DNA of 64,000 nucleotides from Acidicapsa dinghuensis (lineage in GTDB: Bacteria > Acidobacteriota > Terriglobia > Terriglobales > Acidobacteriaceae). Location: the NCBI RefSeq assembly GCF_025685685.1, contig NZ_JAGSYH010000006.1:124001-188000 (forward strand), in the 5' to 3' direction. A program made the position numbers and the translations under genes. Below, one piece after another: positions 1 through 64,000 of this stretch (the stretch's first letter is position 1; each line of letters opens with the position of its first letter). Below the pieces are notes generated by a model. That model saw only the letters and a program-made list of their open reading frames with translations. It was not told the origin of the DNA and did no database searches.

Positions 1-1
1 T

Positions 2-412
2 GTGATGCAGGTGGAGGATGGTGCGGATATCGCCGGCATGGGAGGCCTGATGGGCACTGCGATGGCTGCGCGTGGATTTTCAGGAGCTGTGATTGATGGC
101 GGTGTGCGGGATATCCCGCAACTGAAGCGGATTGGATTTCCGGTGTATGCGACTGGGCCGGTGCCTTCGACTTCAGTGGGTCACTATCGCTTTGGCGGAA
201 GCAATGTTCCGATTGATTGCGATGGAGTGAAGGTAAATCCGAACGATATTATTGTGGCGGATCAGGATGGTGTGGTTGTGGTTCCACGAGAACATGCAGC
301 GGATGTGCTGGTGCGCGCACAGCAACTAGATAACAGCGAGCACTCCATGTATCCGTTTATCGAGAAGTACCGTTCTATCGTTGAAGCCGTGAAGAAGTTT
401 GGAAGAATATAG
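2..412 (+). CDS. RraA / HMG-CHA aldolase family protein, 5' end outside window
   Basis: The visible 136 residues match the C-terminal two thirds of the RraA-like fold (formerly annotated dimethylmenaquinone methyltransferase), which includes class II pyruvate aldolases such as 4-hydroxy-4-methyl-2-oxoglutarate aldolase. The family signature G-x20-R-D is present as Gly15, Arg36 and Asp37 of the visible part; the acidic residue often found three positions after Asp is Gln40 here. The true start lies upstream of the window, so an export signal cannot be judged. It is followed after 61 nt by a PLP enzyme on the same strand, which suggests a role in cleaving a 2-oxo acid made by that cluster. Family is fairly sure; the substrate is unknown. 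Confidence 0.8.
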   Translation: MMQVEDGADIAGMGGLMGTAMAARGFSGAVIDGGVRDIPQLKRIGFPVYATGPVPSTSVGHYRFGGSNVPIDCDGVKVNPNDIIVADQDGVVVVPREHAADVLVRAQQLDNSEHSMYPFIEKYRSIVEAVKKFGRI

Positions 413-473
413 AGCTGCAAAGATTAGATTGGGAAGGTGGCGCGCAGGATGCTTGCGCAAGGAGGCTTGAGGC

Positions 474-1754
474 GTGGGTATGTTTGGGAATGGTGAGCAA
501 AGCCCGTTAACGCGCAGACGGTTTCTAGGCTGGTCGCAAGGACTGATGGCGGCGGTGAGTGCGGCGCCATGGATGAGCGCGCGCGCGGAGACAGAGCCTG
601 AGCATCCTGCTGAGAACGAGGACTACTACGACAAGCTGGGCATCGACAAGATCATCAATGCTGCTGGAACATACACGTATTTGACGGCTGCTGTGATGCC
701 GCCTGAGGTGCAACGGGCTGTGGCGAAAGCGGCGCTGCATCCGGTTGTATTGAAAGATCTACAGAAGGCTTCGGGTGAGTATCTGGCAAAGAAGCTTCGT
801 TGTGAGGCAGCGTTGGTGTCCTCTGGAGCGTCTGCAGCGCTGACGCTGGCGACAGCCGCCTGCGTTGCCTCGGCGAATAATTTGAAGCCCGAGCAAATTC
901 CGCAGGAAGTGGGCGGGATGAAGAACGAGGTCATCGTTCAGAAGGCACACCGATACGAGTATGACCACGCGATGCAGTTGTGCGGAGTGCGCATTGTGGA
1001 AGTGGTGACGGTGGAGGACTATCGCAACGCGTTCACGCGGAAGACAGTCATGACGAACTTCTTCAATGCCGCTGAGGCGGGAGAGATCGATCGCAAGACA
1101 TGGCTTAATATTGCGCATCAGCACGGGGTGCCTTGTCATCTGGATGCGGCGGCGGATATGCCTCCGGTGGAGAATCTGTGGAAGTACACGGAGATGGGAT
1201 TTGATCTGGTGTGCTTCTCGGGCGGTAAGGGAATTCGCGGACCGCAGAATGCGGGGCTTCTTCTGGGGAGGAAGAAGCTGATCGATCTTGCGGTACAAAA
1301 TGACAATCCAAACTCCGATGCGGTCGGCCGCGGCATGAAGGTGGCGAAAGAGCAGATTGTCGGTATGGTGGCTGCAGTGGACTGGCTGCTCAGCCGCGAT
1401 GAAGCGGCAGATCAGGCTGAATATCGGCGACGGGCTGATGTGATTGCCGCAGCGGTGAAAAATGTGCCGACGATGAAGAGTGAAATCTTTGTACCTGAAA
1501 TTGCAAATCATGTTCCACATCTGATCCTGGCATACGATCCGGCAGTGGTGGGCATTAGTCCGACGGAAGTGCAGAAGAAGTTGCAGGCAGAAAAGCCTCG
1601 AATCGAACTGAATCCTGCGACAGGTTCGACAGGACGTCTGGGAACGCACTCGAATGAGAATACGATTGTGGTGGGCACGTGGATGCTGCAGCCGGGTGAG
1701 GCGGAGATTGTTGGCCGCAGGCTGCGAGAAGTATTGACGCATCCCCGAGCGTAG
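474..1754 (+). CDS. Tat-exported SelA/DgaE-like PLP-dependent enzyme (copy 1)
   Basis: A 426-residue fold-type I PLP enzyme of the SelA-like group that includes D-glucosaminate-6-phosphate ammonia-lyase (DgaE). The N-terminus carries a twin-arginine signal (TRRRFLGW, residues 13-20) followed by an Ala-rich hydrophobic stretch, so the folded, cofactor-loaded enzyme is probably sent to the periplasm. The PLP lysine is Lys252 in SGGKGIRGPQ. The GTG start at 474 is chosen because GGAGG lies 8 nt upstream (461-465); an ATG at 480 would be too far from it. It is not expected to be a true selenocysteine synthase: it is exported and has no selB beside it. Likely chemistry is elimination of ammonia or water from an amino acid or amino sugar acid (inference). 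A paralogue lies at 2381. Confidence 0.85.
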   Translation: MGMFGNGEQSPLTRRRFLGWSQGLMAAVSAAPWMSARAETEPEHPAENEDYYDKLGIDKIINAAGTYTYLTAAVMPPEVQRAVAKAALHPVVLKDLQKASGEYLAKKLRCEAALVSSGASAALTLATAACVASANNLKPEQIPQEVGGMKNEVIVQKAHRYEYDHAMQLCGVRIVEVVTVEDYRNAFTRKTVMTNFFNAAEAGEIDRKTWLNIAHQHGVPCHLDAAADMPPVENLWKYTEMGFDLVCFSGGKGIRGPQNAGLLLGRKKLIDLAVQNDNPNSDAVGRGMKVAKEQIVGMVAAVDWLLSRDEAADQAEYRRRADVIAAAVKNVPTMKSEIFVPEIANHVPHLILAYDPAVVGISPTEVQKKLQAEKPRIELNPATGSTGRLGTHSNENTIVVGTWMLQPGEAEIVGRRLREVLTHPRA

Positions 1755-1798
1755 ATAATTTGGCGAGATCAACTCGAACCGGCATAAGGAGCCATAGG

Positions 1799-2284
1799 AT
1801 GCAGAAGCAATCGCGCAGAAATCTTTTGAAGAATGCAGCAACGGCAGCGGTAGCAGTAACGGGCGTGGCAATGGCAAGCAGTGCGGCTGAGGCACAGGTA
1901 ACTGGAGCTTTGGAGAAAAAGTCTTATCCTGCTACTCCGAATGCGGATAACAAGAAGGGTGAGCCGCCTCTGTTTTCGAGCGTGGTCTCTTACGGCAATC
2001 TTGTATTTCTGGCTGGCGTTGGCGCGCACTTCCAGGGAACAATCGAAGAGCACACGAAGCATGTACTGGATGAGCTGGAGCAGAACCTGATTCGTGCGGG
2101 GTCGTCGATGGATAAGGTGCTGAAGGTGAACGTATATCTGAATGACATCAAGGACTGGGAACGGATGAACACGGTTTACAAGGGCCGCTGGGGTGCGGTT
2201 CCGCCAGTTCGAACGACGGTGGCTCCAGCGGGAGGTATTCCGGGCAATTCATTGGTAGAAATCGAACTGATCGCTTACAAGTAG
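1799..2284 (+). CDS. Tat-exported RidA/YjgF/UK114-like enamine/imine deaminase
   Basis: A 161-residue protein: a RidA-like domain behind an N-terminal twin-arginine signal (SRRNLLK, residues 5-11, then an Ala/Val-rich segment ending near AEAQ). RidA proteins hydrolyse reactive enamine/imine intermediates released by PLP enzymes; the conserved Arg is visible in the segment PPVRTTVAPAG. The start is ATG 1799 with AAGGA 8 nt upstream; the open frame runs back to a TTG at 1760 but has no ribosome site there. RidA is normally cytoplasmic, so an exported copy placed between two exported PLP enzymes suggests it cleans up their intermediates in the same compartment. The family call is strong; the specific substrate is unknown. 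Confidence 0.85.
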   Translation: MQKQSRRNLLKNAATAAVAVTGVAMASSAAEAQVTGALEKKSYPATPNADNKKGEPPLFSSVVSYGNLVFLAGVGAHFQGTIEEHTKHVLDELEQNLIRAGSSMDKVLKVNVYLNDIKDWERMNTVYKGRWGAVPPVRTTVAPAGGIPGNSLVEIELIAYK

Positions 2285-2380
2285 GTACTAAAAAGTAGAT
2301 CGGGGCAGGCCCTCCGCTCAAGCCTGGCGGCAGGATGACGCAACGCACGTTGATTCATACGAGAGAAAATCGGGAGAAAT

Positions 2381-3991
2381 ATGTCAAAGATTGGCGCCAG
2401 GCTATGGTCGCGCAGGCAGTTGTTGAAGAGTTCAGGAGTCATCTCCGCCGTGGGGGCCGCGGCGACGCTTGCACCGGGGACGGCGAGCGCGGCCGTAAAT
2501 TCTGCGGAAGGCAGCGGCGTGCTGAGGCATCAGGGAACGGATGCGCATAATCTTTTCACTGAGATTGGTGTGCGGCCTCTCTTGAATGCGCGCGGTACGT
2601 ACACCATCATCAGCGGGTCGCGCTCGCTGCCGGAAGTGAAGCAGGCGATGTACGACGCGTCGTTTTATTTTGTTCATCTGGACGAGATGATGGATGGCAT
2701 CGGCAAAGAGCTGGGCCGACTAACGGGAGCCGAGTGGGGGATTGCGACGACAGGATGCGAAGCTGCCATCGCGCTGGCGACGGTAGCGTGCATCGCGGGA
2801 ACGAATATCGAAAAATGCCAGGCACTTCCTTACATCGAACAGAAAAAGGAAGTCATCATTCCCCATCATTCCCGCAATCCGTATGACATGGGCATTCGCA
2901 TGACGGGCGCGGAACTGGTGGAAGTAGCGTCGGAGGAAGAACTGCGAAGCAAGATATCCGACAGAACAGCGATGATTTACATTCTTTCGAGCCCCGCGGC
3001 GGAGAAGGGACCGCTGGGCATTCCAAATATCTGCTCGATTGCGAAAGAGAAGGGGATCCCGGTATTTGTGGACGCGGCTGCGGAGGAGCCTCTGTCGCCG
3101 AACATTCATATTCAGCATGGCGCGACGCTGGTGGGATACTCGGGCGGCAAGTGCATGCGCGGGCCTCAATCATCGGGCATGCTGATTGGGCAGAAGGATC
3201 TGTGTCAGTCAGCGTACTATCAGGCCGCTCCGCATCATTGTTATGGCCGCGCTTACAAATGCAGCAAAGAAGAGGCGATGGGGCTGCTGGCTGCGGTTCG
3301 ACAGTGGTATAAACGCGACCACGAAGCCGAGCAGAAGATGTGGCTTTCGTGGCTTCAGCATATCGAGGGGAGTGTGAAAGGCTTGCCGTCGGTGAAGACC
3401 GAGTACGAGCAGCCAGAGGATCTATCGAACCGCGCGCCTACGTTGAAGATCAGCTGGGATGCGAATCAGCTGAAGATTACAGGCACGGAACTGGTGGCGA
3501 AGCTGGATGCGGGTACGCCGCGCATTCTTGTGCTTGGTGGCGGTGGAGTGCGGCCGAACAGGATGGAGAGTTCGATCGGGATCATGCCGTACATGATGGA
3601 TCCAGGCGAAGACAAGATTGTGGCCGATGCAATTTATGAGGGGCTCACGAAGCCAGGACATTATGAGAGTCCTGTGGTTCCGAGTGGAGAGCCTGCAGAA
3701 CTTGAGGGCAAGTGGGCTGTGACGATTCACTATTTGCGAGGGAAAGGCGAGCAGCAGTTCACTCTTTCGCGGTCGGGGAATGAAATAACCGGCAAGCATG
3801 ATGGCGAGATCTACCACGCCGATTTGAAAGGCATGGTGCATGCGACGCAGGTGGAACTGCACAGTGTGATGGCTGTGAGCGGCAACGTGATTCCGTGGAC
3901 CTTCAAGGGTGAGGTGCAAGGAAATTCGATGTCGGGATCGGTGCACATGGGCGAGTACGGGGAAGCGAAGTGGGAAGCCACGCGCGTTTGA
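2381..3991 (+). CDS. Tat-exported SelA/DgaE-like PLP enzyme with extra C-terminal domain (copy 2)
   Basis: A 536-residue paralogue of the gene at 474. The twin-arginine signal is SRRQLLK near residue 10, followed by a long Ala/Gly hydrophobic stretch. The PLP lysine is Lys257 in SGGKCMRGPQ. It is about 110 residues longer than copy 1: after roughly residue 425 there is an added beta-rich module beginning ELEGKWAVTIHY, with alternating polar/hydrophobic strands and Gly turns, resembling small beta-sandwich or lipocalin-like add-on domains of exported enzymes (inference). It lies 96 nt after the RidA gene and 118 nt before the amidohydrolase, all on one strand. Copies 1 and 2 differ clearly in sequence, so they probably act on different substrates or form a heteromer. 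Confidence 0.82.
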   Translation: MSKIGARLWSRRQLLKSSGVISAVGAAATLAPGTASAAVNSAEGSGVLRHQGTDAHNLFTEIGVRPLLNARGTYTIISGSRSLPEVKQAMYDASFYFVHLDEMMDGIGKELGRLTGAEWGIATTGCEAAIALATVACIAGTNIEKCQALPYIEQKKEVIIPHHSRNPYDMGIRMTGAELVEVASEEELRSKISDRTAMIYILSSPAAEKGPLGIPNICSIAKEKGIPVFVDAAAEEPLSPNIHIQHGATLVGYSGGKCMRGPQSSGMLIGQKDLCQSAYYQAAPHHCYGRAYKCSKEEAMGLLAAVRQWYKRDHEAEQKMWLSWLQHIEGSVKGLPSVKTEYEQPEDLSNRAPTLKISWDANQLKITGTELVAKLDAGTPRILVLGGGGVRPNRMESSIGIMPYMMDPGEDKIVADAIYEGLTKPGHYESPVVPSGEPAELEGKWAVTIHYLRGKGEQQFTLSRSGNEITGKHDGEIYHADLKGMVHATQVELHSVMAVSGNVIPWTFKGEVQGNSMSGSVHMGEYGEAKWEATRV

Positions 3992-4109
3992 TCGAGTGAC
4001 AGTGAGTTCTCGCTGACAAACGAAAACCGGCAGATAAGGCGCTTGCAGGTAACGAGGGGCGCGGAACAAGCGCGATACATGAGGTGTTTTGCGCTTTTTG
4101 AGGAGCAGT

Positions 4110-5492
4110 ATGAGTATCTTTATCTTCAGGAACAATCGTCTTCGTCTGGCAATGGCGGCATTTGCATTGCTTGCGCTGACAGCGGTAAACGCGGGCGCCC
4201 AGGAAGGTACAGCGCCGAGACCAGCAAATTTGCCCTCGTACGATCTCATCCTGCAGGGTGGCCATGTGCTGGATAACAAGAACCACGTCGATGGCATTTT
4301 TGACGTTGCTATTAAAGACGGCAAAATTGCCAAGGTGGCGCCACATATTGCTTCTTCTGACGCATTGAAGACGGTGGATGCGAAAGGGCTGTATGTGACG
4401 CCGGGGCTGATCGACATCCACGTGCATGTGTACAACGGCACTGGCGAGCGCAACTCGTACGCCGGTGATTTAAGCGTGCCTCCGGATGGGTTTACATTCC
4501 GCGTAGGCGTGACTACGGTGGTGGATGCGGGCTGCTCTGGATGGAAGAACTTTGAAGACTTCAAGCAGCGCATCATCGATCGCTCGAAGACACGCGTCTT
4601 TGCACTGTTAAACATTGTTGGATCGGGCATGCGCGGGCCGAAGTTTGAGAACAACACGGCTGACATGGATGGCGAAGCGACGGCTGCGATGGCGTTGAAA
4701 TATCCGGATACGGTCGTGGGTATCAAAACCGCGCATTATGCCGGGCCGGATTGGACGCCGGTGGAGCAGGCAGTGATTGCAGGGACGAAGGCCAATATTC
4801 CGGTGATGGTGGACTTTGGGGAAAATCATCCGGATACGCGGCCACTCTATGACCTGCTGACGAAAAAATTGCGGCCCGGCGACATCTACACGCACATGTA
4901 TTCGGGACTGCGGAATGAGCAGGACCCAGATACGCTGGGGCCAAGCAAGGCGTTCATCGAGGGCCGCAAACGCGGCATCTATTTCGATGTGGGACATGGT
5001 GGCGGCAGTTTCAAGTGGTCACTGGCGGTGCCGATGATCAAGGATGGATTTATTCCTGATTCGATCTCGACCGACCTGCATGTGGGCAGCATGAACAGCG
5101 CCATGAAGGATGAGCTGAATACGGCGGACAAGATTCTCGCGTTGGGCGTGCCTTTGAAAGAAGTGGTTACAGAGATGACGTCGCATCCAGCGAAGGAGAT
5201 CAAGCATGAGGAGCTGGGAAATCTTTCGGAGGGAGCGATTGCCGACGTTGCGGTGCTGCGTGTGGAGAAGGGCAACTTCGGGTTTACTGACATGGTGAAC
5301 CTGCGTCACGAGGGATCAGAGAGACTGATCTGCGAACTGACAATCAAGGGTGGTAAGGTGGTCTATGATCTGAACGGGATCAGCTCCGACGCGTGGAATC
5401 AGCCACCAGGTAAATGGGCCAGCGAAGCGTGGCGCTATACATCGTTTGTGCCTACGCCGCATCGAAATCATGCAGCCGAAGAGGCTCACTGA
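4110..5492 (+). CDS. exported amidohydrolase/deacetylase-family metallohydrolase
   Basis: A 460-residue member of the dihydroorotase-like amidohydrolase superfamily. The N-terminus is a Sec-type signal (RNNRLR, then an Ala/Leu core, ending NAGAQ). The metal-binding HxH is His104/His106 in DIHVHV; a candidate carboxylated lysine is Lys206 in GIKTAHY; later His and Asp ligands are plausible in GDIYTHMYSG and STDLHVGS. The ATG at 4110 is preferred because AGGAG lies at 4101-4105; the frame opens upstream at a TTG (4089) without support. Relatives of this subgroup are often encoded next to DgaE/SelA-like PLP enzymes, as here. It probably releases an amine substrate (N-acyl or cyclic amide hydrolysis) for the neighbouring PLP enzymes; the actual substrate is not known. 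Confidence 0.82.
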   Translation: MSIFIFRNNRLRLAMAAFALLALTAVNAGAQEGTAPRPANLPSYDLILQGGHVLDNKNHVDGIFDVAIKDGKIAKVAPHIASSDALKTVDAKGLYVTPGLIDIHVHVYNGTGERNSYAGDLSVPPDGFTFRVGVTTVVDAGCSGWKNFEDFKQRIIDRSKTRVFALLNIVGSGMRGPKFENNTADMDGEATAAMALKYPDTVVGIKTAHYAGPDWTPVEQAVIAGTKANIPVMVDFGENHPDTRPLYDLLTKKLRPGDIYTHMYSGLRNEQDPDTLGPSKAFIEGRKRGIYFDVGHGGGSFKWSLAVPMIKDGFIPDSISTDLHVGSMNSAMKDELNTADKILALGVPLKEVVTEMTSHPAKEIKHEELGNLSEGAIADVAVLRVEKGNFGFTDMVNLRHEGSERLICELTIKGGKVVYDLNGISSDAWNQPPGKWASEAWRYTSFVPTPHRNHAAEEAH

Positions 5493-5560
5493 GCACACGT
5501 AGCTATAAGGCAATCGCGCCGACTGGCTGCCGGCAGGGCTGGCGTGGCAGTATTGAGCCC

Positions 5561-6391
5561 ATGAGTGATTTCATAACGGCTCGTCACGCGAATCTGGCTT
5601 CGCTCGCGAGTGTGGCCACCGGTGCGATTCTACTGACGGTTGCAAGTCCCTTGCTCGCTGGGCCGGGGCCGATCGCGAACACCGCTTTCGACGAATATGC
5701 GCAACAAGTAGAAGGCCGGTTGGTGATAGAGCATCGAGCGGCTACGACGTTTTTGGTTGTGAATACAGGTGACGAAGAAGCTCGGCTTCGTCACGGAGAA
5801 ATGGTCGTAGAACGTCTCACTCCATCAAAAGAAATCCCCGATGCAATGCTGAATGATTGGCGTGGCACAGCCTTTGTTTCGGGCGCTACGGTGGCGGATT
5901 TCGAGCGGGTGATGCGCGACCTGGATGCCTATACAAAAACTTTCGCGCCCGAAGTTTTGCGTAGCCAGATGCTCTCGGCAAGTGGCGATGGGATGCGCAC
6001 ACGTATGCGTGTGCGGCAGCATCACGTAATCACTGTAGTGATGGATACCGATTACGATGTGCGCTTTGGCAGGCTCGACTCCAGACACGGCGATTGCGCG
6101 TCCACCAGTACGCGCATCGCTGAGATCGATTCGCCTGGAACCGCGAAAGAACGCGAACTGTCTTCAGGCGAAGAGCACGGTTTTCTATGGAGGCTTAACT
6201 CCTACTGGAGCTACGAGGAGCGTGATGGCGGGCTCTACATGCAAATCGAAGCGATATCGCTGACGCGCGCCGTACCACACGGCCTGGGCTGGGTGGTCGG
6301 GCCGTATGTGGACAGCATTCCACGCGAGTCGCTCGAGTTTACCCTGCAAGCCATGCGAACAGCGCTGAGTCGTCCGCATGGCAAAGTGTGA
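5561..6391 (+). CDS. exported protein of unknown function
   Basis: A 276-residue protein starting at ATG 5561, with a hydrophobic N-terminal segment (about residues 10-32) that looks like a signal peptide or anchor. I do not recognise a named family. The C-terminal half, with an aromatic-rich strand (LNSYWSYEERDGG), ISLTRAVPHGLGW and IPRESLEFTLQAMR, resembles the end of helix-grip (SRPBCC-like) folds, and similar secreted proteins are known in Acidobacteriota; that fold assignment is inference. It lies 68 nt after the amidohydrolase on the same strand, so it may be co-transcribed, and is followed by the M61 peptidase after a 143-nt structured leader. The open frame extends upstream of 5561 but overlaps the previous gene and is not convincing. 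Confidence 0.65.
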   Translation: MSDFITARHANLASLASVATGAILLTVASPLLAGPGPIANTAFDEYAQQVEGRLVIEHRAATTFLVVNTGDEEARLRHGEMVVERLTPSKEIPDAMLNDWRGTAFVSGATVADFERVMRDLDAYTKTFAPEVLRSQMLSASGDGMRTRMRVRQHHVITVVMDTDYDVRFGRLDSRHGDCASTSTRIAEIDSPGTAKERELSSGEEHGFLWRLNSYWSYEERDGGLYMQIEAISLTRAVPHGLGWVVGPYVDSIPRESLEFTLQAMRTALSRPHGKV

Positions 6392-6423
6392 CAATTCCGC
6401 TCGTGGGGATGGCCGTTGCCTTG

Positions 6424-6482
6424 AGCCTTTGTGCAAAGGCTTTGCGATTTGCGGCGATCAACGTGCAAGAGCCAAAGCCTTT
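6424..6482 (+). promoter_or_regulatory. two mutually exclusive hairpins in the leader of the M61 gene
   Basis: AGCCTTTG (6424-6431) pairs with CAAAGGCT (6434-6441). The same second segment, as AAAGGCTTTG (6435-6444), also pairs perfectly with CAAAGCCTTT (6473-6482). Only one hairpin can form at a time. No U-run follows the second, so if functional it may act on translation or RNA stability. The first hairpin could alternatively be a weak terminator of the upstream gene. Confidence 0.35.
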
Positions 6483-6534
6483 CCCGGCTGTATGATGCGT
6501 GCAATGCACTTTGCTGTTTTTTGAGGAGCCTCGG

Positions 6535-8379
6535 ATGCCTGGTTTAAAACGTTGCATGTCGATCCTGTTGTCTACAGCTCTCGCGTTGGGCGCCATCACG
6601 GCTGTTGCCCAGACGGGCGAAACTATTTCTCTCTCAGTAGATGCGACAAAAACACCGCAGAAGCTGCTGCGCGCTGAGGAGACGTTGCCTGTAAAGCCAG
6701 GTCCACTGACGCTGTATTACCCAAAGTGGATCCCGGGGGAACATGGACCGGATGGGCCGATTTCGAGCCTAACCGGATTGAAGTTCGAAGCCGATGGAAG
6801 AGTGATTCCGTGGATGCGTGATACGCTCGATGTATTCGCTTTTCACCTCGACGTACCCGCAGGCGTAACAACGCTGCACGCTTCGTATGACTACATTGAG
6901 CCCGAGGGCGGTTCGGCAACCGATACGCTTCTAGTACTTGAGTGGAACGAGGTGACTCTCTATCCAGATGGAGCTACGTCGGACAAGCTGATGTATGAGG
7001 CATCGCTGAAGCTGCCTGAAGGCTGGAAATTCGGCAGCTCTCTCTCGGTTGCAAGCTCGGCTGGCAATGAGACGCGATTCAAGCCGATCTCGTTCGAGCT
7101 GCTGGTAGATTCACCGGTGATCTCGGGCCAGTATTATCACGTGATTGATCTTACGCCGCCGGGTGAGCCGATTCATCACGAGCTCGATCTTGCCGCCGAC
7201 AGTGAGGCTGCTCTCAACATCAGTCCGGAAGTGCAAAAGGGGCTCACGAATGTGGTGGCCGAGTCCGGCAAGCTGTTCGGGGCGCGGCACTATCGCGACT
7301 ATCACTTTCTGCTGGCATTGAGCGATCATGTAGCGCATTTCGGTCTGGAACATCATGAGTCGAACGACAGCCGCCTGCCCGAGCGCGTGCTGATCTCACC
7401 GGGCGCAGCGTTTATGGTGGGCAGTCTTTTGCCACATGAATTTGTGCACTCGTGGAATGGCAAGTTCCGGCGTCCTGAGGATCTGACGACGCCCGATTTT
7501 GAAAAGCCGATGCAGGACGATCTGCTTTGGGGCTACGAAGGACTCACGGATTATCTTGGGCCGATGCTGGCCGCGCGGAGCGGGCTGTGGACGCCAGAGC
7601 AATATCGCGAATATCTCGCCAGCATCGCAGCTTCGCTTGGACCAGGAAGGCCAGGGCGCACATGGCGGCCGCTGCAGGATACAGCAACCGGCCTGCCGAT
7701 GAGTGGCGGACGCGGTTGGCTCAATTGGCGGCGCAGCTCTGATTACTACGATGAAGGCGATCTGTTGTGGCTTGAAGTGGCGACGATCATCCATGACAGT
7801 ACGCACGGCGAGAAATCAATCGACGACTTCTGTCATGCGTTTCATGGCGGAGCCAACAACGGTCCTGAAGTCAAGACCTACACCTTCGAGCAGCTTGTAC
7901 AGTCGTTGAATGCAGTGGCTCCTTATAACTGGGCAGCGTTCCTGCGCAAGCGCCTGGATTCCACTTCATTCGAGGCGCCGATCGGCGGTATCGAGAACGG
8001 CGGCTGGAAGCTGGTGTACAACAGCCAACCGATCAAGCTTCCGGGGCGTAGAGGTGGCGCTGGTGATGCTTATTCGATAGGTCTCCAGATCGGTGAGGAC
8101 GGCACAATTACAGATTCAATGGTCGGAGGGCCCGCTTTCGACGCTGGGATTACTTCAGGGATGAAGCTAGTTGGCGTGAATGGACGCGTCTACAAGCATG
8201 ATCTGCTGGAAGATGCGATCAAGATCGGTGGATCGATGGATCTGATGGTAGTGATCGACGACTACTACCACACATTCACGGTGAAGTACGAGGGTGGCGA
8301 GCGGTATCCGCATCTGGAACGCAACGACAGTAAGACTGATTACCTGGATGAGCTAATCATGGCCAGGGTCTCGATGTAA
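6535..8379 (+). CDS. exported M61-family aminopeptidase-like metalloprotease with PDZ domain
   Basis: A 614-residue protein starting at ATG 6535, with GAGGAG (6523-6528) 6 nt upstream; a GTG at 6499 would overlap the ribosome site. It has an N-terminal signal peptide (hydrophobic to about residue 25, ending TAVAQ), a beta-rich N-terminal domain, a zinc motif HEFVH (His301, Glu302, His305) with the third ligand probably Glu335 in GYEGLTDYL, and a C-terminal PDZ-like region (from about residue 515, with GGPAFDAGITSGM and LVGVNG). This is the usual M61 architecture (glycyl aminopeptidase family). It likely trims peptides in the periplasm for nutrition. Family assignment is strong. Confidence 0.88.
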   Translation: MPGLKRCMSILLSTALALGAITAVAQTGETISLSVDATKTPQKLLRAEETLPVKPGPLTLYYPKWIPGEHGPDGPISSLTGLKFEADGRVIPWMRDTLDVFAFHLDVPAGVTTLHASYDYIEPEGGSATDTLLVLEWNEVTLYPDGATSDKLMYEASLKLPEGWKFGSSLSVASSAGNETRFKPISFELLVDSPVISGQYYHVIDLTPPGEPIHHELDLAADSEAALNISPEVQKGLTNVVAESGKLFGARHYRDYHFLLALSDHVAHFGLEHHESNDSRLPERVLISPGAAFMVGSLLPHEFVHSWNGKFRRPEDLTTPDFEKPMQDDLLWGYEGLTDYLGPMLAARSGLWTPEQYREYLASIAASLGPGRPGRTWRPLQDTATGLPMSGGRGWLNWRRSSDYYDEGDLLWLEVATIIHDSTHGEKSIDDFCHAFHGGANNGPEVKTYTFEQLVQSLNAVAPYNWAAFLRKRLDSTSFEAPIGGIENGGWKLVYNSQPIKLPGRRGGAGDAYSIGLQIGEDGTITDSMVGGPAFDAGITSGMKLVGVNGRVYKHDLLEDAIKIGGSMDLMVVIDDYYHTFTVKYEGGERYPHLERNDSKTDYLDELIMARVSM

Positions 8380-8443
8380 CAATCTGGGTATCACAAAACG
8401 CGAGCACAGCCCGGACTTTAAGCGGATTCCGGCCCTCAGTGTT

Positions 8444-11128
8444 CTACTTCGGCTCCGCGACGCTAGCGGGGACCAGCCGAGAGTCAGAGCGAAAGACATG
8501 ATAGTCGACGAAGTTCGTCTCGTTCATGAAGGTTTTGATGATGCTGTCGGGCATCGCGGTATGATCCGACTCGGCATGAGTGGATGCCCTGCCGCTTAGG
8601 ACTTCGGGGGCGTCAGCTTGCGAATCGAGATATGCGGCAGGGACCACTGCCACGGCGATGGTTACGCTACGAAGCGGGCAGATGTAGCGCGTGCCGCCGA
8701 TGGTGACGGAACCGTAGTCGATGAGCATATCGGCGCGTTCGAGCGGGTGGGAGGGCTTGAGGCGAGGTTGTATGGTCAGGCGAAGGACGGAACCCGTGGC
8801 GGGGTCGATCGAGATTTCACCTCCGTATTCGGAGATCTGGCGATAGATTTCCGACCCCATTCCCAGATCGACGCAGCAGAACTGGACCTCATAGTGCGAT
8901 TTTTCGCGTGGCACGGAGTAGTGGAAGACTGCGATGGAGCCAGACTGTTCGGTTTCCCAGTGATCCCAGGTGAGAGTGCTGTTGAGCGCATCCTTGAGCA
9001 CGATACCGAGAAGTGGGCCGAATTCGCCCGAGGTATTCAGGCTGCCTCCAGTTGCGGCGGATAGCTCGCGGGTCTTGGCGCCAATGCTCGCGTCCACTAC
9101 CTCACGGTCGCTGCGGAAAAACACTGTCGATGAGGATTCCCCGACGGCATGAACGGGCTGGTAGTTGTAAAAAGTACCATTGTCCTGCGATGGGGGAGAA
9201 TCGGCAAACGAGCTAACTTTGCGTGTCGCAAAGAAATTGGGCAACTCGGCCAGTGTGACGGAAACGTAGTGGGAAACGGCCGCAATCCATTGCTGCTGAG
9301 CCGCTTCGCTGGGAGGTGGTTCCTGAGGCAGATCTCCGGCCGGAAGCGGTTGGAAGACGGACTCGTCGGAAAGGATGCGAAGTGCGCCCTTTGATTCATT
9401 CCCGCTGATCATAGCGTTGAGGCGTGCGAATGTCGCATCGTCGAGGCGTTCGGTGAGCTCCAGGCTAGTAAGGCGGCGGGCTAGCGCTGAGTCGGATCGA
9501 GACTGGGAAGAAGCCAGCAGCAGCTGCAACTGGCCGATAGTCATTTTGTTTTTGCCACCGAGGCTGTGTCGGGGCTTCTGTGGCTTTCGGGCTGAGTTGG
9601 TAGGAGTCGTTGGCGTGGAACTGGATCCGAGGGGTGGCGCCACCGAAAGATTAGCGGAGATGGTGGATGTGGTAGGGGTTGCAGTAGCAGAGCTCCCGGT
9701 GGCAGCGGGAGTAGCCGCAGCCGAAGTTCCCGTGGCAGGCTGCGCTGGGACCGACAGCGATCCGGAGGTTGCGAGGACCTCTGCGCGAGTTGGTTTGCTG
9801 TGCGCGATGGTAGCGGTGTAGTACCCGCTCCGCGCTTGGATCGTATACCCCTTTTTCTTGTCCGCGAACGCGACCTTGATGGTGTGAAAGCTGCCCTTAT
9901 CTTTTACATCCTTTGGTGAGAAAGCAAGAATGTACCGCGGCGGAGGCGTCGTGAAAGCAGAAAGGCCAGATTGAAGGTCGTTATCGTTGTGAAAGAACTG
10001 ACCGCCTGTGCCCTGAGCCAGTTCAGCCATCACATCATCGCCGGCAAACTCCTTTTGCGCATCCAGAGTGTGTCTGGCCTGAGCCGCACGTGTATCGGCT
10101 AGCGCGGTCGAGGAGTCGGAGGCATCTGTCTCCCGGACCATGGAGAAAAGTCCTTTTGGATTCAGCGAGTTGATGACGATCTGAGAACGAAGGCTGGTCT
10201 CGATAACATGGTCTAGCTTGAGTTGTTCACTTTGAGAAAGGAAGCCTGGCGACACGAAGACTATGGATCGTGTCCCCGGAGCCTGTGAGATGTAAGAAAC
10301 GATACCGGCGAGCTGCTCGAGATTGCCAAGCGCTAGCATCTTGGATCGCTCAGAGATCTGCTGGGCAAGCCCTCGAATCAGTAACAATGCTTCAGGTGAA
10401 GGGGCCGTTACTCTGCCCCCTTGCGTCACTGATTGGCTGATGTGCGAGCAGACAGCATACTCGGTCAAGGCGGTGCGCCAGGCATCACTATCGAGATCGT
10501 TGGTCTCGAGCAGCTGGAATGCCTCGAAGTCGGACAGGTCGGGGCATCCGCGGGCCCGTGAAGACGCGAGACTGTTGGATTGGAGCCGCAGTAAGGCAGT
10601 GTGAAGCTGGGCGGTGTCGGCTGTAAAGCTTGAAAGCATCTCTTTGGAGTTGAAGATCGCGATACGTTCTTCCGGAGGAATACCGGATGCGATGAGCGAA
10701 GAGAGTGCATCGCGTGCGTGAATCAGGTCGGCGGCAGGCGTATTGAGGTCATCGAAGTAGATGGCCACAAATCGCGGGTGTGGCGTGGCTGCCATTGAAG
10801 CGACAGTAGAAGGAGCCGTCGTCTGAGCAGAGGATGGCGTTGACGTGGCTGGGGATGCCTCTTCCTCAAATTGCGAAATGGTTTGCTGTTTGCCCTGATC
10901 GGAAAGCTTGAAGTCATTGCGAGTGAGACCTGTGACCGGACGCCCCTGTTTGTCGCGGACGACAACCGGAACCACGACAAGATTGCTGTCACTCTGAAAG
11001 TGGTATTCACCACTGGATTGTTGCGGTGTCTGCGCTTGAGCGATCGCTAAAGAGCAGAAGCAAAGCGGCAATGATACGAGGAGGTGAAGATGCTTAAAGG
11101 AGCCCGGAAAAATTAAAAGACGCGACAT
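8444..11128 (-). CDS. secreted VWFA-related protein (acidobacterial type)
   Basis: A protein of about 894 residues beginning at MSRLLIF (ATG at 11128), with a signal peptide ending near AIAQAQ. The segment [17 protein letters not shown] followed by [10 protein letters not shown] is typical of the VWFA-related domain family abundant in Acidobacteriota; [11 protein letters not shown] and IVFVSPGF fit the VWFA fold. A Ser/Ala/Thr/Pro-rich low-complexity linker (roughly residues 440-510) separates it from a C-terminal domain I do not recognise. The frame stays open for another 211 codons upstream, but those lie antisense to trpG and precede a clear signal peptide, so they are excluded. The ribosome site is weak. 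Function is unknown; probably an extracellular or surface adhesion-type protein. Confidence 0.78.
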
Positions 11129-11242
11129 AGAGCAGCACCCGAACGCAGGAAGTGTAGCACTCGCATCAGAATTCCGGGCAAGCATTTGGCTGGTTCGATT
11201 CGCTCCGGGCGAAGTGAGACTACCAAGCGTTACACTCAAAGT

Positions 11243-11821
11243 ATGGTCTTCGTTCTGGATAACTACGACTCGTTTACCTACAACCTTGTGCAGTACCTGG
11301 GGGAACTGGGTGCGGAGATACTGGTGCGCCGGAACGATGAGCTGACAGTGGATGAGGTAGAAGCGCTGAGGCCGGAGCGGATTCTGCTGTCGCCGGGCCC
11401 GTGTACGCCGTCGGACGCGGGGATTCTGGTGCCGCTCATTGAGCGCATGGCCGGGAAAGCTCCGATTCTCGGCGTTTGTCTCGGGCATCAGGCGATCGGC
11501 CAGGCTTTTGGCGGCAAGGTAGTGCGCGCGGCTGAGCTGATGCACGGCAAGACGAGCGCAGTGGAGCATGACGGCAAGGGCATTTTCGCCGGTCTGCCGA
11601 CGCCGCTGACCTGCACGCGGTATCATTCGCTGATCGTGGCCGAAGAGGGATTGCCGAAGGATTTGGAGATCACAGCGCGGTCGGGCGCACATGAAGAAGA
11701 GGGATCGATCATCATGGGACTGCGCCATCGCTCTCTGCCGGTTGAAGGAGTGCAGTTTCATCCGGAGAGCGTGCTGACCGAAGGCGGCCGTCAGATGATC
11801 CGGAATTTTCTGGAGATGTAA
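11243..11821 (+). CDS. trpG: anthranilate/aminodeoxychorismate synthase glutamine amidotransferase subunit
   Basis: A 192-residue class I glutamine amidotransferase. It starts [15 protein letters not shown], the hallmark N-terminus of TrpG/PabA. The nucleophile is Cys79 in [10 protein letters not shown]; the His/Glu pair is in GVQFHPESV near the C-terminus. It supplies ammonia from glutamine to TrpE (tryptophan synthesis) and may also serve PabB (folate). Unusually it is not beside trpE: the trpE gene lies 2.4 kb away on the opposite strand. The next gene, a FecR-like exported protein, starts only 5 nt after the stop, so the two are probably co-transcribed. The start at 11243 is preferred to an in-frame upstream codon at 11186 because it matches the family length. 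Confidence 0.92.
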
Positions 11822-11826
11822 GCCGG

Positions 11827-12879
11827 ATGCGAGAACGCGGAGTTCGACGGACTTGGGCTAGGGGTTGGTCGATTGCGCGTTTTGGGTTTGCGGCGTGCTT
11901 GGCACTCGGCATTACCGGGGCGAGCCGGGGGCAGGAAGTGGCATCTCCCAAGCCGCCGGACACTCCTGCGGCGACACCTGAGACGCCCATTCCTGCTATC
12001 CCCGCCGCACCGGGCAAGGTCGATACATCGACGCCAATTGCAATCATTCCCAACGACAGCAAAGATCCGGCTTCGGCAGTGGAGATTCGTGGCGGCGTGG
12101 ATATTTATCAGGGCAAAGCTGCGATTGAGTCGAGCGGAACGATCACGGCGGGCGAGAAGACGGTCGCGATTACGTTGCCGAGCCGCGGTCAGCTCCTACT
12201 GTGCGGTGCCAGCAAAGTTAGCCTGTCGATGGACAGCGAGCATCCGAGCAACGATCGTTCGGGGCTGATGATGGCGCTGGATCATGGTGCGCTCGAAGCC
12301 AACATGCGCACGGGTGAGAACTCAGACATAGTGCTGACGCCTGATTTTCGCATCCTGATCAGCGGTCCTGGCGTCGCAGCGGTGCGGGTACGCCTGGGTG
12401 CGGACGGTGACACCTGCGTGGACAATCATGGCGCGGATGCTCCGTATGTCACTGTGAATGGCTTATTCGATGGTGGCGTCTATCGCGTCCAAGCAGATCA
12501 ACATGTGACGTTCCAGCACGGTAGCTTGAAGCAGGTAGTGGACAACGAGAAAGAGCCGTGCGGTTGCCCGGTGGAGACACCGGAAACTCTGGCCGCAGGC
12601 AATGCTTTCCCGGTCGCGCAGAGCGCAGGGCTGACAGGAGCTCCGCCGCCGCGTGAGAATCCGGCAGCGCCTGGGGTAGTGGGGCCGCAGGCGAATGCTA
12701 CGTTGAACTACGACGGAGCAAAGCCGAAAGAGCCCGAAGCTAAGGTCGAGGTTGCGAAGCCAATTACGCCGGTGGTGACAGCGCCCGCACCCTCTACTCA
12801 AGAGAAGAAGCAGAAGGCAAAATCACACAATCTATTTGTGAAGATCGGGCACATGTTCCGCAATATCTTTGGCGGATAG
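11827..12879 (+). CDS. exported FecR-like protein
   Basis: A 350-residue protein with a basic N-terminus and hydrophobic core (FGFAACLALGITGASRGQ) typical of a signal peptide, then a Pro/Ala/Thr-rich linker, a beta-rich middle (VEIRGGVDIYQGKAAI, ITLPSRGQLLLCGASKV) that resembles the FecR/iron-dicitrate-regulator type beta repeat, and a Pro/Lys-rich C-terminus ending in an amphipathic segment (LFVKIGHMFRNIFGG). The ATG is 5 nt after the trpG stop. The end is only 4 nt from the end of the convergent cyclase gene. Function unknown; no partner sigma factor or TonB gene is near, so a classical FecR signalling role is unlikely. Cys residues in EPCGCPVE may be structural. Confidence 0.65.
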   Translation: MRERGVRRTWARGWSIARFGFAACLALGITGASRGQEVASPKPPDTPAATPETPIPAIPAAPGKVDTSTPIAIIPNDSKDPASAVEIRGGVDIYQGKAAIESSGTITAGEKTVAITLPSRGQLLLCGASKVSLSMDSEHPSNDRSGLMMALDHGALEANMRTGENSDIVLTPDFRILISGPGVAAVRVRLGADGDTCVDNHGADAPYVTVNGLFDGGVYRVQADQHVTFQHGSLKQVVDNEKEPCGCPVETPETLAAGNAFPVAQSAGLTGAPPPRENPAAPGVVGPQANATLNYDGAKPKEPEAKVEVAKPITPVVTAPAPSTQEKKQKAKSHNLFVKIGHMFRNIFGG

Positions 12880-12883
12880 AAAA

Positions 12884-13936
12884 TTATCCGATTGCAGGAA
12901 CGGCTATTTCTCTCGCAACACGGTTTCGTCCCGATACCTTGGCGCGATAGAGCGCGCGGTCGGCTCGCTGAATGAGTGCGTCAACATCGTCTGAAATCGC
13001 ATCACTGAAAGTCGCGCATCCGATGCTGCAAGCGACGGGAATCTTATCTGGACCAAACTCAACAGGTGTTTGGGAAATCGCATCGCAGATTCGCTCGCCT
13101 GCCCGGACCGCGCCATCGATATTCGTCTCGGGCAACACGAGAAGGAACTCTTCCCCACCGTATCTGCCGACTGCATCCAGTGGACGGACGCTTGCACGCA
13201 ACCTCGCCGCGACAATCCGCAAGACCTCGTCTCCCGCGGGATGACCGAAGGTATCGTTGATGGTTTTGAAGTGGTCGATGTCGATTATCAGAATGGAAGT
13301 GGACGATCCCGATGCGACGCGCAATTGCTCCGCAGCTATGATCTCGAGGATCGCACCGCGATTCCACGCGTGAGTAAGGACATCGATGCGCGCTTTCATT
13401 TCGAGTTCTTCGTTCGATAGCGCCAGAGCAGTTTGCGCCTCGGAAAGCGCTGCAACGTGCAGTTCACGTTCGGCAAGCTCAGCCAGATCGGACAAAGCTT
13501 CGAGATGTTCGGTGTCGAAATCACGAGGGCTGGTATCGCCGATGCAGAGGACGCCAACACGTTCATCCTCAAAGTGCAGCGGTACCCCGGCGTAGAAAAC
13601 CCACGTATCCGCGTAGGAGCTGTCATGAACCCGCGGATCTCTGCGGGCATCAAGCACGATGCAGACTCCTTCATCAAGCACCGTGTAGTGGCAGTACGAG
13701 TCTTTCCGCAACCCCTCAATACCGTCGAAGCCCTGGACGCTCTTAAGCCAAGCCAGCTTTTCGCCTACGATATCGATGCAGGCCATGGGCACATTGAACA
13801 TACGTTTGGCGAGCCGTGTGATCTTGTCAAAGCGCTCCTCTGCCGGCGTACCGAGCAGGCGTAGCTTTTGAACCGCAGCGAGGCGTCTTATTTCACCGGG
13901 GGAGATGGGGGCTGCTGGCATTTCTTCCTCTATCAA
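12884..13936 (-). CDS. GAF-GGDEF diguanylate cyclase
   Basis: A 350-residue predicted cytoplasmic protein: GAF sensor domain (about residues 22-165), a short coiled linker (about 165-182) and a GGDEF domain. The active-site motif is GGEEF (residues 260-264). A product-inhibition site RxxD is present as RPLD (251-254), five residues before GGEEF, the standard spacing. It should make cyclic di-GMP under control of a small ligand or redox signal sensed by the GAF domain. No EAL or HD-GYP domain is present. The start could be Met1 (13936) or Met6 (13921). It converges on the FecR-like gene with a 4-nt gap and no terminator between them. Confidence 0.92.
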   Translation of the reverse strand: MIEEEMPAAPISPGEIRRLAAVQKLRLLGTPAEERFDKITRLAKRMFNVPMACIDIVGEKLAWLKSVQGFDGIEGLRKDSYCHYTVLDEGVCIVLDARRDPRVHDSSYADTWVFYAGVPLHFEDERVGVLCIGDTSPRDFDTEHLEALSDLAELAERELHVAALSEAQTALALSNEELEMKARIDVLTHAWNRGAILEIIAAEQLRVASGSSTSILIIDIDHFKTINDTFGHPAGDEVLRIVAARLRASVRPLDAVGRYGGEEFLLVLPETNIDGAVRAGERICDAISQTPVEFGPDKIPVACSIGCATFSDAISDDVDALIQRADRALYRAKVSGRNRVAREIAVPAIG

Positions 13937-14218
13937 CAGCGCAATATCTTCAAACTATCCATGGTGTTCGGGGCTAGTCACGGCCTGAACGCCAAATCCG
14001 ACAATGAAATAGCGCGCGAAAGTCTTGTGCACCAATCTTCTCTACATAGCGGTTCTTTTGAAAATATCCATTTCCCGCTGAAGGTTTCCGGAAAGGTGAC
14101 ACACCTATCCGTATACCGATGGTAGCAATACTTTCATAGTGAAATCGTAAATATCCGCGAGAACAAGCGATCGTCAAACTTCGGGGCCGACGCCGTTTCA
14201 GGTGTGTACTTCGTACCT
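13937..14218. other. 282-nt intergenic region
   Basis: Lies between the start of the diguanylate cyclase gene and the end of trpE, both on the minus strand. It should hold the promoter of the cyclase gene. I see no convincing gene, hairpin or repeat. Confidence 0.5.
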
Positions 14219-15784
14219 CTAAGCACCGCGGGCGCGGTCGATAGCCCGCAGGACAGCCTGAGCTTTGTTGAGGCATTCTTGGTGTTCCGATGCGGGGTCG
14301 GAATCGGCGACGATGCCGGCTCCAGCCTGGATGTGGCCTTTGCCGTTTTCGGCAACCAGCGAGCGGATGGTGATGCAGGAGTCGAGGTTGCCGGAGAAAT
14401 CGGCATAGAGTACACAGCCGCCGTAAACACCACGACGTGAGGGCTCAAGCTCTTCGATAATCTCCATGGCGCGGACCTTCGGAGCGCCGCTCAGCGTGCC
14501 GGCAGGGAAGCAGGCTCGCAGGGCATCGACTGCCGTGAGCTCAGGCCGTAACTTGCCCTCAATGCGGCTGACCATGTGCATCACGTGGCTGTAGCGCTCG
14601 ACAAACATGAGGCGATCGACCTTGACGCTGCCGTATTCGCTGACGCGACCAACGTCGTTACGGCCCAGATCGACGAGCATGACGTGCTCCGCGCGCTCCT
14701 TGGCGTCGGCCATCATCTCGACTTCGAGAGCGCGGTCAGCGGCTTCGTCGGCGCTTCGCTTGCGGGTGCCAGCGATGGGGCGATACTCGATCTTCTGGCC
14801 ATCGAGCGTGCGGGTTACGCGAACCAGCATCTCGGGTGAGGAGCCAGCGATCTCCAACGGAGATGCCTTGGCGGAAGACTTCTTGCTCCTGGGGCTCGCA
14901 GTGGTGTCGTCGGGTGTCGTTCGCAGATAGAACATGTAGGGCGATGGATTGACGATGCGCAGGGCGCGGTAGACGGCGAAGGGGTCAATTTTCGCTTTGG
15001 AACCGGTCTTCGGATCGAGATCGACATCGATGCGCTGCGAGAGCACGGCCTGGAAGATGTCGCCTGCGCGGATGTACTCGCGGGTACGCTCGACAGCCGC
15101 CATGTAGTCTTTCTTTTTCGTGCGGTAGTTGAGCTTGAGCTTGCCTTTGCTCTTGGGTTTGGGCAGCTTGGGCAGAGGCTTTGCGAGGCTCTTTTCCAGG
15201 CGGGCCAGGCGCTTCACCGCGCCGTCATAAGCGGCGGAAGCGGGCTGCAGTGTGACATCCGCGGTGACAACGAGGTGAATTTCCTTGCGCACGTGATCGA
15301 AAGCGAGCACCTCGTCGAAGAAGAGCAGGCAGGCGTCGGGAACCTGCAGTTCATCGGCTGCGGTTGCAGGTAGGCGCTCGATCTGGCGAACGGCATCGTA
15401 GCTGAGGAAGCCGACAGCTCCAGCGGTGAACGGCGGCAGACCCGGAACGCGCGCCGGCGTATGGCCGCTGAGCGCGTCGCGCAGCGTGGCGAAGATATCG
15501 CCCTCGACGCTGACGGTTTTCTTGCCTTCAGTAATGGTAAGGCTGCGTCCGCGCGCGGTGATGCGTTTATACGGATTGAGGCCAATGAAGGTGTAGCGGC
15601 CGATCTGTTCGCCGTTTTCGACCGATTCGAGCAGGAAGCATTCGGGGCTTTCCCAAGCGGCGCGCAGGAATGCCGAGACCGGGGTTTCAAGGTCTGCGGT
15701 GAGGGTGCGGAAGACAGGGACAAGGGTGTGGTCCTTGGCTAGCGACAGGAAATCCTTGCGGCTGGGTTGGATCTGCTCTGGCAT
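14219..15784 (-). CDS. trpE: anthranilate synthase component I
   Basis: A 521-residue chorismate-utilising enzyme, full length for TrpE. The N-terminal domain has FLLESVENGEQIGRYTFIG (the tryptophan-binding ESxxG-type region); the C-terminal catalytic domain has PIAGTRKRS, ERAEHVMLVDLGRNDVGRV and FPAGTLSGAPKVRAMEII, all diagnostic. It converts chorismate to anthranilate with ammonia from TrpG. A Lys/Ser-rich insertion (DDTTASPRSKKSSAKASP) near residue 300 and a basic stretch (LPKPKSKGKLKLNY) are unusual lineage-specific insertions. The gene is monocistronic here, separate from trpG. No Trp-rich leader peptide was seen upstream of 15784. Confidence 0.93.
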   Translation of the reverse strand: MPEQIQPSRKDFLSLAKDHTLVPVFRTLTADLETPVSAFLRAAWESPECFLLESVENGEQIGRYTFIGLNPYKRITARGRSLTITEGKKTVSVEGDIFATLRDALSGHTPARVPGLPPFTAGAVGFLSYDAVRQIERLPATAADELQVPDACLLFFDEVLAFDHVRKEIHLVVTADVTLQPASAAYDGAVKRLARLEKSLAKPLPKLPKPKSKGKLKLNYRTKKKDYMAAVERTREYIRAGDIFQAVLSQRIDVDLDPKTGSKAKIDPFAVYRALRIVNPSPYMFYLRTTPDDTTASPRSKKSSAKASPLEIAGSSPEMLVRVTRTLDGQKIEYRPIAGTRKRSADEAADRALEVEMMADAKERAEHVMLVDLGRNDVGRVSEYGSVKVDRLMFVERYSHVMHMVSRIEGKLRPELTAVDALRACFPAGTLSGAPKVRAMEIIEELEPSRRGVYGGCVLYADFSGNLDSCITIRSLVAENGKGHIQAGAGIVADSDPASEHQECLNKAQAVLRAIDRARGA

Positions 15785-15847
15785 GACAGATCAGTTTAAA
15801 TGGTGAGACTTGCAGTAATGCTCAGTGTCAGATCGGGAACTGGGCCG

Positions 15848-16417
15848 CTATTGACACTCGGGCACAACAAGTGACCTCCACCAATTCTTGCCGAGCGAAT
15901 CATCGGTTATGTGCGAGTCAGCCCAATCGTAATAGAGCCCTTGTCGCATCTCAATCCGAACCGCATATCCAACAATCGTAGATCTGCGAACTGGCCAAAC
16001 GGCCACATCGAAATGGTGAAATCCGTATTCACCTTCAAGTTGATACTGAGCGAACGAGACGAGCTGTTTCAATGCCGGGTCATTCGTCGGATCAAGGCTC
16101 TCAAAACTAATCACGCCTATTGCATTTCCCTCTCGCTCGTTTAATTTGCCTGTGTAAGCGAGCGTGCATGCAAGTCTCATATTTCGCTTAGAGGCGGGCC
16201 AACGACTCATCACGTGAGAGCCAGCAGTTCGCTGCATTTCCCGAAGCTTTTTGGCAATATCATTCGCTACTCGATTAGCTTGCTTTTTCTCTGTTGAAGA
16301 TAGCGTGTCGTGTTGCACCGCAATCTGCGCGATTATTTTGGGCGACAACGAGAATAGAAGCGGGCATACGATAAAAAGTAATTTCGGAATCTTTAAGATG
16401 TTTTGTTGTATAGCCAT
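15848..16417 (-). CDS. small exported protein of unknown function
   Basis: A 189-residue protein with an N-terminal signal peptide (hydrophobic IPKLLFIVCPLLFSLSP, ending near IIAQ). The mature part has a charged helical segment (EKKQANRVANDIAKKLREMQ), then ACTLAYTG and a C-terminal region rich in aromatic residues (YGFHHFDVAVWPVRRS, LYYDWADSH). No family is recognised. Base composition and codon use look more AT-rich than the neighbouring genes, which could reflect transfer or relaxed selection. It lies 63 nt upstream of trpE on the same strand, but a functional link is unlikely. Confidence 0.55.
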   Translation of the reverse strand: MAIQQNILKIPKLLFIVCPLLFSLSPKIIAQIAVQHDTLSSTEKKQANRVANDIAKKLREMQRTAGSHVMSRWPASKRNMRLACTLAYTGKLNEREGNAIGVISFESLDPTNDPALKQLVSFAQYQLEGEYGFHHFDVAVWPVRRSTIVGYAVRIEMRQGLYYDWADSHITDDSLGKNWWRSLVVPECQ

Positions 16418-16532
16418 CTACCAGCTCGGTTTCACAGTTCGTAGTCATAATTTACGTGCCGATGTAGCAAGTTTTCAACCGAATAGCGAGCCGTGTCTAA
16501 GAGATGGTGTCTTGTTTTGTTAGGCTGGGTCG

Positions 16533-17438
16533 ATGAGGACAACCATTCAGTTTGCGTGTCTCCTTGCGATTGCAGTTTTCTCTTCATCGACTGGTTTGGT
16601 CTGCTTTGCGCAGAGTGGCTCAAAGCCAGTTACCGCAAGTGAAGCCATCGACCAGATCATCAAAGCCACTGGCGCAGAGCCTCCACCAAACACGGTGGAC
16701 ACAATCAAGGAAGGCGACCCGGCCACGGTGGTGACAGGCATTGTGACCACGTTTTCGCCGACGATGGAAGTTTTGCGCAAGGCAGTGGCCGACGGCGACA
16801 ACCTGATCGTTTCGCATGAGCCTACCTTCTATAACCATCTCGACGAGCGCACGCTGTTTGTCGATGATCCGGTGTACAAGGAGAAGCTGGCTTATATCCG
16901 CGAACATCACCTTGTCATCTGGAGGTTCCATGACACGTGGCATCGACGGCGCCCTGATGGTATCGCCGAGGGCTTCGTGGATCAGTTGGGGTGGAAGAAG
17001 TACGAGAACCCCGGTCCTGCTGGTGATGCGGGGTTCTTCTTCACCGTGCCTCCCACGACCGTGAAGAGCCTCGCAGCCGACCTGAAACGAAAGCTGCATG
17101 CAAGTGTCGTGCGAGTGGTAGGCGATCCAAACCTTATGGTGAGCAAGATTGCGTATGCGCCGGGTGCCGCGGGTGAGGCAACCCAGGTGAAGGCTCTCGA
17201 ACGTGACGATGTTGAAGTACTGCTGGTTGGCGAGATTCCTGAGTGGGAGACGATCCTCTACGCTCGCGACGCATCGCAGCAGGGGCGCAAGAAAGTGCTG
17301 GTTCTTCTCGGTCATGTAACTTCAGAAGAACCCGGTATGGAAAACTGCGCGAAGTGGCTGAAGACAATCTTCCCTGGAATGCGAGTCGATTTCATTCCCG
17401 CAGGCGAACCGTACTGGCCGGCTGGCAGTGAGCAGTGA
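16533..17438 (+). CDS. exported NIF3-like dinuclear metal-centre protein
   Basis: A 301-residue protein with a clear Sec signal peptide (hydrophobic residues about 6-25, ending FAQ) followed by a NIF3/YbgI-like domain. Conserved features are VVTGIVTTFSPTMEVL, the metal-binding segment IVSHEPTFYNH (usually HHP; here HEP), and near the C-terminus LLGHVTSEEPGMENCAKWL with the usual GH...SEE ligands. NIF3 proteins form hexamers or toroids with two metal ions and are usually cytoplasmic, with poorly defined hydrolase activity. Export is the odd feature here. It converges on the FAD oxidoreductase gene with a 7-nt gap. Confidence 0.75.
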   Translation: MRTTIQFACLLAIAVFSSSTGLVCFAQSGSKPVTASEAIDQIIKATGAEPPPNTVDTIKEGDPATVVTGIVTTFSPTMEVLRKAVADGDNLIVSHEPTFYNHLDERTLFVDDPVYKEKLAYIREHHLVIWRFHDTWHRRRPDGIAEGFVDQLGWKKYENPGPAGDAGFFFTVPPTTVKSLAADLKRKLHASVVRVVGDPNLMVSKIAYAPGAAGEATQVKALERDDVEVLLVGEIPEWETILYARDASQQGRKKVLVLLGHVTSEEPGMENCAKWLKTIFPGMRVDFIPAGEPYWPAGSEQ

Positions 17439-17445
17439 ACGGTAG

Positions 17446-18882
17446 TTAGTGGCCAGGGGTCAGTGAAGGGCTGATGTGTTGCAGTGCAGTCTTTGCAGCG
17501 TAATAGCCGCACATGCCATGCACTCCACCGCCGGGAGGTGTACTGGCGCTGCACAGATAGAGGCCTTTCAGGGGCGTGCGATATTGCCAGATGGTAGGCC
17601 GGAAAAGCAGCTGCGAAGGTGTTATTGCTCCGCCCGAGACGTCGCCGCCAATAAGGTTGGGATTCCAGGCTTCGAGTTGTGCCGGCGTGCTGATTCTGCG
17701 GGCGAGGATGCAGTCGCGGAAGCCGGGAGCGAATCGCTCGATCTGCGACTCGATCGCGTCCTGCATGTCTTCGTCAAAGCCGTTTGGAACATGGCAGTAG
17801 CCCCACGCGACATGGCGACCTTCCGGGGCTCGCGTGGGATCGAAGAGACTGGGTTGCGTGACCAGGACAAATGGCTGTTGAGACGCTCGGCCTTTCCATG
17901 GAGCGCTTTCGGCTGCAGTGATCTCTTCGAGGGTTCCTCCGACGTGAACAGTGGCTGCGCGCAGGCATTCGCGGGCCTTCCAGGGGATCGATTCCGAGAG
18001 AGCCCAGTCGATTTTGAATGCTCCAGGGCCAGGGCGGAAGCGTTTGAGCTGATGGATGTGCGCCGCTGGAAGCAGGTCGCCAGCCAATTCAACCAATTGG
18101 CGCGGGGCAACGTCGCACAGGACGAGATCGAAATTGCCGTTGAGTTCGGCAAGTGACCCGACACGATGACCTGTTACGATCTTGCCGCCAAGAGATTCAA
18201 GATAAGCCGCCAGCGCAATGCTGATGGATTGCGCTCCTCCGGCGGCCGCGGGCCAGCCGGTTGTGTGAGCGGCCGCTCCGAAGACGAGGGCAATCGCCGA
18301 AGTGAATGGATGACTGAGGGGCAGAACGGCATGGGAGGCATTGCCAGCGAGAAGGGCGCGTGCCCGCGCACCGCGGAAACGCGAGCGAGCGAGAACAGAA
18401 ACCGGCAGCGCGCCATCTGTGCCGAAGCGTGCCAGCAGCAATGGATGCTTCGGCACATGCAGCAATGGCCCGAAGGCTTCGCTGAAGAGTTCCGGCCATT
18501 GACGAATGAAGGGCTGCATCAATCGCGCATACGCAGCGGAGTCTGCAGGATCGAGGTTCGCAGCGGTGGCGGCCGGATCGTGCTCCAGAATGACTGCGGT
18601 GCCATCATCCAGCGGATGGGCCATTGCTGCGTCGGGTTGAACCCAGCGCAGACCAAACTGCTCCAGTGGCAGGGAATTGAAAAAGGGGCTAGCGACGCCC
18701 ATCGGAAAGATGGAGGCGCCAAGATCGTGACGGAAGCCTGGGAGGGTAATTTCTGCGGTGGAACAGGCACCGCCGATGGTATCTAGTGCTTCGTAAACGG
18801 TGACTTCCACACCAGCTCGCGCAAGCGTAACGGCGGCGCTGAGGCCGTTGGGTCCGCTCCCGATGATGGCTGCCCTGGGCAT
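17446..18882 (-). CDS. phytoene-desaturase-like FAD-dependent oxidoreductase
   Basis: A 478-residue flavoprotein. The start at MPRAAIIGSGPNGLSAA (ATG 18882) places the dinucleotide-binding GxGxxG at the extreme N-terminus, as usual; upstream in-frame codons are rejected. Further motifs are VYEALDTIGGACSTAE (FAD ribose-binding Glu and GG) and, at the C-terminus, GLYLCSASTPPGGGVHGMCGYYAA, typical of the carotenoid desaturase/PYROXD2-like group. It probably oxidises or isomerises a hydrophobic substrate. No carotenoid genes are adjacent, so the substrate is unknown. It is transcribed away from gdhA across a 501-nt intergenic region. Confidence 0.85.
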   Translation of the reverse strand: MPRAAIIGSGPNGLSAAVTLARAGVEVTVYEALDTIGGACSTAEITLPGFRHDLGASIFPMGVASPFFNSLPLEQFGLRWVQPDAAMAHPLDDGTAVILEHDPAATAANLDPADSAAYARLMQPFIRQWPELFSEAFGPLLHVPKHPLLLARFGTDGALPVSVLARSRFRGARARALLAGNASHAVLPLSHPFTSAIALVFGAAAHTTGWPAAAGGAQSISIALAAYLESLGGKIVTGHRVGSLAELNGNFDLVLCDVAPRQLVELAGDLLPAAHIHQLKRFRPGPGAFKIDWALSESIPWKARECLRAATVHVGGTLEEITAAESAPWKGRASQQPFVLVTQPSLFDPTRAPEGRHVAWGYCHVPNGFDEDMQDAIESQIERFAPGFRDCILARRISTPAQLEAWNPNLIGGDVSGGAITPSQLLFRPTIWQYRTPLKGLYLCSASTPPGGGVHGMCGYYAAKTALQHISPSLTPGH

Positions 18883-19383
18883 GGCTACAAGATTAGATGA
18901 ACTAGAGTTGAAACGCAGCAAACAAGCACTGCACGAATAATTACGGAATCTTTGCGTAGATGCCGATTCATCTTTCGGATACTGAAGGGGTTGAACGAGA
19001 TGGTTCCGTACCGGAAGGTGGGATACGGGAACGACCAATGTGGGGTTGACTGACCTGTTTCGGGCGACCTAGACTCAATCCGGTTTGGCTTGGAGTAAGC
19101 GGTTCCCAGGCAGGACAGGTGCAACATTGCGGTTTTTCTGTTTTCGGGATCGGTGGCGCGGATACAGCGTTGGGCCGGTACGAGGGTCGGGAGACAGGCG
19201 CAGTGCCACATCACCGAACCGCCGTACTGTCCGGCTGATTGCAGCGGACTCTCAAACGGCCAGAGAAGGCCGATGAGATTGCTGGAAGGGCAGCGCGTCA
19301 AATCAGGTATGCCGGGGTTGAAATCCTTAGGCATCTTCCCCGCCGACAGGCGAGGAGCGCGCACGGACTTGGAGACTAATCGA
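18883..19383. other. 501-nt divergent intergenic region upstream of gdhA
   Basis: Separates the FAD oxidoreductase (minus) from glutamate dehydrogenase (plus). It holds a plausible plus-strand promoter at 19046-19075 and then about 300 nt of leader before the gdhA ATG. The frame of gdhA stays open back to 19153, but those codons do not resemble the conserved N-terminus. No known riboswitch was recognised in the leader. Confidence 0.5.
19046..19075 (+). promoter_or_regulatory. candidate sigma-70 promoter for gdhA
   Basis: TTGACT (19046-19051) and TAGACT (19070-19075) are separated by 18 nt, giving 5/6 and 4/6 matches to the -35 and -10 consensus. The predicted transcript would have a leader of about 300 nt. 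Confidence 0.4.
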
Positions 19384-20652
19384 ATGGCAACAGCTATTTC
19401 GCTCGAGCAGGAAATCAATCCTTGGGAAGCTCAGAGCGCTCGATTTGATTTTGCAGCACGCAAGTTGAACCTCGATCCTGGAATCTGGAAGGTTCTCAGT
19501 TCTCCTTCGCGCGAGATTATCGTACATTTCCCCGTACAGATGGATGATGGACGGTTTGAAGTGTTCACCGGCTACCGGGTGCAGCACTCGCAGGCGCGCG
19601 GACCGGGTAAGGGCGGCATTCGTTACTCTCCGGACGTCACATTGGACGAAGTGCGAGCACTGGCAAGCTGGATGACGTGGAAGTGTGCGGTGGTGAATAT
19701 TCCTTTTGGCGGCGCGAAGGGCGGAGTGATCTGCGATCCGCGTAAGCTGAGCCAGGGAGAGCTGGAGCGCATCACACGGCGGTACACGTCGGAGATCATT
19801 GATTTCATCGGGCCTGAAAAAGATGTGCCCGCGCCAGACGTGAATACCAACGAGCAGACCATGGCATGGATCATGGATACCTACTCGATGCACATGCGGC
19901 AGACGGTAACGAGTGTCGTTACAGGCAAGCCGATCAACATAGGCGGCTCGCGCGGGCGTACCGAAGCGACCGGACGCGGCGTGATGGTGATGTGCAATGA
20001 GAGCCTGCGCTATCTCAAGATGCCCCGCGAAGGATGCAGGGTGGTGATTCAGGGCTTCGGCAACGTAGGTTCCAATGCTGCGCGGCTTCTCTTCGAGAAT
20101 GGCTACAAGATTGTCGGTATCGCCGAGTATGACGGCGGACTCTACAACCCGACGGGCATCGATATTCACCAATTGCTCGGCTACAAGGAGCGCAACGGCA
20201 CTGTGCTAGGCTTCCGCAATGCTGAAGCCATGCCCAGCGAAGAGGTACTTCTGAACGAGTGCGAAATCCTGATTCCGGCAGCGACGGAAAATGTCATTAC
20301 CAGCCGTAACGCCGATCGCATTCAGGCAAAGATTCTCATTGAGGGCGCCAATGGTCCAACAACTGCGGTTGCCGACGAAATCCTCGCAGAAAAACGCATC
20401 TTTGTCGTGCCGGATATCCTTGCCAACTCAGGAGGAGTGACAGCGAGTTACTTCGAGTGGGTGCAGGATCGCCAGGGATACTTCTGGAAGGAAGCGATTG
20501 TCATCGAACAATTGGAGACGATCCTGCGTGATGCGTTCGAAGATGTTGTCCGCTACTCAGAGGCACATAACGTCAACAACCGCATCGCCGCGTATATGCT
20601 TGCGATCGATCGAGTTGCTTTCACCATCAAACAGCGTGGCATCTACGCTTGA
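19384..20652 (+). CDS. gdhA: glutamate dehydrogenase (Glu/Leu/Phe/Val dehydrogenase family)
   Basis: A 422-residue enzyme, the standard hexameric GDH length. Substrate and catalytic motifs: [36 protein letters not shown] (active-site lysines) and [18 protein letters not shown]. The nucleotide-binding motif is [16 protein letters not shown]. It interconverts glutamate and 2-oxoglutarate plus ammonia; cofactor preference cannot be read safely. The ATG at 19384 has GGAG at 19371-19374 and begins the conserved N-terminus ([15 protein letters not shown]). The gene appears monocistronic. Confidence 0.93.
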
Positions 20653-20723
20653 GCGGCAAATTTCTTTGCGCCTCGGAAGAGCAATGCCGTATCATCCGCG
20701 TTTGAGTGCGGCAAGGATCCCGT

Positions 20724-22112
20724 CTATTGGCTGTAGTCGCAAACCAGCAAAGTGAGATCGTCATCCCGCGTAGGTGACCATCGCTGGACCGCCGCAAGCA
20801 AATGATCCGCGGCTGCCGCGGGCGAGAGCGCGGTGGTCTGCTGCAACGCGGAAGAGAGCCGGGAAAAGCCAAAGAGTTCACCGTGCGCGTCAGCGTTTTC
20901 AACCAAGCCATCCGTATAGAGCAGGATGCGGTCGCCGGGCTGCAGCGTGTGCTTCGCCGTAGTGAAGGAAGCTTGCGGGTGCGCGGCAAGTATAAGTCCG
21001 TTCTCTGCAATCTCGGTAACTTGCCCATTGCGCAACAGCATCATCGGTGGATGACCTGCAGCGGAGTAATGCAGGCTGCCGGAGTCGGCATCGAGATGGA
21101 GGCAAGCAGCGGTGACATATTGATCACGGGTGTGACCGCAGAGCGCGGCATTCATCGCGGTTAGAATGCGGCCGGGTTCGGCTGCATGTTCGCGTTGCGA
21201 GAGCGCGGCCATTTTTACCATGGATGCGATGAGCGCGGCGGCAACGCCGTGTCCGGTGACATCGGCGATGAAGAGCGCAGCTTCGCGTTCGCCGGTCACA
21301 AGAAAATCGTAGAAATCACCAGCGACCGCCAGCATCGGAACATACCGGGCAGCGACGCGGAACGCGCCAGTTTCGGGGAACGCTTCGGGCAAAATCGAGA
21401 GCTGAATGCGGCGCGCAAGGTCGAGTTCCTGTTGCAAGGCGTTCAACTCTTCTTCCTGCTGGAAGGTCCGCCGCGCGGCTACGTAGCCTAGAGAGATAAG
21501 GAAGGCGGCAAATCCGTAGGGCTCGATCTTGGTCGGAATCCAGTTATCCGCGATGTTGTCCCAGAGCGCCGTTACAACGAAACAGAGCAGGCCAATGTAC
21601 ACCGCAGTGGATTCAGTGGTTTTGGCGGGCGGCTGCAAAATGGATCGCAGCAGAACGACGACCAGTGCAAGGATCACCAGCACATCATTGATCCGTTCGA
21701 AGATATGCAGCGGACCGAAGAGGAAGGTTCCGATGGTCAGCAGAAAGAAGCAAATGCTAAGGAACCAGACGGAAAATTTGCCCGGCTTGCCCAGGAATCC
21801 GGCGATGTAGAAGAAGATGAAGGCGGGAACGGGAACCAGGTAGTTGGAGGCGGCGCGTAGGGTGTGGAAGAAAACATTACCGTGCAGCGAGATGCGGAGG
21901 ACCTCGGAGTTCAACCACAGCCTCTGCCCATAGAGGTACGCAAAGAGAGCGAGGCAGATGAGCAGCCCGTCCCAACGGCGGCGTAGAACGCAAAAGCCCA
22001 TGGCGATGAGTGCAACGGTAGCGAAGGCCGCGCCCAGAAAAAGATAAGGCTCGTCGTAACGAAAAGCGGCCAGCACCTGATTTGTGGTCAGTTGTCCCTC
22101 GACAAGCATCAT
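20724..22112 (-). CDS. 7TM PP2C/SpoIIE-type serine/threonine phosphatase
   Basis: A 462-residue membrane protein. The N-terminal half has about seven hydrophobic segments (for example LFLGAAFATVALIAMGF, FSVWFLSICFFLLTIG, VLVILALVVVLLRSIL), then a coiled linker (QEEELNALQQELDLARRIQ) and a C-terminal SpoIIE/RsbU-like PP2C domain with VAGDFYDFL, ALFIADVTGHGVAAALIASM and RILLYTDGLVENAD, containing the metal-binding Asp residues. Such proteins dephosphorylate anti-anti-sigma factors in partner-switching stress pathways. No anti-sigma or STAS gene is adjacent, so the target is elsewhere. Two consecutive ATG codons (22112, 22109) are possible starts. Confidence 0.88.
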   Translation of the reverse strand: MMLVEGQLTTNQVLAAFRYDEPYLFLGAAFATVALIAMGFCVLRRRWDGLLICLALFAYLYGQRLWLNSEVLRISLHGNVFFHTLRAASNYLVPVPAFIFFYIAGFLGKPGKFSVWFLSICFFLLTIGTFLFGPLHIFERINDVLVILALVVVLLRSILQPPAKTTESTAVYIGLLCFVVTALWDNIADNWIPTKIEPYGFAAFLISLGYVAARRTFQQEEELNALQQELDLARRIQLSILPEAFPETGAFRVAARYVPMLAVAGDFYDFLVTGEREAALFIADVTGHGVAAALIASMVKMAALSQREHAAEPGRILTAMNAALCGHTRDQYVTAACLHLDADSGSLHYSAAGHPPMMLLRNGQVTEIAENGLILAAHPQASFTTAKHTLQPGDRILLYTDGLVENADAHGELFGFSRLSSALQQTTALSPAAAADHLLAAVQRWSPTRDDDLTLLVCDYSQ

Positions 22113-22162
22113 TCGGACGATGGTACAGGATGGAACATCGCAGAGCGGAATCGCGACGAAGT

Positions 22163-23914
22163 TTAGTCCACCTCAACTCGCCAAAAGTCGAGGCCGCCTG
22201 ACTTCATGAGCTGTGCCTTGCCATCGACAACATGATGAAACTCGACTGTATCCGGCATCCATGGGACATCCGAGACACGGAACAGCCGGTCGCCAAGCGG
22301 CACAAGCGGAGTGCCGTCAAGCATAAGCCGCCCATTTAGTACGTATACACGCGCATCGCCACCCCATGCACTGTCGCTGCGATAGTGCCCAGCAAACGCG
22401 TCAGCAAACGGCAGTGTTGCGTAAACGCGCGGACCATCCCAATCCTTGTTCACGTAAAGATCCGACCCATACGCCACCTGCACAACGAGCGGCAGCGGAG
22501 CTGTGCCCTCACCCTCCCCGGCGTCATTGTGCTTGCGACCAAAGGCAAACATGTATTTGGAGTAAACCCCCGGAATCGTTGAGATGAACTGATCCCCACC
22601 CTGGTGCTGCAACGGAATCGTCTTCCCTTCAGCGACAAGGGAGAGCCGCTTGCCTTGTACCGCAAAGCTGAGCTGTTTGCCGGCAGGCGTCGAAAAGCTG
22701 CCGGCATAATCCGCTGCGTTTTCCGCTTCCAATGGATCGGGAATGTCAGCTGCATCCGGCAATGGCTTTGATTCCTGCTGTGCTCTCAGAAGCTGCACCG
22801 CGTACTCAGTAACAGCGGTGGGACGATAGCCCTGCATCGCATTGATCGAGGCGAATGCGGCTACCCCTCCATCCAGATCTACATGAATCGACGACGCAAA
22901 GGCCACCATGCCGCCCGTGTGACGCAGAATCTTATGCCCATCCAGCGTATCAACGGCAATGCCGTAGCCATACGATGCGGTTGGGCTGAAATCGTCGGCC
23001 TTAATGTAGGGCGTGGAGAAGAGCGTGAAGCTTTCTTCTGACGCGATGCGGCCACCGGCGTGCTTGCCATGGTTGAGTAGCATACGCGTGTAGGTCGCCA
23101 TATCGCCGGGCGTCGATGCGATGCAGCCGGCCGTGTCGTCCATAACCAGCCATGGAGCCGCAGTCAGCCTGCCTTGTCGCGGATAGACCTCATCATCCCA
23201 GAAAGGCTCGTAGCCGACAGCGAAGCGGTCGCGATCAGCCGTCGTGACGATCGGACGCGTATCGTGCATGCCAAGCGGCTTCAGGATGCGTTCCGTGACA
23301 CATTCACGCCACGACCGGCGATCCAGCGTGGCAGCAAGCTTGCCCAGAATGTCGAATCCGGCATTGCAATAGTGAAAGTGCTCTCCTGGCGTAAATCCTT
23401 GCGCCAGCCGTGCTGCTGGGTCGCTGGAGAAGATGCTCTGGTTATCCGGTAGTCCTGACGTGTGCGTTAGCAGATGATGTGGAGTAATCACACCAAACGG
23501 CTCAGTGATAGGCAGCCACGGCAGGTAAGCCAGGATGGGCTTTTGCAACTCCAGCTTTCCCTCGTCGCGCATCTGCATCAGAACCAGCGCAACAAACGAC
23601 TTGGTAATGGAGCCGATCTGAAACAGATGATCTGTCGTGACCGGCGTCTTCCTGTCGGTGTCCGCAAAGCCATATCCAACAGTGCGCAGCGTCGCCTCCG
23701 CACTGGTCAGGCCGAGTGTAAGTCCCGGCGCGTTCATAGCCGGCATGTATCGGGCAATGTACGCATCGAGCTTCGCGTCCAGTGGCGAGCCCGCGTCCGG
23801 CATGGGCATGGTCGCGCGCGCAGTTGGTGTCCAGAAGGGGGTAGTGTTCACAGCGGCAGCGGCAAGCACACTGCGTGAGAGGAAGTTGCGTCGGGTCAAC
23901 GAGTTCATGGCCAT
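22163..23914 (-). CDS. Tat-exported serine hydrolase, class C beta-lactamase/AmpH-like family
   Basis: A 583-residue protein. A twin-arginine signal, LTRRNFLSRS, lies at residues 6-15, followed by an Ala-rich core. The catalytic SxxK is Ser102-Ile-Thr-Lys105 in QIGSITKSF; the second motif YxN is in HFHYCNAGFD. A long C-terminal extension (from about residue 400) is beta-rich and also occurs in other exported members of this family. Members act as D,D-peptidases, esterases or D-aminopeptidases; true beta-lactam resistance cannot be inferred. The start could be Met1 or Met3. It is transcribed divergently from pgsA. Confidence 0.85.
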   Translation of the reverse strand: MAMNSLTRRNFLSRSVLAAAAVNTTPFWTPTARATMPMPDAGSPLDAKLDAYIARYMPAMNAPGLTLGLTSAEATLRTVGYGFADTDRKTPVTTDHLFQIGSITKSFVALVLMQMRDEGKLELQKPILAYLPWLPITEPFGVITPHHLLTHTSGLPDNQSIFSSDPAARLAQGFTPGEHFHYCNAGFDILGKLAATLDRRSWRECVTERILKPLGMHDTRPIVTTADRDRFAVGYEPFWDDEVYPRQGRLTAAPWLVMDDTAGCIASTPGDMATYTRMLLNHGKHAGGRIASEESFTLFSTPYIKADDFSPTASYGYGIAVDTLDGHKILRHTGGMVAFASSIHVDLDGGVAAFASINAMQGYRPTAVTEYAVQLLRAQQESKPLPDAADIPDPLEAENAADYAGSFSTPAGKQLSFAVQGKRLSLVAEGKTIPLQHQGGDQFISTIPGVYSKYMFAFGRKHNDAGEGEGTAPLPLVVQVAYGSDLYVNKDWDGPRVYATLPFADAFAGHYRSDSAWGGDARVYVLNGRLMLDGTPLVPLGDRLFRVSDVPWMPDTVEFHHVVDGKAQLMKSGGLDFWRVEVD

Positions 23915-24083
23915 CCGAGTGGGCTGAGTCTACCATGATGAAGTTGATACAGATGAGTGAATTGCGCCTCGTTGACGAATTCAGCGTCGAACGAACTTCA
24001 ACATTGTTCGAGCCTGTATTCCGCTTATGGTACCGATACCGTAGATGTCCTTGACGGCTCGACCCAGCTAAAGTCGATGCGCA

Positions 24084-24089
24084 TATAAT
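24084..24089 (+). promoter_or_regulatory. candidate -10 element of pgsA
   Basis: A perfect TATAAT sits 49 nt before the pgsA ATG. A TTGACG occurs at 24051-24056, but the spacing (27 nt) is too long; at normal spacing the -35 would be weak. The predicted transcription start falls at the foot of the leader hairpin. Confidence 0.4.
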
Positions 24090-24094
24090 GCGTT

Positions 24095-24130
24095 AAAAGG
24101 CCCGGATGCCGGTATCTGGCTGCGCCTTTT
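24095..24130 (+). promoter_or_regulatory. hairpin filling the pgsA leader
   Basis: AAAAGGC (24095-24101) pairs with GCCTTTT (24124-24130), with partial internal pairing between. The structure ends 7 nt before the pgsA start, and no Shine-Dalgarno site is visible outside it. The upstream gene is divergent, so this is not a terminator for it; attenuation or translational control of pgsA is possible. Confidence 0.4.
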
Positions 24131-24137
24131 ATTCTTC

Positions 24138-24794
24138 ATGAATCTCAATCTGCCCAATGCGATCACGCTGAGCCGGATATTGATGATTCCGCTTTTTCTG
24201 TGGATACTGTCTCCCTATTTTTCATGGCACGATGTGAGCGGGTCACAGGAACTGGCGGCATCGCTGCTCTTCATCTTGGCTTCTATTACCGATGGCGTCG
24301 ATGGATATCTGGCGCGCAAGCGCGGCCAGATCACTACCATGGGCATCTTGCTCGATCCGCTGGCAGACAAGATTATGGTCACGGCAGCTTTCATCCAACT
24401 CGTGGCATACAACTCAGAGGTCGTGAAGGTGTGGATCGCCGTGGTGATCATTGGCCGCGAGTTCTTGATCTCGGGCCTGCGTTCGATTGCTGCCTCTGAG
24501 GGATTCACGATTCAAGCCAGCGATCTCGGCAAACTCAAAACCGTGATCCAGATCGTCGCCGTGGTTTCCGCTATTCTCGCCCATCGCTGGTTCCAGTGGG
24601 AGTTCGGTCCGGTCATCATTCCCGTCAAGTGGACCGCGATAACTGCCATCTACTTTGCGACGTTGGTTTCGATAATTTCAGCCGTCGACTACTTCATCGG
24701 CTTCTGGAAAAAGATCGACCATGCGGCGGCGGATCGCCGCAAATCCCTTATCATGGCCCGCAAGGGTGGCCGCAGTATTTCTCCGGCAGAGTAG
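24138..24794 (+). CDS. pgsA: CDP-diacylglycerol-glycerol-3-phosphate 3-phosphatidyltransferase
   Basis: A 218-residue inner-membrane enzyme that makes phosphatidylglycerophosphate, the committed step to phosphatidylglycerol and cardiolipin. The CDP-alcohol phosphotransferase signature spans DGVDGYLARKRGQ and GILLDPLADK (pattern DGxxAR...G...D...D), with all Asp residues present. Several hydrophobic helices follow (VWIAVVIIGREFLISGL, VIQIVAVVSAILAH, AITAIYFATLVSIIS). The N-terminus MNLNLPNAITLSRI is typical. The gene is followed after 41 nt by a strong bidirectional terminator. Confidence 0.93.
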   Translation: MNLNLPNAITLSRILMIPLFLWILSPYFSWHDVSGSQELAASLLFILASITDGVDGYLARKRGQITTMGILLDPLADKIMVTAAFIQLVAYNSEVVKVWIAVVIIGREFLISGLRSIAASEGFTIQASDLGKLKTVIQIVAVVSAILAHRWFQWEFGPVIIPVKWTAITAIYFATLVSIISAVDYFIGFWKKIDHAAADRRKSLIMARKGGRSISPAE

Positions 24795-24835
24795 ACCGGT
24801 TTAGGTGGTCAGGTTCAGCACATACAAAGTTCAGA

Positions 24836-24870
24836 GCACAAAAGCCCCGGTCAGACCGGGGCTTTTGTGC
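24836..24870. terminator. bidirectional intrinsic terminator
   Basis: Two perfect 17-nt arms: the left is GCACAAAAGCCCCGGTC (24836-24852) and the right is its complement (24854-24870). The stem has an A-run on one side and a T-run on the other. It lies between the convergent ends of pgsA and the GvpL/F-like gene and should stop both. Confidence 0.85.
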
Positions 24871-24883
24871 GTTGTGAAGCAGA

Positions 24884-25702
24884 TTAGACCGTAGCCAACA
24901 CGACCTCTGCCGGAACGGCCTCACGCAGTGGAGCGGTTGCCGTAGCAGCCGTAGCGGGGGCATGCGCTGGCGCGTGGACGCCGCGGGTGAGGCGATGAAC
25001 GAAGTGATACGGTGGCCACGGTCCAGAGAGCTGCATCTGGCACTCACGCATCATGACGCTCGTGGAGGCAAACTTGTTCTGATAGCGCTCCACACATTTG
25101 CGATCGATCAGGTGGGCGATATCCAGAAGCATTTTGCCGCTCTCTGTCATGCGGCAGCTGACTTCTTCATCCAGAGGTGCGAACATCCGGTGCATCTGGA
25201 AAGTCACGGCACGGGCGCGTGTCTGTCGTTCGCGCTGGCGCGCCGCATTCTCACGCAAGTTGGAGAGATATTCCTTGCCTACGCCTTCCAAAGGCAGATG
25301 ACGCTCCAGATCCTTGCCGCAGCACGCGTCCACATGGATCTTGAGGTGCATCTCTGTCTTGCCGTGCAACCGCTCCAGATTGCCCATGAACAGGCGCTGG
25401 TTCGAGCGGATGGATTTGCGGAGGGTTTCATCGTCCTGAAAAATCGTTCCAAACCGGAACGGCAGAACAGTCGATTGTTTGAAGCAGTCGGCGATCACAC
25501 GTGCGTGATCCACGCCAGCCTTCTGGCTTAGCTGGTCTTTGGGGCTATGTTCGCTGACGATAATGGCTAGATCACTGGCTGGGTAAAGAAAGACCTGATT
25601 GCCGCCGACTCCAAGTACGGATTCGAGGGGGATTGGTTTGCGATGTCTGGCTAATTCTGGAAAAGCTTGTTTTTCTCCGATGCAATAGGCATACCATGCC
25701 AT
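24884..25702 (-). CDS. orphan GvpL/GvpF-like gas-vesicle family protein
   Basis: A 272-residue protein resembling gas vesicle proteins GvpL/GvpF. Diagnostic features are the early MAWYAYCI strand, HARVIADCFKQSTVLPFRFG, FQDDETLRKSI, GKEYLSNLRENA and the near-C-terminal LSGPWPPYHF. The last about 30 residues are an Ala/Pro-rich tail absent from canonical members. No gvpA or other gas-vesicle gene is in the window, so a structural gas-vesicle role is doubtful; orphan homologues occur in soil bacteria with unknown function. Its 5' side faces a 462-nt intergenic region with a perfect palindrome. Family call is fairly strong; function is unknown. Confidence 0.75.
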   Translation of the reverse strand: MAWYAYCIGEKQAFPELARHRKPIPLESVLGVGGNQVFLYPASDLAIIVSEHSPKDQLSQKAGVDHARVIADCFKQSTVLPFRFGTIFQDDETLRKSIRSNQRLFMGNLERLHGKTEMHLKIHVDACCGKDLERHLPLEGVGKEYLSNLRENAARQRERQTRARAVTFQMHRMFAPLDEEVSCRMTESGKMLLDIAHLIDRKCVERYQNKFASTSVMMRECQMQLSGPWPPYHFVHRLTRGVHAPAHAPATAATATAPLREAVPAEVVLATV

Positions 25703-26164
25703 AACGTGCGCGCTCCTGAGACGGCGGCTGTTTTGCGCCGTCTTGCGTTTTCTGTTTACATCGTCGGCTCAATTTACGAAGCCATGCGGACCTGCATGAC
25801 TTGGTGAGCAGTCTGGTTCCGCTGTTTCGTCAGGAACTGAACTGTTGCGAATAGTAGTCGCTCAAAAATACGACTGGCAATGACTCACTTAAGGAAAACC
25901 GGTTTCGGAAGCATAAAATCGTAACAAATGTTTATATTGCGGTATAAACATTTGCTTACATGGAAAAATCGTCGACACAGGGAAAATAATGCCTGAAAAA
26001 GGGAAACCGTTACAGCCTGCGTTCCGATCCAAGAAGAACGTAGGCGTGTAGAGCGCGAGGGAGAGGAGATTTTTGCGCCACTCGATCAAACCCGGCGCAT
26101 AGAAGATCGGGGCGATTCGGGCTGCACAGCGCTCCCGAAGGTCTGATTGAAGCCAGACTGCGGT
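25703..26164. other. 462-nt intergenic region with a palindrome
   Basis: Lies upstream of the GvpL/F-like gene and downstream of the proline-rich protein gene, both on the minus strand. It is locally AT-rich around 25850-26000 and carries a perfect 12-bp-arm palindrome at 25925-25954. No convincing gene was found; short frames here lack family features. Confidence 0.5.
25925..25954. promoter_or_regulatory. perfect inverted repeat, possible operator
   Basis: CAAATGTTTATA (25925-25936) and TATAAACATTTG (25943-25954) are exact complements around a 6-nt centre. No T-run follows, so it is not a standard terminator. It sits about 220 nt upstream of the GvpL/F-like start. AT-rich arms of this size suit a dimeric repressor. 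Confidence 0.45.
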
Positions 26165-27133
26165 TTAGCGCAGGATGTGCTGAATCTGGAAGATCAGGTA
26201 GACATTGACTACCAGTGAGAGAACCAGCAGCACCACAACAGCGACAACAAAGGTAGTAATCTTATTGCCGACCGCGCGGAGATCCTCTGCCAACTCCTGC
26301 TGTTCTAATGTGTTACGGTCAGTAGCCTCGCGAACGCGCTCGAGCTGGTCTTCCACTTTCTTCATCGATACAACTTGCTCTTGAACCTGCGCCTTCAACT
26401 CCCGGTGGCTCGTCCGAACCTCGCTAATCGCACGCTCGACAGGTTCCAGATCGACATGAACCTGCGGCGGAGGAGCCGGCTGCGGATGATGAGAGACAAC
26501 CGGCGCCAGCAACGAAGTGACTGCGGTAACGAAATTGCCATCTAGCAGCGGCAGCAACTTTTGTGCGACCGGTATAGCCGATTTGACCGCATTGATGGCG
26601 CGTAAAATGCCCGATTTAGGCGAATTGGGGTCGTTGGGATCCATGGCAGCCTCCGAGCCGATTGGTGCGGCGGATGGCGGCACGCTCCACTGCGGCGGGG
26701 TTGAGGAGGATGCCGAGGGTCGTGGTTCGGATCCGGTGGGGGAAACCGGGTTTGGGACGCTCGAAGCTGGCGGAACGTTTTCCCAGGGAGAGAAAGAAGA
26801 TGCGGCTGGCTGCGTTGAAGATGGCACTTGTGATGGTGCAGGCGCTGAAGGCTGGGCAGAAAATGGCCGGAATGCAGATCCGGTGTATGGCGGGCCGGAC
26901 GATGGACCGGCTGGCTGCTGTATAGGTGTTTGCGGAACCGAGGCAGGCGTTGCCGCGGGAGCCGGATCGGGAACAGGCTCGTATGGTGGAATGATGCGCC
27001 CGTTGGATGATGTGGAGTTCGTGGAAGCGCCGGGGCCCTGATACGGACGCAGGCGCGGATCGGGCGCTGGATCGCTCAGTGCCTGAACGCGCTGGCCTAA
27101 TTCTCCCAAGCCCAAATGTTGTGAATCCGCCAT
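26165..27133 (-). CDS. proline-rich, coiled-coil, C-terminally anchored membrane protein
   Basis: A 322-residue protein with no recognised family. From the N-terminus: a short conserved-looking segment (MADSQHLGLGELGQRVQAL), a long Pro/Ser/Ala-rich disordered region (about residues 20-165), a helical segment near VKSAIPVAQKLLPLLDGNF, a coiled coil (about residues 225-290, Glu/Val/Lys/Arg-rich) and a single hydrophobic segment (TTFVVAVVVLLVLSLVV) close to the C-terminus. This is the layout of a tail-anchored protein with a cytoplasmic disordered arm. The ATG at 27133 has GGAAAGG just upstream; Met five codons earlier is less likely. Confidence 0.6.
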   Translation of the reverse strand: MADSQHLGLGELGQRVQALSDPAPDPRLRPYQGPGASTNSTSSNGRIIPPYEPVPDPAPAATPASVPQTPIQQPAGPSSGPPYTGSAFRPFSAQPSAPAPSQVPSSTQPAASSFSPWENVPPASSVPNPVSPTGSEPRPSASSSTPPQWSVPPSAAPIGSEAAMDPNDPNSPKSGILRAINAVKSAIPVAQKLLPLLDGNFVTAVTSLLAPVVSHHPQPAPPPQVHVDLEPVERAISEVRTSHRELKAQVQEQVVSMKKVEDQLERVREATDRNTLEQQELAEDLRAVGNKITTFVVAVVVLLVLSLVVNVYLIFQIQHILR

Positions 27134-27284
27134 TACAAACCTTTCCACTTCAATATATAGGCAATGGTGGTTACCGAATAGCTTCCATGGACCACCCCCT
27201 CACAGCCGGGACCTGCATGCACAACTCCGGTTGATTTCTAATGGCGGCGAATTTGCATGTGAGCCTGTATTTAGCGGCAACGCT

Positions 27285-28892
27285 CTAGTGTTTCGAGGCA
27301 GCCGGATGCTCGTTTGCACCGTGGGGGTGTTGCAGGGCATAGAGCACCACGCGCAGCATGTCAGCCTCGGGAGCAGGTTTGCCCGTCCACAATTCAAACT
27401 GTCTCGCGCCCTGGTGAACAAACATTTCCACTCCCTGGATCGTAGCGATGCGGCGTTCGCGCGCGAGTTTGAGTAGCGGAGTATCCAGTGGGTTGTACAC
27501 CAGATCGAAGACCAGCCGCGCTTTCCACGCTTCCGGCTCCAGAGGCAGCGGGTGAGGATTACCGTGCATCCCGCACGGAGTGGCGTTGATCAGAACATCG
27601 AATTCAGAAGCCGCGATTTCAAGCCGGCTGATCACTTGCACAGGAATCGGCAATGAGCCATTCAGCGGAGCCGAGGCCGACGCGGCAAGCTCCTTGGCCG
27701 CCGCCTCTTTTCTGCTCCACAGAAATACCTGCGCACCCTTTTCCGCTAGTCCGTAGACGGCAGCCCGCGCCGCGCCACCGGCACCGAGTACCAGAACGCG
27801 GGCGTTGCGCAAAGACATGCGCTTTTCCAGTGGACGAACGATTCCAGCCACGTCCGTATTGAATCCGTAAAAGCGTCCGTCCGCTCCCGTCCGGATCGTA
27901 TTGCATGCTCCCAGGCGTGCCGTCAGCGGATCGACATTTGCCAGGTAAGGCAGGATCGCGTGCTTATGCGGCATCGTGATGCTCAGGCCGCTCAATGGCA
28001 GTTGCCGCGCGATATTGAGCAAATCCTCGATCGACTCTGTTTTCAACGGTAGATAAACGGCGTTCAGCCGCTCCCGATGAAAGGCAGTATTCTGCATCAG
28101 CGGCGAGAGCGAATGCGCCACCGGATTGCCCGCGACTCCGTAAATCCGCGTCGCCTGGTCAAGCTGCTCAATGTTGAAAAGCTCCTTGAGCGTCCGCGCG
28201 TTGATTTGCCCTGGAGCGGTCTCGACGCCTTCCGACGCCGCGGCATACGTGAAAGCCGACCCGGCTCTCAGGCTCAGAATCCTGCTGATGATCCCGAATT
28301 CACCCATGGAAATGCCTACAATTTGCACATCCGCAGAGCACCGCTTCATCCACTGCAATAGCTTGACGCTGTGTGTCAGCGAGTGAGCGGTATTTACCAC
28401 TTTGACGTAGTCCGGCTCAAACCGTTGAATGCGGGCAAGCACCGCATCAGGATCGACCGCATTCTCAAAGTCATGGAAACTGATTAATAACGCCGCGTCG
28501 CTGTTGCGAAGCGTATCCAGCTCAAATGCCGAGGCTTCCTCCGCGGCTTCAATCTCGAGATCGAGAATGCCAAATCCGGCCTCCGAAGCTGCGGCCAGCA
28601 CGTTCAGTTCATCCAGTTGTGTCCCGCCAAATTTGCCGCCATGCTGTTTGCGGCGGCAGGTTGCCATGGCAACGATCTCTCGATGCTCGGCCAGAAATTT
28701 GCCAATTTCCTTAACGGCAGCAGCGGGCTTGTCCAGATAATCCAGCCGGAACTCGAGAAACTGCGAGTCCGCCAGAGCTATTTGAGCGCGCGAGAGCATT
28801 TCCCGCACCGTGGACGCCTGCACGGCGATACAGATACGTCCAGCCCGGGAGCGAAGGTAAGAGGCAGCGGAGATGGAGGAAGAAAAAGGCAT
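27285..28892 (-). CDS. aroDE: bifunctional 3-dehydroquinate dehydratase / shikimate dehydrogenase
   Basis: A 535-residue fusion. Residues about 15-240 are a type I dehydroquinase: EFRLDYLDKP, the Schiff-base lysine in YVKVVNTAHS, and GISMGEFGIISR. Residues about 255-535 are AroE: GVAGNPVAHSLSPLMQNTAF (shikimate-binding SxS), the catalytic lysine in SITMPHKHAIL, and VLVLGAGGAARAAVYGL (NADP-binding). It catalyses steps three and four of the shikimate pathway, which feeds the TrpE/TrpG enzymes encoded elsewhere in the window. The start at 28892 (MPFSSSISAAS) fits the family; the longer frame upstream runs antisense to the next gene's leader. Divergent from ADOP 1. Confidence 0.9.
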   Translation of the reverse strand: MPFSSSISAASYLRSRAGRICIAVQASTVREMLSRAQIALADSQFLEFRLDYLDKPAAAVKEIGKFLAEHREIVAMATCRRKQHGGKFGGTQLDELNVLAAASEAGFGILDLEIEAAEEASAFELDTLRNSDAALLISFHDFENAVDPDAVLARIQRFEPDYVKVVNTAHSLTHSVKLLQWMKRCSADVQIVGISMGEFGIISRILSLRAGSAFTYAAASEGVETAPGQINARTLKELFNIEQLDQATRIYGVAGNPVAHSLSPLMQNTAFHRERLNAVYLPLKTESIEDLLNIARQLPLSGLSITMPHKHAILPYLANVDPLTARLGACNTIRTGADGRFYGFNTDVAGIVRPLEKRMSLRNARVLVLGAGGAARAAVYGLAEKGAQVFLWSRKEAAAKELAASASAPLNGSLPIPVQVISRLEIAASEFDVLINATPCGMHGNPHPLPLEPEAWKARLVFDLVYNPLDTPLLKLARERRIATIQGVEMFVHQGARQFELWTGKPAPEADMLRVVLYALQHPHGANEHPAASKH

Positions 28893-29151
28893 GTCGCAAT
28901 TGCGGCATCTTAAAACGCCCAAGCCCGCAAAGCAAGCTCCAAAGGAACGAGGTAAGTGGTTCTGTACCGTGGACTTCCCGGTTCCGCTCGGATGCAGCAT
29001 AGCGGAAACCGAAAACCTATCGCATTTGCAGCCGGATTCAGTAAAAATCAAAGCTGTAGACAATCTACATCCGCTAGAAGTAGAGTGCCTACAGCATTAC
29101 ATGCCATTCGTAACGCTATCGGTGTCTTTTCTGAGATTTGCGGGGGCAGGC

Positions 29152-31836
29152 ATGAAATTCCGGAAACCCGGATTCGAGCGGCGCAAGGAAGAGTTGCAAG
29201 AAGAGATCCAGGCGCATCTGCAGATGGACGTTGCTGCACGGATGGAGCGGGGAGCAACGCGTGAGGAAGCCGAAGCGGCATCGCGGCGGGAGTTTGGCAA
29301 TGCAGCCCTCGTTCGGGATGTAACCCACGGCGTCTGGCGCTGGAACCAGATCGAGCGGCTGCTCAGCGATCTCCGCTACATCCTCCGCGTCCTTCGCCGC
29401 TCGCCAGCTTTTTCGCTGGCAGTTATCCTCACCCTCGCTGTCGGGATCGGTGCCGCCTGCGCCATGTTCACCGTCGTGGATCGGGTGTTGCTGCGCCATC
29501 TGCCCTACGAGAACCCTCAGCAGCTCATCCAGATTCGTGAGTCAACATGGAACGCCGCTCCCTGGCTCGATATCCAACAATGGCAGGATCGAGCCCGTGC
29601 CGTCCGCAGCGTTGCCTATTACGACTACATGTCGAAGACCACCACCTTCCTCGACACCGGAGCCGGCACCGCCCACGTGCGAGCACCCGCTGTCAGCGGC
29701 AATCTCTTCCCCACGTTGGGAGTCCATCCAGCCCTTGGCCGCGAATTCCGCGAAGACAAAAAGACAGGCGCGGTTGATCTTCAGGACGCGCATAGCGTTA
29801 TGCTGAGCGACGCCGTTTGGCATGCGGCGTTCGGTGGCGACGCAGCAATCCTGGGCAAGACAATCCGGCTGAGCGGCGAGAGCCTCACCGTCATCGGTGT
29901 CATGCCGCGTGGCTTTGCCTTTCCCATGAACGTCGATCTGCCGCTGGTATGGCGTCCGCTGGTTCTTGGCAGCGCAGACCAGACGCGTGTTCACAATCAA
30001 TCCCCGAACTATGAAGTCATAGCCCGGCTGCAACCGGGTGCAACGCTCAGTCAGGCGAACGCAGAGCTGAAAGCAATCCAGATCGACGTTGCAAAGTCCT
30101 ACACCAACGAGGACGACCGCGAAGGCGTGAAAAGCATCTCCGCCGAGCGCTATGGCGATACGCTGGTCGATGCCCAGGTAAAGAAAGCTTTGGGAGCACT
30201 CATGGCTGCCTCCGCGCTCCTATGGCTGATCGCCTGTGTCAATGTCACCAGCCTGATGCTCGTGCGCGCCACAAGCCGCCAGCGTGAGATGGCCGTGCGC
30301 GGAGCGCTCGGCGCCAGCCGCGTTCAGATCATGCAGCAATTGCTTATCGAAGGATTGTTGCTGAGTGGTTGCGGCTCGTTGCTTGGCCTCGGTCTTGCCG
30401 CCGCCATGTTGAAGATCTTCGAGCACGCACTGGTAACGCAGTTCAAGATATTCGAGCACCTCACGCCCAATTTGCCTGTGCTCGCAGTTCTGCTGGTGTT
30501 CACTATCGCCAGCGCGGCATTGATCGCAATCTGGCCAGCAATCGGCGCAGGACGCAGGCCCATCGAGCAGGCGCTGCGGCAGGGTGCGCCACAGCAAGGC
30601 ACAGGCCGCGTGCAGCAGCGAATGCGCCAATCGCTTGTGATGGCAGAGATAGCCATGTCGCTCACGCTGCTGGTAGGGTGCGGGCTTCTCCTTAAGACAA
30701 TCTACGCTCTCCAGCATGTTCCCCTTGGCTTCCATTCTGAGCACATTGTCGTCGCCGACATGGCTGTGCCGTCCTACCGGTTTGCGGGTCAGAACATGAC
30801 AACCGATCTATATCTGCCACTGATCGACAAAGTGAAACATCTGCCCGGAGTGGAAGCCGCATCGCTGATGAGCCAGGTGCCAATGGGCAACTCGCTCCGC
30901 ATGGCGTTCAGCCTGGGCCGCGTCGGCAATAGTACCGACGATATCCGCAGGAGCAACATGCGAGCAGAATTTCGCGTCGTCGGCCCAGAGATGCAGCAAG
31001 TCTTTGGCTTTCCGATGGTGCGCGGACGCTTCTTTAACGAGCAGGATACAACTGCCTCGCAAGCTGTCGTGCTGGTCAATCGCGCATTTGTCCGCGACTA
31101 CTTCGGCGACGAACGCGATCCACAGAACATTCTCGGCGTACACCTGCTTAGTCTCGACTCGAAACGGCAGACTGTCATCGTCGGCGTCATCGCTGATGAG
31201 CATCAGGTTTCGGCAGCAGCACCACCTCGGCCAGAAGTTGAAGTTTGCCTTGCGCAGGTGACCCCGGAGACTGGTTTCTACAAGGGCGCTGAGGGCGTAG
31301 CGATGGATCTTGCCGTGCGTACGGATCTCAAGCCGGAAGCGATTCTGCCTGCGCTGCGCGAAGCAATGCGCCAGGCCAACCCTGACCTCGCCGACAGTAA
31401 ATTCACCACCATGGATCAGATAGTCGAAGACTCCTACGGTAGCCAGCGGCTGGCGGCGGAACTGCTTGAGATCTTCGCCGGTTCGGCATTGCTGCTGTGC
31501 GTTGCCGGTATCTATGGGCTCCTGGCCTATCTCGTCTCACAGCGCACGCGCGAGATGGGCGTCCGCATCGCTCTCGGAGCCCAGCGCTGGAATGTGATGA
31601 GCCTCATCCTGCGTCAGGCCACGTGGATGCTTGCCAGCGGCCTTGCACTCGGCCTCGCCCTTGCGTGGATAACAAGCCGTGGCTTGCGATCGTTCCTCTA
31701 CGATGTCAAGCCAAACGATCCCTGGACGATGGCCGCGGTCACGATCCTGTTGCTGGCCAGCGGTCTGGCCGCGGCATACTGGCCCGCACGTAAGGCATCG
31801 CGCGTCGATCCGATGGAAGCCTTGCGCGCAGAATAA
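29152..31836 (+). CDS. ADOP-family orphan ABC permease (ADOP 1)
   Basis: An 894-residue MacB/FtsX-type permease with duplicated halves. It has a charged cytoplasmic prefix (KEELQEEIQAHLQMD), a first TM (AFSLAVILTLAVGIGAACAM), a MacB-like periplasmic domain, a three-TM FtsX block (about residues 340-480), a second periplasmic domain, and a final FtsX block ending RKASRVDPMEALRAE. No ATP-binding gene is adjacent, as usual for this acidobacterial family. ATG 29152 is chosen because it begins the conserved prefix; the frame is open to 28873 without family-like sequence. Unlike ADOPs 2-4 it stands alone without a PadR gene. The transported or sensed substrate is unknown. Confidence 0.88.
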   Translation: MKFRKPGFERRKEELQEEIQAHLQMDVAARMERGATREEAEAASRREFGNAALVRDVTHGVWRWNQIERLLSDLRYILRVLRRSPAFSLAVILTLAVGIGAACAMFTVVDRVLLRHLPYENPQQLIQIRESTWNAAPWLDIQQWQDRARAVRSVAYYDYMSKTTTFLDTGAGTAHVRAPAVSGNLFPTLGVHPALGREFREDKKTGAVDLQDAHSVMLSDAVWHAAFGGDAAILGKTIRLSGESLTVIGVMPRGFAFPMNVDLPLVWRPLVLGSADQTRVHNQSPNYEVIARLQPGATLSQANAELKAIQIDVAKSYTNEDDREGVKSISAERYGDTLVDAQVKKALGALMAASALLWLIACVNVTSLMLVRATSRQREMAVRGALGASRVQIMQQLLIEGLLLSGCGSLLGLGLAAAMLKIFEHALVTQFKIFEHLTPNLPVLAVLLVFTIASAALIAIWPAIGAGRRPIEQALRQGAPQQGTGRVQQRMRQSLVMAEIAMSLTLLVGCGLLLKTIYALQHVPLGFHSEHIVVADMAVPSYRFAGQNMTTDLYLPLIDKVKHLPGVEAASLMSQVPMGNSLRMAFSLGRVGNSTDDIRRSNMRAEFRVVGPEMQQVFGFPMVRGRFFNEQDTTASQAVVLVNRAFVRDYFGDERDPQNILGVHLLSLDSKRQTVIVGVIADEHQVSAAAPPRPEVEVCLAQVTPETGFYKGAEGVAMDLAVRTDLKPEAILPALREAMRQANPDLADSKFTTMDQIVEDSYGSQRLAAELLEIFAGSALLLCVAGIYGLLAYLVSQRTREMGVRIALGAQRWNVMSLILRQATWMLASGLALGLALAWITSRGLRSFLYDVKPNDPWTMAAVTILLLASGLAAAYWPARKASRVDPMEALRAE

Positions 31837-31922
31837 AAATACTCTGAGTGGAAACACGTTCGGTGCTCGAAAGCGTCTTGTCTATGGTGTAGAAAAATGG
31901 CGGTGTAGAAAACGGCATCGGG

Positions 31923-33242
31923 GTGACCGTTTTGGTGATTAAGAACTCGATATACAGGGCAGGCTTCGCATGCGTATGGATTGCCATGTCCACTCTTTGT
32001 TTTGGGCAGGCGTCACAGCCATCTGCTGAGCCGCAATCAGCAACGCAACAGCCAACCGGACAGCCCGCCGGTCAACCAGCAAAGCCCCACCCCGGCGATC
32101 TCTACAAGCAGGCAATGCAGCCGCTTGAGATCGTTCGCAGCTCGCTCGATAACTGGTCCGATGCCGAACTTGCCGCGCTTACAGAGGGCATGCACCAGGC
32201 GCGGCAAGAGTGTGGTGAATCTAAATCGGAAGACTACACTGGCGACGATCTCTACGATCTGGCCCGTCTCTGCGCACTCGGGCAGGACTGGAACTCCACG
32301 CTAACCATCGCGCAAAAATACCTCGCCAGCGGTGAAACCGCGCATCGTGCGCGTGCCTATGCAACTGCGGTCAATGCCCTGGTGCAGATGCGCAATCTGG
32401 ATCAGGCCGTCAAGGTCACCGAAGAGATGCTGCGCGTGCTCCCATTCGATGCTGTCGTCGCAGAGACGTGCGGCTCCGTGATCAATTATCTTCAACTGGC
32501 CCTTGATCCAAATGCGCTTAAATTGGCTCTTGAGTTGCGGCCGCCACTGCTCGATGCACTCAACAAAGCCACGTCGCTCGTCGAGACTAACGGCAATGAT
32601 GCTCTGGGCATCGGTGATCTCTATGAAGAGGGGATGCAGATCGCTTTCCTGCAGAGCTATGCCGGTAAAGACTCCGCGCCGACCGTTGCCGAGTTAAAGG
32701 CGGCGCTTTCGAAGTCAACGACCATAACTTCAGGGGACCAGAAGCTCATTGAGGCAGCCGATGCGCGGTACGGAATGCTCGGAGCCGGCTTAATAGACGT
32801 TCCTGGAATCAAGCCACTGACTAAACCTCCGGCGAAAGCATCCATCGGTCCGGTGGAAGGTCTGCCGAGTGTCTGGATTCTCTTTCCGCAATGGTGCCCG
32901 CAGTGCAGAAAGATGATGAAGCCGATGATCGCCCTCGCACACCAACCGGGCGCGGTAAAGTTTTCCGTCTACGGTTTGATCATGCAGGACACCCATGAAG
33001 ATGCCGGTAGCACTCCGCTTGTGGATCAATTCGCCGACCTGCGAGGCATGCCCGTTCTCCTGATTCCACCCTCAACGGCGCAGATCTTCGGAGCAACCAA
33101 GTACCCCTTCGTCGTCGTCGCAGACAAGACAGCCAAAATCTGCTATCTCGGCCCCATCTCGTCCAATGCCTTCGAGCCCCACGGCCTAATCGAAGAGATC
33201 ATCCGCCGCTCTCCCTCCGGGAAGATTCTGCTCGTCCAATAA
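31923..33242 (+). CDS. exported thioredoxin-like protein
   Basis: About 439 residues: a signal peptide (hydrophobic segment then CFGQ), a Gln/Pro-rich linker, a helical middle resembling tetratricopeptide-type repeats (GDDLYDLARLCALG, LNALVQM-like pairs), and a C-terminal thioredoxin-like domain with WCPQC (Cys325, Cys328) and a later cis-Pro candidate in MPVLLIPPSTA. The CxxC suggests a periplasmic thiol oxidoreductase. The start is uncertain: GTG 31923 or GTG 31935, neither with a strong ribosome site. It lies 86 nt after ADOP 1 and may be co-transcribed. Confidence 0.65.
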   Translation: MTVLVIKNSIYRAGFACVWIAMSTLCFGQASQPSAEPQSATQQPTGQPAGQPAKPHPGDLYKQAMQPLEIVRSSLDNWSDAELAALTEGMHQARQECGESKSEDYTGDDLYDLARLCALGQDWNSTLTIAQKYLASGETAHRARAYATAVNALVQMRNLDQAVKVTEEMLRVLPFDAVVAETCGSVINYLQLALDPNALKLALELRPPLLDALNKATSLVETNGNDALGIGDLYEEGMQIAFLQSYAGKDSAPTVAELKAALSKSTTITSGDQKLIEAADARYGMLGAGLIDVPGIKPLTKPPAKASIGPVEGLPSVWILFPQWCPQCRKMMKPMIALAHQPGAVKFSVYGLIMQDTHEDAGSTPLVDQFADLRGMPVLLIPPSTAQIFGATKYPFVVVADKTAKICYLGPISSNAFEPHGLIEEIIRRSPSGKILLVQ

Positions 33243-33368
33243 ATTTTCCGGTTGCGGCAAGCATTGGCCATCCGACCGAGCGAGCGCATCCATCGCATTC
33301 TCTCCACGGCGCCCTTAGCCTCCCCCTGGCCTGATGTGGCACCCTAATCTTGAGGGAGAAAACGAGAT

Positions 33369-35414
33369 ATGAGCGTTGTCACCACCGCTGTCGATTCGAT
33401 CCTGGAACCAACCACAGCAATCCATGCTTGGGAAGCGGCTTCGGGAACCGCTTTGACCGCCGAGGAGCTGACTGGCTGGGTTTCTGGCCGACTGGCTGCC
33501 CATGAGGCTGCGATTGCCCAGTTGCTGGGCGTCGAAGGCAAGCGGACTCCGGAAAATTCGCTGCGGCTTTATGACGTGGCCGTCGAGCAGCTCAGCATGG
33601 CCGGTGCGCAGGCCGGGGTGCTCAACTCCGTCGCTCCCGATAAGGCCGTTCGGGATCAGGCTCAACTTGAGGCGCAGCGGGTCGCGCTGGCGGGTACAGC
33701 TCTGAGCCTCAACCGCGACGTCTACGACGCGCTCGCGGCAATCGACCTCACCGGAGCCAGCGCCGCGACAAAGCATTACGTCGAACGCACACTGCTGCAG
33801 TACCGTCTCGCAGGTGTAGACAAAGACGACGCCACCCGCGACCACCTGCGCCAGTTGCACGAGAAAGCCACGCGTCTCTCGCTCGAGTTTGGCCGTAACA
33901 TTCAGGAAGGCGGCAAGACCGTCGAGGTCGAGCATTCTGAAGAAATGGAAGGCCTGCCCGCCGATTATCTGGCGCGGCACACGCCGAATTGCGACGGCCT
34001 CTACGTTCTCTCAACCGACCAGCCCGACATGCAGCCGGTCATGACTTTCGCTAAGAGTGATGCCCTGCGTGAGCGCATGTTCCTGGCCTACAACACGCGC
34101 GCGTATCCGGCCAATGGTGCGATTCTGCTAGATCTCTTGAAGGCGCGGCAGGAGATCGCCACCGTGCTTGGTTTTCGTAGCTGGGCCGATCTGGCAACTG
34201 CAGACCAGATGATGGGCTCGGCAGCCAACGTGCGCAGCTTCATTGGCAAACTCGAAGAAGCCAGCCGCGCAGGTGCAAAGCAGGAGTTCGAGATGGTACA
34301 GGCCTTCGTCAAGCGCCAGAAGCCTGAGCTGACGACGCTCAATGCAGCCAGCCGCGGCTACTGGTATGAGCAATATCGCCGTGAAGCCTACAATTTTGAT
34401 TCGCAGTCAGTGCGTCCATACTTTCCGTACCTGCAGGTCGAGCAGGGCGTGCTGGAGACAGCCTCCAAACTCTTCGGCGTTCGTTTCCGTAAGTCCGCTG
34501 CGCCCGGCTGGGATGCCGATGTGACGGTCTACGACGTGTTCGATGTCGACGGCGAAACTCGCGTAGGCCGCTTCTATCTCGACATGCACCCGCGCGATGG
34601 GAAGGACAAGTGGTTTTCAGCGACGCCGGTGGTGACAGGCGTGAAAGGCCGCTATCTGCCTGAGGCTGGACTCATCTGCAACTTCCCCCGGCCTGAAATC
34701 GACGCATCTGGCAAGGTGATCGATCCCGGCCTGATGCAGTACAGCGACGTCGTCACATACTTCCACGAGTTCGGCCACCTGATGCATGCAATCCTCGGTG
34801 GGCAAACAGAGTGGGCAGGGCTTTCCGGCTTCGCCACCGAAGGCGACTTTATCGAGGTCCCCTCCCAGATGCTCGAAGAGTTCTTCCGCGACGTTTGCCT
34901 CTTGCAGAGCTTTGCAAAACACTACGAGACCGGCGAGGTGCTCCCAGCAGAATTGATCCAGAAGATGAAGCTTGCTGGAGCCTTCGGCCGGGCCGACTGG
35001 GTGCGTTCGCAGCTTTACTACACCACCCTTTCGCTCGACCTGCATGATCAGGACCCCGCGGGTATCGATCTCGACCGCATCACCAAGTCTCTCTACGAGA
35101 GCCTGCAGCCTTGGCAATGGATCGACGGCAACCGCATGTACGCAAGCTTCGGTCACTTGACTGGCTACTCATCCAACTACTACACCTACGCCTTCGACAA
35201 GGTGATCGCCCTCGACTTCTTCGCGCAGTTCGATCCAGAAAACCTGCTCGCCTGCCCAGCGGCCGCAAAATACCGCAAGTCCGTCATCGAGCAGGGCGGC
35301 TCACGCCCCGGCAGACAAATGGTTCGCGACTTCCTCGGCCGCGACGAGGAGTTTGAAGCCTTCCGTAAATGGCTGAATGAAGAGTTCGAGGCAACAGCGA
35401 ACAGTGGGCGCTAA
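33369..35414 (+). CDS. M3-family oligopeptidase (thimet/oligopeptidase A-like)
   Basis: A 681-residue predicted cytoplasmic zinc peptidase of the M3 family. The zinc motif is HEFGH (His466, Glu467, His470) in YFHEFGHLMHAIL, and the third ligand lies in the conserved EVPSQMLEEF about 25-30 residues later. The helical N-terminal half and length are typical of the family. ATG 33369 follows GAGGGAG. It digests short peptides, probably recycling products of exported proteases such as the neighbouring S53 enzyme (inference). The gene ends 37 nt before a hairpin shared with the convergent S53 gene. Confidence 0.92.
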   Translation: MSVVTTAVDSILEPTTAIHAWEAASGTALTAEELTGWVSGRLAAHEAAIAQLLGVEGKRTPENSLRLYDVAVEQLSMAGAQAGVLNSVAPDKAVRDQAQLEAQRVALAGTALSLNRDVYDALAAIDLTGASAATKHYVERTLLQYRLAGVDKDDATRDHLRQLHEKATRLSLEFGRNIQEGGKTVEVEHSEEMEGLPADYLARHTPNCDGLYVLSTDQPDMQPVMTFAKSDALRERMFLAYNTRAYPANGAILLDLLKARQEIATVLGFRSWADLATADQMMGSAANVRSFIGKLEEASRAGAKQEFEMVQAFVKRQKPELTTLNAASRGYWYEQYRREAYNFDSQSVRPYFPYLQVEQGVLETASKLFGVRFRKSAAPGWDADVTVYDVFDVDGETRVGRFYLDMHPRDGKDKWFSATPVVTGVKGRYLPEAGLICNFPRPEIDASGKVIDPGLMQYSDVVTYFHEFGHLMHAILGGQTEWAGLSGFATEGDFIEVPSQMLEEFFRDVCLLQSFAKHYETGEVLPAELIQKMKLAGAFGRADWVRSQLYYTTLSLDLHDQDPAGIDLDRITKSLYESLQPWQWIDGNRMYASFGHLTGYSSNYYTYAFDKVIALDFFAQFDPENLLACPAAAKYRKSVIEQGGSRPGRQMVRDFLGRDEEFEAFRKWLNEEFEATANSGR

Positions 35415-35451
35415 CATTGTTCAGGGCGGCCACCTGCAGAAGAATTGACTG

Positions 35452-35493
35452 AGAAACTGCAGCAGACCAAGTGTTCGGTATGCTGCAGTTTCT
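35452..35493. terminator. 13-bp-arm hairpin between convergent genes
   Basis: AGAAACTGCAGCA (35452-35464) pairs perfectly with TGCTGCAGTTTCT (35481-35493) around a 16-nt loop. It lies between the ends of the M3 and S53 peptidase genes. The T-runs are short, so it may be a bidirectional terminator or a 3'-end stabiliser. Confidence 0.6.
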
Positions 35494-35515
35494 ACTTGCC
35501 CAAAGTCCGTCTCAG

Positions 35516-37570
35516 CTACTTTTTGACTTTACCGTTCTTGGCTGCATCTAGAGAAACTGCCAAAATGAATGGCAATCCGTTTGGCTCACCGTAGCCGGTA
35601 ACGTTGTCCCATCCCCGCGTGACGGTGAGCGACGAATCCGTCCCGAAGCTCAACACCGCGGTATCCTCTGAGTCAAAAGGCCAGATGGCCGCTGGGAATT
35701 GTGTCTGGGAGTAGAGGAAACCGCTGAACAACTCAGGAGTGGTGTAATCGGTGGTTCCGTTCGAATCTGTCACGGAACCAGCCGGGTTGTGTGCGTTGAG
35801 TGGACTGACAGGAACAACATCGGTGATCTCACCCTGTTTGAGCCGCGCCACCGCTGGGGAAGCGAAGCCCAGTGGGTGTCCGTTAAATTGATCGGCGATA
35901 GCCCATATTGCCGTGAAGATAGGGCTCGCGAGGCTCGTGCCGCCCACCCCGGCCTCGAAATACTGGACGCCTTCTGATGTGAAGACGATTGCAAAACCGG
36001 TATAAGGGTCAGCCAGCGCAGATACATCTGGAACTTGCCGCCAACTGCCCGGCAGACCTTCTTGCCAGGTTGGTTTGGCAAAATACTGACTCTGACCACC
36101 ACCGGCTCCGCCCGAGAAGCCGAGAGCGACCGGTGGATCCAGAGGGCCTCCCGAAGCGATGTACCCAACATTATTGCCCCACCCTGCAGACACATCACCA
36201 AGGCTTACCGGATCATTCAAAATACTGGTTCCACCCACGGCTACAGCCCAAGGCGCATCTGAGGGTACTTCGACTGCTCCCACCGGAGTTCCTAGACCGA
36301 GGTCGCCGTTGTCGCCGGTGGAAAACTGGAAAGAGATTCCCGAAGCCGCGCCTTTCTTGAGCACAGAATTGAAGGCGTCCAACTCCGCTGGGCCGGCGAT
36401 CATTTCGTCATCGTTTTCCCAACTGCTCGATACAGCATTGGCCAGGTGGTGTTTGATGATGTAGTTCAGTGAGGCGATCTGGTCCTCGTCATCCTGCCCG
36501 GCTGAGGCTACCACAAGAATTTTGGCTCCGGGAGCGATGGCGTGTGCAGACTGGATGTCGAGCGCAATTTCTCCAGTCCAGTTTGTAAGGTCCGCTGCGT
36601 TGGGGTTGAGAGGCTTTCCTTCGGGATAGACAACCTGGAACGTGCTGTTGGTAAACAACGGCAGGCCGAAGATCTGAGCAGCAGCATTGGCATCGGACTC
36701 GGCATCCGCATATCCGTAGCCTTCAACCAAAGCGATGGTCTGCCCTTTACCGTTGTAGCCTTCTTCAATAAGTGGGGTCAGTCCGTAGTGGGTCTGCAGC
36801 TCCTGAGGAGTGTAGGACACTATCCGGGTAGGATCGATAGCGTAAACCGTGCCTCTGTAGGTGGCGGAGATGTTTGGATCTGTGAGCGAGTAGTTGAAGG
36901 TCTGTGGGTATGACAATGGAATACCTGTGATCAGGCCCAGAAGGCCGCCTGTATCCTTGGCTTTGGCAAGCGGTTCCTTGAAGAGCGGTTGACCAGTACG
37001 GAAGTTTTTTGCGACGGCAATTTGCGGCCTCGCCTGATGCCGTTCGAGGCCGGCAACAGAATCCACAAAATCGTTTGCGGAGCCAGTCAACTTCGCATCG
37101 TGAATATGTGCATCAAAGGTTTTTCCCCTGAAGGTAAAGGAGTGGATCTCTGTCTGAAAAGCGCTTTCAGCGCTGCCTATCGTTCCATGTACGCGAATCG
37201 AGAAGCGATGTGGATCGGAATCTACGACAGAAAACCCGGCGTTGACGAGCTCCAGCTTGACCGCTTCGAATTCCTGTTGCGTCGGCGCGTATTTCAAAAA
37301 GTCTTCTTCTTTGAACCACTGGTGAAACGTAGGGGACGCGGGATCGTATAGAGCTTCAACGGCTTTGTCGTATGCGGCCTGATTATGGAGTTTGAGGACT
37401 ACCGTCAGATTGATTTCGTTGGTGGGATTCACTCGGCCACGATCGGTGGCCAGTTCAACTGCCTTGGGAACGTTGTGGCTCGGGAGAGCCGTGGAGACAC
37501 TACTGGTTGAGAGCCAAGTCAAAGCAACGGAAAGCGCCGTGACGCTGATACCAGAAAGAGAAACTTTCAT
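35516..37570 (-). CDS. S53-family (sedolisin/kumamolisin-like) exported serine-carboxyl protease
   Basis: A 684-residue preproprotein starting at ATG 37570, with AGGAGA just upstream. It has a signal peptide (about residues 1-30), a pro-kumamolisin activation domain (LYDPASPTFHQWFKEEDFL, about residues 30-200) and a catalytic domain. The Glu/Asp pair is in WTGEIALDIQSAHAIAPGA; the oxyanion Asp is in STGDNGDLG; the nucleophile Ser is in GGTSLASPIF; a C-terminal calcium-binding region includes DNVTGYGEPNG. These enzymes work at acidic pH outside the cell, which suits an acid-soil organism. Confidence 0.92.
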   Translation of the reverse strand: MKVSLSGISVTALSVALTWLSTSSVSTALPSHNVPKAVELATDRGRVNPTNEINLTVVLKLHNQAAYDKAVEALYDPASPTFHQWFKEEDFLKYAPTQQEFEAVKLELVNAGFSVVDSDPHRFSIRVHGTIGSAESAFQTEIHSFTFRGKTFDAHIHDAKLTGSANDFVDSVAGLERHQARPQIAVAKNFRTGQPLFKEPLAKAKDTGGLLGLITGIPLSYPQTFNYSLTDPNISATYRGTVYAIDPTRIVSYTPQELQTHYGLTPLIEEGYNGKGQTIALVEGYGYADAESDANAAAQIFGLPLFTNSTFQVVYPEGKPLNPNAADLTNWTGEIALDIQSAHAIAPGAKILVVASAGQDDEDQIASLNYIIKHHLANAVSSSWENDDEMIAGPAELDAFNSVLKKGAASGISFQFSTGDNGDLGLGTPVGAVEVPSDAPWAVAVGGTSILNDPVSLGDVSAGWGNNVGYIASGGPLDPPVALGFSGGAGGGQSQYFAKPTWQEGLPGSWRQVPDVSALADPYTGFAIVFTSEGVQYFEAGVGGTSLASPIFTAIWAIADQFNGHPLGFASPAVARLKQGEITDVVPVSPLNAHNPAGSVTDSNGTTDYTTPELFSGFLYSQTQFPAAIWPFDSEDTAVLSFGTDSSLTVTRGWDNVTGYGEPNGLPFILAVSLDAAKNGKVKK

Positions 37571-38198
37571 AACTTCTCCTTGGACTGCAATAGTCCGGTG
37601 ATGCACGCTGGATGGCCGACAGTGAGCGTGGTGCAGGCAGAAATCTCTACGCACAGAGAGGCCGCAACTCCCACTGCAAAATAATCAATTGGGATGAGTT
37701 AGCTATGCCTCAAAAGGAGGGAGGAATGCACTGGACGCGAGAGCAGACAGAGAAACAGACAACAATTGGGTCACTAACCTATCAACACACTGCGAACATA
37801 GATACGGCAGTTTTCTCAGGCATAGCTAGATCGGGAAGGTGCTTGCCTGAGGCAATGCGGAAGCTATATTTCGGGGTAAATGAAAAAAAGAAACTTAACA
37901 AAAGATTGGATTGCAATCTAACGGAGCCATGGAAATGTTAGTTTGCATGCCACTAGGGGGAACATAGTTGCAAGTCAACACACTGTCAACGAGAAGAGAG
38001 AATTAAACTTCACGAAATAGAAATCCGTGATGGCCATGTGCAAGTCAATACAATAGAGAACAGGACGAAAAATAATCTGTAAATTAGTTCTGGTTGTTGA
38101 TCGCACGCGAGATGCTTGGTCCCTTCCTGCTTGTTTCCGCCTTTTTCGAGGTTCTCCCGATAAGTAAGCCGGGCATCGAATCGTCTATCATTCCTCGC
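37571..38198. other. 628-nt AT-richer intergenic region
   Basis: Divergent region between the S53 protease and the SDR gene, clearly AT-richer than the coding DNA around it. TGCAAGTCAA occurs twice (37969-37978 and 38039-38048), exactly 70 bp apart. A short open frame at 37612-37941 has no family features and is not called. Promoters of both genes should lie here, but I cannot place them. Confidence 0.45.
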
Positions 38199-39014
38199 AT
38201 GGCAAGTGTGCGAAGTTTTCGAGGGAAATGGGCGCTTGTGACCGGTGCGAGCGCTGGAATCGGTGTGGCGTTGGCCCGGGAGCTGGCGCGTCATGGAGCA
38301 AAGCTGATCCTGACGGCGCGACGTCGCGAGCGGCTTGAGGCGTTAGCAAATGAGCTGACCGTGCAGGGCACGGAAGTGCGCATCATTTCGGCCGATCTCA
38401 CGCAGCCTCAGGACCGGCAGGCGATCTACGATCAGACCGTCGGTGCCGGACTAGATATTGAAATACTGGTCAATAACGCCGGTCTCGGGCAATACGGCGA
38501 GTTTGCCACCCTCGACCTGAATCAGGAACTCGAGCAGGTCCGCGTCAATTGTGAAGCCGTAGTGCATCTGACGCGTCTGTTCGTGCCAGAGATGGTCAAG
38601 CGGCGCCGCGGTTGGATCATGGTGCTCTCCTCGGTGGCGAGCTTCCAGCCGATTCCGTACCTCACGACCTATGCAGCCACCAAAGGCTTCGACCGCTTCT
38701 TCGCTCTCGGCCTGGCCGAGGAGTTGGCTCCCTTTGGCATCAAGGTCAGTGCACTCTGTCCCGGACCAACCGAAAGCGAATTCTTCGCCGTAGCCAAGGT
38801 CCACCGGGAGTCAGGAGCGGGAGCGATGTCAGGCCGCCCCCGCCAGCCCGCCGAAGAAGTCGCGCGTATCGGCTTGAAGGCATTGGCCCATGGCAAGCGC
38901 ACAAAGATTCCATGCACTGCCGGAGAATTTACAGCGCTTGCAGTTCGCCTGTTGCCGGTCGGCTTGATCACCTTTGCGATCGCCAAAGCGATGCGGCCGA
39001 AGAAACAGGCATAG
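38199..39014 (+). CDS. short-chain dehydrogenase/reductase (SDR)
   Basis: A 271-residue classical SDR. The nucleotide-binding motif is TGASAGIG (residues 15-22), followed by the structural NNAG in ILVNNAGLG, catalytic Ser in VLSSVASF and the Tyr/Lys pair in TYAATKGF. ARRRERL after the second strand suggests preference for NADPH. A hydrophobic C-terminal segment (AVRLLPVGLITFAIAKAM) and basic tail suggest membrane association, as in the DltE/YqjQ-like subgroup. The start at 38199 is preferred to an upstream ATG because it begins the conserved N-terminus. Substrate unknown. Confidence 0.85.
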   Translation: MASVRSFRGKWALVTGASAGIGVALARELARHGAKLILTARRRERLEALANELTVQGTEVRIISADLTQPQDRQAIYDQTVGAGLDIEILVNNAGLGQYGEFATLDLNQELEQVRVNCEAVVHLTRLFVPEMVKRRRGWIMVLSSVASFQPIPYLTTYAATKGFDRFFALGLAEELAPFGIKVSALCPGPTESEFFAVAKVHRESGAGAMSGRPRQPAEEVARIGLKALAHGKRTKIPCTAGEFTALAVRLLPVGLITFAIAKAMRPKKQA

Positions 39015-39040
39015 CCGCGAATCCACGATCTTGCCGACAA

Positions 39041-39694
39041 CTACTGAGTAGCGGGCGGCAACGTTTCGGGAATCTGAGTGTTGCTCGCGATAGTAAATGA
39101 ATTGAAGAAGTGAGTAACGTCTTGCTCATGGCGTCCTGCGGCTGACGGAGCCGTCGCAATCAGCATGTAGAGCCGGGTGCCCGCGTAGATAAACCGCGCG
39201 TCCAAAATGCCTCCGCCGGCATTGTGGGCGACAACATCACGCCCCGGATAACCCTGAGGGTTGCTGCGGCTTTCGCTGACAAGGGTGGTCGAGGTGCGGG
39301 CCAGAGCACCATCGCGGGCCTGATCCAGAGTTTTATCTGGAATCAAATCGTTGATTCGGGCGACGGGTGGTTTATCGGCCCATGCCACCGCGAAAGTGTG
39401 GTTCGCGTCGGCTTTAACCGTGATCATGTTGACCGGCTCGATGAATCCGACCTCGTTGCTTGATTGCACCACCGTTTGAGTAGGCGTGCCTGGCAGGTCC
39501 ACATGAAAGCCCTGCGCAGTCTCATCGACGGGTTGCCACGCCAGTGGAGAGCCACTGCTGGTGTCGACCACTCCGTCTTGGGAGCGGGTAGGTAGCCATT
39601 CGTGGAGGAATGCAGAAGCGCCCCGATGTTCCCACACCAGAAAAAGAGCCAGCGCAACAACAGCTCCCCCCAAGTATAGGTACATTCGCTTCAT
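39041..39694 (-). CDS. single-TM envelope protein of unknown function
   Basis: A 217-residue protein with an N-terminal membrane segment (YLGGAVVALALFLVW, about residues 7-21) and a periplasmic remainder. No family is recognised. Segments such as GFHVDLPGTPTQ and YAGTRLYMLIATAPSA followed by a C-terminal VTHFFNSF resemble small exported proteins that share a 'fIxfPG-P...rlY-l....FlxSF' pattern (inference). It converges on the SDR gene with a 26-nt gap. Confidence 0.6.
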   Translation of the reverse strand: MKRMYLYLGGAVVALALFLVWEHRGASAFLHEWLPTRSQDGVVDTSSGSPLAWQPVDETAQGFHVDLPGTPTQTVVQSSNEVGFIEPVNMITVKADANHTFAVAWADKPPVARINDLIPDKTLDQARDGALARTSTTLVSESRSNPQGYPGRDVVAHNAGGGILDARFIYAGTRLYMLIATAPSAAGRHEQDVTHFFNSFTIASNTQIPETLPPATQ

Positions 39695-40076
39695 AATATT
39701 GAGCTTGGCGGTTGCCCTCCGAATGGTGCAAGGGGCGAATTATCAAAGTAGTAAAGGGGGTGCCTATTTTGAAAAGGGGTAACCATTCTTTCCAGGCTTG
39801 GTCTCATATTGTGAAAAATTCCGCAGGTTACCAGGACAACTTTTTCGTCGAGATCGCATCTGAGTAAATAACTAGCAGAGGCAGCCACTTAAGTAATCCC
39901 CGCCAAAGCACTTAGTTCTGCGAAAAGGTCCGGCAACGGACTCCCTTCCCCAGAGCCTCACTATTCTCCCATCTAAAATGCCTCTCGAGCGGGCCCGTCG
40001 GAAGGCGGGCCCAATGCTCGTCTGGAGAAGACTTCCGGCAAATCGATCCCGGCGTCAGACTCTACAATCACCATAT
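39695..40076. other. 382-nt divergent intergenic region
   Basis: Separates the envelope protein gene (minus) from pgeF (plus). It contains a self-complementary GCGGGCCC repeated near 39990-40014, just ahead of the pgeF leader. Otherwise I see no gene, terminator or clear promoter. Confidence 0.4.
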
Positions 40077-40973
40077 ATGCAGTCTGATTCTCGAACTTCC
40101 CAGCCGGTTATGACTATCCCCGATGGATTGATCACGGTGCCTGGTGGTGTGGCGTATATTAATGTTTCTCAATGGGATACAGCCGCCCCATGGCTATGGC
40201 ACGGCTTCAGCACGCGGCGGGCGGGAGTGAGTACGGCATATTCAGGCGATTCACCTGGGAACAATATGCAGGGCGAGTTGAATCTCGGATTTACAGCAGC
40301 CGATCCGCGAGAAAACGTACAGGAAAACCGCAGCCGATTTGTAGAAGCCATCACAGGCAGCCGGCGTACCCCGTTGATCACTTTGCGGCAAATCCACTCA
40401 AATCGCAGTTTCATTGTCGACGATATGGTGGCCCAACTAGCGGCGACGGGAACCACACAAGCGCACGAGGCTGATGGATTGATTACGTCGCAGACCGGTG
40501 TGCTGATCGGCATTCAGACAGCGGATTGCATTCCCGTTCTGGTGGCTGACAGAAAGCACCGGGTTGTCGGTGCCTTTCACGCCGGATGGCGCGGGACCGT
40601 GCGGCGCATTGTTGAACTCGGTGTGGCGCGGATGCGACACGATTTCAATGCCGATCCGGCAGAGATGATCGCAGCAATTGGCCCGGGCATCAGCGCCTGC
40701 TGCTACAGCGTCGGTGATGAGGTGCGGAAGGAGTTCAGGGAGCAGTTTGGGTACGCCGATGGCCTGTTTGTAAAACCAGTCTCGCCTGAAGCGGGCGAAT
40801 TGCGGCTGAATTTGATCGAGGCGAACCGCAGGCAGCTACTTGATGCCGGATTGAGCAGTGGAAGCATCGCAATCGTTGGTGGATGCACAGGCTGTCAGCA
40901 GGCATGGTTCTATTCCCACCGAGCATCACACGGCCACACAGGCCGCATAATGGCGGTCATCGGAATCCACTGA
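40077..40973 (+). CDS. pgeF: PgeF/YfiH-family protein (laccase domain, peptidoglycan editing factor)
   Basis: A 298-residue member of the YfiH/DUF152 family, whose E. coli member removes misincorporated L-Ser from peptidoglycan precursors; others act as purine nucleoside phosphorylases. The zinc ligands are visible in QIHSNRSF (His), IQTADCIPVLV (Cys) and GAFHAGWRGTV (His), and GPGISACCYSVG is conserved. The start is ATG 40077; an internal Met at 40110 is an alternative. It stands apart from the murein genes at the right end of the window. Confidence 0.88.
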   Translation: MQSDSRTSQPVMTIPDGLITVPGGVAYINVSQWDTAAPWLWHGFSTRRAGVSTAYSGDSPGNNMQGELNLGFTAADPRENVQENRSRFVEAITGSRRTPLITLRQIHSNRSFIVDDMVAQLAATGTTQAHEADGLITSQTGVLIGIQTADCIPVLVADRKHRVVGAFHAGWRGTVRRIVELGVARMRHDFNADPAEMIAAIGPGISACCYSVGDEVRKEFREQFGYADGLFVKPVSPEAGELRLNLIEANRRQLLDAGLSSGSIAIVGGCTGCQQAWFYSHRASHGHTGRIMAVIGIH

Positions 40974-41004
40974 ATCGTTGAGATATCTTCTGAGGCGGAG
41001 AAGG

Positions 41005-41295
41005 TTAGCTGCCTGCTTCCTGAGGATTCACCAAGTCGCGCAATTCCTTGGAGGGTTTGAAATAGGGCACGCGTTTTGCTGGTACTTCAACGCGATCACC
41101 CGTTTTAGGATTACGCCCAATACGCGGATTCCGCTCGCGGATGCGGAAGGAGCCAAAGCCGCGAATCTCGATTTTGTCGCCCGACTGCAATGCACCGATT
41201 ACCGAGTCGAAGATGGTTTCGACAATCACTTCGCCGTCGCGGCGGGTGAGGTCGCCCAGTTGGGTCACCTTTTCAACCAGGTCTGCTTTGGTCAT
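41005..41295 (-). CDS. HU/IHF-family DNA-binding protein
   Basis: A 96-residue histone-like protein. The start MTKADLVEKV, the beta-arm signature GFGSFRIRERNPRIGRNPKTG, and a C-terminal YFKPSKELRDLVN are diagnostic; the sequence is closer to IHF-alpha than to classical HU. A GGAGG lies 9 nt upstream of the ATG at 41295. It bends or coats DNA and may affect transcription and replication globally. It converges on pgeF with a 31-nt gap. Confidence 0.92.
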   Translation of the reverse strand: MTKADLVEKVTQLGDLTRRDGEVIVETIFDSVIGALQSGDKIEIRGFGSFRIRERNPRIGRNPKTGDRVEVPAKRVPYFKPSKELRDLVNPQEAGS

Positions 41296-41698
41296 GCCGA
41301 TTCGCCTCCGTAGTCAAGAATAACCGGATTCCGGTCATACTCCAGCAAAAATTGGTCTTTCCTGTGCAAATTGAATGGTTTGGCGTCCAAATGGAATCCT
41401 GTTGCAAGGAATTCAGGATCAAGGACAGGCGAAGAGAAAACTACGCCACCTTCGGTATGATGACAGAGGACCAGAGACGGGATGTGTGCCATAGCGGGCG
41501 CGAGTGCTGAATCACCACAGCAGGATTCTGCAGAAACCTTTAGTCCGTTAGTGCATCCAAAACTACTCGTTGCATCCAAAACGCAGAAGATCCTTCGGAA
41601 CCCTGGCGATGTGAGGTTTGCAGCAGACAGAGCCCCGAGAATCAGTTAATTGACAGGCGAAGGCCTTCGATTTTAGTTGTCAGAAAGGTTTCCTGATC
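41296..41698. other. 403-nt intergenic region with direct repeat
   Basis: Divergent region between the HU/IHF gene and a glycosyltransferase. TGCATCCAAAAC occurs twice (41552-41563 and 41571-41582), 19 bp apart. A 95-codon minus-strand frame (41292-41579) ends in an ATGA overlap with the HU start but shows no family features. Confidence 0.45.
41552..41582. repeat. 12-bp direct repeat, two copies
   Basis: TGCATCCAAAAC is present twice with a 19-bp period and a 7-nt spacer. The position, about 260 nt upstream of the HU/IHF start and 115 nt upstream of the glycosyltransferase, suits a regulator-binding site. Confidence 0.4.
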
Positions 41699-42454
41699 GT
41701 GCCGGCCTTTCCGCTTATCAGCATCGTCATACCTGCGTATAACGAAAGCGCGCGTATTGGCGCGACGTTGCAGCAGGTGATTGCCTGTGTTCGTGAGCAG
41801 GGCTGGAATGCGGAGGTGATCGTGGTCAACGACGGTTCGACGGATACCACCTCCCGTATTGTGCTGGATTTTGCCATGCACTCGCCGGAAGTGCGGCTTC
41901 TGGAAAACCCTGGCAACCGCGGCAAAGGCTACTCCGTGCGCAGCGGCTTGCTGCAGGCGCGTGGCGAGATTGTCATGTTCACCGATGCCGATCTTTCGGC
42001 CCCAATTGCCGAGGCTGAGCGGCTCTTTGCCGCAATCCGAAATGGTGCGGATATTGCTATCGGTTCACGATGGCTCGAGCGCAGCCGCCAGACTCATCGG
42101 CAACCGTTGTACCGGCAGTTCTTTGGGCGTTGTTTCAACCTGATCACACGTATGGTGATGGGCTTGCCGTTCCATGACACTCAATGCGGATTCAAGGCAT
42201 TTACCCGTGATGCGGCGCAGACTGTCTTCCAGCTTCAGACAATTGAGCGCTGGGGCTTCGATCCGGAGATTCTCTTCATCGCTATCAAGCGGCATCTGCG
42301 CATCGATGAAGTGCCAGTCACATGGGGGCACGACGAGCGCTCCCGCATAAGCTATCTCAAAGATGGTCTGCACATGTTGCGCGAGATCACGATTATCCGC
42401 TGGAATGCTCTGTTAGGGCGGTACAACGGCCCTGTCATTCCGATTGCCCGATAG
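41699..42454 (+). CDS. GT2-family glycosyltransferase (dolichyl/polyprenyl-phosphate sugar transferase-like)
   Basis: A 251-residue GT2 enzyme. Nucleotide-sugar motifs are IVVNDGSTDTT and MFTDADLSAPI (DxD); GSRW and FHDTQCGFKAF are typical of dolichyl-phosphate glucose/mannose synthases (DPG/DPM1-like). QLQTIERWGFDPEI fits the acceptor region. There is no TM segment, unlike some family members. It starts at GTG 41699. It probably loads a sugar on undecaprenyl phosphate for envelope glycans. No glycan gene cluster is adjacent. Confidence 0.87.
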   Translation: MPAFPLISIVIPAYNESARIGATLQQVIACVREQGWNAEVIVVNDGSTDTTSRIVLDFAMHSPEVRLLENPGNRGKGYSVRSGLLQARGEIVMFTDADLSAPIAEAERLFAAIRNGADIAIGSRWLERSRQTHRQPLYRQFFGRCFNLITRMVMGLPFHDTQCGFKAFTRDAAQTVFQLQTIERWGFDPEILFIAIKRHLRIDEVPVTWGHDERSRISYLKDGLHMLREITIIRWNALLGRYNGPVIPIAR

Positions 42455-42465
42455 TCCGCCAGCAG

Positions 42466-43464
42466 TCAATCGCGCTGCTGTGGCGCTCTCGTGATGGCTT
42501 CTCGAATGGCTGCCATTGATGCATGAGAATCGAAGACGGCACCGTCAGATCCGTGAGCCACGCCCAGTTCTTTCCAGAACTTTGGCAGATCGACAGGCGA
42601 AGGCGACTGGCTCCATTGCTTGTACTGCTCTGTGAGCACATGAGTACCGGTCGCTTGATCGCCAATCGAGAGCGCCTGCGGCAACGTCCAGTCGTGATCT
42701 ATAGTGCCGCCGCTGGCAATGATGGCCCGCAGCGCGTCCTGCAGGCCCTTGCGGTTGCTGGTTTGCCTGCGAATTTCGACGTCGGCGACAAGGCAGAAGA
42801 GCGCACCACCCCAATACGTGCGGCCCCATGTGTGCGTGCGGTCAAGGCCCTGATCGCCTGGCTGCGGCTCGCCCTTGGGCATGCCATCCAGCATGTCGTT
42901 CCATATCTGCGCTGCCGTGAGTTCACCTGCCTGAACACGGGCGATTGGCTCGATGTAGGTCGCGAGGCCCTCTTCCATCCAGTGCTGGTCGTCGGGCATG
43001 GAAGGAAAGGCCATGTGGTCAAGCTCGTGCGTCATCATCCAGTCTTCGTTCAGATCCTGAACAGTTGTGTGCTGGCCTAATCGGACGCGCGTGAAGCCGG
43101 GAACACCGTGCATGTCGCCCCAGGTTGTGCCCTGCATCACGCCTTTACGATCAGCTACCGGAAGGATGAGCACGCGAGCGCGTGAGACAGGAAAGCGGCC
43201 GTAATAGACCGTAATAGCGCGAACGGCGCGTTGCACCCAGGGCAGGATCTGGGCCGGCGTGAGATCGAGCGCGCCCGCTGCGAAGTCAACCTGAATTTCG
43301 GCACCGCCGGCGTGGATGGTCTCTGTGGAAGCGATTGATGGTGCCCACCATGGGCCATGATGTTGCTCTGGTGAAGGGCCGGGTGAGCTTTGCGGAGTCG
43401 CGTGCGGTTCCATCAGGAACAGGAGTGAGCCGAGCGCGATGGATGCCGCAAGTTTCCAGTGCAT
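42466..43464 (-). CDS. exported gluzincin-like (peptidase MA-like) protein
   Basis: A 332-residue protein with a signal peptide (residues 1-25). A zinc motif HELDH (His146, Glu147, His150) and a downstream acidic residue in MEEGLATYIEP (Glu164/165) match the gluzincin pattern HExxH...E, as in peptidase MA-like proteins. DWMMTHELDHMAF and HTWGRTYWGGALF are typical of exported members. The start at 43464 is chosen at the signal peptide; upstream codons do not fit. It probably hydrolyses peptides in the periplasm; substrate unknown. Confidence 0.75.
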   Translation of the reverse strand: MHWKLAASIALGSLLFLMEPHATPQSSPGPSPEQHHGPWWAPSIASTETIHAGGAEIQVDFAAGALDLTPAQILPWVQRAVRAITVYYGRFPVSRARVLILPVADRKGVMQGTTWGDMHGVPGFTRVRLGQHTTVQDLNEDWMMTHELDHMAFPSMPDDQHWMEEGLATYIEPIARVQAGELTAAQIWNDMLDGMPKGEPQPGDQGLDRTHTWGRTYWGGALFCLVADVEIRRQTSNRKGLQDALRAIIASGGTIDHDWTLPQALSIGDQATGTHVLTEQYKQWSQSPSPVDLPKFWKELGVAHGSDGAVFDSHASMAAIREAITRAPQQRD

Positions 43465-43501
43465 GTGTGGTTCCGGGAAGCCGGTTGATATTGCTGTGCA
43501 C

Positions 43502-43795
43502 TTATTTAGACGCGAGAATCTCAACTTTCTCAATGTTCGGCGGAATGGCTAGTAACTCGTCTGCCTTTGCGATAAGCGCTTTGGCAATTTCGCCATTGAG
43601 GTGAGCTTGACGCGCCTCTTCGTCAGCGAAGGTATCGAAAATGCCGAAGACGTTGGGAGCAATTTTAAGCGCATACCAGCCGATGGTGCCTTCTTCAGCC
43701 TGCGCCAGCGGCAGCGCCGACTTCAGGAAATTCTCAAGCTCCTTTTCTTTTCCGGGCTTGGCTTCGAGCCGCGCAAGCAGGGTGAACTTTTCCAT
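43502..43795 (-). CDS. antibiotic biosynthesis monooxygenase (ABM) family protein
   Basis: A 97-residue ferredoxin-fold protein resembling quinol monooxygenase YgiN. The segment LLARLEAKPGKEKELENFL and the WYALKIAPNVFGIFDTFAD-type centre are characteristic. The start at 43795 has GGAGG 8 nt upstream, which rules out the longer frame. Possible role: oxidation of small quinols, or stress response. It is divergent from the padR-ADOP operon with a 165-nt shared intergenic region, so it could be co-regulated by PadR. Confidence 0.85.
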   Translation of the reverse strand: MEKFTLLARLEAKPGKEKELENFLKSALPLAQAEEGTIGWYALKIAPNVFGIFDTFADEEARQAHLNGEIAKALIAKADELLAIPPNIEKVEILASK

Positions 43796-43919
43796 GAATG
43801 AATCCTCCAGCAGGGAATTTGGATTGTGAAGACGGATGAACCCTGCCATGTGACGGGATTTACGCGCAGGAGTTTCAAAGAACTGTGCCGTTTTGCAGGG
43901 TTGTGGCGGGAAATTTTTC

Positions 43920-43949
43920 TTGACACGCAAATATAGCTGTCTATATATA
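43920..43949 (+). promoter_or_regulatory. padR-ADOP operon promoter
   Basis: A perfect -35 TTGACA (43920-43925) and a -10-like TATATA (43944-43949) are separated by 18 nt. The expected transcription start is about 43956, leaving only some 5 nt before the padR ATG at 43961, and no Shine-Dalgarno site is present. Confidence 0.6.
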
Positions 43950-43957
43950 GCTGTCTA
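43931..43957 (+). repeat. 13-bp direct repeats overlapping the padR promoter
   Basis: ATATAGCTGTCTA occurs at 43931-43943 and 43945-43957, a 14-bp period. The copies cover the promoter spacer, the -10 and the expected transcription start, the position of a repressor operator; PadR itself is the obvious candidate. Confidence 0.6.
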
Positions 43958-43960
43958 CGT

Positions 43961-44290
43961 ATGAAAAAACCCGACGCTTTGCAAGGTTCGCTCGATTTGC
44001 TGGTACTGAAGATTCTGGAGCGCCGTCCGCGCACTCATGGCTACGGCATCATGACGGCTGTGAAGGATGCCTCGGACGACCTGCTGCGGATTGAAGAAGG
44101 ATCGCTCTATCCGGCGCTTTACCGGATGGAGGAAGCGGGGTGGATTCGCGCGGAGTGGATCAAAAACGACACCGGCCGAAGAGCGCGCGTTTACGAACTC
44201 ACCGCAGCAGGCCGCAAGCAGCTGGGTCTGGAAGAGTCGCGCTGGCATGCGGCTACTGCTGCAATCAACCAGGTGCTGAGGACGGTGTGA
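43961..44290 (+). CDS. PadR-family transcriptional regulator
   Basis: A 109-residue winged-helix protein. The family pattern is clear: LQGSLDLLVLKIL, THGYGIM, LRIEEGSLYPALYRMEEAGWI and RRARVYELTAAGRKQL. PadR proteins usually repress neighbouring genes until a small ligand or stress is sensed. The stop is 1 nt before the ADOP 2 ATG, so it is the first gene of a four-gene operon and probably represses it and itself through the repeats at 43931-43957. Confidence 0.93.
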   Translation: MKKPDALQGSLDLLVLKILERRPRTHGYGIMTAVKDASDDLLRIEEGSLYPALYRMEEAGWIRAEWIKNDTGRRARVYELTAAGRKQLGLEESRWHAATAAINQVLRTV

Positions 44291-44291
44291 G

Positions 44292-46940
44292 ATGTCAGTC
44301 TGGACGCGCATCGTCAACGTCTTTCGCAGCGATCGTGTGAATTGCGAGATTGCGGAAGAGTTTGAGACGCATATTGAAGAGGCTGTTGCTGCGGGGCGTA
44401 ACGAGCGTGAGGCGCGGCGCGCGCTGGGAACCTACGTTCGTCATCGCAAAGAAGGCCACCAGGTGCGTGTCATTGGATGGCTCGATTCACTGCGGGCCGA
44501 TGCGATCTTTGGCTGGCGTCAGTTGTGGAAGCACAAGACAACAAGCGTGGCGGCTGTGCTGTCGCTTGCGCTGGGCATCGGCGCGTGTGGCGCTGCCTTT
44601 CGGTTGGTTAACGCGCTATTTCTTCGGCCACTGCCGATTCAGAATTCGGAGCGGCTCTATGCGGTTCGGCTGGATGGAGTCACTTTTCAAGGCAAGCCGT
44701 TCATCTGGGACACGATGTCGTATCCAGTGTTCATGAAGATGCGTGCGGCGGTTGCGGGACAGGCGGAGCTGATTGCGATGGAGCCTGCGCACCGGAATGA
44801 CATCACCTTTAGCTCAGACGCGGAAATGGAAAAGGCCTATGTGCAGCATGTTTCCGGCTGGATGTTTGCCGCGTTCGGGCTGAGGCCGGCGCTCGGGCGA
44901 TTGCTGACCGAGGATGATGATCGCGTGCAAGGGGCTGAACCATATGCGGTGATTTCGTATGGATATTGGTCGAGCCGGTTTGGACGAGATCCGGGAGTGA
45001 TTGGCAAGAGTTTTCGCATGGGGGACGATCTCTATCGGATCGTGGGCGTTTCGGATCGCGGATTTACGGGGACGGAACCGGGAAAGATGCCGGATGTTTT
45101 TGTTCCGACAGCAATGAATGTGCAGGGAGTGCGAGAGGCCGGCGATGGGTGGCTTAGGGTTTTTGTGCTACCCAGGTCAGGAATAGCCATTGAGCCGGTA
45201 CGTCAGCAGATGTATGCGGTTTATCGCGCCTTTGAGCAGGAGCGGGCGAAGGCGTGGACGAACATTCCGAAAGAACTACTCATAGGCTATCCGCGAGAGA
45301 AGCTGCTGTTGAGGCCTGCTGGCACAGGCGTTTCGCAGATGCAGGACGATTATCGAGTTCCATTGACGGTGCTCGGTCTGCTGGTAGTACTGATGCTGCT
45401 GATTGCATGCGCGAATGTGGCGAATCTGATTGCAGCGCGCTCGTCAGCGCGTTCGCGAGAGATGGCGCTGCGGATTTCAATTGGCTCCGGAAGACTGCGC
45501 CTGGCGCAGATGATTCTGGCGGAAAGCGCAATCTTAGCTGGGCTGGCCACAGTGGCAGGTGCGCTCTTTGCGTTCTGGGCTGCGCCCTTTGTGGTTCGCA
45601 GCATCGGCCACGCGGACGATCCGGTGCGTCTGGTGTTTGGCGGAGGTTGGAACGTGTTGGCGTTTGGATCGTTCTTGGCGCTTGGCACAACACTATTGTT
45701 TGGGCTGGGACCGGCCTTCCGTGCTTCAAAGATCAAACCAGCAAGCGCACTCAAGGGCGGCGACGATCCAATGGCACGACGTCGAGGAATGTATCTGGTG
45801 ATTGGCGCGCAGACGGCTTTCTGCTTTGTGGTGCTCTTTCTCAGCTTTCTCTTCGTGACGACCTTCCGCCGATTGTCGGAGCGACCGTTGGGGTTTGCTC
45901 CGGAGCGCGTGTTGCTACTGAATACCTTAAAGAAAGACAACAAGCACGTGATTGATTGGCAGCCTCTGCTGGAGCGAATAAAGGCTCAGCCCGGGGTTGA
46001 GTTGGTAGCTCTGGAGGGATGGCCGCTGCTTGGCGGAATGAACGACAACGAGCTGATTTCGATGAAGGGTGCACCGCCGACGAATGTTTCGTCGAACTTT
46101 CTCGGCATATCACCGGGCTGGATTAAGACGATGAAGATCGCGTTGCTGGATGGGCGTGATTTGCAGGCCGAGGATGCAAGAGCGCACGCCGTGCTGGTGA
46201 ATCGTGCATTTGCTCAACAGTACTTTGGCGGACGCGATCCAGTGGGCCAGTGGTTTACAACGCTCGGATTCAACGGTACGCCCGATCGACATGAGATTGT
46301 AGGTTGGGTCGCGGACGTTGCCGCCAAAAATGTGCATGAGCCGATGTCGCCGGCAGTCTACCTTCCGCTGCACACTGATGCATTGGGATCGTCGTGGGAC
46401 AGTGCAACATTGGTCGTTCGCACATCGGTTACCGATCCTTCAGTGCTGACGGCGACCCTGCGACACACAGTGGAACAGAGCGAGCCTGAGCTGCGCGTCG
46501 GCGACGTGGAAACACAGATGGAACTCGTCCGCGCGCAGACAATTCGTGAGCGGCTCCTGGCAAATCTTGCAGCATTTTTTGCAGTAGTTGCTCTGCTTCT
46601 GGCAGCCGTTGGGCTCTATGGCGTGCTGAGCTACTCGGTGCTGCAGCGAGAGCGAGAGATAGGCGTGCGCATCGCGCTCGGGGCGAGGCTTGGCCATGTC
46701 ACGCGGATTGTGACGGCTCAGATCTTCGCGATGGTGGCCACAGGAGCACTAGCAGGTTGTGCGCTCGGACTGATCGCGGCACGATATGTGCAGTCTCTCT
46801 TGTATGGCGTGAAGGGAAGCGATCCGATCACGATGGCCGCGCCTGCTCTGGTGCTTTTTGCAGCGGTTTTGTTGTCGGCTTTGCCGGCAGTGTTGAGGGC
46901 CACGCGCATCGATCCGGCGACGATGCTGCGGGCTGAATAA
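44292..46940 (+). CDS. ADOP-family orphan ABC permease (ADOP 2)
   Basis: An 882-residue permease with the cytoplasmic prefix FRSDRVNCEIAEEFETHIEE, a first TM at about residues 90-112, a periplasmic MacB-like core, an FtsX block (LLVVLMLLIACANVANLI), a second core and a last FtsX block ending RIDPATMLRAE. It is directly coupled to padR (1-nt gap). No ATPase is present. ADOPs 2, 3 and 4 share the same prefix type (DSLRADAIFGWRQL), unlike ADOP 1. The function is unknown; MacB-like relatives act as mechanotransmission pumps, but without an ATPase they may depend on distant partners. Confidence 0.9.
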   Translation: MSVWTRIVNVFRSDRVNCEIAEEFETHIEEAVAAGRNEREARRALGTYVRHRKEGHQVRVIGWLDSLRADAIFGWRQLWKHKTTSVAAVLSLALGIGACGAAFRLVNALFLRPLPIQNSERLYAVRLDGVTFQGKPFIWDTMSYPVFMKMRAAVAGQAELIAMEPAHRNDITFSSDAEMEKAYVQHVSGWMFAAFGLRPALGRLLTEDDDRVQGAEPYAVISYGYWSSRFGRDPGVIGKSFRMGDDLYRIVGVSDRGFTGTEPGKMPDVFVPTAMNVQGVREAGDGWLRVFVLPRSGIAIEPVRQQMYAVYRAFEQERAKAWTNIPKELLIGYPREKLLLRPAGTGVSQMQDDYRVPLTVLGLLVVLMLLIACANVANLIAARSSARSREMALRISIGSGRLRLAQMILAESAILAGLATVAGALFAFWAAPFVVRSIGHADDPVRLVFGGGWNVLAFGSFLALGTTLLFGLGPAFRASKIKPASALKGGDDPMARRRGMYLVIGAQTAFCFVVLFLSFLFVTTFRRLSERPLGFAPERVLLLNTLKKDNKHVIDWQPLLERIKAQPGVELVALEGWPLLGGMNDNELISMKGAPPTNVSSNFLGISPGWIKTMKIALLDGRDLQAEDARAHAVLVNRAFAQQYFGGRDPVGQWFTTLGFNGTPDRHEIVGWVADVAAKNVHEPMSPAVYLPLHTDALGSSWDSATLVVRTSVTDPSVLTATLRHTVEQSEPELRVGDVETQMELVRAQTIRERLLANLAAFFAVVALLLAAVGLYGVLSYSVLQREREIGVRIALGARLGHVTRIVTAQIFAMVATGALAGCALGLIAARYVQSLLYGVKGSDPITMAAPALVLFAAVLLSALPAVLRATRIDPATMLRAE

Positions 46941-46998
46941 AACATAAGCCGGAAGTTGTCTCTTTGTTTTGTCCTGTGGATGGGAGAGTGAACATGTC
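46904..46998 (+). repeat. ADOP junction repeat, copy A
   Basis: Covers the last codons of ADOP 2, the intergenic stretch and the start of ADOP 3. It is nearly identical to 49657-49754: 34 identical nt upstream of the stop, then only 4 substitutions and one 3-nt insertion through to the next ATG. Confidence 0.85.
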
Positions 46999-49693
46999 GT
47001 TATGGTCGCGAGTTGCGAATGTTTTCCGCGGGGATCGGTTGAATCGCGAGATTTCCGAAGAGTTCGAGTCGCATGTTGCAGAGGCTGTTGCTTCGGGGCG
47101 TAGTGAGCGCGAGGCACGGCGTGCGCTGGGTACGTATGCGCGGCATCGCGAAGAAGGCCATCAGGCGCGCGTGATCGGATGGCTCGATTCACTGTGCGCT
47201 GACGCAATCTTCGGCTGGCGCCAGTTGATGAAGCGCAAGGTGACGACGGGCGCGGCGATACTTTCTCTCGCGCTGGCGATCGGAGCTTGTACGTCAGCGT
47301 TCCGGCTGGTGGATGCGATGTTTTTGCGTCCGATGCCGGTAAGCGCCCCGGCGAGCCTCTATGCGATTTCGTACCATGGCTTCGATGCCAAGACGAAGGC
47401 CCCGGAGAGCTGGGACAGCAACTCCTATCCCATGTTCCGGGAGATGCGCAAGGCGGTGATGGAGCAGGCAGATCTGTCAGCCGTGTCATACGTGAGCCAT
47501 GTCGATTTGACGTATGGTTCGGACGCGGAGATGGAGAAGGCATATCGTCAATCCGTATCCGGCAGCCTATTTTCGAACCTTGGACTGCGACCGGTTCTCG
47601 GCAGGCTGCTCGCGGAAGACGATGATCGAGTACCAGGGGCTGAGCCTTATGCGGTGCTCTCGTATGACTACTGGACGCGACGCTTCGGGAAGGATTCACA
47701 GGTGATTGGGCGTCGGCTCCACATGGACGGCGCAGTCTATGAAATTGTCGGGGTGGCGTCGAAGGGATTCACCGGCACAGAGCCCGGCACGATGACCGAC
47801 ATGTTTGTGCCGACCATGATGGAAGCTGGATCAGTCAACAACGCCAACTCCTTCTGGTTGCGGATATTTGTACGAGTGAAGCCGTGTGTGGATGTCCGGA
47901 GCCTGGCCGGCAAGATGGACGCAGTTTTTCGCGTGTGGGAGAAGAATCGAGCGAAGACATTTATCAATTTTCCGAAATACCTGCTCGATACATTCCCGCG
48001 GGAGCATCTGGTGTTGAAGTCCGCAGCGGAAGGGGCTTCAAGTATGCAAGCCGATTACGGTTCTGCGTTGACTGTGCTCTGCGTGCTGGTGGGAATGGTA
48101 CTGCTGATTGCCTGTGCGAATGTAGCTAATCTCATGTCGGCGCAAGCGGCGGCGCGTGCACGCGAGATGGCGTTGCGTGTCTCGATTGGCTCGGGACGCT
48201 GGCGGCTCGTTCAAATGGTGATGGTAGAGAGCGCGATGCTGGGGCTGATTGCGGCGGGTCTTGGGCTTCTGTTCGCGTGGCGGGCTACGCCGTTCGTAGT
48301 AAGCAAAATCAATCCGCCAGACAATCCGGCAAGGCTGGTGCTACCGGCGGACTGGATGGTGATTGGTTTCGGGCTGGCGATGGCGATCGGCGTGACACTG
48401 CTGTTTGGCCTGCTGCCAGCTCTTCGCGCCTCGGGTGTGAAACCAGTGCATGCACTAAAAGGCGGAGACGAGCCGGTTGCGAAGAAGAGATCCATGTATG
48501 CGTTGATCGCAGCGCAAGTAGCGTTCTGTTTTGTTGTGCTGTTCGTCGCGGGACTATTTGCGACGACATTGAGCAAGTTGACGAAGCAGCCGATCGGGTT
48601 TTCGCCCAGACGGGTGCTGGTGCTTGATACCGTCACGCAGCATCCTGAGCCGCCCGTGAAGTGGGACCAGATGGCTGCAGCTTTGCGGACTGTGCCGGGA
48701 GTCGAGACAACAGCGCTTGAGGATTGGCCACTGATGAGCGGCACGATGCGCAACGATCACATCTCAGTCAACGGTGCTGCGCCGAGTGACGTACTCGCCT
48801 TTTTTCTGCGGGTTTCGCCGGGGTGGCTGGAAACGATGCGTATTCCAATGGTCGCCGGCAGAGACTTCCGCGATAGCGATACAAGCCCGAGTGTAGCGAT
48901 CGTGAATGAAGCCTTTGCGAAGCAGTACTTCAACGGAGCCAATCCAGTGGGGCGCACGTTCGAGACGAGAGGTCCGGACAGAGTGAATGCGCAGTATGAG
49001 ATTGTGGGCCTTGCAGGCGATGTGGTGTATCGCGATCTCCGCGAGAAAATATTGCCGCAGGCCTATGTGCCACTCCATCGCGCCGCTAATCTTCGAGCGG
49101 ACACGCCGATCTCAGCGCAAACTTTGTCAGCCGCGACATTACAACCGATGCAGGGGGTGACTATCGTTGTGCGAACGGCAAGCGATGACTCGATCCTCTT
49201 GTCGGAAACACTACGGAAAGCTATGACGAGGATCGATCCCGAGTTTCGCGTAAGCACGATCCAAACCCAGACCGAGTTGGTGAATGCGCAAACCATTCGC
49301 GAGCGTCTATTAGCATCGCTGGCGCTCTTTTTTGCCAGTCTGGCTTTGTTGCTGGCTGCTATCGGATTGTACGGAGTGTTGAACTACGCGGTGTTGCAAC
49401 GGGAGCGTGAGATTGGCGTGCGAATTGCGCTGGGCGCGCGGCTGGGGCATGTTGTGCGGATAGTGACGGCACAAGTCCTGGTGATGGTGGTGGCAGGAGG
49501 AATCGCGGGCTGGGCGCTCGGATTGATGCTCGTGCGATACGTGCAGTCTCTGCTGTATCAGGTCAAGGGCAATGATCCGGCGATGCTGGCTGTTCCTGCC
49601 TTGGTGCTCCTGATGGCTGTGGTGCTTTCTGCGATGCCTGCGGTGATTAGGGCAGCGCGCATCGATCCGGCGACGATGCTGCGGGCTGAATAA
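46994..49693 (+). CDS. ADOP-family orphan ABC permease (ADOP 3)
   Basis: An 899-residue paralogue of ADOP 2 with the same order of domains: prefix FRGDRLNREISEEFESHVAE, TM at about 90-112, two MacB-like periplasmic cores, FtsX blocks (LVGMVLLIACANVANLM in the first) and the C-terminal RIDPATMLRAE. The start at 46994 (MSLWSRVANVF) matches the starts of ADOPs 2 and 4 and has GGGAGAG upstream; the frame opens ten codons earlier. It ends with a double TAA stop caused by the 3-nt insertion in junction copy B. Co-transcribed with its neighbours. Confidence 0.9.
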   Translation: MSLWSRVANVFRGDRLNREISEEFESHVAEAVASGRSEREARRALGTYARHREEGHQARVIGWLDSLCADAIFGWRQLMKRKVTTGAAILSLALAIGACTSAFRLVDAMFLRPMPVSAPASLYAISYHGFDAKTKAPESWDSNSYPMFREMRKAVMEQADLSAVSYVSHVDLTYGSDAEMEKAYRQSVSGSLFSNLGLRPVLGRLLAEDDDRVPGAEPYAVLSYDYWTRRFGKDSQVIGRRLHMDGAVYEIVGVASKGFTGTEPGTMTDMFVPTMMEAGSVNNANSFWLRIFVRVKPCVDVRSLAGKMDAVFRVWEKNRAKTFINFPKYLLDTFPREHLVLKSAAEGASSMQADYGSALTVLCVLVGMVLLIACANVANLMSAQAAARAREMALRVSIGSGRWRLVQMVMVESAMLGLIAAGLGLLFAWRATPFVVSKINPPDNPARLVLPADWMVIGFGLAMAIGVTLLFGLLPALRASGVKPVHALKGGDEPVAKKRSMYALIAAQVAFCFVVLFVAGLFATTLSKLTKQPIGFSPRRVLVLDTVTQHPEPPVKWDQMAAALRTVPGVETTALEDWPLMSGTMRNDHISVNGAAPSDVLAFFLRVSPGWLETMRIPMVAGRDFRDSDTSPSVAIVNEAFAKQYFNGANPVGRTFETRGPDRVNAQYEIVGLAGDVVYRDLREKILPQAYVPLHRAANLRADTPISAQTLSAATLQPMQGVTIVVRTASDDSILLSETLRKAMTRIDPEFRVSTIQTQTELVNAQTIRERLLASLALFFASLALLLAAIGLYGVLNYAVLQREREIGVRIALGARLGHVVRIVTAQVLVMVVAGGIAGWALGLMLVRYVQSLLYQVKGNDPAMLAVPALVLLMAVVLSAMPAVIRAARIDPATMLRAE

Positions 49694-49754
49694 TAAAACA
49701 TAAGCCGGAAGTTGTCTCTTTGTTTTATCCCGTGGATGGGAGCGTGAATATGTC
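49657..49754 (+). repeat. ADOP junction repeat, copy B
   Basis: Equivalent of 46904-46998 between ADOP 3 and ADOP 4. It contains a 3-nt TAA duplication at the stop codon. The non-coding part is as conserved as the coding ends. Confidence 0.85.
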
Positions 49755-52392
49755 ATGGTGGTCACGAGTTGCGAATGTCTTTCGCGGCGATCGCTTGAAT
49801 CGCGAGATTGCCGAAGAGTTCGAATTGCATGTCGAAGAAGCTATAGCTACAGGGCGCGATGAAAGCGAAGCGCGGCGCGCATTGGGCACACATGTGCGGC
49901 ACCGCGAAGAAGGCCATCAGACGCGAGTGATTGGCTGGCTTGATTCGTTGCGTGCGGATGTGATCTTCGGCTGGCGGCAGTTGAAGCGCAACAGAGTGAC
50001 ATCGGCTGCCGCGATTCTCTCGCTGGCGCTTGCGATTGGCGCCTGTACATCTGCCTTCCGGCTGATGGATGCACTGTTGTGGCGGCCATTGCCTGTGGCC
50101 CATGCAGATCGGTTATACGATATCTGGCGTGAAACTGCGATCAATGGTGCTCCTTACAGATACGATTCGTGGGCTTATCCCTCGTATCAGCTGATGCGGG
50201 ATGCGGTGAAAGATCATGCGCAACTCCTTGCGGTGTCTCCCGCGGAGCGCACCGATCTTACTTACGGTTCAGATGACGACATGGAGAAGGCGCATGTGCA
50301 GTACGTCTCCGGCTCAATGTTTGGGGCATTCGGCCTGCGGCCTGCTCTTGGACGGCTATTGGACGAAAACGACGATCGCGTACCGAAAGCAAGCCCCTAT
50401 GCCGTGCTTTCCTATGACTATTGGCAGCGCCGGTTTGGCCGCGATCCGAAAGTGATTGGTCGCAGTCTGCGTATAGGTTCCGATCTCTATCAGATCGTGG
50501 GAGTAGTGGATCTCCCATTTACCGGTACCGATCCGGGAACTCTTACAGATGTTTTTCTGCCAATAATGATGAATCCATTGGTAACGCGGAAAGACGCAGC
50601 CTGGATGAGAACACTAGCAATTGTGCATCCGGGCGTGGCGCTCGGTCCTTTGACGGCAAAGATGAGCGCGATTAGCCTCGCCTTTGAAACGGAACGAGCA
50701 AAAAGTTTCAAGGATCTGCCGAACAGCATTATGACGGCCATTCTCAGCGAGAAACTGACGATGATACCTGCCGGCGCTGGGGTTTCGGAGTTGCAAGACC
50801 AGTATCGCCGCGCGCTCGGTGTGATTGGTGTTCTGGTAGCTCTGGTGCTGCTGATTGCATGCGCCAACGTGGCGAATCTAATGACGGCACAAGCTGCGAC
50901 TCGCGCGCAGGAGATGGCATTACGTGTCTCGATCGGCGCGGGCCGCTTGCGGCTTGTGCGGATGGTGCTCACCGAGAGTGTGATGATGGCAGTGCTCGCT
51001 TCACTGCTGGCAGCGGCGTTTGCCTGGTGGTCGGCTCCGCTTGTTGTCAGTATGATTAATCCGCCAGATGACCCGGCACGCCTGATGCTGCCTGGAGACT
51101 GGCGCGTTCTCGGATTCGGGCTCTTGCTGGTCGTTGTAGTTGTTCTGCTCTTTGGCTTGGCTCCTGCGTTGCGAGCTTCGGCAGTCAAGCCCGTGAACGC
51201 GCTCAAAGGTGGCGAGGACCCGCATGGCAGGCGCAGAGGCATGTACGTCATGATCGGCGCGCAGGTGGCCTTCTGCTTTGTCGTCGTCTTCATTGCCGGG
51301 TTATTTGTGACGACGTTCCAAAGGCTGGCGCACAAGCCGCTTGGTTTCGAGCCGGAAAATCTATTGTTGCTCGATACTGTCGCGCAGCGGGAGCAGCCAG
51401 CGTCAGTCTGGGATCAGGCGGTCGAAGGCCTGCGTGGAGTTTCAGGCGTCGAAGATGCCGCTCTATGCGCCGCACCACTACTGGGAGGCAATTCGTGGAA
51501 TAACTTCATCTCCATCAATGGCGCACCTCCTGGGCCGATCGTCTCGCATTTTCTGGAGGTTTCTCCGGACTGGATTCGTACAATGCGTATGCCATTGATC
51601 GATGGAAGGGACTTTCGCAATGGAGATACGACACCGGGCGCAGCGATCGTGAATGAAACCTTCGCAAAGACGTTTTTTCACGGCGAAAACCCGGTAGGCA
51701 AAACCTTCGCGAGAGAATCACGGACTGTGCACTATCAGATTGTGGGGATGGTCCGCGATGCACCATATCGCAGCCTGCGAGAGCCAACGTTACCGGTAGC
51801 CTTTATCCCGAGGCATGAAATCGATGCATCGGGAGTCGTGCAGGGCTCAACGGAAGGTACATTCGTTGTGCGTACGGAGGGCGCAGCGCCAACGGCACTA
51901 GCGTCTCTGCTGAGACAGAGAATCCATCAGGAGCATCCAGAACTACGGGTAAGCAATATCCGCACGCAGATGGAACTGGTGCGCGATCAGACGATCCGCG
52001 AACGGCTGCTTGCGATGCTGGCGGTGTTCTTTGCCGGAGTAGCTCTGCTGCTGGCAGGTATCGGTCTGTATGGTGTGTTGCATTACTCTGTGCTGCAGCG
52101 CCAGCGTGAATTTGGCATTCGCATCGCTCTCGGAGCAAGGATTGCCAATATCGCCCGGCTGGTTACGTCTGAGGTCTTCGCCATGGTGATTGCTGGTGGA
52201 GCAGTGGGCTTGGTGCTCGGACTCCTGGCCGCGAAGTACATCCAGTCGCTGCTTTATGGAGTGAAGGGGAACGATCCGGCGACGTTGATTATGCCTGTTC
52301 TAGTGCTATTAGCGGCAGCCGCATTCTCAGCACTTCCGGCCGTTCTGCGCGCGGCGCGAGTTGATCCAGCAAAAATGCTGCGTGCGGAGTGA
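49750..52392 (+). CDS. ADOP-family orphan ABC permease (ADOP 4)
   Basis: An 880-residue paralogue. The prefix is FRGDRLNREIAEEFELHVEE, then TM, MacB-like core, FtsX block (GVLVALVLLIACANVANLM), second core and final FtsX block ending RVDPAKMLRAE. The start at 49750 (MSWWSRVANVF) is chosen by alignment with ADOPs 2 and 3, with GGGAGCG upstream. The 3' end differs from ADOPs 2 and 3 and carries no junction repeat, so it marks the end of the duplication. No terminator was recognised between its stop and 52517. Confidence 0.9.
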   Translation: MSWWSRVANVFRGDRLNREIAEEFELHVEEAIATGRDESEARRALGTHVRHREEGHQTRVIGWLDSLRADVIFGWRQLKRNRVTSAAAILSLALAIGACTSAFRLMDALLWRPLPVAHADRLYDIWRETAINGAPYRYDSWAYPSYQLMRDAVKDHAQLLAVSPAERTDLTYGSDDDMEKAHVQYVSGSMFGAFGLRPALGRLLDENDDRVPKASPYAVLSYDYWQRRFGRDPKVIGRSLRIGSDLYQIVGVVDLPFTGTDPGTLTDVFLPIMMNPLVTRKDAAWMRTLAIVHPGVALGPLTAKMSAISLAFETERAKSFKDLPNSIMTAILSEKLTMIPAGAGVSELQDQYRRALGVIGVLVALVLLIACANVANLMTAQAATRAQEMALRVSIGAGRLRLVRMVLTESVMMAVLASLLAAAFAWWSAPLVVSMINPPDDPARLMLPGDWRVLGFGLLLVVVVVLLFGLAPALRASAVKPVNALKGGEDPHGRRRGMYVMIGAQVAFCFVVVFIAGLFVTTFQRLAHKPLGFEPENLLLLDTVAQREQPASVWDQAVEGLRGVSGVEDAALCAAPLLGGNSWNNFISINGAPPGPIVSHFLEVSPDWIRTMRMPLIDGRDFRNGDTTPGAAIVNETFAKTFFHGENPVGKTFARESRTVHYQIVGMVRDAPYRSLREPTLPVAFIPRHEIDASGVVQGSTEGTFVVRTEGAAPTALASLLRQRIHQEHPELRVSNIRTQMELVRDQTIRERLLAMLAVFFAGVALLLAGIGLYGVLHYSVLQRQREFGIRIALGARIANIARLVTSEVFAMVIAGGAVGLVLGLLAAKYIQSLLYGVKGNDPATLIMPVLVLLAAAAFSALPAVLRAARVDPAKMLRAE

Positions 52393-52517
52393 TCGTGTTG
52401 AACATCTTCTTAAAAAATCATAAGGATCGCATTCTGTAACCTTGGATTCACAGGCCGTTGTTAGCATCCTTTGCGCGACAAAGTTCCCCGCTTGCGTTCG
52501 CATAAAGGAGACGATCC

Positions 52518-54227
52518 ATGACAGCAGTGAAGTGGAACCGGCAAATTCGCCAGTTCTGGTTGAACGGAAGCGTTCTTACATTAGCCGTGGCATCGCTGGC
52601 AGGCAGCACCGCGGTGCAGGCTCAGCAGCGTCACGATGATGATTCTCATTTCCGTCTTTACCCAAACAATCTCGTGGTGAGCCGCAGTGTGTATGACAAC
52701 AAGGCTTCCAATGTAACGGTGGGCGAAATTTTGCCGCCCAACTGCGCCAACACGCAAGGGGGATGTTCGGCCAGTACAGGCGCCACAAACAACGGGCTGT
52801 ATCCGTATGTCTTCAACAATGACTCGTATGACGGCAGCTTCGGGATTACCTCCCGGTTGTATCTCGACCAGATCACTCCGGAAGGCTGGTCAATCAGTAC
52901 GCTCGAGCTTCCAAACAGCCTGCAGCATGGCGTTACCTCGTCCAGCGATCAGCTTGTGACCAGCTTCAGCTCGAAGTCCGAAGGCGCGCTGAATCTCTCC
53001 ACAAGCGGCAAGTACCTGACCTTCATCGATTACGTCGCTCCGGTAAATACGATTGACGCTTCGAATTCGAATACGCCGCTGGCGGTCGATCCCACAAATC
53101 CCGTAGGCGAAGCCTATTATCGCGCCGTAGCAACTCTGGATGCGAAGGGCCACTTACACTTCACTGAGACAAACGCCTACAGCGGCAACAATGGACGCGC
53201 TGCCATCCTGAACGATAAGGATGGTCTCGATCTGGTTTACACCGCTGGCAATGCAGGCAACGGCAGCAATCCTCAGCCGGAGGGTGTGGTGCTTGGAGCA
53301 GGCGCGCAGTTGATTCCAGCGCTGAAGGCTCCGGAGGATGCGCAGGATCCCGGCCTGCCGACTCCGGTGGCCAGCTTTAACGTTACTCAGCTTAGCGATA
53401 AGAAGGACAAGATCGGTAAGGACGACAACTTCCGCGGCATGACCATTTTCAACAATGTGCTGTATTACACCAAGGGCAGCGGCAGCAACGGCGTTAACAC
53501 GGTCTACTTCGTGGATACAACCGGCACTGCCTGCCCGAAGGGAACTGGCGTTCCAGTAGCCGGAGCGGCGCTGCCAACCTCGTCCATCGTTTACGATCCT
53601 TCGACCGTAACGACAGACGGGCTCTCCAGCAATATGTGTATCCTTAATGGATTTCCAACCCTGTTGGCCAAGAGCACGACAGGTCTGAATTATCCATTTG
53701 GCATTTGGTTTGCCGATGCCAACACCCTCTATGTGGCAGACGAAGGCGACGGCTACAACGGCGGAACAGATCTGTACACGCATGCGAGCGGGTCCACCGG
53801 TGGGTTACAGAAGTGGGTCTTCAATGCTTCAACTGGAAGCTGGAGCCTGGCTTATACGCTTACCAATGGGCTCAACATCGGAACACCTTACACGGTAAAG
53901 GGATATCCGACGGGAACCAACAGCGGTGCAGGTGGAAGTGGGCTGCCATGGGCGCCAGCAACCGACGGTTTGCGCAATATCACCGGCCGGGTCAACTGGG
54001 ATGGAACGGTAACCATCTGGGCGATCACTTCCACTGTAAGCGGAAGCGGTGATCAAGGTGCCGATCCAAACAAACTGGTGGCCATCACCGACAAACTGAG
54101 CAACACCACCTCAGCACAGACGGCGAAGGAGAAGTTCGTTACCGTGCGGTCAGCTGGCTGGGGTGAGGTCCTGCGCGGCGTTTCCTTTACGCCGACTGAA
54201 GAGGCTCATGAAGGCCACGGCTGGTAA
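52518..54227 (+). CDS. large exported protein of unknown function, possible beta-propeller
   Basis: A 569-residue protein with AAAGGAG upstream of ATG 52518 and a signal peptide (residues about 15-36, ending AVQAQ). The mature part is rich in Gly, Ser, Asn and Thr with repeated strand-turn patterns, for example ANTLYVADEGDGYNGG, FRGMTIFNNVLYYTKG and GRVNWDGTVTIWAITS, consistent with an NHL- or SMP30-like beta-propeller (inference). A His/Glu-rich end (EEAHEGHGW) and HDDDSH near the N-terminus could bind metal. I do not recognise a named family. It has its own terminator. Confidence 0.65.
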   Translation: MTAVKWNRQIRQFWLNGSVLTLAVASLAGSTAVQAQQRHDDDSHFRLYPNNLVVSRSVYDNKASNVTVGEILPPNCANTQGGCSASTGATNNGLYPYVFNNDSYDGSFGITSRLYLDQITPEGWSISTLELPNSLQHGVTSSSDQLVTSFSSKSEGALNLSTSGKYLTFIDYVAPVNTIDASNSNTPLAVDPTNPVGEAYYRAVATLDAKGHLHFTETNAYSGNNGRAAILNDKDGLDLVYTAGNAGNGSNPQPEGVVLGAGAQLIPALKAPEDAQDPGLPTPVASFNVTQLSDKKDKIGKDDNFRGMTIFNNVLYYTKGSGSNGVNTVYFVDTTGTACPKGTGVPVAGAALPTSSIVYDPSTVTTDGLSSNMCILNGFPTLLAKSTTGLNYPFGIWFADANTLYVADEGDGYNGGTDLYTHASGSTGGLQKWVFNASTGSWSLAYTLTNGLNIGTPYTVKGYPTGTNSGAGGSGLPWAPATDGLRNITGRVNWDGTVTIWAITSTVSGSGDQGADPNKLVAITDKLSNTTSAQTAKEKFVTVRSAGWGEVLRGVSFTPTEEAHEGHGW

Positions 54228-54636
54228 AAACCTGCCGGTTTCCAAAGATGAATCACGAATGCGGATGGCTCAACCATCCGCATTTTTTTCGAGATCTCTA
54301 TTCTGGGAGCGAATCGTTTGATTCCTGTGACGGAACATCTCTGTGCGGAAAAAGGAACGGAGACTTCGTCAACAAATGAGCAAAGATGTGATGGGCAATT
54401 GTTATGGACTGCTCAATTTCGTGTTCTATATCGTGTGAGCAAGCACCATCGAGCTGGATGCGCGGCCAGCGGGCTGTGCGAATCGCCAGAATCAGACTGC
54501 TGGCTACGAGCAATATCGGCCTATTTGCGAGAGATCCACTTCGCGCCTGCAGCCGGCAGTCGTCATAGCAACATTATAGGCGAATAAAAAGCGAAATATC
54601 CTCAGCGACAGGTTTCGCACATATCCCATTTGCACA
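54228..54636. other. 409-nt intergenic region
   Basis: Between the exported protein gene and the 3' end of the aquaporin gene. It holds the terminator at 54258-54290. The rest (about 54291-54636) contains short frames on both strands without family features, and nothing else I can support. Confidence 0.5.
54258..54290 (+). terminator. intrinsic terminator
   Basis: AATGCGGATGG (54258-54268) pairs with CCATCCGCATT (54274-54284) around a 5-nt loop, followed by a run of T to 54289. It lies 30 nt after the stop of the exported protein gene. Confidence 0.85.
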
Positions 54637-55386
54637 TCATGCGGAGAAATGAGCCCACCGCAGTAGCAAACCGCAGAGCACGGCGCCAGTGAAATCCCCT
54701 ACGATCGGTATCCATGAGTATCGCCAGTTCGATGGCCCCTTGCCTGCGATGGGCAGCAGGAAGTGAATGAGCCTGGGACCGAAGTCGCGCGCGGGGTTGA
54801 TGGCGTACCCAGTGGTGGAACCAAGCGAAAGACCGATGCCCCAGACCAGGCTGCCCACGAGCCACGGTCCTATTCCAGCAGCCGGACCGGTCGGGGAGAC
54901 GCCGTGGGAACCGATTGCACTGGCCACCAGCACCAAAACAAAGGTGCCAGTCGCCTCTCCGAGAAGGTTGGAGGGCAGGTGCGGGATAGCCGGGCTAGTG
55001 CAAAAGACACCCAGCTTGGCTCCATGGCTCTCGGTAATTTCCCAGTGCGGATAAAAGAACAGCCAAACGAGCGTCGCCCCCGTCATAGCTCCCAGAATCT
55101 GGGCCGACCAGTAGACAGGAATCTGCGAGAAGTCGCCGCTGAAAATCGCGCCTGCCAGCGTAATGGCCGGGTTAAGGTGTGCGCCTGCACTCCCGAAAGC
55201 CTGAGCGGTGAGCACGCCACAGAGCACGGCGATCGCCCACCCGGTCGTGACCACCATCCAGCCCGCGTTTTCGGCATAGGTCTTGCGCAGGCTTACGCTG
55301 GCATTAACGCCGTTGCCCAGCAGAAGAAGGATAAAGGTGCCCATAAACTCGCCGAGCCAGATGGAGTGTGGTGCTGCCAGTTGCAT
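54637..55386 (-). CDS. MIP-family aquaglyceroporin (glycerol uptake facilitator-like)
   Basis: A 249-residue channel with six predicted TM helices. Both half-helix motifs are present: NPAIT in GAHLNPAITLAG and NPARD in AINPARDFGPRL. The Asp after NPAR is typical of glycerol facilitators rather than strict water channels. The N-terminus (HSIWLGEFMGTFILLLLGNG) fits the GlpF group. No glycerol kinase or dehydrogenase gene is adjacent. It is transcribed away from the outer-membrane barrel gene. Confidence 0.9.
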   Translation of the reverse strand: MQLAAPHSIWLGEFMGTFILLLLGNGVNASVSLRKTYAENAGWMVVTTGWAIAVLCGVLTAQAFGSAGAHLNPAITLAGAIFSGDFSQIPVYWSAQILGAMTGATLVWLFFYPHWEITESHGAKLGVFCTSPAIPHLPSNLLGEATGTFVLVLVASAIGSHGVSPTGPAAGIGPWLVGSLVWGIGLSLGSTTGYAINPARDFGPRLIHFLLPIAGKGPSNWRYSWIPIVGDFTGAVLCGLLLRWAHFSA

Positions 55387-55770
55387 GCCATGTCCTTGTC
55401 ACGCGCAGAATCGGCCTCACCCTTCGGACACTACTCGGACCGCAGGTCAGCCGCTTGCGGCGATGCTGATTTAATCGACTCCAGAATTCTCTACATTTGG
55501 GCTCGATTGCGAAAGAGCCCAGTCAATAAACGATACCTGTCCATGCTCGCTTTCATCATGCTCCCGGCTGCGTCTATTGGCACAGACGTCAATTTCGCCA
55601 ACAACCGTTCCGGATCGTCCGGTAAGCCCGTTCCGGCCAGTTACAATGCTGAAAGCAGCGCAAACAAGCACCAGCGCCATTTGAAGACGCGATCGACGAG
55701 ATCGAAACGATAGACATGCTCCGTTTTGGCCGAGAGGCTTTTGCCGGGCAGTCGCGAGGTTCACGACCGA
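55387..55770. other. 384-nt divergent intergenic region
   Basis: Between the aquaporin (minus) and outer-membrane protein (plus). CGTTCCGG occurs twice near 55605 and 55629. A -10-like TACAAT lies at 55642-55647 but without a clear -35. No gene is called. Confidence 0.35.
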
Positions 55771-56370
55771 ATGAAGAAATTTGCTCTACTTGCACTCCTG
55801 CTGACTGTATTCACAATCGCAGGCCGCGCCCAGGAAAGCCGTCAGGATGTCAGCATCAGCGGATCCGGTATGCTGGAGCCGTATGTCAACAGCTCTACCG
55901 ATGTGAAGGTAGCTGCTAAACGTGGCCTCGGTGGCTTAATTAGCTACCGTTTCCAACTCACGCCGCGCGGAGCCGTAGAAGCCAACTATGCGTTTACGCA
56001 GAATTCTCTGCACTATGTAGCCCCAACCTATAACTACCAGGTCAATGCCCGGACACAGGAAGTTTCTGTCGCGTATGTTTTTAGCTTCAACTTCCGTAAT
56101 TGGAACCCCTTTGTTGAAGCTGGCGGCGGCGGACTTTTCTGGGGCAACATCCGCAATCTGGCCACGACAACCCTCGATGTGAAGTCGCAGACAACGATTG
56201 GGGCTGTCTATGGTGGCGGTATTGCCTATGAGATTAGCCCGAGTTTCGATATTCGCGCGGAATATCGTGGCTTCGTCACAAAAGTTCCGGATTTTGGCTA
56301 CAGCCCGCTTGCGACCAATCGCTATTACAACATCAACAATCCGGTAGTCGGCGTAGCCTATCACTTCTAA
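55771..56370 (+). CDS. outer-membrane beta-barrel protein (OmpA/OmpW-like fold)
   Basis: A 199-residue protein with a signal peptide (MKKFALLALLLTVFTIAGRAQ). The mature part alternates polar and hydrophobic residues in short strands ending in an aromatic: GGLISYRFQL, GAVEANYAFTQNS, EVSVAYVFSFNF, NWNPFVEAGGG, FDIRAEYRGFV and a C-terminal NPVVGVAYHF. The final aromatic residue and strand pattern match small eight-stranded barrels of the outer-membrane porin-like group. ATG 55771 begins the signal peptide. It is followed by a hairpin terminator. Confidence 0.8.
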   Translation: MKKFALLALLLTVFTIAGRAQESRQDVSISGSGMLEPYVNSSTDVKVAAKRGLGGLISYRFQLTPRGAVEANYAFTQNSLHYVAPTYNYQVNARTQEVSVAYVFSFNFRNWNPFVEAGGGGLFWGNIRNLATTTLDVKSQTTIGAVYGGGIAYEISPSFDIRAEYRGFVTKVPDFGYSPLATNRYYNINNPVVGVAYHF

Positions 56371-56396
56371 TCGCGTAGTTGTTTGACCGATACGCC

Positions 56397-56426
56397 AAAG
56401 GGCCCTCCTCGAAGGAAGGCCCTTTT
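56397..56426. terminator. intrinsic terminator between convergent genes
   Basis: AAAGGGCC (56397-56404) pairs with GGCCCTTT (56418-56425), and inside it TCCT (56406-56409) pairs with AGGA (56413-56416). A short T-run follows. It serves the outer-membrane protein gene and possibly the convergent SRPBCC gene. Confidence 0.75.
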
Positions 56427-56455
56427 ACTTTGTGGATATGCCTGGCAATGGCGAA

Positions 56456-57067
56456 TCAACGCCGGCGCACCGACTGGGCGGCAGCTATCGGCAAAATCTC
56501 TTCAAGCCGCTTCCTCCGATGTGCAAACAGAGTTGCAAGCTGTGGTCGTATATACGAGTTGTGGGCAAACTCGCCTAAAGGTCCCATTGGCGGCTCATAC
56601 TCCACGTCGTCGGTTACCAGCGTTCCATCGATGCTTTCTCTGACTTCCCTTGTGATCCCGTGGCGATGATGCCAGTACGCGAACGGTCCCGAGAGTTGCT
56701 CATCGCAGAAATGGCTCATCCATATAAACTCGGTGATGCGCGCCAGCCAGCGGGAGCGTAGAAACAGGCCTCGCATGAGGCGAAAGCTGAGAACGATCTC
56801 CGATCCCACTCCGGCTGCGGGGCTTTGAAAGCGCAATGCTGGGTCGGTGGCGACTGGCCGCGTCGGAGGGGCGATCAGACGTGAGCTCTCGACGCGAGCG
56901 CGCTGCCAGGCAGGCAGCAGGTGTGGCAGATTCGCAGGATTGGCAAAGAAAGCGAAGACCAGTTCCACCGGAAAGGGAACCCATTGCTCTGAGCTGAAAG
57001 TATGTCGCACTTTGCCTGTCGCTCCGTGTATCGCTTGTTCTAGCGTACCCGGCCAGAGCCGTGCCAC
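56456..57067 (-). CDS. SRPBCC-family (START-like) protein
   Basis: A 203-residue protein with a helix-grip (SRPBCC/polyketide cyclase-like) domain starting after residue 20: TFSSEQWVPFPVELVFAFFANPANL is the usual first strand-helix, followed by SEIVLSFRLMRGLFLRSRWLARITEF and the central SGPFAYWHHRHGI. These proteins bind hydrophobic ligands. The basic C-terminus (HRRKRLEEI) is typical. The start at 57067 has several upstream alternatives; the leader MARLWPGTLEQAI may not be part of the mature fold. Confidence 0.8.
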   Translation of the reverse strand: MARLWPGTLEQAIHGATGKVRHTFSSEQWVPFPVELVFAFFANPANLPHLLPAWQRARVESSRLIAPPTRPVATDPALRFQSPAAGVGSEIVLSFRLMRGLFLRSRWLARITEFIWMSHFCDEQLSGPFAYWHHRHGITREVRESIDGTLVTDDVEYEPPMGPLGEFAHNSYIRPQLATLFAHRRKRLEEILPIAAAQSVRRR

Positions 57068-57202
57068 ATGCTGAATTCGCAGAAACCAGCCCGGTTAAAT
57101 TAACGTAGACAAAAGCAAATCCTGAATTTCAGCCAATCGCCGCGGTGACTTGGCAGGCGGAGTTCCAGGAGTCGATGCAAGTGTTGTAGGAGCAAATTTC
57201 TG

Positions 57203-57688
57203 GTGCCTCGGTCCGGAGTCCGCAAAAAACGCAATCGCTGGCTTGAGTTGATTGCTACATACAAGCTGTTGCAGTCAATTTTGCTGATTGCCGTGGCAGT
57301 GGGTGCTCTGAAGCTGGTGCATAAAGACGTGGCTGACGTGCTGGGCAACCTGGCGACAGCGATGCGGATGAATACGGATGGCCGGGTTCTCAGTTTCCTC
57401 CTCGAAAAAGCGTCGCTTCTGACGGACCATCGATTGCGGCAGATTTCTTTCTTTCTTTTCTTTTATGCAGGCTTGGGTTTTCTCGAAGGTCTTGGGCTCA
57501 TGCTGGAGAAGGTCTGGGCCGAATATCTAACGGCAATTCTCACTGCATCGTTCCTTCCGCTTGAGATTTTCGAGTTGATGCACAGAGTCACCTCGATCCG
57601 CGTGGCCCTTCTCTTCGTAAACCTGGCCGTACTGGCCTACCTCGTCGCTCACCTGATTGATCGGAAGCGGACAGTTCGGCGCTGGTAG
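57203..57688 (+). CDS. DUF2127 membrane protein
   Basis: A 161-residue integral membrane protein matching the DUF2127 pattern: a basic N-terminus, LELIATYKLLQSILLIAVAVGAL, a central LLTDHRLRQISFFLFFYAGLGFLEGLGLML and C-terminal LFVNLAVLAYLVAHLI. Four TM helices are likely. It starts at GTG 57203, with AGGAG upstream. Function unknown. It is not obviously linked to the mraZ cluster, which has its own control region. Confidence 0.8.
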   Translation: MPRSGVRKKRNRWLELIATYKLLQSILLIAVAVGALKLVHKDVADVLGNLATAMRMNTDGRVLSFLLEKASLLTDHRLRQISFFLFFYAGLGFLEGLGLMLEKVWAEYLTAILTASFLPLEIFELMHRVTSIRVALLFVNLAVLAYLVAHLIDRKRTVRRW

Positions 57689-57990
57689 AGCAGAAAATCT
57701 GACCCAACACAGTAAACACTACATCTTGTGGTGCTTTTCTTTTCTGGCCATCGTGTAGCGTCCCGGTTGGGGATTCCGGTAAAACTGTTGCGGACGAGGG
57801 GCAAATTTTAGAAATCGGCAGGGGTTAAAAGGGGAAAGTTAGGCTACTCTGGTGGAAATTTTTGGAGTGCCATGGAATATTCTCTCCAAAACTCGGGTAC
57901 TATGAATCGTGATCTCCGATGTTGGGGTAATTCCCAAACGGATATACGAAGTTTTGCAGGCCGGGTACAAGGCCAGATCCGAGAGAAGCA
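57689..57990. other. 302-nt mraZ upstream control region
   Basis: Contains three TGGAN boxes (57853-57877), two AGGGG elements 10 bp apart (57820-57824, 57830-57834), and an inverted repeat TTTTGGAG (57860-57867) / CTCCAAAA (57884-57891) overlapping the boxes. No terminator for the DUF2127 gene was recognised. Confidence 0.5.
57853..57877 (+). promoter_or_regulatory. candidate MraZ-binding boxes
   Basis: TGGAA (57853), TGGAG (57863) and TGGAA (57873) are repeated with an exact 10-bp period, that is, 5-nt boxes with 5-nt spacers, the known layout of MraZ operators (TGGGN repeats in other bacteria). They lie about 115-140 nt upstream of the mraZ start. Confidence 0.55.
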
Positions 57991-58485
57991 ATGTTTCGCG
58001 GTTCGCAGGAAGCAAAAGTCGATGAAAAAGGCAGACTGAAGCTTCCTGCGGACTTCATGAAGGTGATTGCGGACAAGCAGTACGGTCCGGTGTTTTTTAT
58101 TACTTCCCGCGACGGGCGCAAGGCTGAAATCTGGCCGATGCAGGAGTGGGAGATCGAGGAAGCAAAGAAGGCGGAGCTGCCCGAAGACGATCCAGCCAAG
58201 ATTGCCTGGATGCAGATCGTGAATTACTTCGGCAGCGTGGTCGAGATCGACAAGCAGGACCGCCTGATGCTCTCGAAGAAGGTGCGGGAGAAGTTTCAGT
58301 TAGTGAATGTGGAAGTGGTCGTCATCGGTTCACAGCGGTTTTTGACAGTGCAAACCGAGTCGGAAGCAGATCAGGATCTGGCAAGCCTGGTGGGACCGGG
58401 TGAAGGCAGCGGCAAGCTAATGACGATTGCGGAAGCAAGATCAATTCTGGCGCAACGGGAAGCCAGCAAACAGCAGGGCTCCTGA
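57991..58485 (+). CDS. mraZ: transcriptional regulator MraZ
   Basis: A 164-residue protein with two AbrB-like SpoVT folds: MFRGSQEAKVDEKGRLKLP at the N-terminus and GSVVEIDKQDRLMLSKKVRE near residue 90. MraZ represses its own division and wall operon. It is slightly longer than typical (about 145 residues), with a C-terminal tail. It heads the dcw cluster and is followed by rsmH after 29 nt. Confidence 0.93.
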   Translation: MFRGSQEAKVDEKGRLKLPADFMKVIADKQYGPVFFITSRDGRKAEIWPMQEWEIEEAKKAELPEDDPAKIAWMQIVNYFGSVVEIDKQDRLMLSKKVREKFQLVNVEVVVIGSQRFLTVQTESEADQDLASLVGPGEGSGKLMTIAEARSILAQREASKQQGS

Positions 58486-58514
58486 AGCGCAGGCAAGCCC
58501 CCAAGGGGGAGAAC

Positions 58515-59441
58515 ATGACGCAGAGTAATCCACGCCATGTTCCAGTTCTTTCTCAGGATGTGATCCGATACCTCGATGTACGCGAGGGTGGTACTTACCT
58601 CGATTGCACCATCGGACTTGCAGGTCACTCGAGCCTGATCGCTCGTAAGCTCGGGCCGGAAGGGCATCTGATCGGTTTCGATCGTGATCCCAAGGCGCTG
58701 GAGCTTGCCGAGCAGCGATTGAACGCGCTCAGGGAAGAGTTGGGCAGCGGGATGCCGAGGGTGACGCTGATTGGCGAAGCTTTCAGTCAGGCGGCAGAAC
58801 ATGTAGAGCCGGAAAGTCTCGATGGATTGCTAGCAGATTTCGGCGTGAGCAGCATGCAGCTCGATGAGCCAGAGCGAGGATTCAGTTTTCAGGCAGACGG
58901 ACCCCTGGATATGCGCCAGGACACGCGCAAGGGACCAACTGCCGCACAAGTGGTGAATGAGATGGACGAGAGAGATCTTGCCAATCTCATTTACGAATAC
59001 GGAGAAGAGAGGAGGTCGCGGAGAATCGCCAGAGCCATTGTCAGGGCGCGGCCGCTAACGACTACGGGACAGTTAGCCCGTATCGTTAGCGGCAGCGCCC
59101 CGATGATGAAATCCGAGCGAATCCATCCAGCGACAAGAACCTTTCAGGCGCTTCGTATTCACGTTAACCGCGAACTAGATGAGATACGCGATCTGCTGGA
59201 AGCCGCACCCCTCCTGCTTAAGAGAGGGGCGCTTAAGCCTTCTGGACGTCTCGTAGTCATCAGCTTTCATTCGCTAGAAGACCGCATCGCTAAAGATGTA
59301 TTCCGCGAAAAAGCGGCAGAGGGCATCCTGAACATCATCACACGCAAGCCAGTAACGGCCGATGAAGAGGAAACGGGTCGCAATCCGAGAGCACGCAGTG
59401 CCAAGCTCAGAGCGGCAGAGAGAACTGACAAGAAGATTTAA
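58515..59441 (+). CDS. rsmH: 16S rRNA m4C1402 methyltransferase
   Basis: A 308-residue SAM-dependent methyltransferase of the RsmH/MraW family: HVPVLSQDVIRYL at the N-terminus, TYLDCTIGLAGHSS (SAM loop), GLLADFGVSSMQLDEPERGFSF, GPLDMRQD, RIHPATRTFQALRIHVN and VVISFHSLEDRIAK are all diagnostic. It methylates C1402 in the ribosomal decoding centre. GGGGGAG lies upstream of ATG 58515. Second gene of the dcw cluster. Confidence 0.95.
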   Translation: MTQSNPRHVPVLSQDVIRYLDVREGGTYLDCTIGLAGHSSLIARKLGPEGHLIGFDRDPKALELAEQRLNALREELGSGMPRVTLIGEAFSQAAEHVEPESLDGLLADFGVSSMQLDEPERGFSFQADGPLDMRQDTRKGPTAAQVVNEMDERDLANLIYEYGEERRSRRIARAIVRARPLTTTGQLARIVSGSAPMMKSERIHPATRTFQALRIHVNRELDEIRDLLEAAPLLLKRGALKPSGRLVVISFHSLEDRIAKDVFREKAAEGILNIITRKPVTADEEETGRNPRARSAKLRAAERTDKKI

Positions 59442-59455
59442 GGAAGAGAGAGATC

Positions 59456-59968
59456 ATGGCAGCGCAGGCAGCAACATATTTCGAAAGTGGACGCAGCTCA
59501 AGCCGTCGTATTGAAGAGCGCAACGCGCGGCTCTTTGCAGAGCAGCAGCGTCTGCGCCGTGGTCCCACGCTCGAGGTCTTCTTTCCCAAGCGCATCGATA
59601 ACTCACGTCTCGTGAAGGCTCCGGACACGGTACGCGTCCGTGAGATGCGTATCTTTGCCGCAGCTGTCACGATGCTGTTCTCCCTGGTCATGTTTTATGG
59701 ATGGCAGCATTTCAGCTCGATCGAAATCGGCTACAACGTGGAAGCAAAGAAACAACAGGTTGAACTTCTGCGTGAGCAGAACCGCCAGTTGAAACTTACC
59801 GAAGCCGAGCTTTCGCAACCTAATCGTATTGACAGCATGGCGCGGCAGATGGGTTTAACCGAGGTGCAGCCACAGCAGGTGGTGCATACAGCAGATCAGG
59901 TGACCACCAGCGCTCCAGCCCTTGCACAGATGAATCCCGCAGCAGGCAAACTTGCACCAACCCCCTAG
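59456..59968 (+). CDS. ftsL: FtsL-like cell division protein
   Basis: A 170-residue bitopic protein. The cytoplasmic N-terminus (about 60 residues, with EERNARLFAEQQRLRRG) is followed by one TM (IFAAAVTMLFSLVMFYGW, about residues 65-83) and a periplasmic coiled coil (KKQQVELLREQNRQLKLTEAEL) then NRIDSMARQMGL, a pattern shared by FtsL proteins. It links FtsB/FtsQ to FtsW-FtsI at the septum. Position between rsmH and ftsI supports the assignment. The C-terminus is Ala/Gln/Pro rich. Confidence 0.85.
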   Translation: MAAQAATYFESGRSSSRRIEERNARLFAEQQRLRRGPTLEVFFPKRIDNSRLVKAPDTVRVREMRIFAAAVTMLFSLVMFYGWQHFSSIEIGYNVEAKKQQVELLREQNRQLKLTEAELSQPNRIDSMARQMGLTEVQPQQVVHTADQVTTSAPALAQMNPAAGKLAPTP

Positions 59969-60053
59969 CTGCGGGTCTTGCCATCCAGCACGCGTCTAGC
60001 GCGCAGGAACCGGCGATAGCAGCAATCGAAAGACCCAATCTGGAGTGCACGGC

Positions 60054-62336
60054 GTGAACCAGACAGCTCCATTTCAACTTCGCGCCAACCGCCCTCGCGG
60101 TTCTAACGCGGCGTCGTTGTTGCCGCTGCGCTTCTGGCTAATCTGTCTGGCTATGCTCATCTGGGTCTCGCTGATCGCAGTCAAGCTTTTCTGGTTGCAG
60201 ATCATGCGGCATCAGGAGTTCGTCGAAAAAGCCCAAAAGCAGCAGCAGCATACTTTTGAAGTAGCGCCGCGCCGCGGCGTTCTCTACGACCGCAACCTGC
60301 GTGAACTGGCCATGACGGTCCAGGCGGATTCAATTTTTGCCGTTCCTTCTGAAATCGATGACAAGACAGCAACCGTTCATCAACTTGCGCAGATCGTGCA
60401 TGCCAATCCAGAAGATAGCTGGACCACCGAGGCGCAGATCAACGAACGCGTTGATGCCTCGCGCGGCTTTGCCTGGATCGCTCGACGCGTGAAGCCGGAA
60501 GTCGCAGCCAAGGTGAAGGCGCTCAATCTGAAGGGCATTTATTTCCAGAAAGAATTCGAACGCTTCTACCCGGATAATCAGATCGCCGCACAAGTGCTTG
60601 GCTATGTAGGAGTAGACGATAACGGTCTCGGTGGCATGGAGCAGAAGTTCGATGCGCCGCTCCACGGCAAGCCGGGCCGCATGTATGCCGCCGTAGACGC
60701 ACGCCGCCGCGTGATGGGCTCCACTGAGCGCGAGCCTGAGCCGGGAGCAAATCTCGAACTCACGATCGACGAAAATATCCAGTTCATAGCAGAGAAGGCT
60801 CTCGACGCCGCGATGCAGCGGACCAAGGCTGACAATGGCACAGTCGTGATTCAGGATGTGCACACCGGGCAGATTCTTGCACTTGCAATCCGGCCCACCT
60901 TCAACCCCAACGACTTTCGTCACGCAACACCTGCGCTGCTGCGCGATCATGCCGTGAGCGATGTCTACGAGCCGGGTTCAACATTCAAGCTGGTGACGTA
61001 CGCTTCGGCCATCGATCAGCACATTGTGAAACCCGATGACATGATCGATTGCCAGGGCGGCGCCATCACATTTAACGGCCGCACCATTCACGACGATCAA
61101 CACGATCATCTTGGCGTTATCACAGTGGAGCAGGCGCTGGAACACTCCAGCGACGTGGCAGCGGTAAAGCTGGCTCTACGCATGGGCAGGGACAATTTCT
61201 ATAACTACATTCGCGATTTCGGGTTTGGTGCGCGTTCCGGACTGGAGTTGCCAGGCGAAACACGCGGGTTGCTGCGGCGCCCAGACCGTTGGGGTGCCAC
61301 ATCCATCGGATCTATCGCCATCGGTCAGGAGATTGGTGTAACACCGATTCAGCTTGTTTCGATGGTGTCGACAATCGCCAATGGCGGCGTATATCTGCCG
61401 CCGCACATTCTCATGGCCGAGCAGGGCAAGGATGGTAAGGTCGTTGGCCAGCCAACAACCCAGCTTGCTGCTGAACCTCTTCATGGTGGCGAGGAGCTGC
61501 CAGATCCATTACCTCCAGGAGCGCATCGCGTCATCAGCACGATGTCCGCCGCGGAGATGCGCAAGATGATGGAAGCGGTGGTACTCTACGGCACGGGCAA
61601 GAGTGCGCAGCTCAATGGCTATTCTTCAGGCGGCAAAACCGGTACCGCGCAAAAGATCGATCCGGCGACACATACCTATTCGAAGACCATGCACATTGCG
61701 TCGTTTGCGGGTATCGCTCCCGTGAACTCGCCAGTGATCGCTGTCGCCGTCGTTCTCGATAATCCTAAGGGCGGCGGCGTTTCCTACTATGGTGGCGCCG
61801 CATCGGCTCCTGTCTTTACGCAGGTAGCACAGGAAACGCTGGAGTATCTCGGTATTCCGCACGATATCGATCTACGCCCACTCTCAGCGTCGAAGAATCT
61901 CACGGCAAAGGATGTGGAGCCGGCTCAGGAAGAGACCGGCGATGCAAGTGAGCTGGTCGCCGCCATGAACGATCTGCCCGCCGACGATCCGTTGCGCGAG
62001 TCCATCAGCAATGCAAAGGCCAGCGCAAAGGCCGCGAAGGCGCAGAAGCAGGCAGATGCAAAGAGCGACACATTGCATCAGCCAACAGTAGCTGAAGCAC
62101 AGAGCAGCGCAACGACGGCTCAGCCGCAGGTGGTGGCTGTTTCTCTGCCGGTGGGAACCGATGGCGTCAAAGTCCCATCTCTAGTCGGGTTGCCAATCCG
62201 CCAGGTAGTGCAGCAGGCAGCGCTGGCAGGACTGAATTTGCAGGTGACGGGCCGCGGCCTGGTCCGCTCACAAGAGCCCGCCGCAGGCTCAGTTGTCGCG
62301 CCCGGTTCACAGCTCACCGTGCACTGCGCGCGTTGA
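60054..62336 (+). CDS. ftsI: septal penicillin-binding protein with PASTA domain
   Basis: A 760-residue class B transpeptidase: N-terminal TM (FWLICLAMLIWVSLIAVKLF), a dimerisation domain, then the transpeptidase domain with STFK (Ser309, Lys312), a second motif SSD (365-367, where SxN is usual) and KTGT (Lys528). A PASTA domain (VKVPSLVGLPIRQVVQQA onwards) forms the C-terminus, preceded by an Ala/Lys-rich linker. GTG 60054 is preferred, as TGGAG (60041-60045) lies 8 nt upstream; GTG 60045 overlaps that site. It cross-links septal murein. Confidence 0.92.
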   Translation: MNQTAPFQLRANRPRGSNAASLLPLRFWLICLAMLIWVSLIAVKLFWLQIMRHQEFVEKAQKQQQHTFEVAPRRGVLYDRNLRELAMTVQADSIFAVPSEIDDKTATVHQLAQIVHANPEDSWTTEAQINERVDASRGFAWIARRVKPEVAAKVKALNLKGIYFQKEFERFYPDNQIAAQVLGYVGVDDNGLGGMEQKFDAPLHGKPGRMYAAVDARRRVMGSTEREPEPGANLELTIDENIQFIAEKALDAAMQRTKADNGTVVIQDVHTGQILALAIRPTFNPNDFRHATPALLRDHAVSDVYEPGSTFKLVTYASAIDQHIVKPDDMIDCQGGAITFNGRTIHDDQHDHLGVITVEQALEHSSDVAAVKLALRMGRDNFYNYIRDFGFGARSGLELPGETRGLLRRPDRWGATSIGSIAIGQEIGVTPIQLVSMVSTIANGGVYLPPHILMAEQGKDGKVVGQPTTQLAAEPLHGGEELPDPLPPGAHRVISTMSAAEMRKMMEAVVLYGTGKSAQLNGYSSGGKTGTAQKIDPATHTYSKTMHIASFAGIAPVNSPVIAVAVVLDNPKGGGVSYYGGAASAPVFTQVAQETLEYLGIPHDIDLRPLSASKNLTAKDVEPAQEETGDASELVAAMNDLPADDPLRESISNAKASAKAAKAQKQADAKSDTLHQPTVAEAQSSATTAQPQVVAVSLPVGTDGVKVPSLVGLPIRQVVQQAALAGLNLQVTGRGLVRSQEPAAGSVVAPGSQLTVHCAR

Positions 62337-62433
62337 TTTCTCCAGCTTCTGACAATGCAATCTGTCGATTGCGTAGGATGATTGCGCAGAATGTTCGCGC
62401 CCGCCGAGCCGTCAGAATAGAATCGAATGCGGC

Positions 62434-63969
62434 ATGCAATGGCAAGAGCTTATTCGCGACGTAAAATCTCTGGAGCAGCGCAACTCCAGCGCGCAAGCGG
62501 ACATAATCAGCATCGAGTACGATTCGCGCAGGGTCAGTGCTGACTCAGTTTTTGTCGCGATGCGCGGCGGCGCCACCGATGGCAATCGTTACATTGCGAC
62601 TGCGGTAGCACAGCGCACTGCAGGCATCGTTACCGATTCGCAAGAGAGCTTTAGGCAGCTTGCCGTGACGAATCCGGCGCTGCCCCTGTTGCTCGTAGAG
62701 CATGGCCGCACAGCACTGGCGCAGCTATCCGCCGCATTCTTCAATCATCCAGAGCGCAAACTACGATCCACCGGCGTTACAGGCACCAACGGCAAGACAA
62801 CGACCGCATTTTTGACGGAATCGCTGTTGAATCACGCCGGCAGGATAGCACTGCTGGTTGGAACCATCGAGAACCATATCGCGGGTGAAGTGCGCGAAGC
62901 GATCCACACTACACCTGAGTCGCGCGATCTGTTCGCGCTGATAGCCGAGGGTGTTGATCGTGGCGCAACCGAACTAGTGATGGAAGTATCGAGCCACGCA
63001 CTCGATCAAGGGCGAGTCGCGGAAATCGGCTATGACGTGGCTATCTTCACCAATCTCACTCGCGACCATCTCGATTATCACCAGACGATGGAGGCCTACT
63101 TCGCCGCCAAGCGTCTACTCTTTGATGGCTCGCGCTACAAGGCCCCGCGTGTTGCTGTACTAAACGCTGATGACCAATACAGCAACGAGTTGGCCGCCGT
63201 CGCGAGCGCGGCTGGAGCTACCGTCGTCACCTACGGCATGAGTACGCATGCAAACTGGCGAGCCGAAGGACTGGAGCTTACGCCAAGTGGGGCTGAGTTT
63301 CAGTTGATTGCTCCAGCAGGCGAAGCTCAGATCAAGTCGCATCTTGCCGGAGAAGTGAACGTGCTTAATCTGCTTGGCGCTCTCGCTGCTGCCCATTCAC
63401 GTGGTGTTGACTTCGCAGCTCTTGTGAAGACTGCCCCGTTGCTGCGTCCGGTGCCGGGACGTTTTCAGCCGGTGAATGCGGGTCAGCCCTTCACCGTGAT
63501 CGTAGACTACGCGCATACAGACGATGCCCTGCGCAATCTCACGAGGCTAGCGCGACAACTGCTGGCAGCCCCATCGTCGCAACCCGCCACGAATCGTCGC
63601 GTGATTACGCTCTTCGGCTGCGGTGGCGACCGCGACCGCACCAAGCGTCCAAAAATGGGACAAGCGGCTGGCGAAGGTAGCGATCTGGTCATCGTCACCA
63701 GCGATAATCCGCGGTCCGAAGAGCCTGACGCCATCATCGTGGAGATTCTTCCGGGACTGATCGCGACCGGTACGGATTATCTGGTCGAGCCAGATCGTGC
63801 AGCAGCCATCGCGCTGGCTCTTTCCCATGCTCATACCGGCGATGTCGTTCTGATCGCAGGCAAAGGACACGAGACACAGCAGGTACTTCGCAATGAAGTA
63901 ATCTTTTTCTCCGATGCAAAGGTTGCTCTTTCCGCATTGCAAGCAATGGGCTATGGTGGAGAGCAATGA
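62434..63969 (+). CDS. murE: UDP-MurNAc-tripeptide synthetase
   Basis: A 511-residue Mur ligase. The ATP-binding GVTGTNGKTTTAFL, EVSSHALDQGRV, FTNLTRDHLDYHQTME, and VDYAHTDDALRN are standard. TSDNPRSEEP contains DNPR, which indicates meso-diaminopimelate rather than lysine as the added amino acid. It adds the third residue of the stem peptide. The stop overlaps the murF start by 4 nt (ATGA), so translation is probably coupled. Confidence 0.95.
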   Translation: MQWQELIRDVKSLEQRNSSAQADIISIEYDSRRVSADSVFVAMRGGATDGNRYIATAVAQRTAGIVTDSQESFRQLAVTNPALPLLLVEHGRTALAQLSAAFFNHPERKLRSTGVTGTNGKTTTAFLTESLLNHAGRIALLVGTIENHIAGEVREAIHTTPESRDLFALIAEGVDRGATELVMEVSSHALDQGRVAEIGYDVAIFTNLTRDHLDYHQTMEAYFAAKRLLFDGSRYKAPRVAVLNADDQYSNELAAVASAAGATVVTYGMSTHANWRAEGLELTPSGAEFQLIAPAGEAQIKSHLAGEVNVLNLLGALAAAHSRGVDFAALVKTAPLLRPVPGRFQPVNAGQPFTVIVDYAHTDDALRNLTRLARQLLAAPSSQPATNRRVITLFGCGGDRDRTKRPKMGQAAGEGSDLVIVTSDNPRSEEPDAIIVEILPGLIATGTDYLVEPDRAAAIALALSHAHTGDVVLIAGKGHETQQVLRNEVIFFSDAKVALSALQAMGYGGEQ

Positions 63970-64000
63970 TACTTACATTGGCAGAGGCGGCCCTGGGCGC
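63966..64000 (+). CDS. murF: start of murF (cut by window end)
   Basis: An ATG at 63966 overlaps the murE stop as ATGA. The visible codons read MILTLAEAALG, like the N-terminus of UDP-MurNAc-tripeptide D-Ala-D-Ala ligase MurF, which normally follows murE in dcw clusters. Only eleven complete codons are visible, so the call rests mainly on position. Confidence 0.7.
   Translation, partial: MILTLAEAALG

Follow-up and report, generated by a model that had tools for sequence, protein, structure and literature searches.

RidA proteins are usually seen as cytoplasmic guards against reactive enamines, and to our knowledge PLP chemistry outside the cytoplasm is limited to a few cases such as PvdN, a reportedly Tat-exported protein that is, unlike the proteins described here, a single enzyme of pyoverdine maturation and not part of a cluster of exported deamination enzymes. 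In Pseudoalteromonas prydzensis, the Ong pathway (OngB/OngC/OngD/KdgK) is described with a deacylase, a PLP deaminase and a RidA protein that are clustered with TonB-dependent receptors, and the deacetylase OngB, the PLP deaminase OngC and the RidA protein OngD are each indispensable when the organism grows on N-acetylglucosaminate (PMC9537276). OngB and OngC, which are D-aminoacylase-like and D-amino-acid-deaminase-like, are predicted there to be cytoplasmic (PMC9537276). PvdN of pseudomonads is described as a PLP enzyme working in the periplasm, and the same article lists periplasmic PvdN and Cap15 as oxygen-using PLP enzymes (PMC7497351). In Gluconacetobacter, the LAAO–cytochrome c–RidA operon joins a gene for RidA to one for a deaminating enzyme with a predicted Tat signal, but this enzyme is a flavin amino-acid oxidase and not a PLP enzyme, and the description considered here states no export signal for the RidA protein (PMC5053998).

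Other relatives are known from operons of the SelA-like lyase DgaE. The Klebsiella operon combines DgaE with an amidohydrolase of the family found in our locus, a KDGP aldolase and a lactonase that has a leader, and the Enterococcus operon contains an amidohydrolase of the same family together with DgaE. In contrast to our locus, these operons rely on SFCGS/DUF43xx or PTS-type import, their amidohydrolases and DgaE proteins lack signals, their aldolase belongs to another family, and no RidA gene was found in the annotated stretches examined. A keyword search of the open-licence PMC literature found no account of the cluster described here, nor of an exported or periplasmic RidA protein. This cluster lies at the start of a 64,000-nucleotide stretch of DNA from the soil acidobacterium Acidicapsa dinghuensis (the window), for which an envelope-located PLP deamination pathway had been predicted from the letters alone. 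Its five enzymes, which have cytoplasmic relatives in other organisms, bear signals for the cell envelope and probably remove nitrogen from an amino-sugar acid. The cluster differs from the Ong system by its export signals, its SelA-like PLP proteins, the presence of an RraA-like protein, and the absence of an LPMO_10 match in the genome.

Results

The open reading frames of all five genes were found where they had been predicted, the RraA-like frame at 2–412 being just the 3' part of its gene (Table 1). In the order RraA-like, PLP1, RidA, PLP2 and amidohydrolase, the same-strand gaps are 61, 44, 96 and 118 bases. For RidA, the ATG at 1799 was preferred over the TTG at 1760 of the listed frame; the tabulated ATG is also the better start of the amidohydrolase, whose Sec-type leader ends LLALTAVNAGAQ. 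Inspection of positions 1–5600 for repeats gave nothing of note.

Table 1. Features of the cluster. Positions refer to the window, except for the complete RraA-like gene.
Feature	Position	Strand	Remarks
RraA-like (HMG/CHA-aldolase superfamily) gene, 3' part	1..412	+	PF03737
RraA-like whole gene	L025:11579-12412		277 aa; start 422 bases before the window
PLP1, SelA/DgaE-like PLP enzyme with Tat signal	474..1754	+	LTRRRFLGWSQ; PLP lysine in FSGGK
RidA/Rid-family protein with Tat signal	1799..2284	+	QSRRNLLK
PLP2, SelA/DgaE-like PLP enzyme with Tat signal	2381..3991	+	WSRRQLLK
PLP2 extra C-terminal domain, predicted all beta	about 3686-3991	+	
Amidohydrolase/deacetylase-family metallohydrolase with Sec signal	4110..5492	+	NF006689

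The Tat signals of PLP1, RidA and PLP2 and the Sec signal of the amidohydrolase were seen again when the sequences were judged by eye and motif. In the three Tat candidates, an RRx motif stands ahead of a hydrophobic stretch and is kept in orthologues, a pattern that marks them as predicted Tat substrates. The original prediction of four exported proteins thus stands for these four but falls short in number: the whole RraA-like gene encodes a hydrophobic N-terminal segment of export or anchor type, and therefore five proteins look exported. Chance motifs were ruled out as an explanation, since at a threshold of 1.0 only four of the 48 mechanically called genes of the window have a Tat-like N-terminus, three of these are PLP1, RidA and PLP2, and their signals are conserved.

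Together with our own locus, the related loci show the RR motif in all PLP1 (11/11), RidA (14/14) and PLP2 (16/16) proteins, and all of the 16 amidohydrolases and 13 RraA-like proteins that were inspected have what looks by eye like a hydrophobic leader; of the 41 acidobacterial amidohydrolases collected in total, leaders were scored for part of the set. When the motif alone was counted, with no hydrophobicity criterion, it was present in 47/47 distinct acidobacterial PLP2-type proteins, which span 13 labelled families and named relatives (the RREW motif of the SelA-like proteins of L103 and L105 was counted as RR), and in 33/33 neighbouring RidA proteins, as opposed to 0/11 sampled non-acidobacterial SelA-like relatives. 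A stricter motif and hydrophobicity filter (threshold 1.2) is failed by our own PLP1 and by 7 of the 47 distinct PLP2 proteins; all of these keep the RR near the start, and our PLP1 passes at 1.0. A sample picked by similarity contained additional SelA-like paralogues with Tat signals in Acidobacteriota. Of the acidobacterial SelA-like proteins, that of L146 lacks a signal and that of L147 is ambiguous. In the genome of our cluster, no signal was seen in the four of five RidA paralogues that were read.

Signals, gene order and co-occurrence, on which the prediction had staked itself, are conserved in related genomes. The initial homologue screen scored no more than four candidates per genome, and loci sharing the same last 300 PLP2 residues were counted once, as these are named-contig/genome duplicates. 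The distinct PLP2 loci classed as close, with 55% identity or more, number 28; in 24 of them the amidohydrolase and RidA both lie within 10 kb, and the RR motif is present in 28/28 PLP2 and 24/24 RidA proteins. The 19 distant acidobacterial loci have both partners in seven cases and RidA in nine, with the RR motif in 9/9 RidA and 19/19 PLP2 proteins; one or both partners are thus absent near PLP2 in 4/28 close and 12/19 distant loci. These counts leave aside RidA matches of at most 45% identity (L104, L106 and L110; 32–36%), of which those in L104 and L106 lie within longer proteins and have no RR signal at the expected place, and one further full-length PLP2 match (G325:C1:1940673). The gene set also varies: PLP1 is absent from three related clusters (L011, L014 and L018), and PLP2 stands alone in L020 and L023.

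We assign PLP1 and PLP2 to the SelA-like fold-type I PLP enzymes, as both fold and PLP lysine agree, for PLP1 by sequence only; its model is poor (pLDDT 52). PLP1 reaches 27.8 bits against SelA PF03841 (cut-off 22.8). K252 of PLP1 is invariant in 11 sequences, as are K257 and D231 of PLP2 in 16. The AlphaFold model of PLP2 (pLDDT 74) matches 7lc0, 8t7j and SelA; for its C-terminal part, in which strands are predicted, no Pfam family was matched. Both proteins stay below the cut-offs of the DgaE family PLP ammonia lyase model TIGR01437 (161.4 and 154.7 bits for PLP1 and PLP2; cut-off 385.3) and of the D-glucosaminate-6-phosphate ammonia lyase equivalog NF047797 (129.4 and 133.1 bits; cut-off 600). 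The alignment of the PLP2 model gives Z 31.1 for Cap15 (8t7j_B) versus 29.5 for DgaE (7lc0_A), a gap of 1.6, whereas DgaE comes first by Foldseek (E 6.7e-21 versus 3.6e-20) and by sequence (5e-31 versus 1.6e-27); PLP1 is by sequence nearer to Cap15 8t7j (E 4.4e-30) than to DgaE 7lc0 (4.6e-25). The modelled fold of PLP2 is therefore one that DgaE shares with the O2-dependent Cap15, and lyase activity is putative.

The amidohydrolase scores 418.1 bits against NF006689, above the cut-off of 371, and its nearest solved structures are 2ogj, 8wzy, 8je0 and 2ics. Its HxH, Lys, His and Asp residues are kept in 41/41 acidobacterial sequences. A presumed metal position, aligned with 2ogj and 8wzy, is Asp in 41/41 acidobacterial amidohydrolases and His in 6/6 others (MVDFGE versus MVHVGE); the Phyllobacterium amidohydrolase also has His, and we take the His of the MVHVGE stretch to be a metal ligand. 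RidA exceeds the cut-off of PF01042 (68 bits versus 27.3) and stays below that of TIGR00004, a Rid family detoxifying hydrolase (58.9 versus 106.25); its R138, presumably the substrate-binding arginine, is invariant in 13 sequences. Likewise, the whole RraA-like gene exceeds the cut-off of PF03737 (132.6 bits versus 24.5) and not that of the CHA aldolase equivalog TIGR02798 (93 versus 304.5), and R and D of its GGVRD motif are present in 25/25 aligned sequences.

The genes upstream of the cluster include those of an outer-membrane receptor and a two-component sensor. They also encode an aldonate-type MFS transporter, a lactonase with a Tat signal and a flavin oxidase of the BBE type, the last of which has no visible export signal. 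The best model for the transporter is that of a D-galactonate transporter (241 bits, below the cut-off of 395). The lactonase and oxidase genes are divergent from the MFS gene and 12–14 kb from PLP2, and therefore fall outside the 10 kb limit of our counts, in which a lactonase was found in 13 and a BBE oxidase in 7 of the 28 close loci; our own pair is not among these, and within 10 kb no lactonase was seen in 15/28 and no BBE oxidase in 21/28 loci, some of which are cut short. PQQ dehydrogenases are located near PLP2 in 3/19 distant loci. The nearby lactonase and oxidase genes suggest steps before deacylation. The predicted pathway was called complete, which is too strong a word, because three related clusters lack PLP1 and because of these lactonase and oxidase genes.

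Outside the Acidobacteriota, 2 of the 11 sampled SelA-like relatives adjoin an amidohydrolase, RidA and an ABC importer. In Sinorhizobium B11 and Phyllobacterium, amidohydrolase, RidA and a DgaE-like protein are encoded side by side with an ABC importer, the Phyllobacterium set being split by a reverse-strand IclR gene and adjoined by NagA/NagB-type genes. Unlike in our cluster, these proteins have no signal peptides, the N-terminal region of RidA differs, and the His of the amidohydrolase is kept. Since the RR motif is found in all 47 acidobacterial PLP2-type proteins and in none of the 11 others, two of which have the partner genes, there are two forms of the cassette, one exported and one without signals. 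In Rhizobium (two cases) and Thalassospira, RidA is located beside the PLP gene and an ABC importer, and no signals were seen. The trio is absent, in the annotation examined, from the amidohydrolase neighbourhoods of Thermomicrobium, Methylobacterium and Mesorhizobium and from the PLP2-like neighbourhood of Sinorhizobium numidicum, and the families therefore also serve other contexts. In Haloarcula, a PLP gene stands beside a carbohydrate ABC importer with no amidohydrolase or RidA annotated, in unannotated Caballeronia and Paraburkholderia stretches tblastn detected the PLP gene alone, and no partner was found for the RidA-like match of Gemmatirosa.

Discussion

Because the receptor, sensor, aldonate-type transporter, Tat lactonase and BBE oxidase are encoded upstream, we favour an oxidative route for N-acylated amino sugars in the envelope. 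We tentatively propose, at somewhat less than an even chance, that the cluster serves to break down an N-acylated amino-sugar acid, for instance an N-acetyl-hexosaminate, in the periplasm, with substrate, order of steps and location inferred. The outer-membrane receptor, of the CarboxypepD_reg/beta-barrel type, would take up a glycan fragment, whose reducing end may be converted to an aldonic acid by the BBE flavin oxidase, in a putative role, and the Tat-exported 7-bladed lactonase. The Sec-exported amidohydrolase would then remove the N-acyl group, and Tat-exported PLP2, with PLP1 as a possible second specificity, would eliminate ammonia from the 2-amino-aldonate. Tat-exported RidA would hydrolyse the enamine or imine released outside the cytoplasm, and the 2-keto-3-deoxy acid could be imported by the MFS transporter or cleaved by the RraA-like protein as a candidate aldolase. 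The need to load PLP before the proteins leave the cytoplasm would explain the use of Tat rather than Sec. The predicted chain from amidohydrolase over PLP enzyme to RidA agrees with the logic of the Ong pathway (PMC9537276); in this chain the PLP proteins are putative lyases, as neither reaches a DgaE cut-off and Cap15 fits the PLP2 model at least as well. In broader terms, we see about even chances that in Acidobacteriota a whole pathway of amide hydrolysis, PLP elimination and imine hydrolysis by RidA has been relocated to the envelope, along with an aldolase and the opening of the lactone, and that it uses an amidohydrolase branch with a His-to-Asp change at the metal site.

If true, amino-sugar acids would undergo reactive enamine/imine chemistry outside the cytoplasm, with RidA as a safeguard in the same place, and the conserved exported multi-enzyme set would show that bacteria carry out PLP-dependent elimination in the envelope, although PLP is not easily replaced there. 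Possible reasons would become testable—nitrogen may be gained from a substrate that the cell is unable to import intact, or ammonia and imines may be kept out of the cytoplasm—and the signal-less alphaproteobacterial cassette offers a natural comparison, with the same chemistry in another compartment. The cluster may also represent a route of amino-sugar use in soil Acidobacteriota.

Several observations speak against this proposal: the sub-threshold DgaE scores, the Cap15 similarity, the signal-less BBE oxidase, the patchy lactonase and BBE genes, Asp for His in the amidohydrolase, the MFS score below cut-off, a distant locus (L098) with an amino-acid permease divergent from PLP2, and PLP2 loci without partners. 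The substrates of the exported set could instead be N-acyl-D-amino acids, derived for instance from peptidoglycan or from racemised protein, and be processed by deacylation, deamination of beta-hydroxy D-amino acids, RidA action and keto acid import. The permease of L098 would suit such a substrate, the weaker structural matches to the amidohydrolase include D-aminoacylases (E about 1e-6), and the substrate of the rhizobial ABC importer is unstated; yet sugar-type neighbours are commoner (the lactonase and BBE genes of close loci, the aldonate-type transporter, the Phyllobacterium NagA/NagB-type genes), and the genome already possesses another set with D-aminoacylase-like and D-serine-dehydratase-like genes, so that we regard this reading as rather unlikely. 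That the PLP enzymes are O2-dependent and act, like Cap15, as oxidases or oxygenases in an oxygenated envelope, with RidA clearing the imine, we consider improbable: the Z-scores of the PLP2 model and the sequence of PLP1 point this way, as does the listed oxygen use of periplasmic PvdN and Cap15 (PMC7497351), but PLP2 is nearer to DgaE by sequence and Foldseek, and DgaE-family proteins elsewhere are also accompanied by an amidohydrolase, lactonase or RidA.

It is also conceivable, though decidedly improbable in our view, that the proteins are exported and form no single linear pathway, being envelope paralogues with separate substrates near the receptor, or serving in sensing or nitrogen scavenging. 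The variable occurrence of PLP1, the solitary PLP2 genes and the additional Tat-signalled paralogues fit this, whereas the amidohydrolase, PLP2 and RidA genes keep together in most close and in seven distant loci, and all three are found again in two Alphaproteobacteria. We find it very hard to believe that the N-termini are not working export signals and that the proteins act in the cytoplasm. The signals were read by eye and motif, some proteins fail the stricter filter, and RidA has no cofactor requiring Tat; against this stand the invariant RR motif of the acidobacterial PLP2 and RidA proteins, its absence from the sampled non-acidobacterial relatives, and the four signal-less RidA paralogues, out of five, of the same genome.

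LPMO-driven oxidation of chitin as in the Ong pathway is unsupported here, as a search for a chitin LPMO in the genome, which is 98.9% complete, gave no hit to LPMO_10 with an E-value of 0.001 or less. The amidohydrolase and PLP proteins of the cluster were also ruled out as the OngB and OngC of this genome, since a separate set of this kind is located at L170, where D-serine-dehydratase-like, D-aminoacylase-like, RidA and GntP genes are found.

Results

The twin-arginine signals that the original prediction had placed on the two SelA/DgaE-like PLP enzymes, PLP1 and PLP2, and on RidA are kept in relatives (members of the Acidobacteriaceae, among them Edaphobacter, Granulicella and Bryocella), as the named-contig loci together with our own have the RR motif in 11/11, 16/16 and 14/14 proteins, respectively. 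Hydrophobic leaders were recognized by eye in all 16 amidohydrolases and 13 RraA N-termini inspected in these loci. The motif is present in all 47 distinct full-length acidobacterial PLP2-type proteins (28 close, with at least 55% identity, and 19 distant), and in the neighboring RidA of 24/24 close and 9/9 distant loci. With an added hydrophobicity filter, seven of the 47 PLP2 proteins (loci L020, L097, L102, L103, L105, L107 and L140) and our own PLP1 fail, and every one of these has RR near its start. RidA and the amidohydrolase are both encoded within 10 kb of PLP2 in 24/28 close loci and in 7/19 distant loci, several of which are truncated by contig ends; PLP2 is alone in four close loci (L020, L125, L126 and L127).

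Of 396 surveyed genomes from the phylum, 40 had a PLP2 match (E up to 1e-40) and 29 a RidA match (E up to 1e-25). The cluster is patchy, as 15 genomes of the family, our own included, have a PLP2 match that is absent from at least 20 others. PLP1 is absent from loci L011, L014 and L018, and PLP2 is therefore the core enzyme. In loci L021 and L022, a divergent SelA-like gene with a Tat signal precedes a second amidohydrolase gene, with an MFS gene nearby, and judged by these genes the module seems to have been duplicated there.

In the 6.17 Mb genome (window at G000:C14:124001-188000), the genes follow each other on the plus strand in the order RraA-like, PLP1, RidA, PLP2 and amidohydrolase, with intergenic gaps of 61, 44, 96 and 118 bases. 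The RraA-like gene crosses the window edge, and the full-length protein (277 aa) has an N-terminal hydrophobic segment. Upstream of the cluster lie, in this order, the genes of an MFS transporter, a Reg_prop/Y_Y_Y sensor kinase, a LuxR-type response regulator and a CarboxypepD_reg/outer-membrane-barrel receptor. A BBE flavin oxidase gene is divergent from the MFS gene, and 17 bases beyond lies a lactonase-family gene; the two genes are located 12-14 kb away from PLP2. The lactonase-family protein has a Tat-like N-terminus, and no signal was visible at the N-terminus of the oxidase. Within the window, the search for Tat-like N-termini found one gene besides PLP1, RidA and PLP2, and it encodes a beta-lactamase-family protein.

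Coordinates of the cluster and of further features mentioned in the text
Feature	Position	Strand
RraA-like gene, 3' part	window:1-412	+
RraA-like gene, full	L025:11579-12412	
PLP1	window:474-1754	+
RidA	window:1799-2284	+
PLP2	window:2381-3991	+
PLP2 C-terminal domain	window:3686-3991	+
Amidohydrolase	window:4110-5492	+
Beta-lactamase-family (PF00144) gene	window:22163-23914	-
Second RraA-like gene, own genome	L169 (G000:C10:153845-154348)	
Signal-less RidA paralogue set, own genome	L170:4905-9420 (G000:C12)	
SelA-like gene and second amidohydrolase	L021:18057-20989	
SelA-like gene and second amidohydrolase	L022:15468-18260	

PLP1 and PLP2 share 34% identity. Among NCBIfam models, both come closest to the DgaE ammonia-lyase family, with scores far below its cut-off of 385.3 bits (161.4 and 154.7 bits). 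With 418.1 bits, the amidohydrolase lies above the threshold of 371 set for the amidohydrolase/deacetylase family NF006689, RidA passes PF01042, and the full RraA gene passes PF03737 with 132.6 bits. The C-terminal domain of PLP2 is predicted to be all-beta and matched no Pfam family; the match to a signal-less SelA-like protein of Sinorhizobium numidicum, whose cluster has asnB and methyltransferases, extends across it. The genome encodes a second RraA-like protein, which starts with a Sec-like leader, and exported RraA proteins may thus be frequent among these bacteria.

Across 16 PLP2 and 11 PLP1 sequences, neither the PLP lysine nor the DAAA aspartate varies; the RidA arginine is invariant in 13 sequences, and R and D of the RraA GGVRD motif are kept in 25/25. 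All 41 acidobacterial amidohydrolases and all six others retain the two His residues of HxH, the Lys, the later His and the Asp. The His of the MVHVGE stretch, which we take to be a metal ligand in this family, is Asp in 41/41 acidobacterial sequences and His in 6/6 others, and the acidobacterial amidohydrolases therefore form a separate branch. Alignment to 2ogj and 8wzy gave the same difference, and the Phyllobacterium amidohydrolase likewise has His.

Discussion

The chemistry and the enzyme families are already known; our literature search found no description of the exported compartment, the full exported set or the altered amidohydrolase site. The partner set suggests an order in which deacylation would be followed by PLP-dependent elimination and imine hydrolysis. 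Among studied systems, the Ong pathway comes closest: there, N-acetylglucosaminate is deacetylated by OngB, OngC converts the product to 2-keto-3-deoxygluconate and ammonia, and the RidA protein OngD is essential with an unknown role; OngB and OngC are predicted to be cytoplasmic (PMC9537276). Within 10 kb of PLP2, a lactonase is encoded in 13/28 and a BBE oxidase in 7/28 close loci, our own pair being outside these counts, and PQQ dehydrogenases occur in 3/19 distant loci; these neighbors could provide steps ahead of deacylation. In Klebsiella, the amidohydrolase and DgaE are also accompanied by a lactonase. Because of the Ong parallel, the lactonase and oxidase neighbors, and the MFS protein, whose closest model is that of the D-galactonate transporter with a score below its cut-off, we favor an N-acyl amino-sugar acid as the substrate; the whole scheme with this substrate is tentative, falling somewhat short of an even chance. 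Against the scheme stand the lack of a visible signal on the BBE oxidase and, in one distant locus, an amino-acid permease gene next to PLP2.

It is possible that PLP2 instead runs an O2-dependent reaction, as its predicted structure (pLDDT 74) aligned with a higher Z score to the O2-dependent PLP enzyme Cap15 (Z 31.1, rmsd 3.4, 329 aligned) than to DgaE (Z 29.5, rmsd 3.9, 339 aligned), but Foldseek ranked DgaE first for the same model. The cofactor-free RidA might use Tat because it folds rapidly or is exported in a passenger complex; both are guesses.

The exported set has counterparts without signals. No Tat signal was found in any of 11 non-acidobacterial SelA-like relatives sampled from plasmids (Klebsiella, Enterococcus, Sinorhizobium B11, Sinorhizobium numidicum, Rhizobium acidisoli, R. 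leguminosarum, Phyllobacterium, Thalassospira, Caballeronia, Paraburkholderia and Haloarcula), and in R. acidisoli, R. leguminosarum and Thalassospira, RidA adjoins the PLP gene beside an ABC importer. In Sinorhizobium B11 and Phyllobacterium, the PLP gene lies with amidohydrolase, RidA and ABC importer genes. The amidohydrolase, RidA and PLP enzyme types thus make up a recurrent cassette, found both with export signals and without them. A second control comes from our own genome, which has five other RidA-family genes; the four that were read have no signal. One of them is adjacent to D-serine-dehydratase-like, D-aminoacylase-like and GntP permease genes, with no Tat motif seen, and by its gene content this set is a putative Ong/D-amino-acid type counterpart of the exported cluster in the same genome. 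In loci L149 and L173, allantoicase/ureidoglycine aminohydrolase genes are found near the rhizobial RidA-PLP pair, a hint that its context is nitrogen scavenging.
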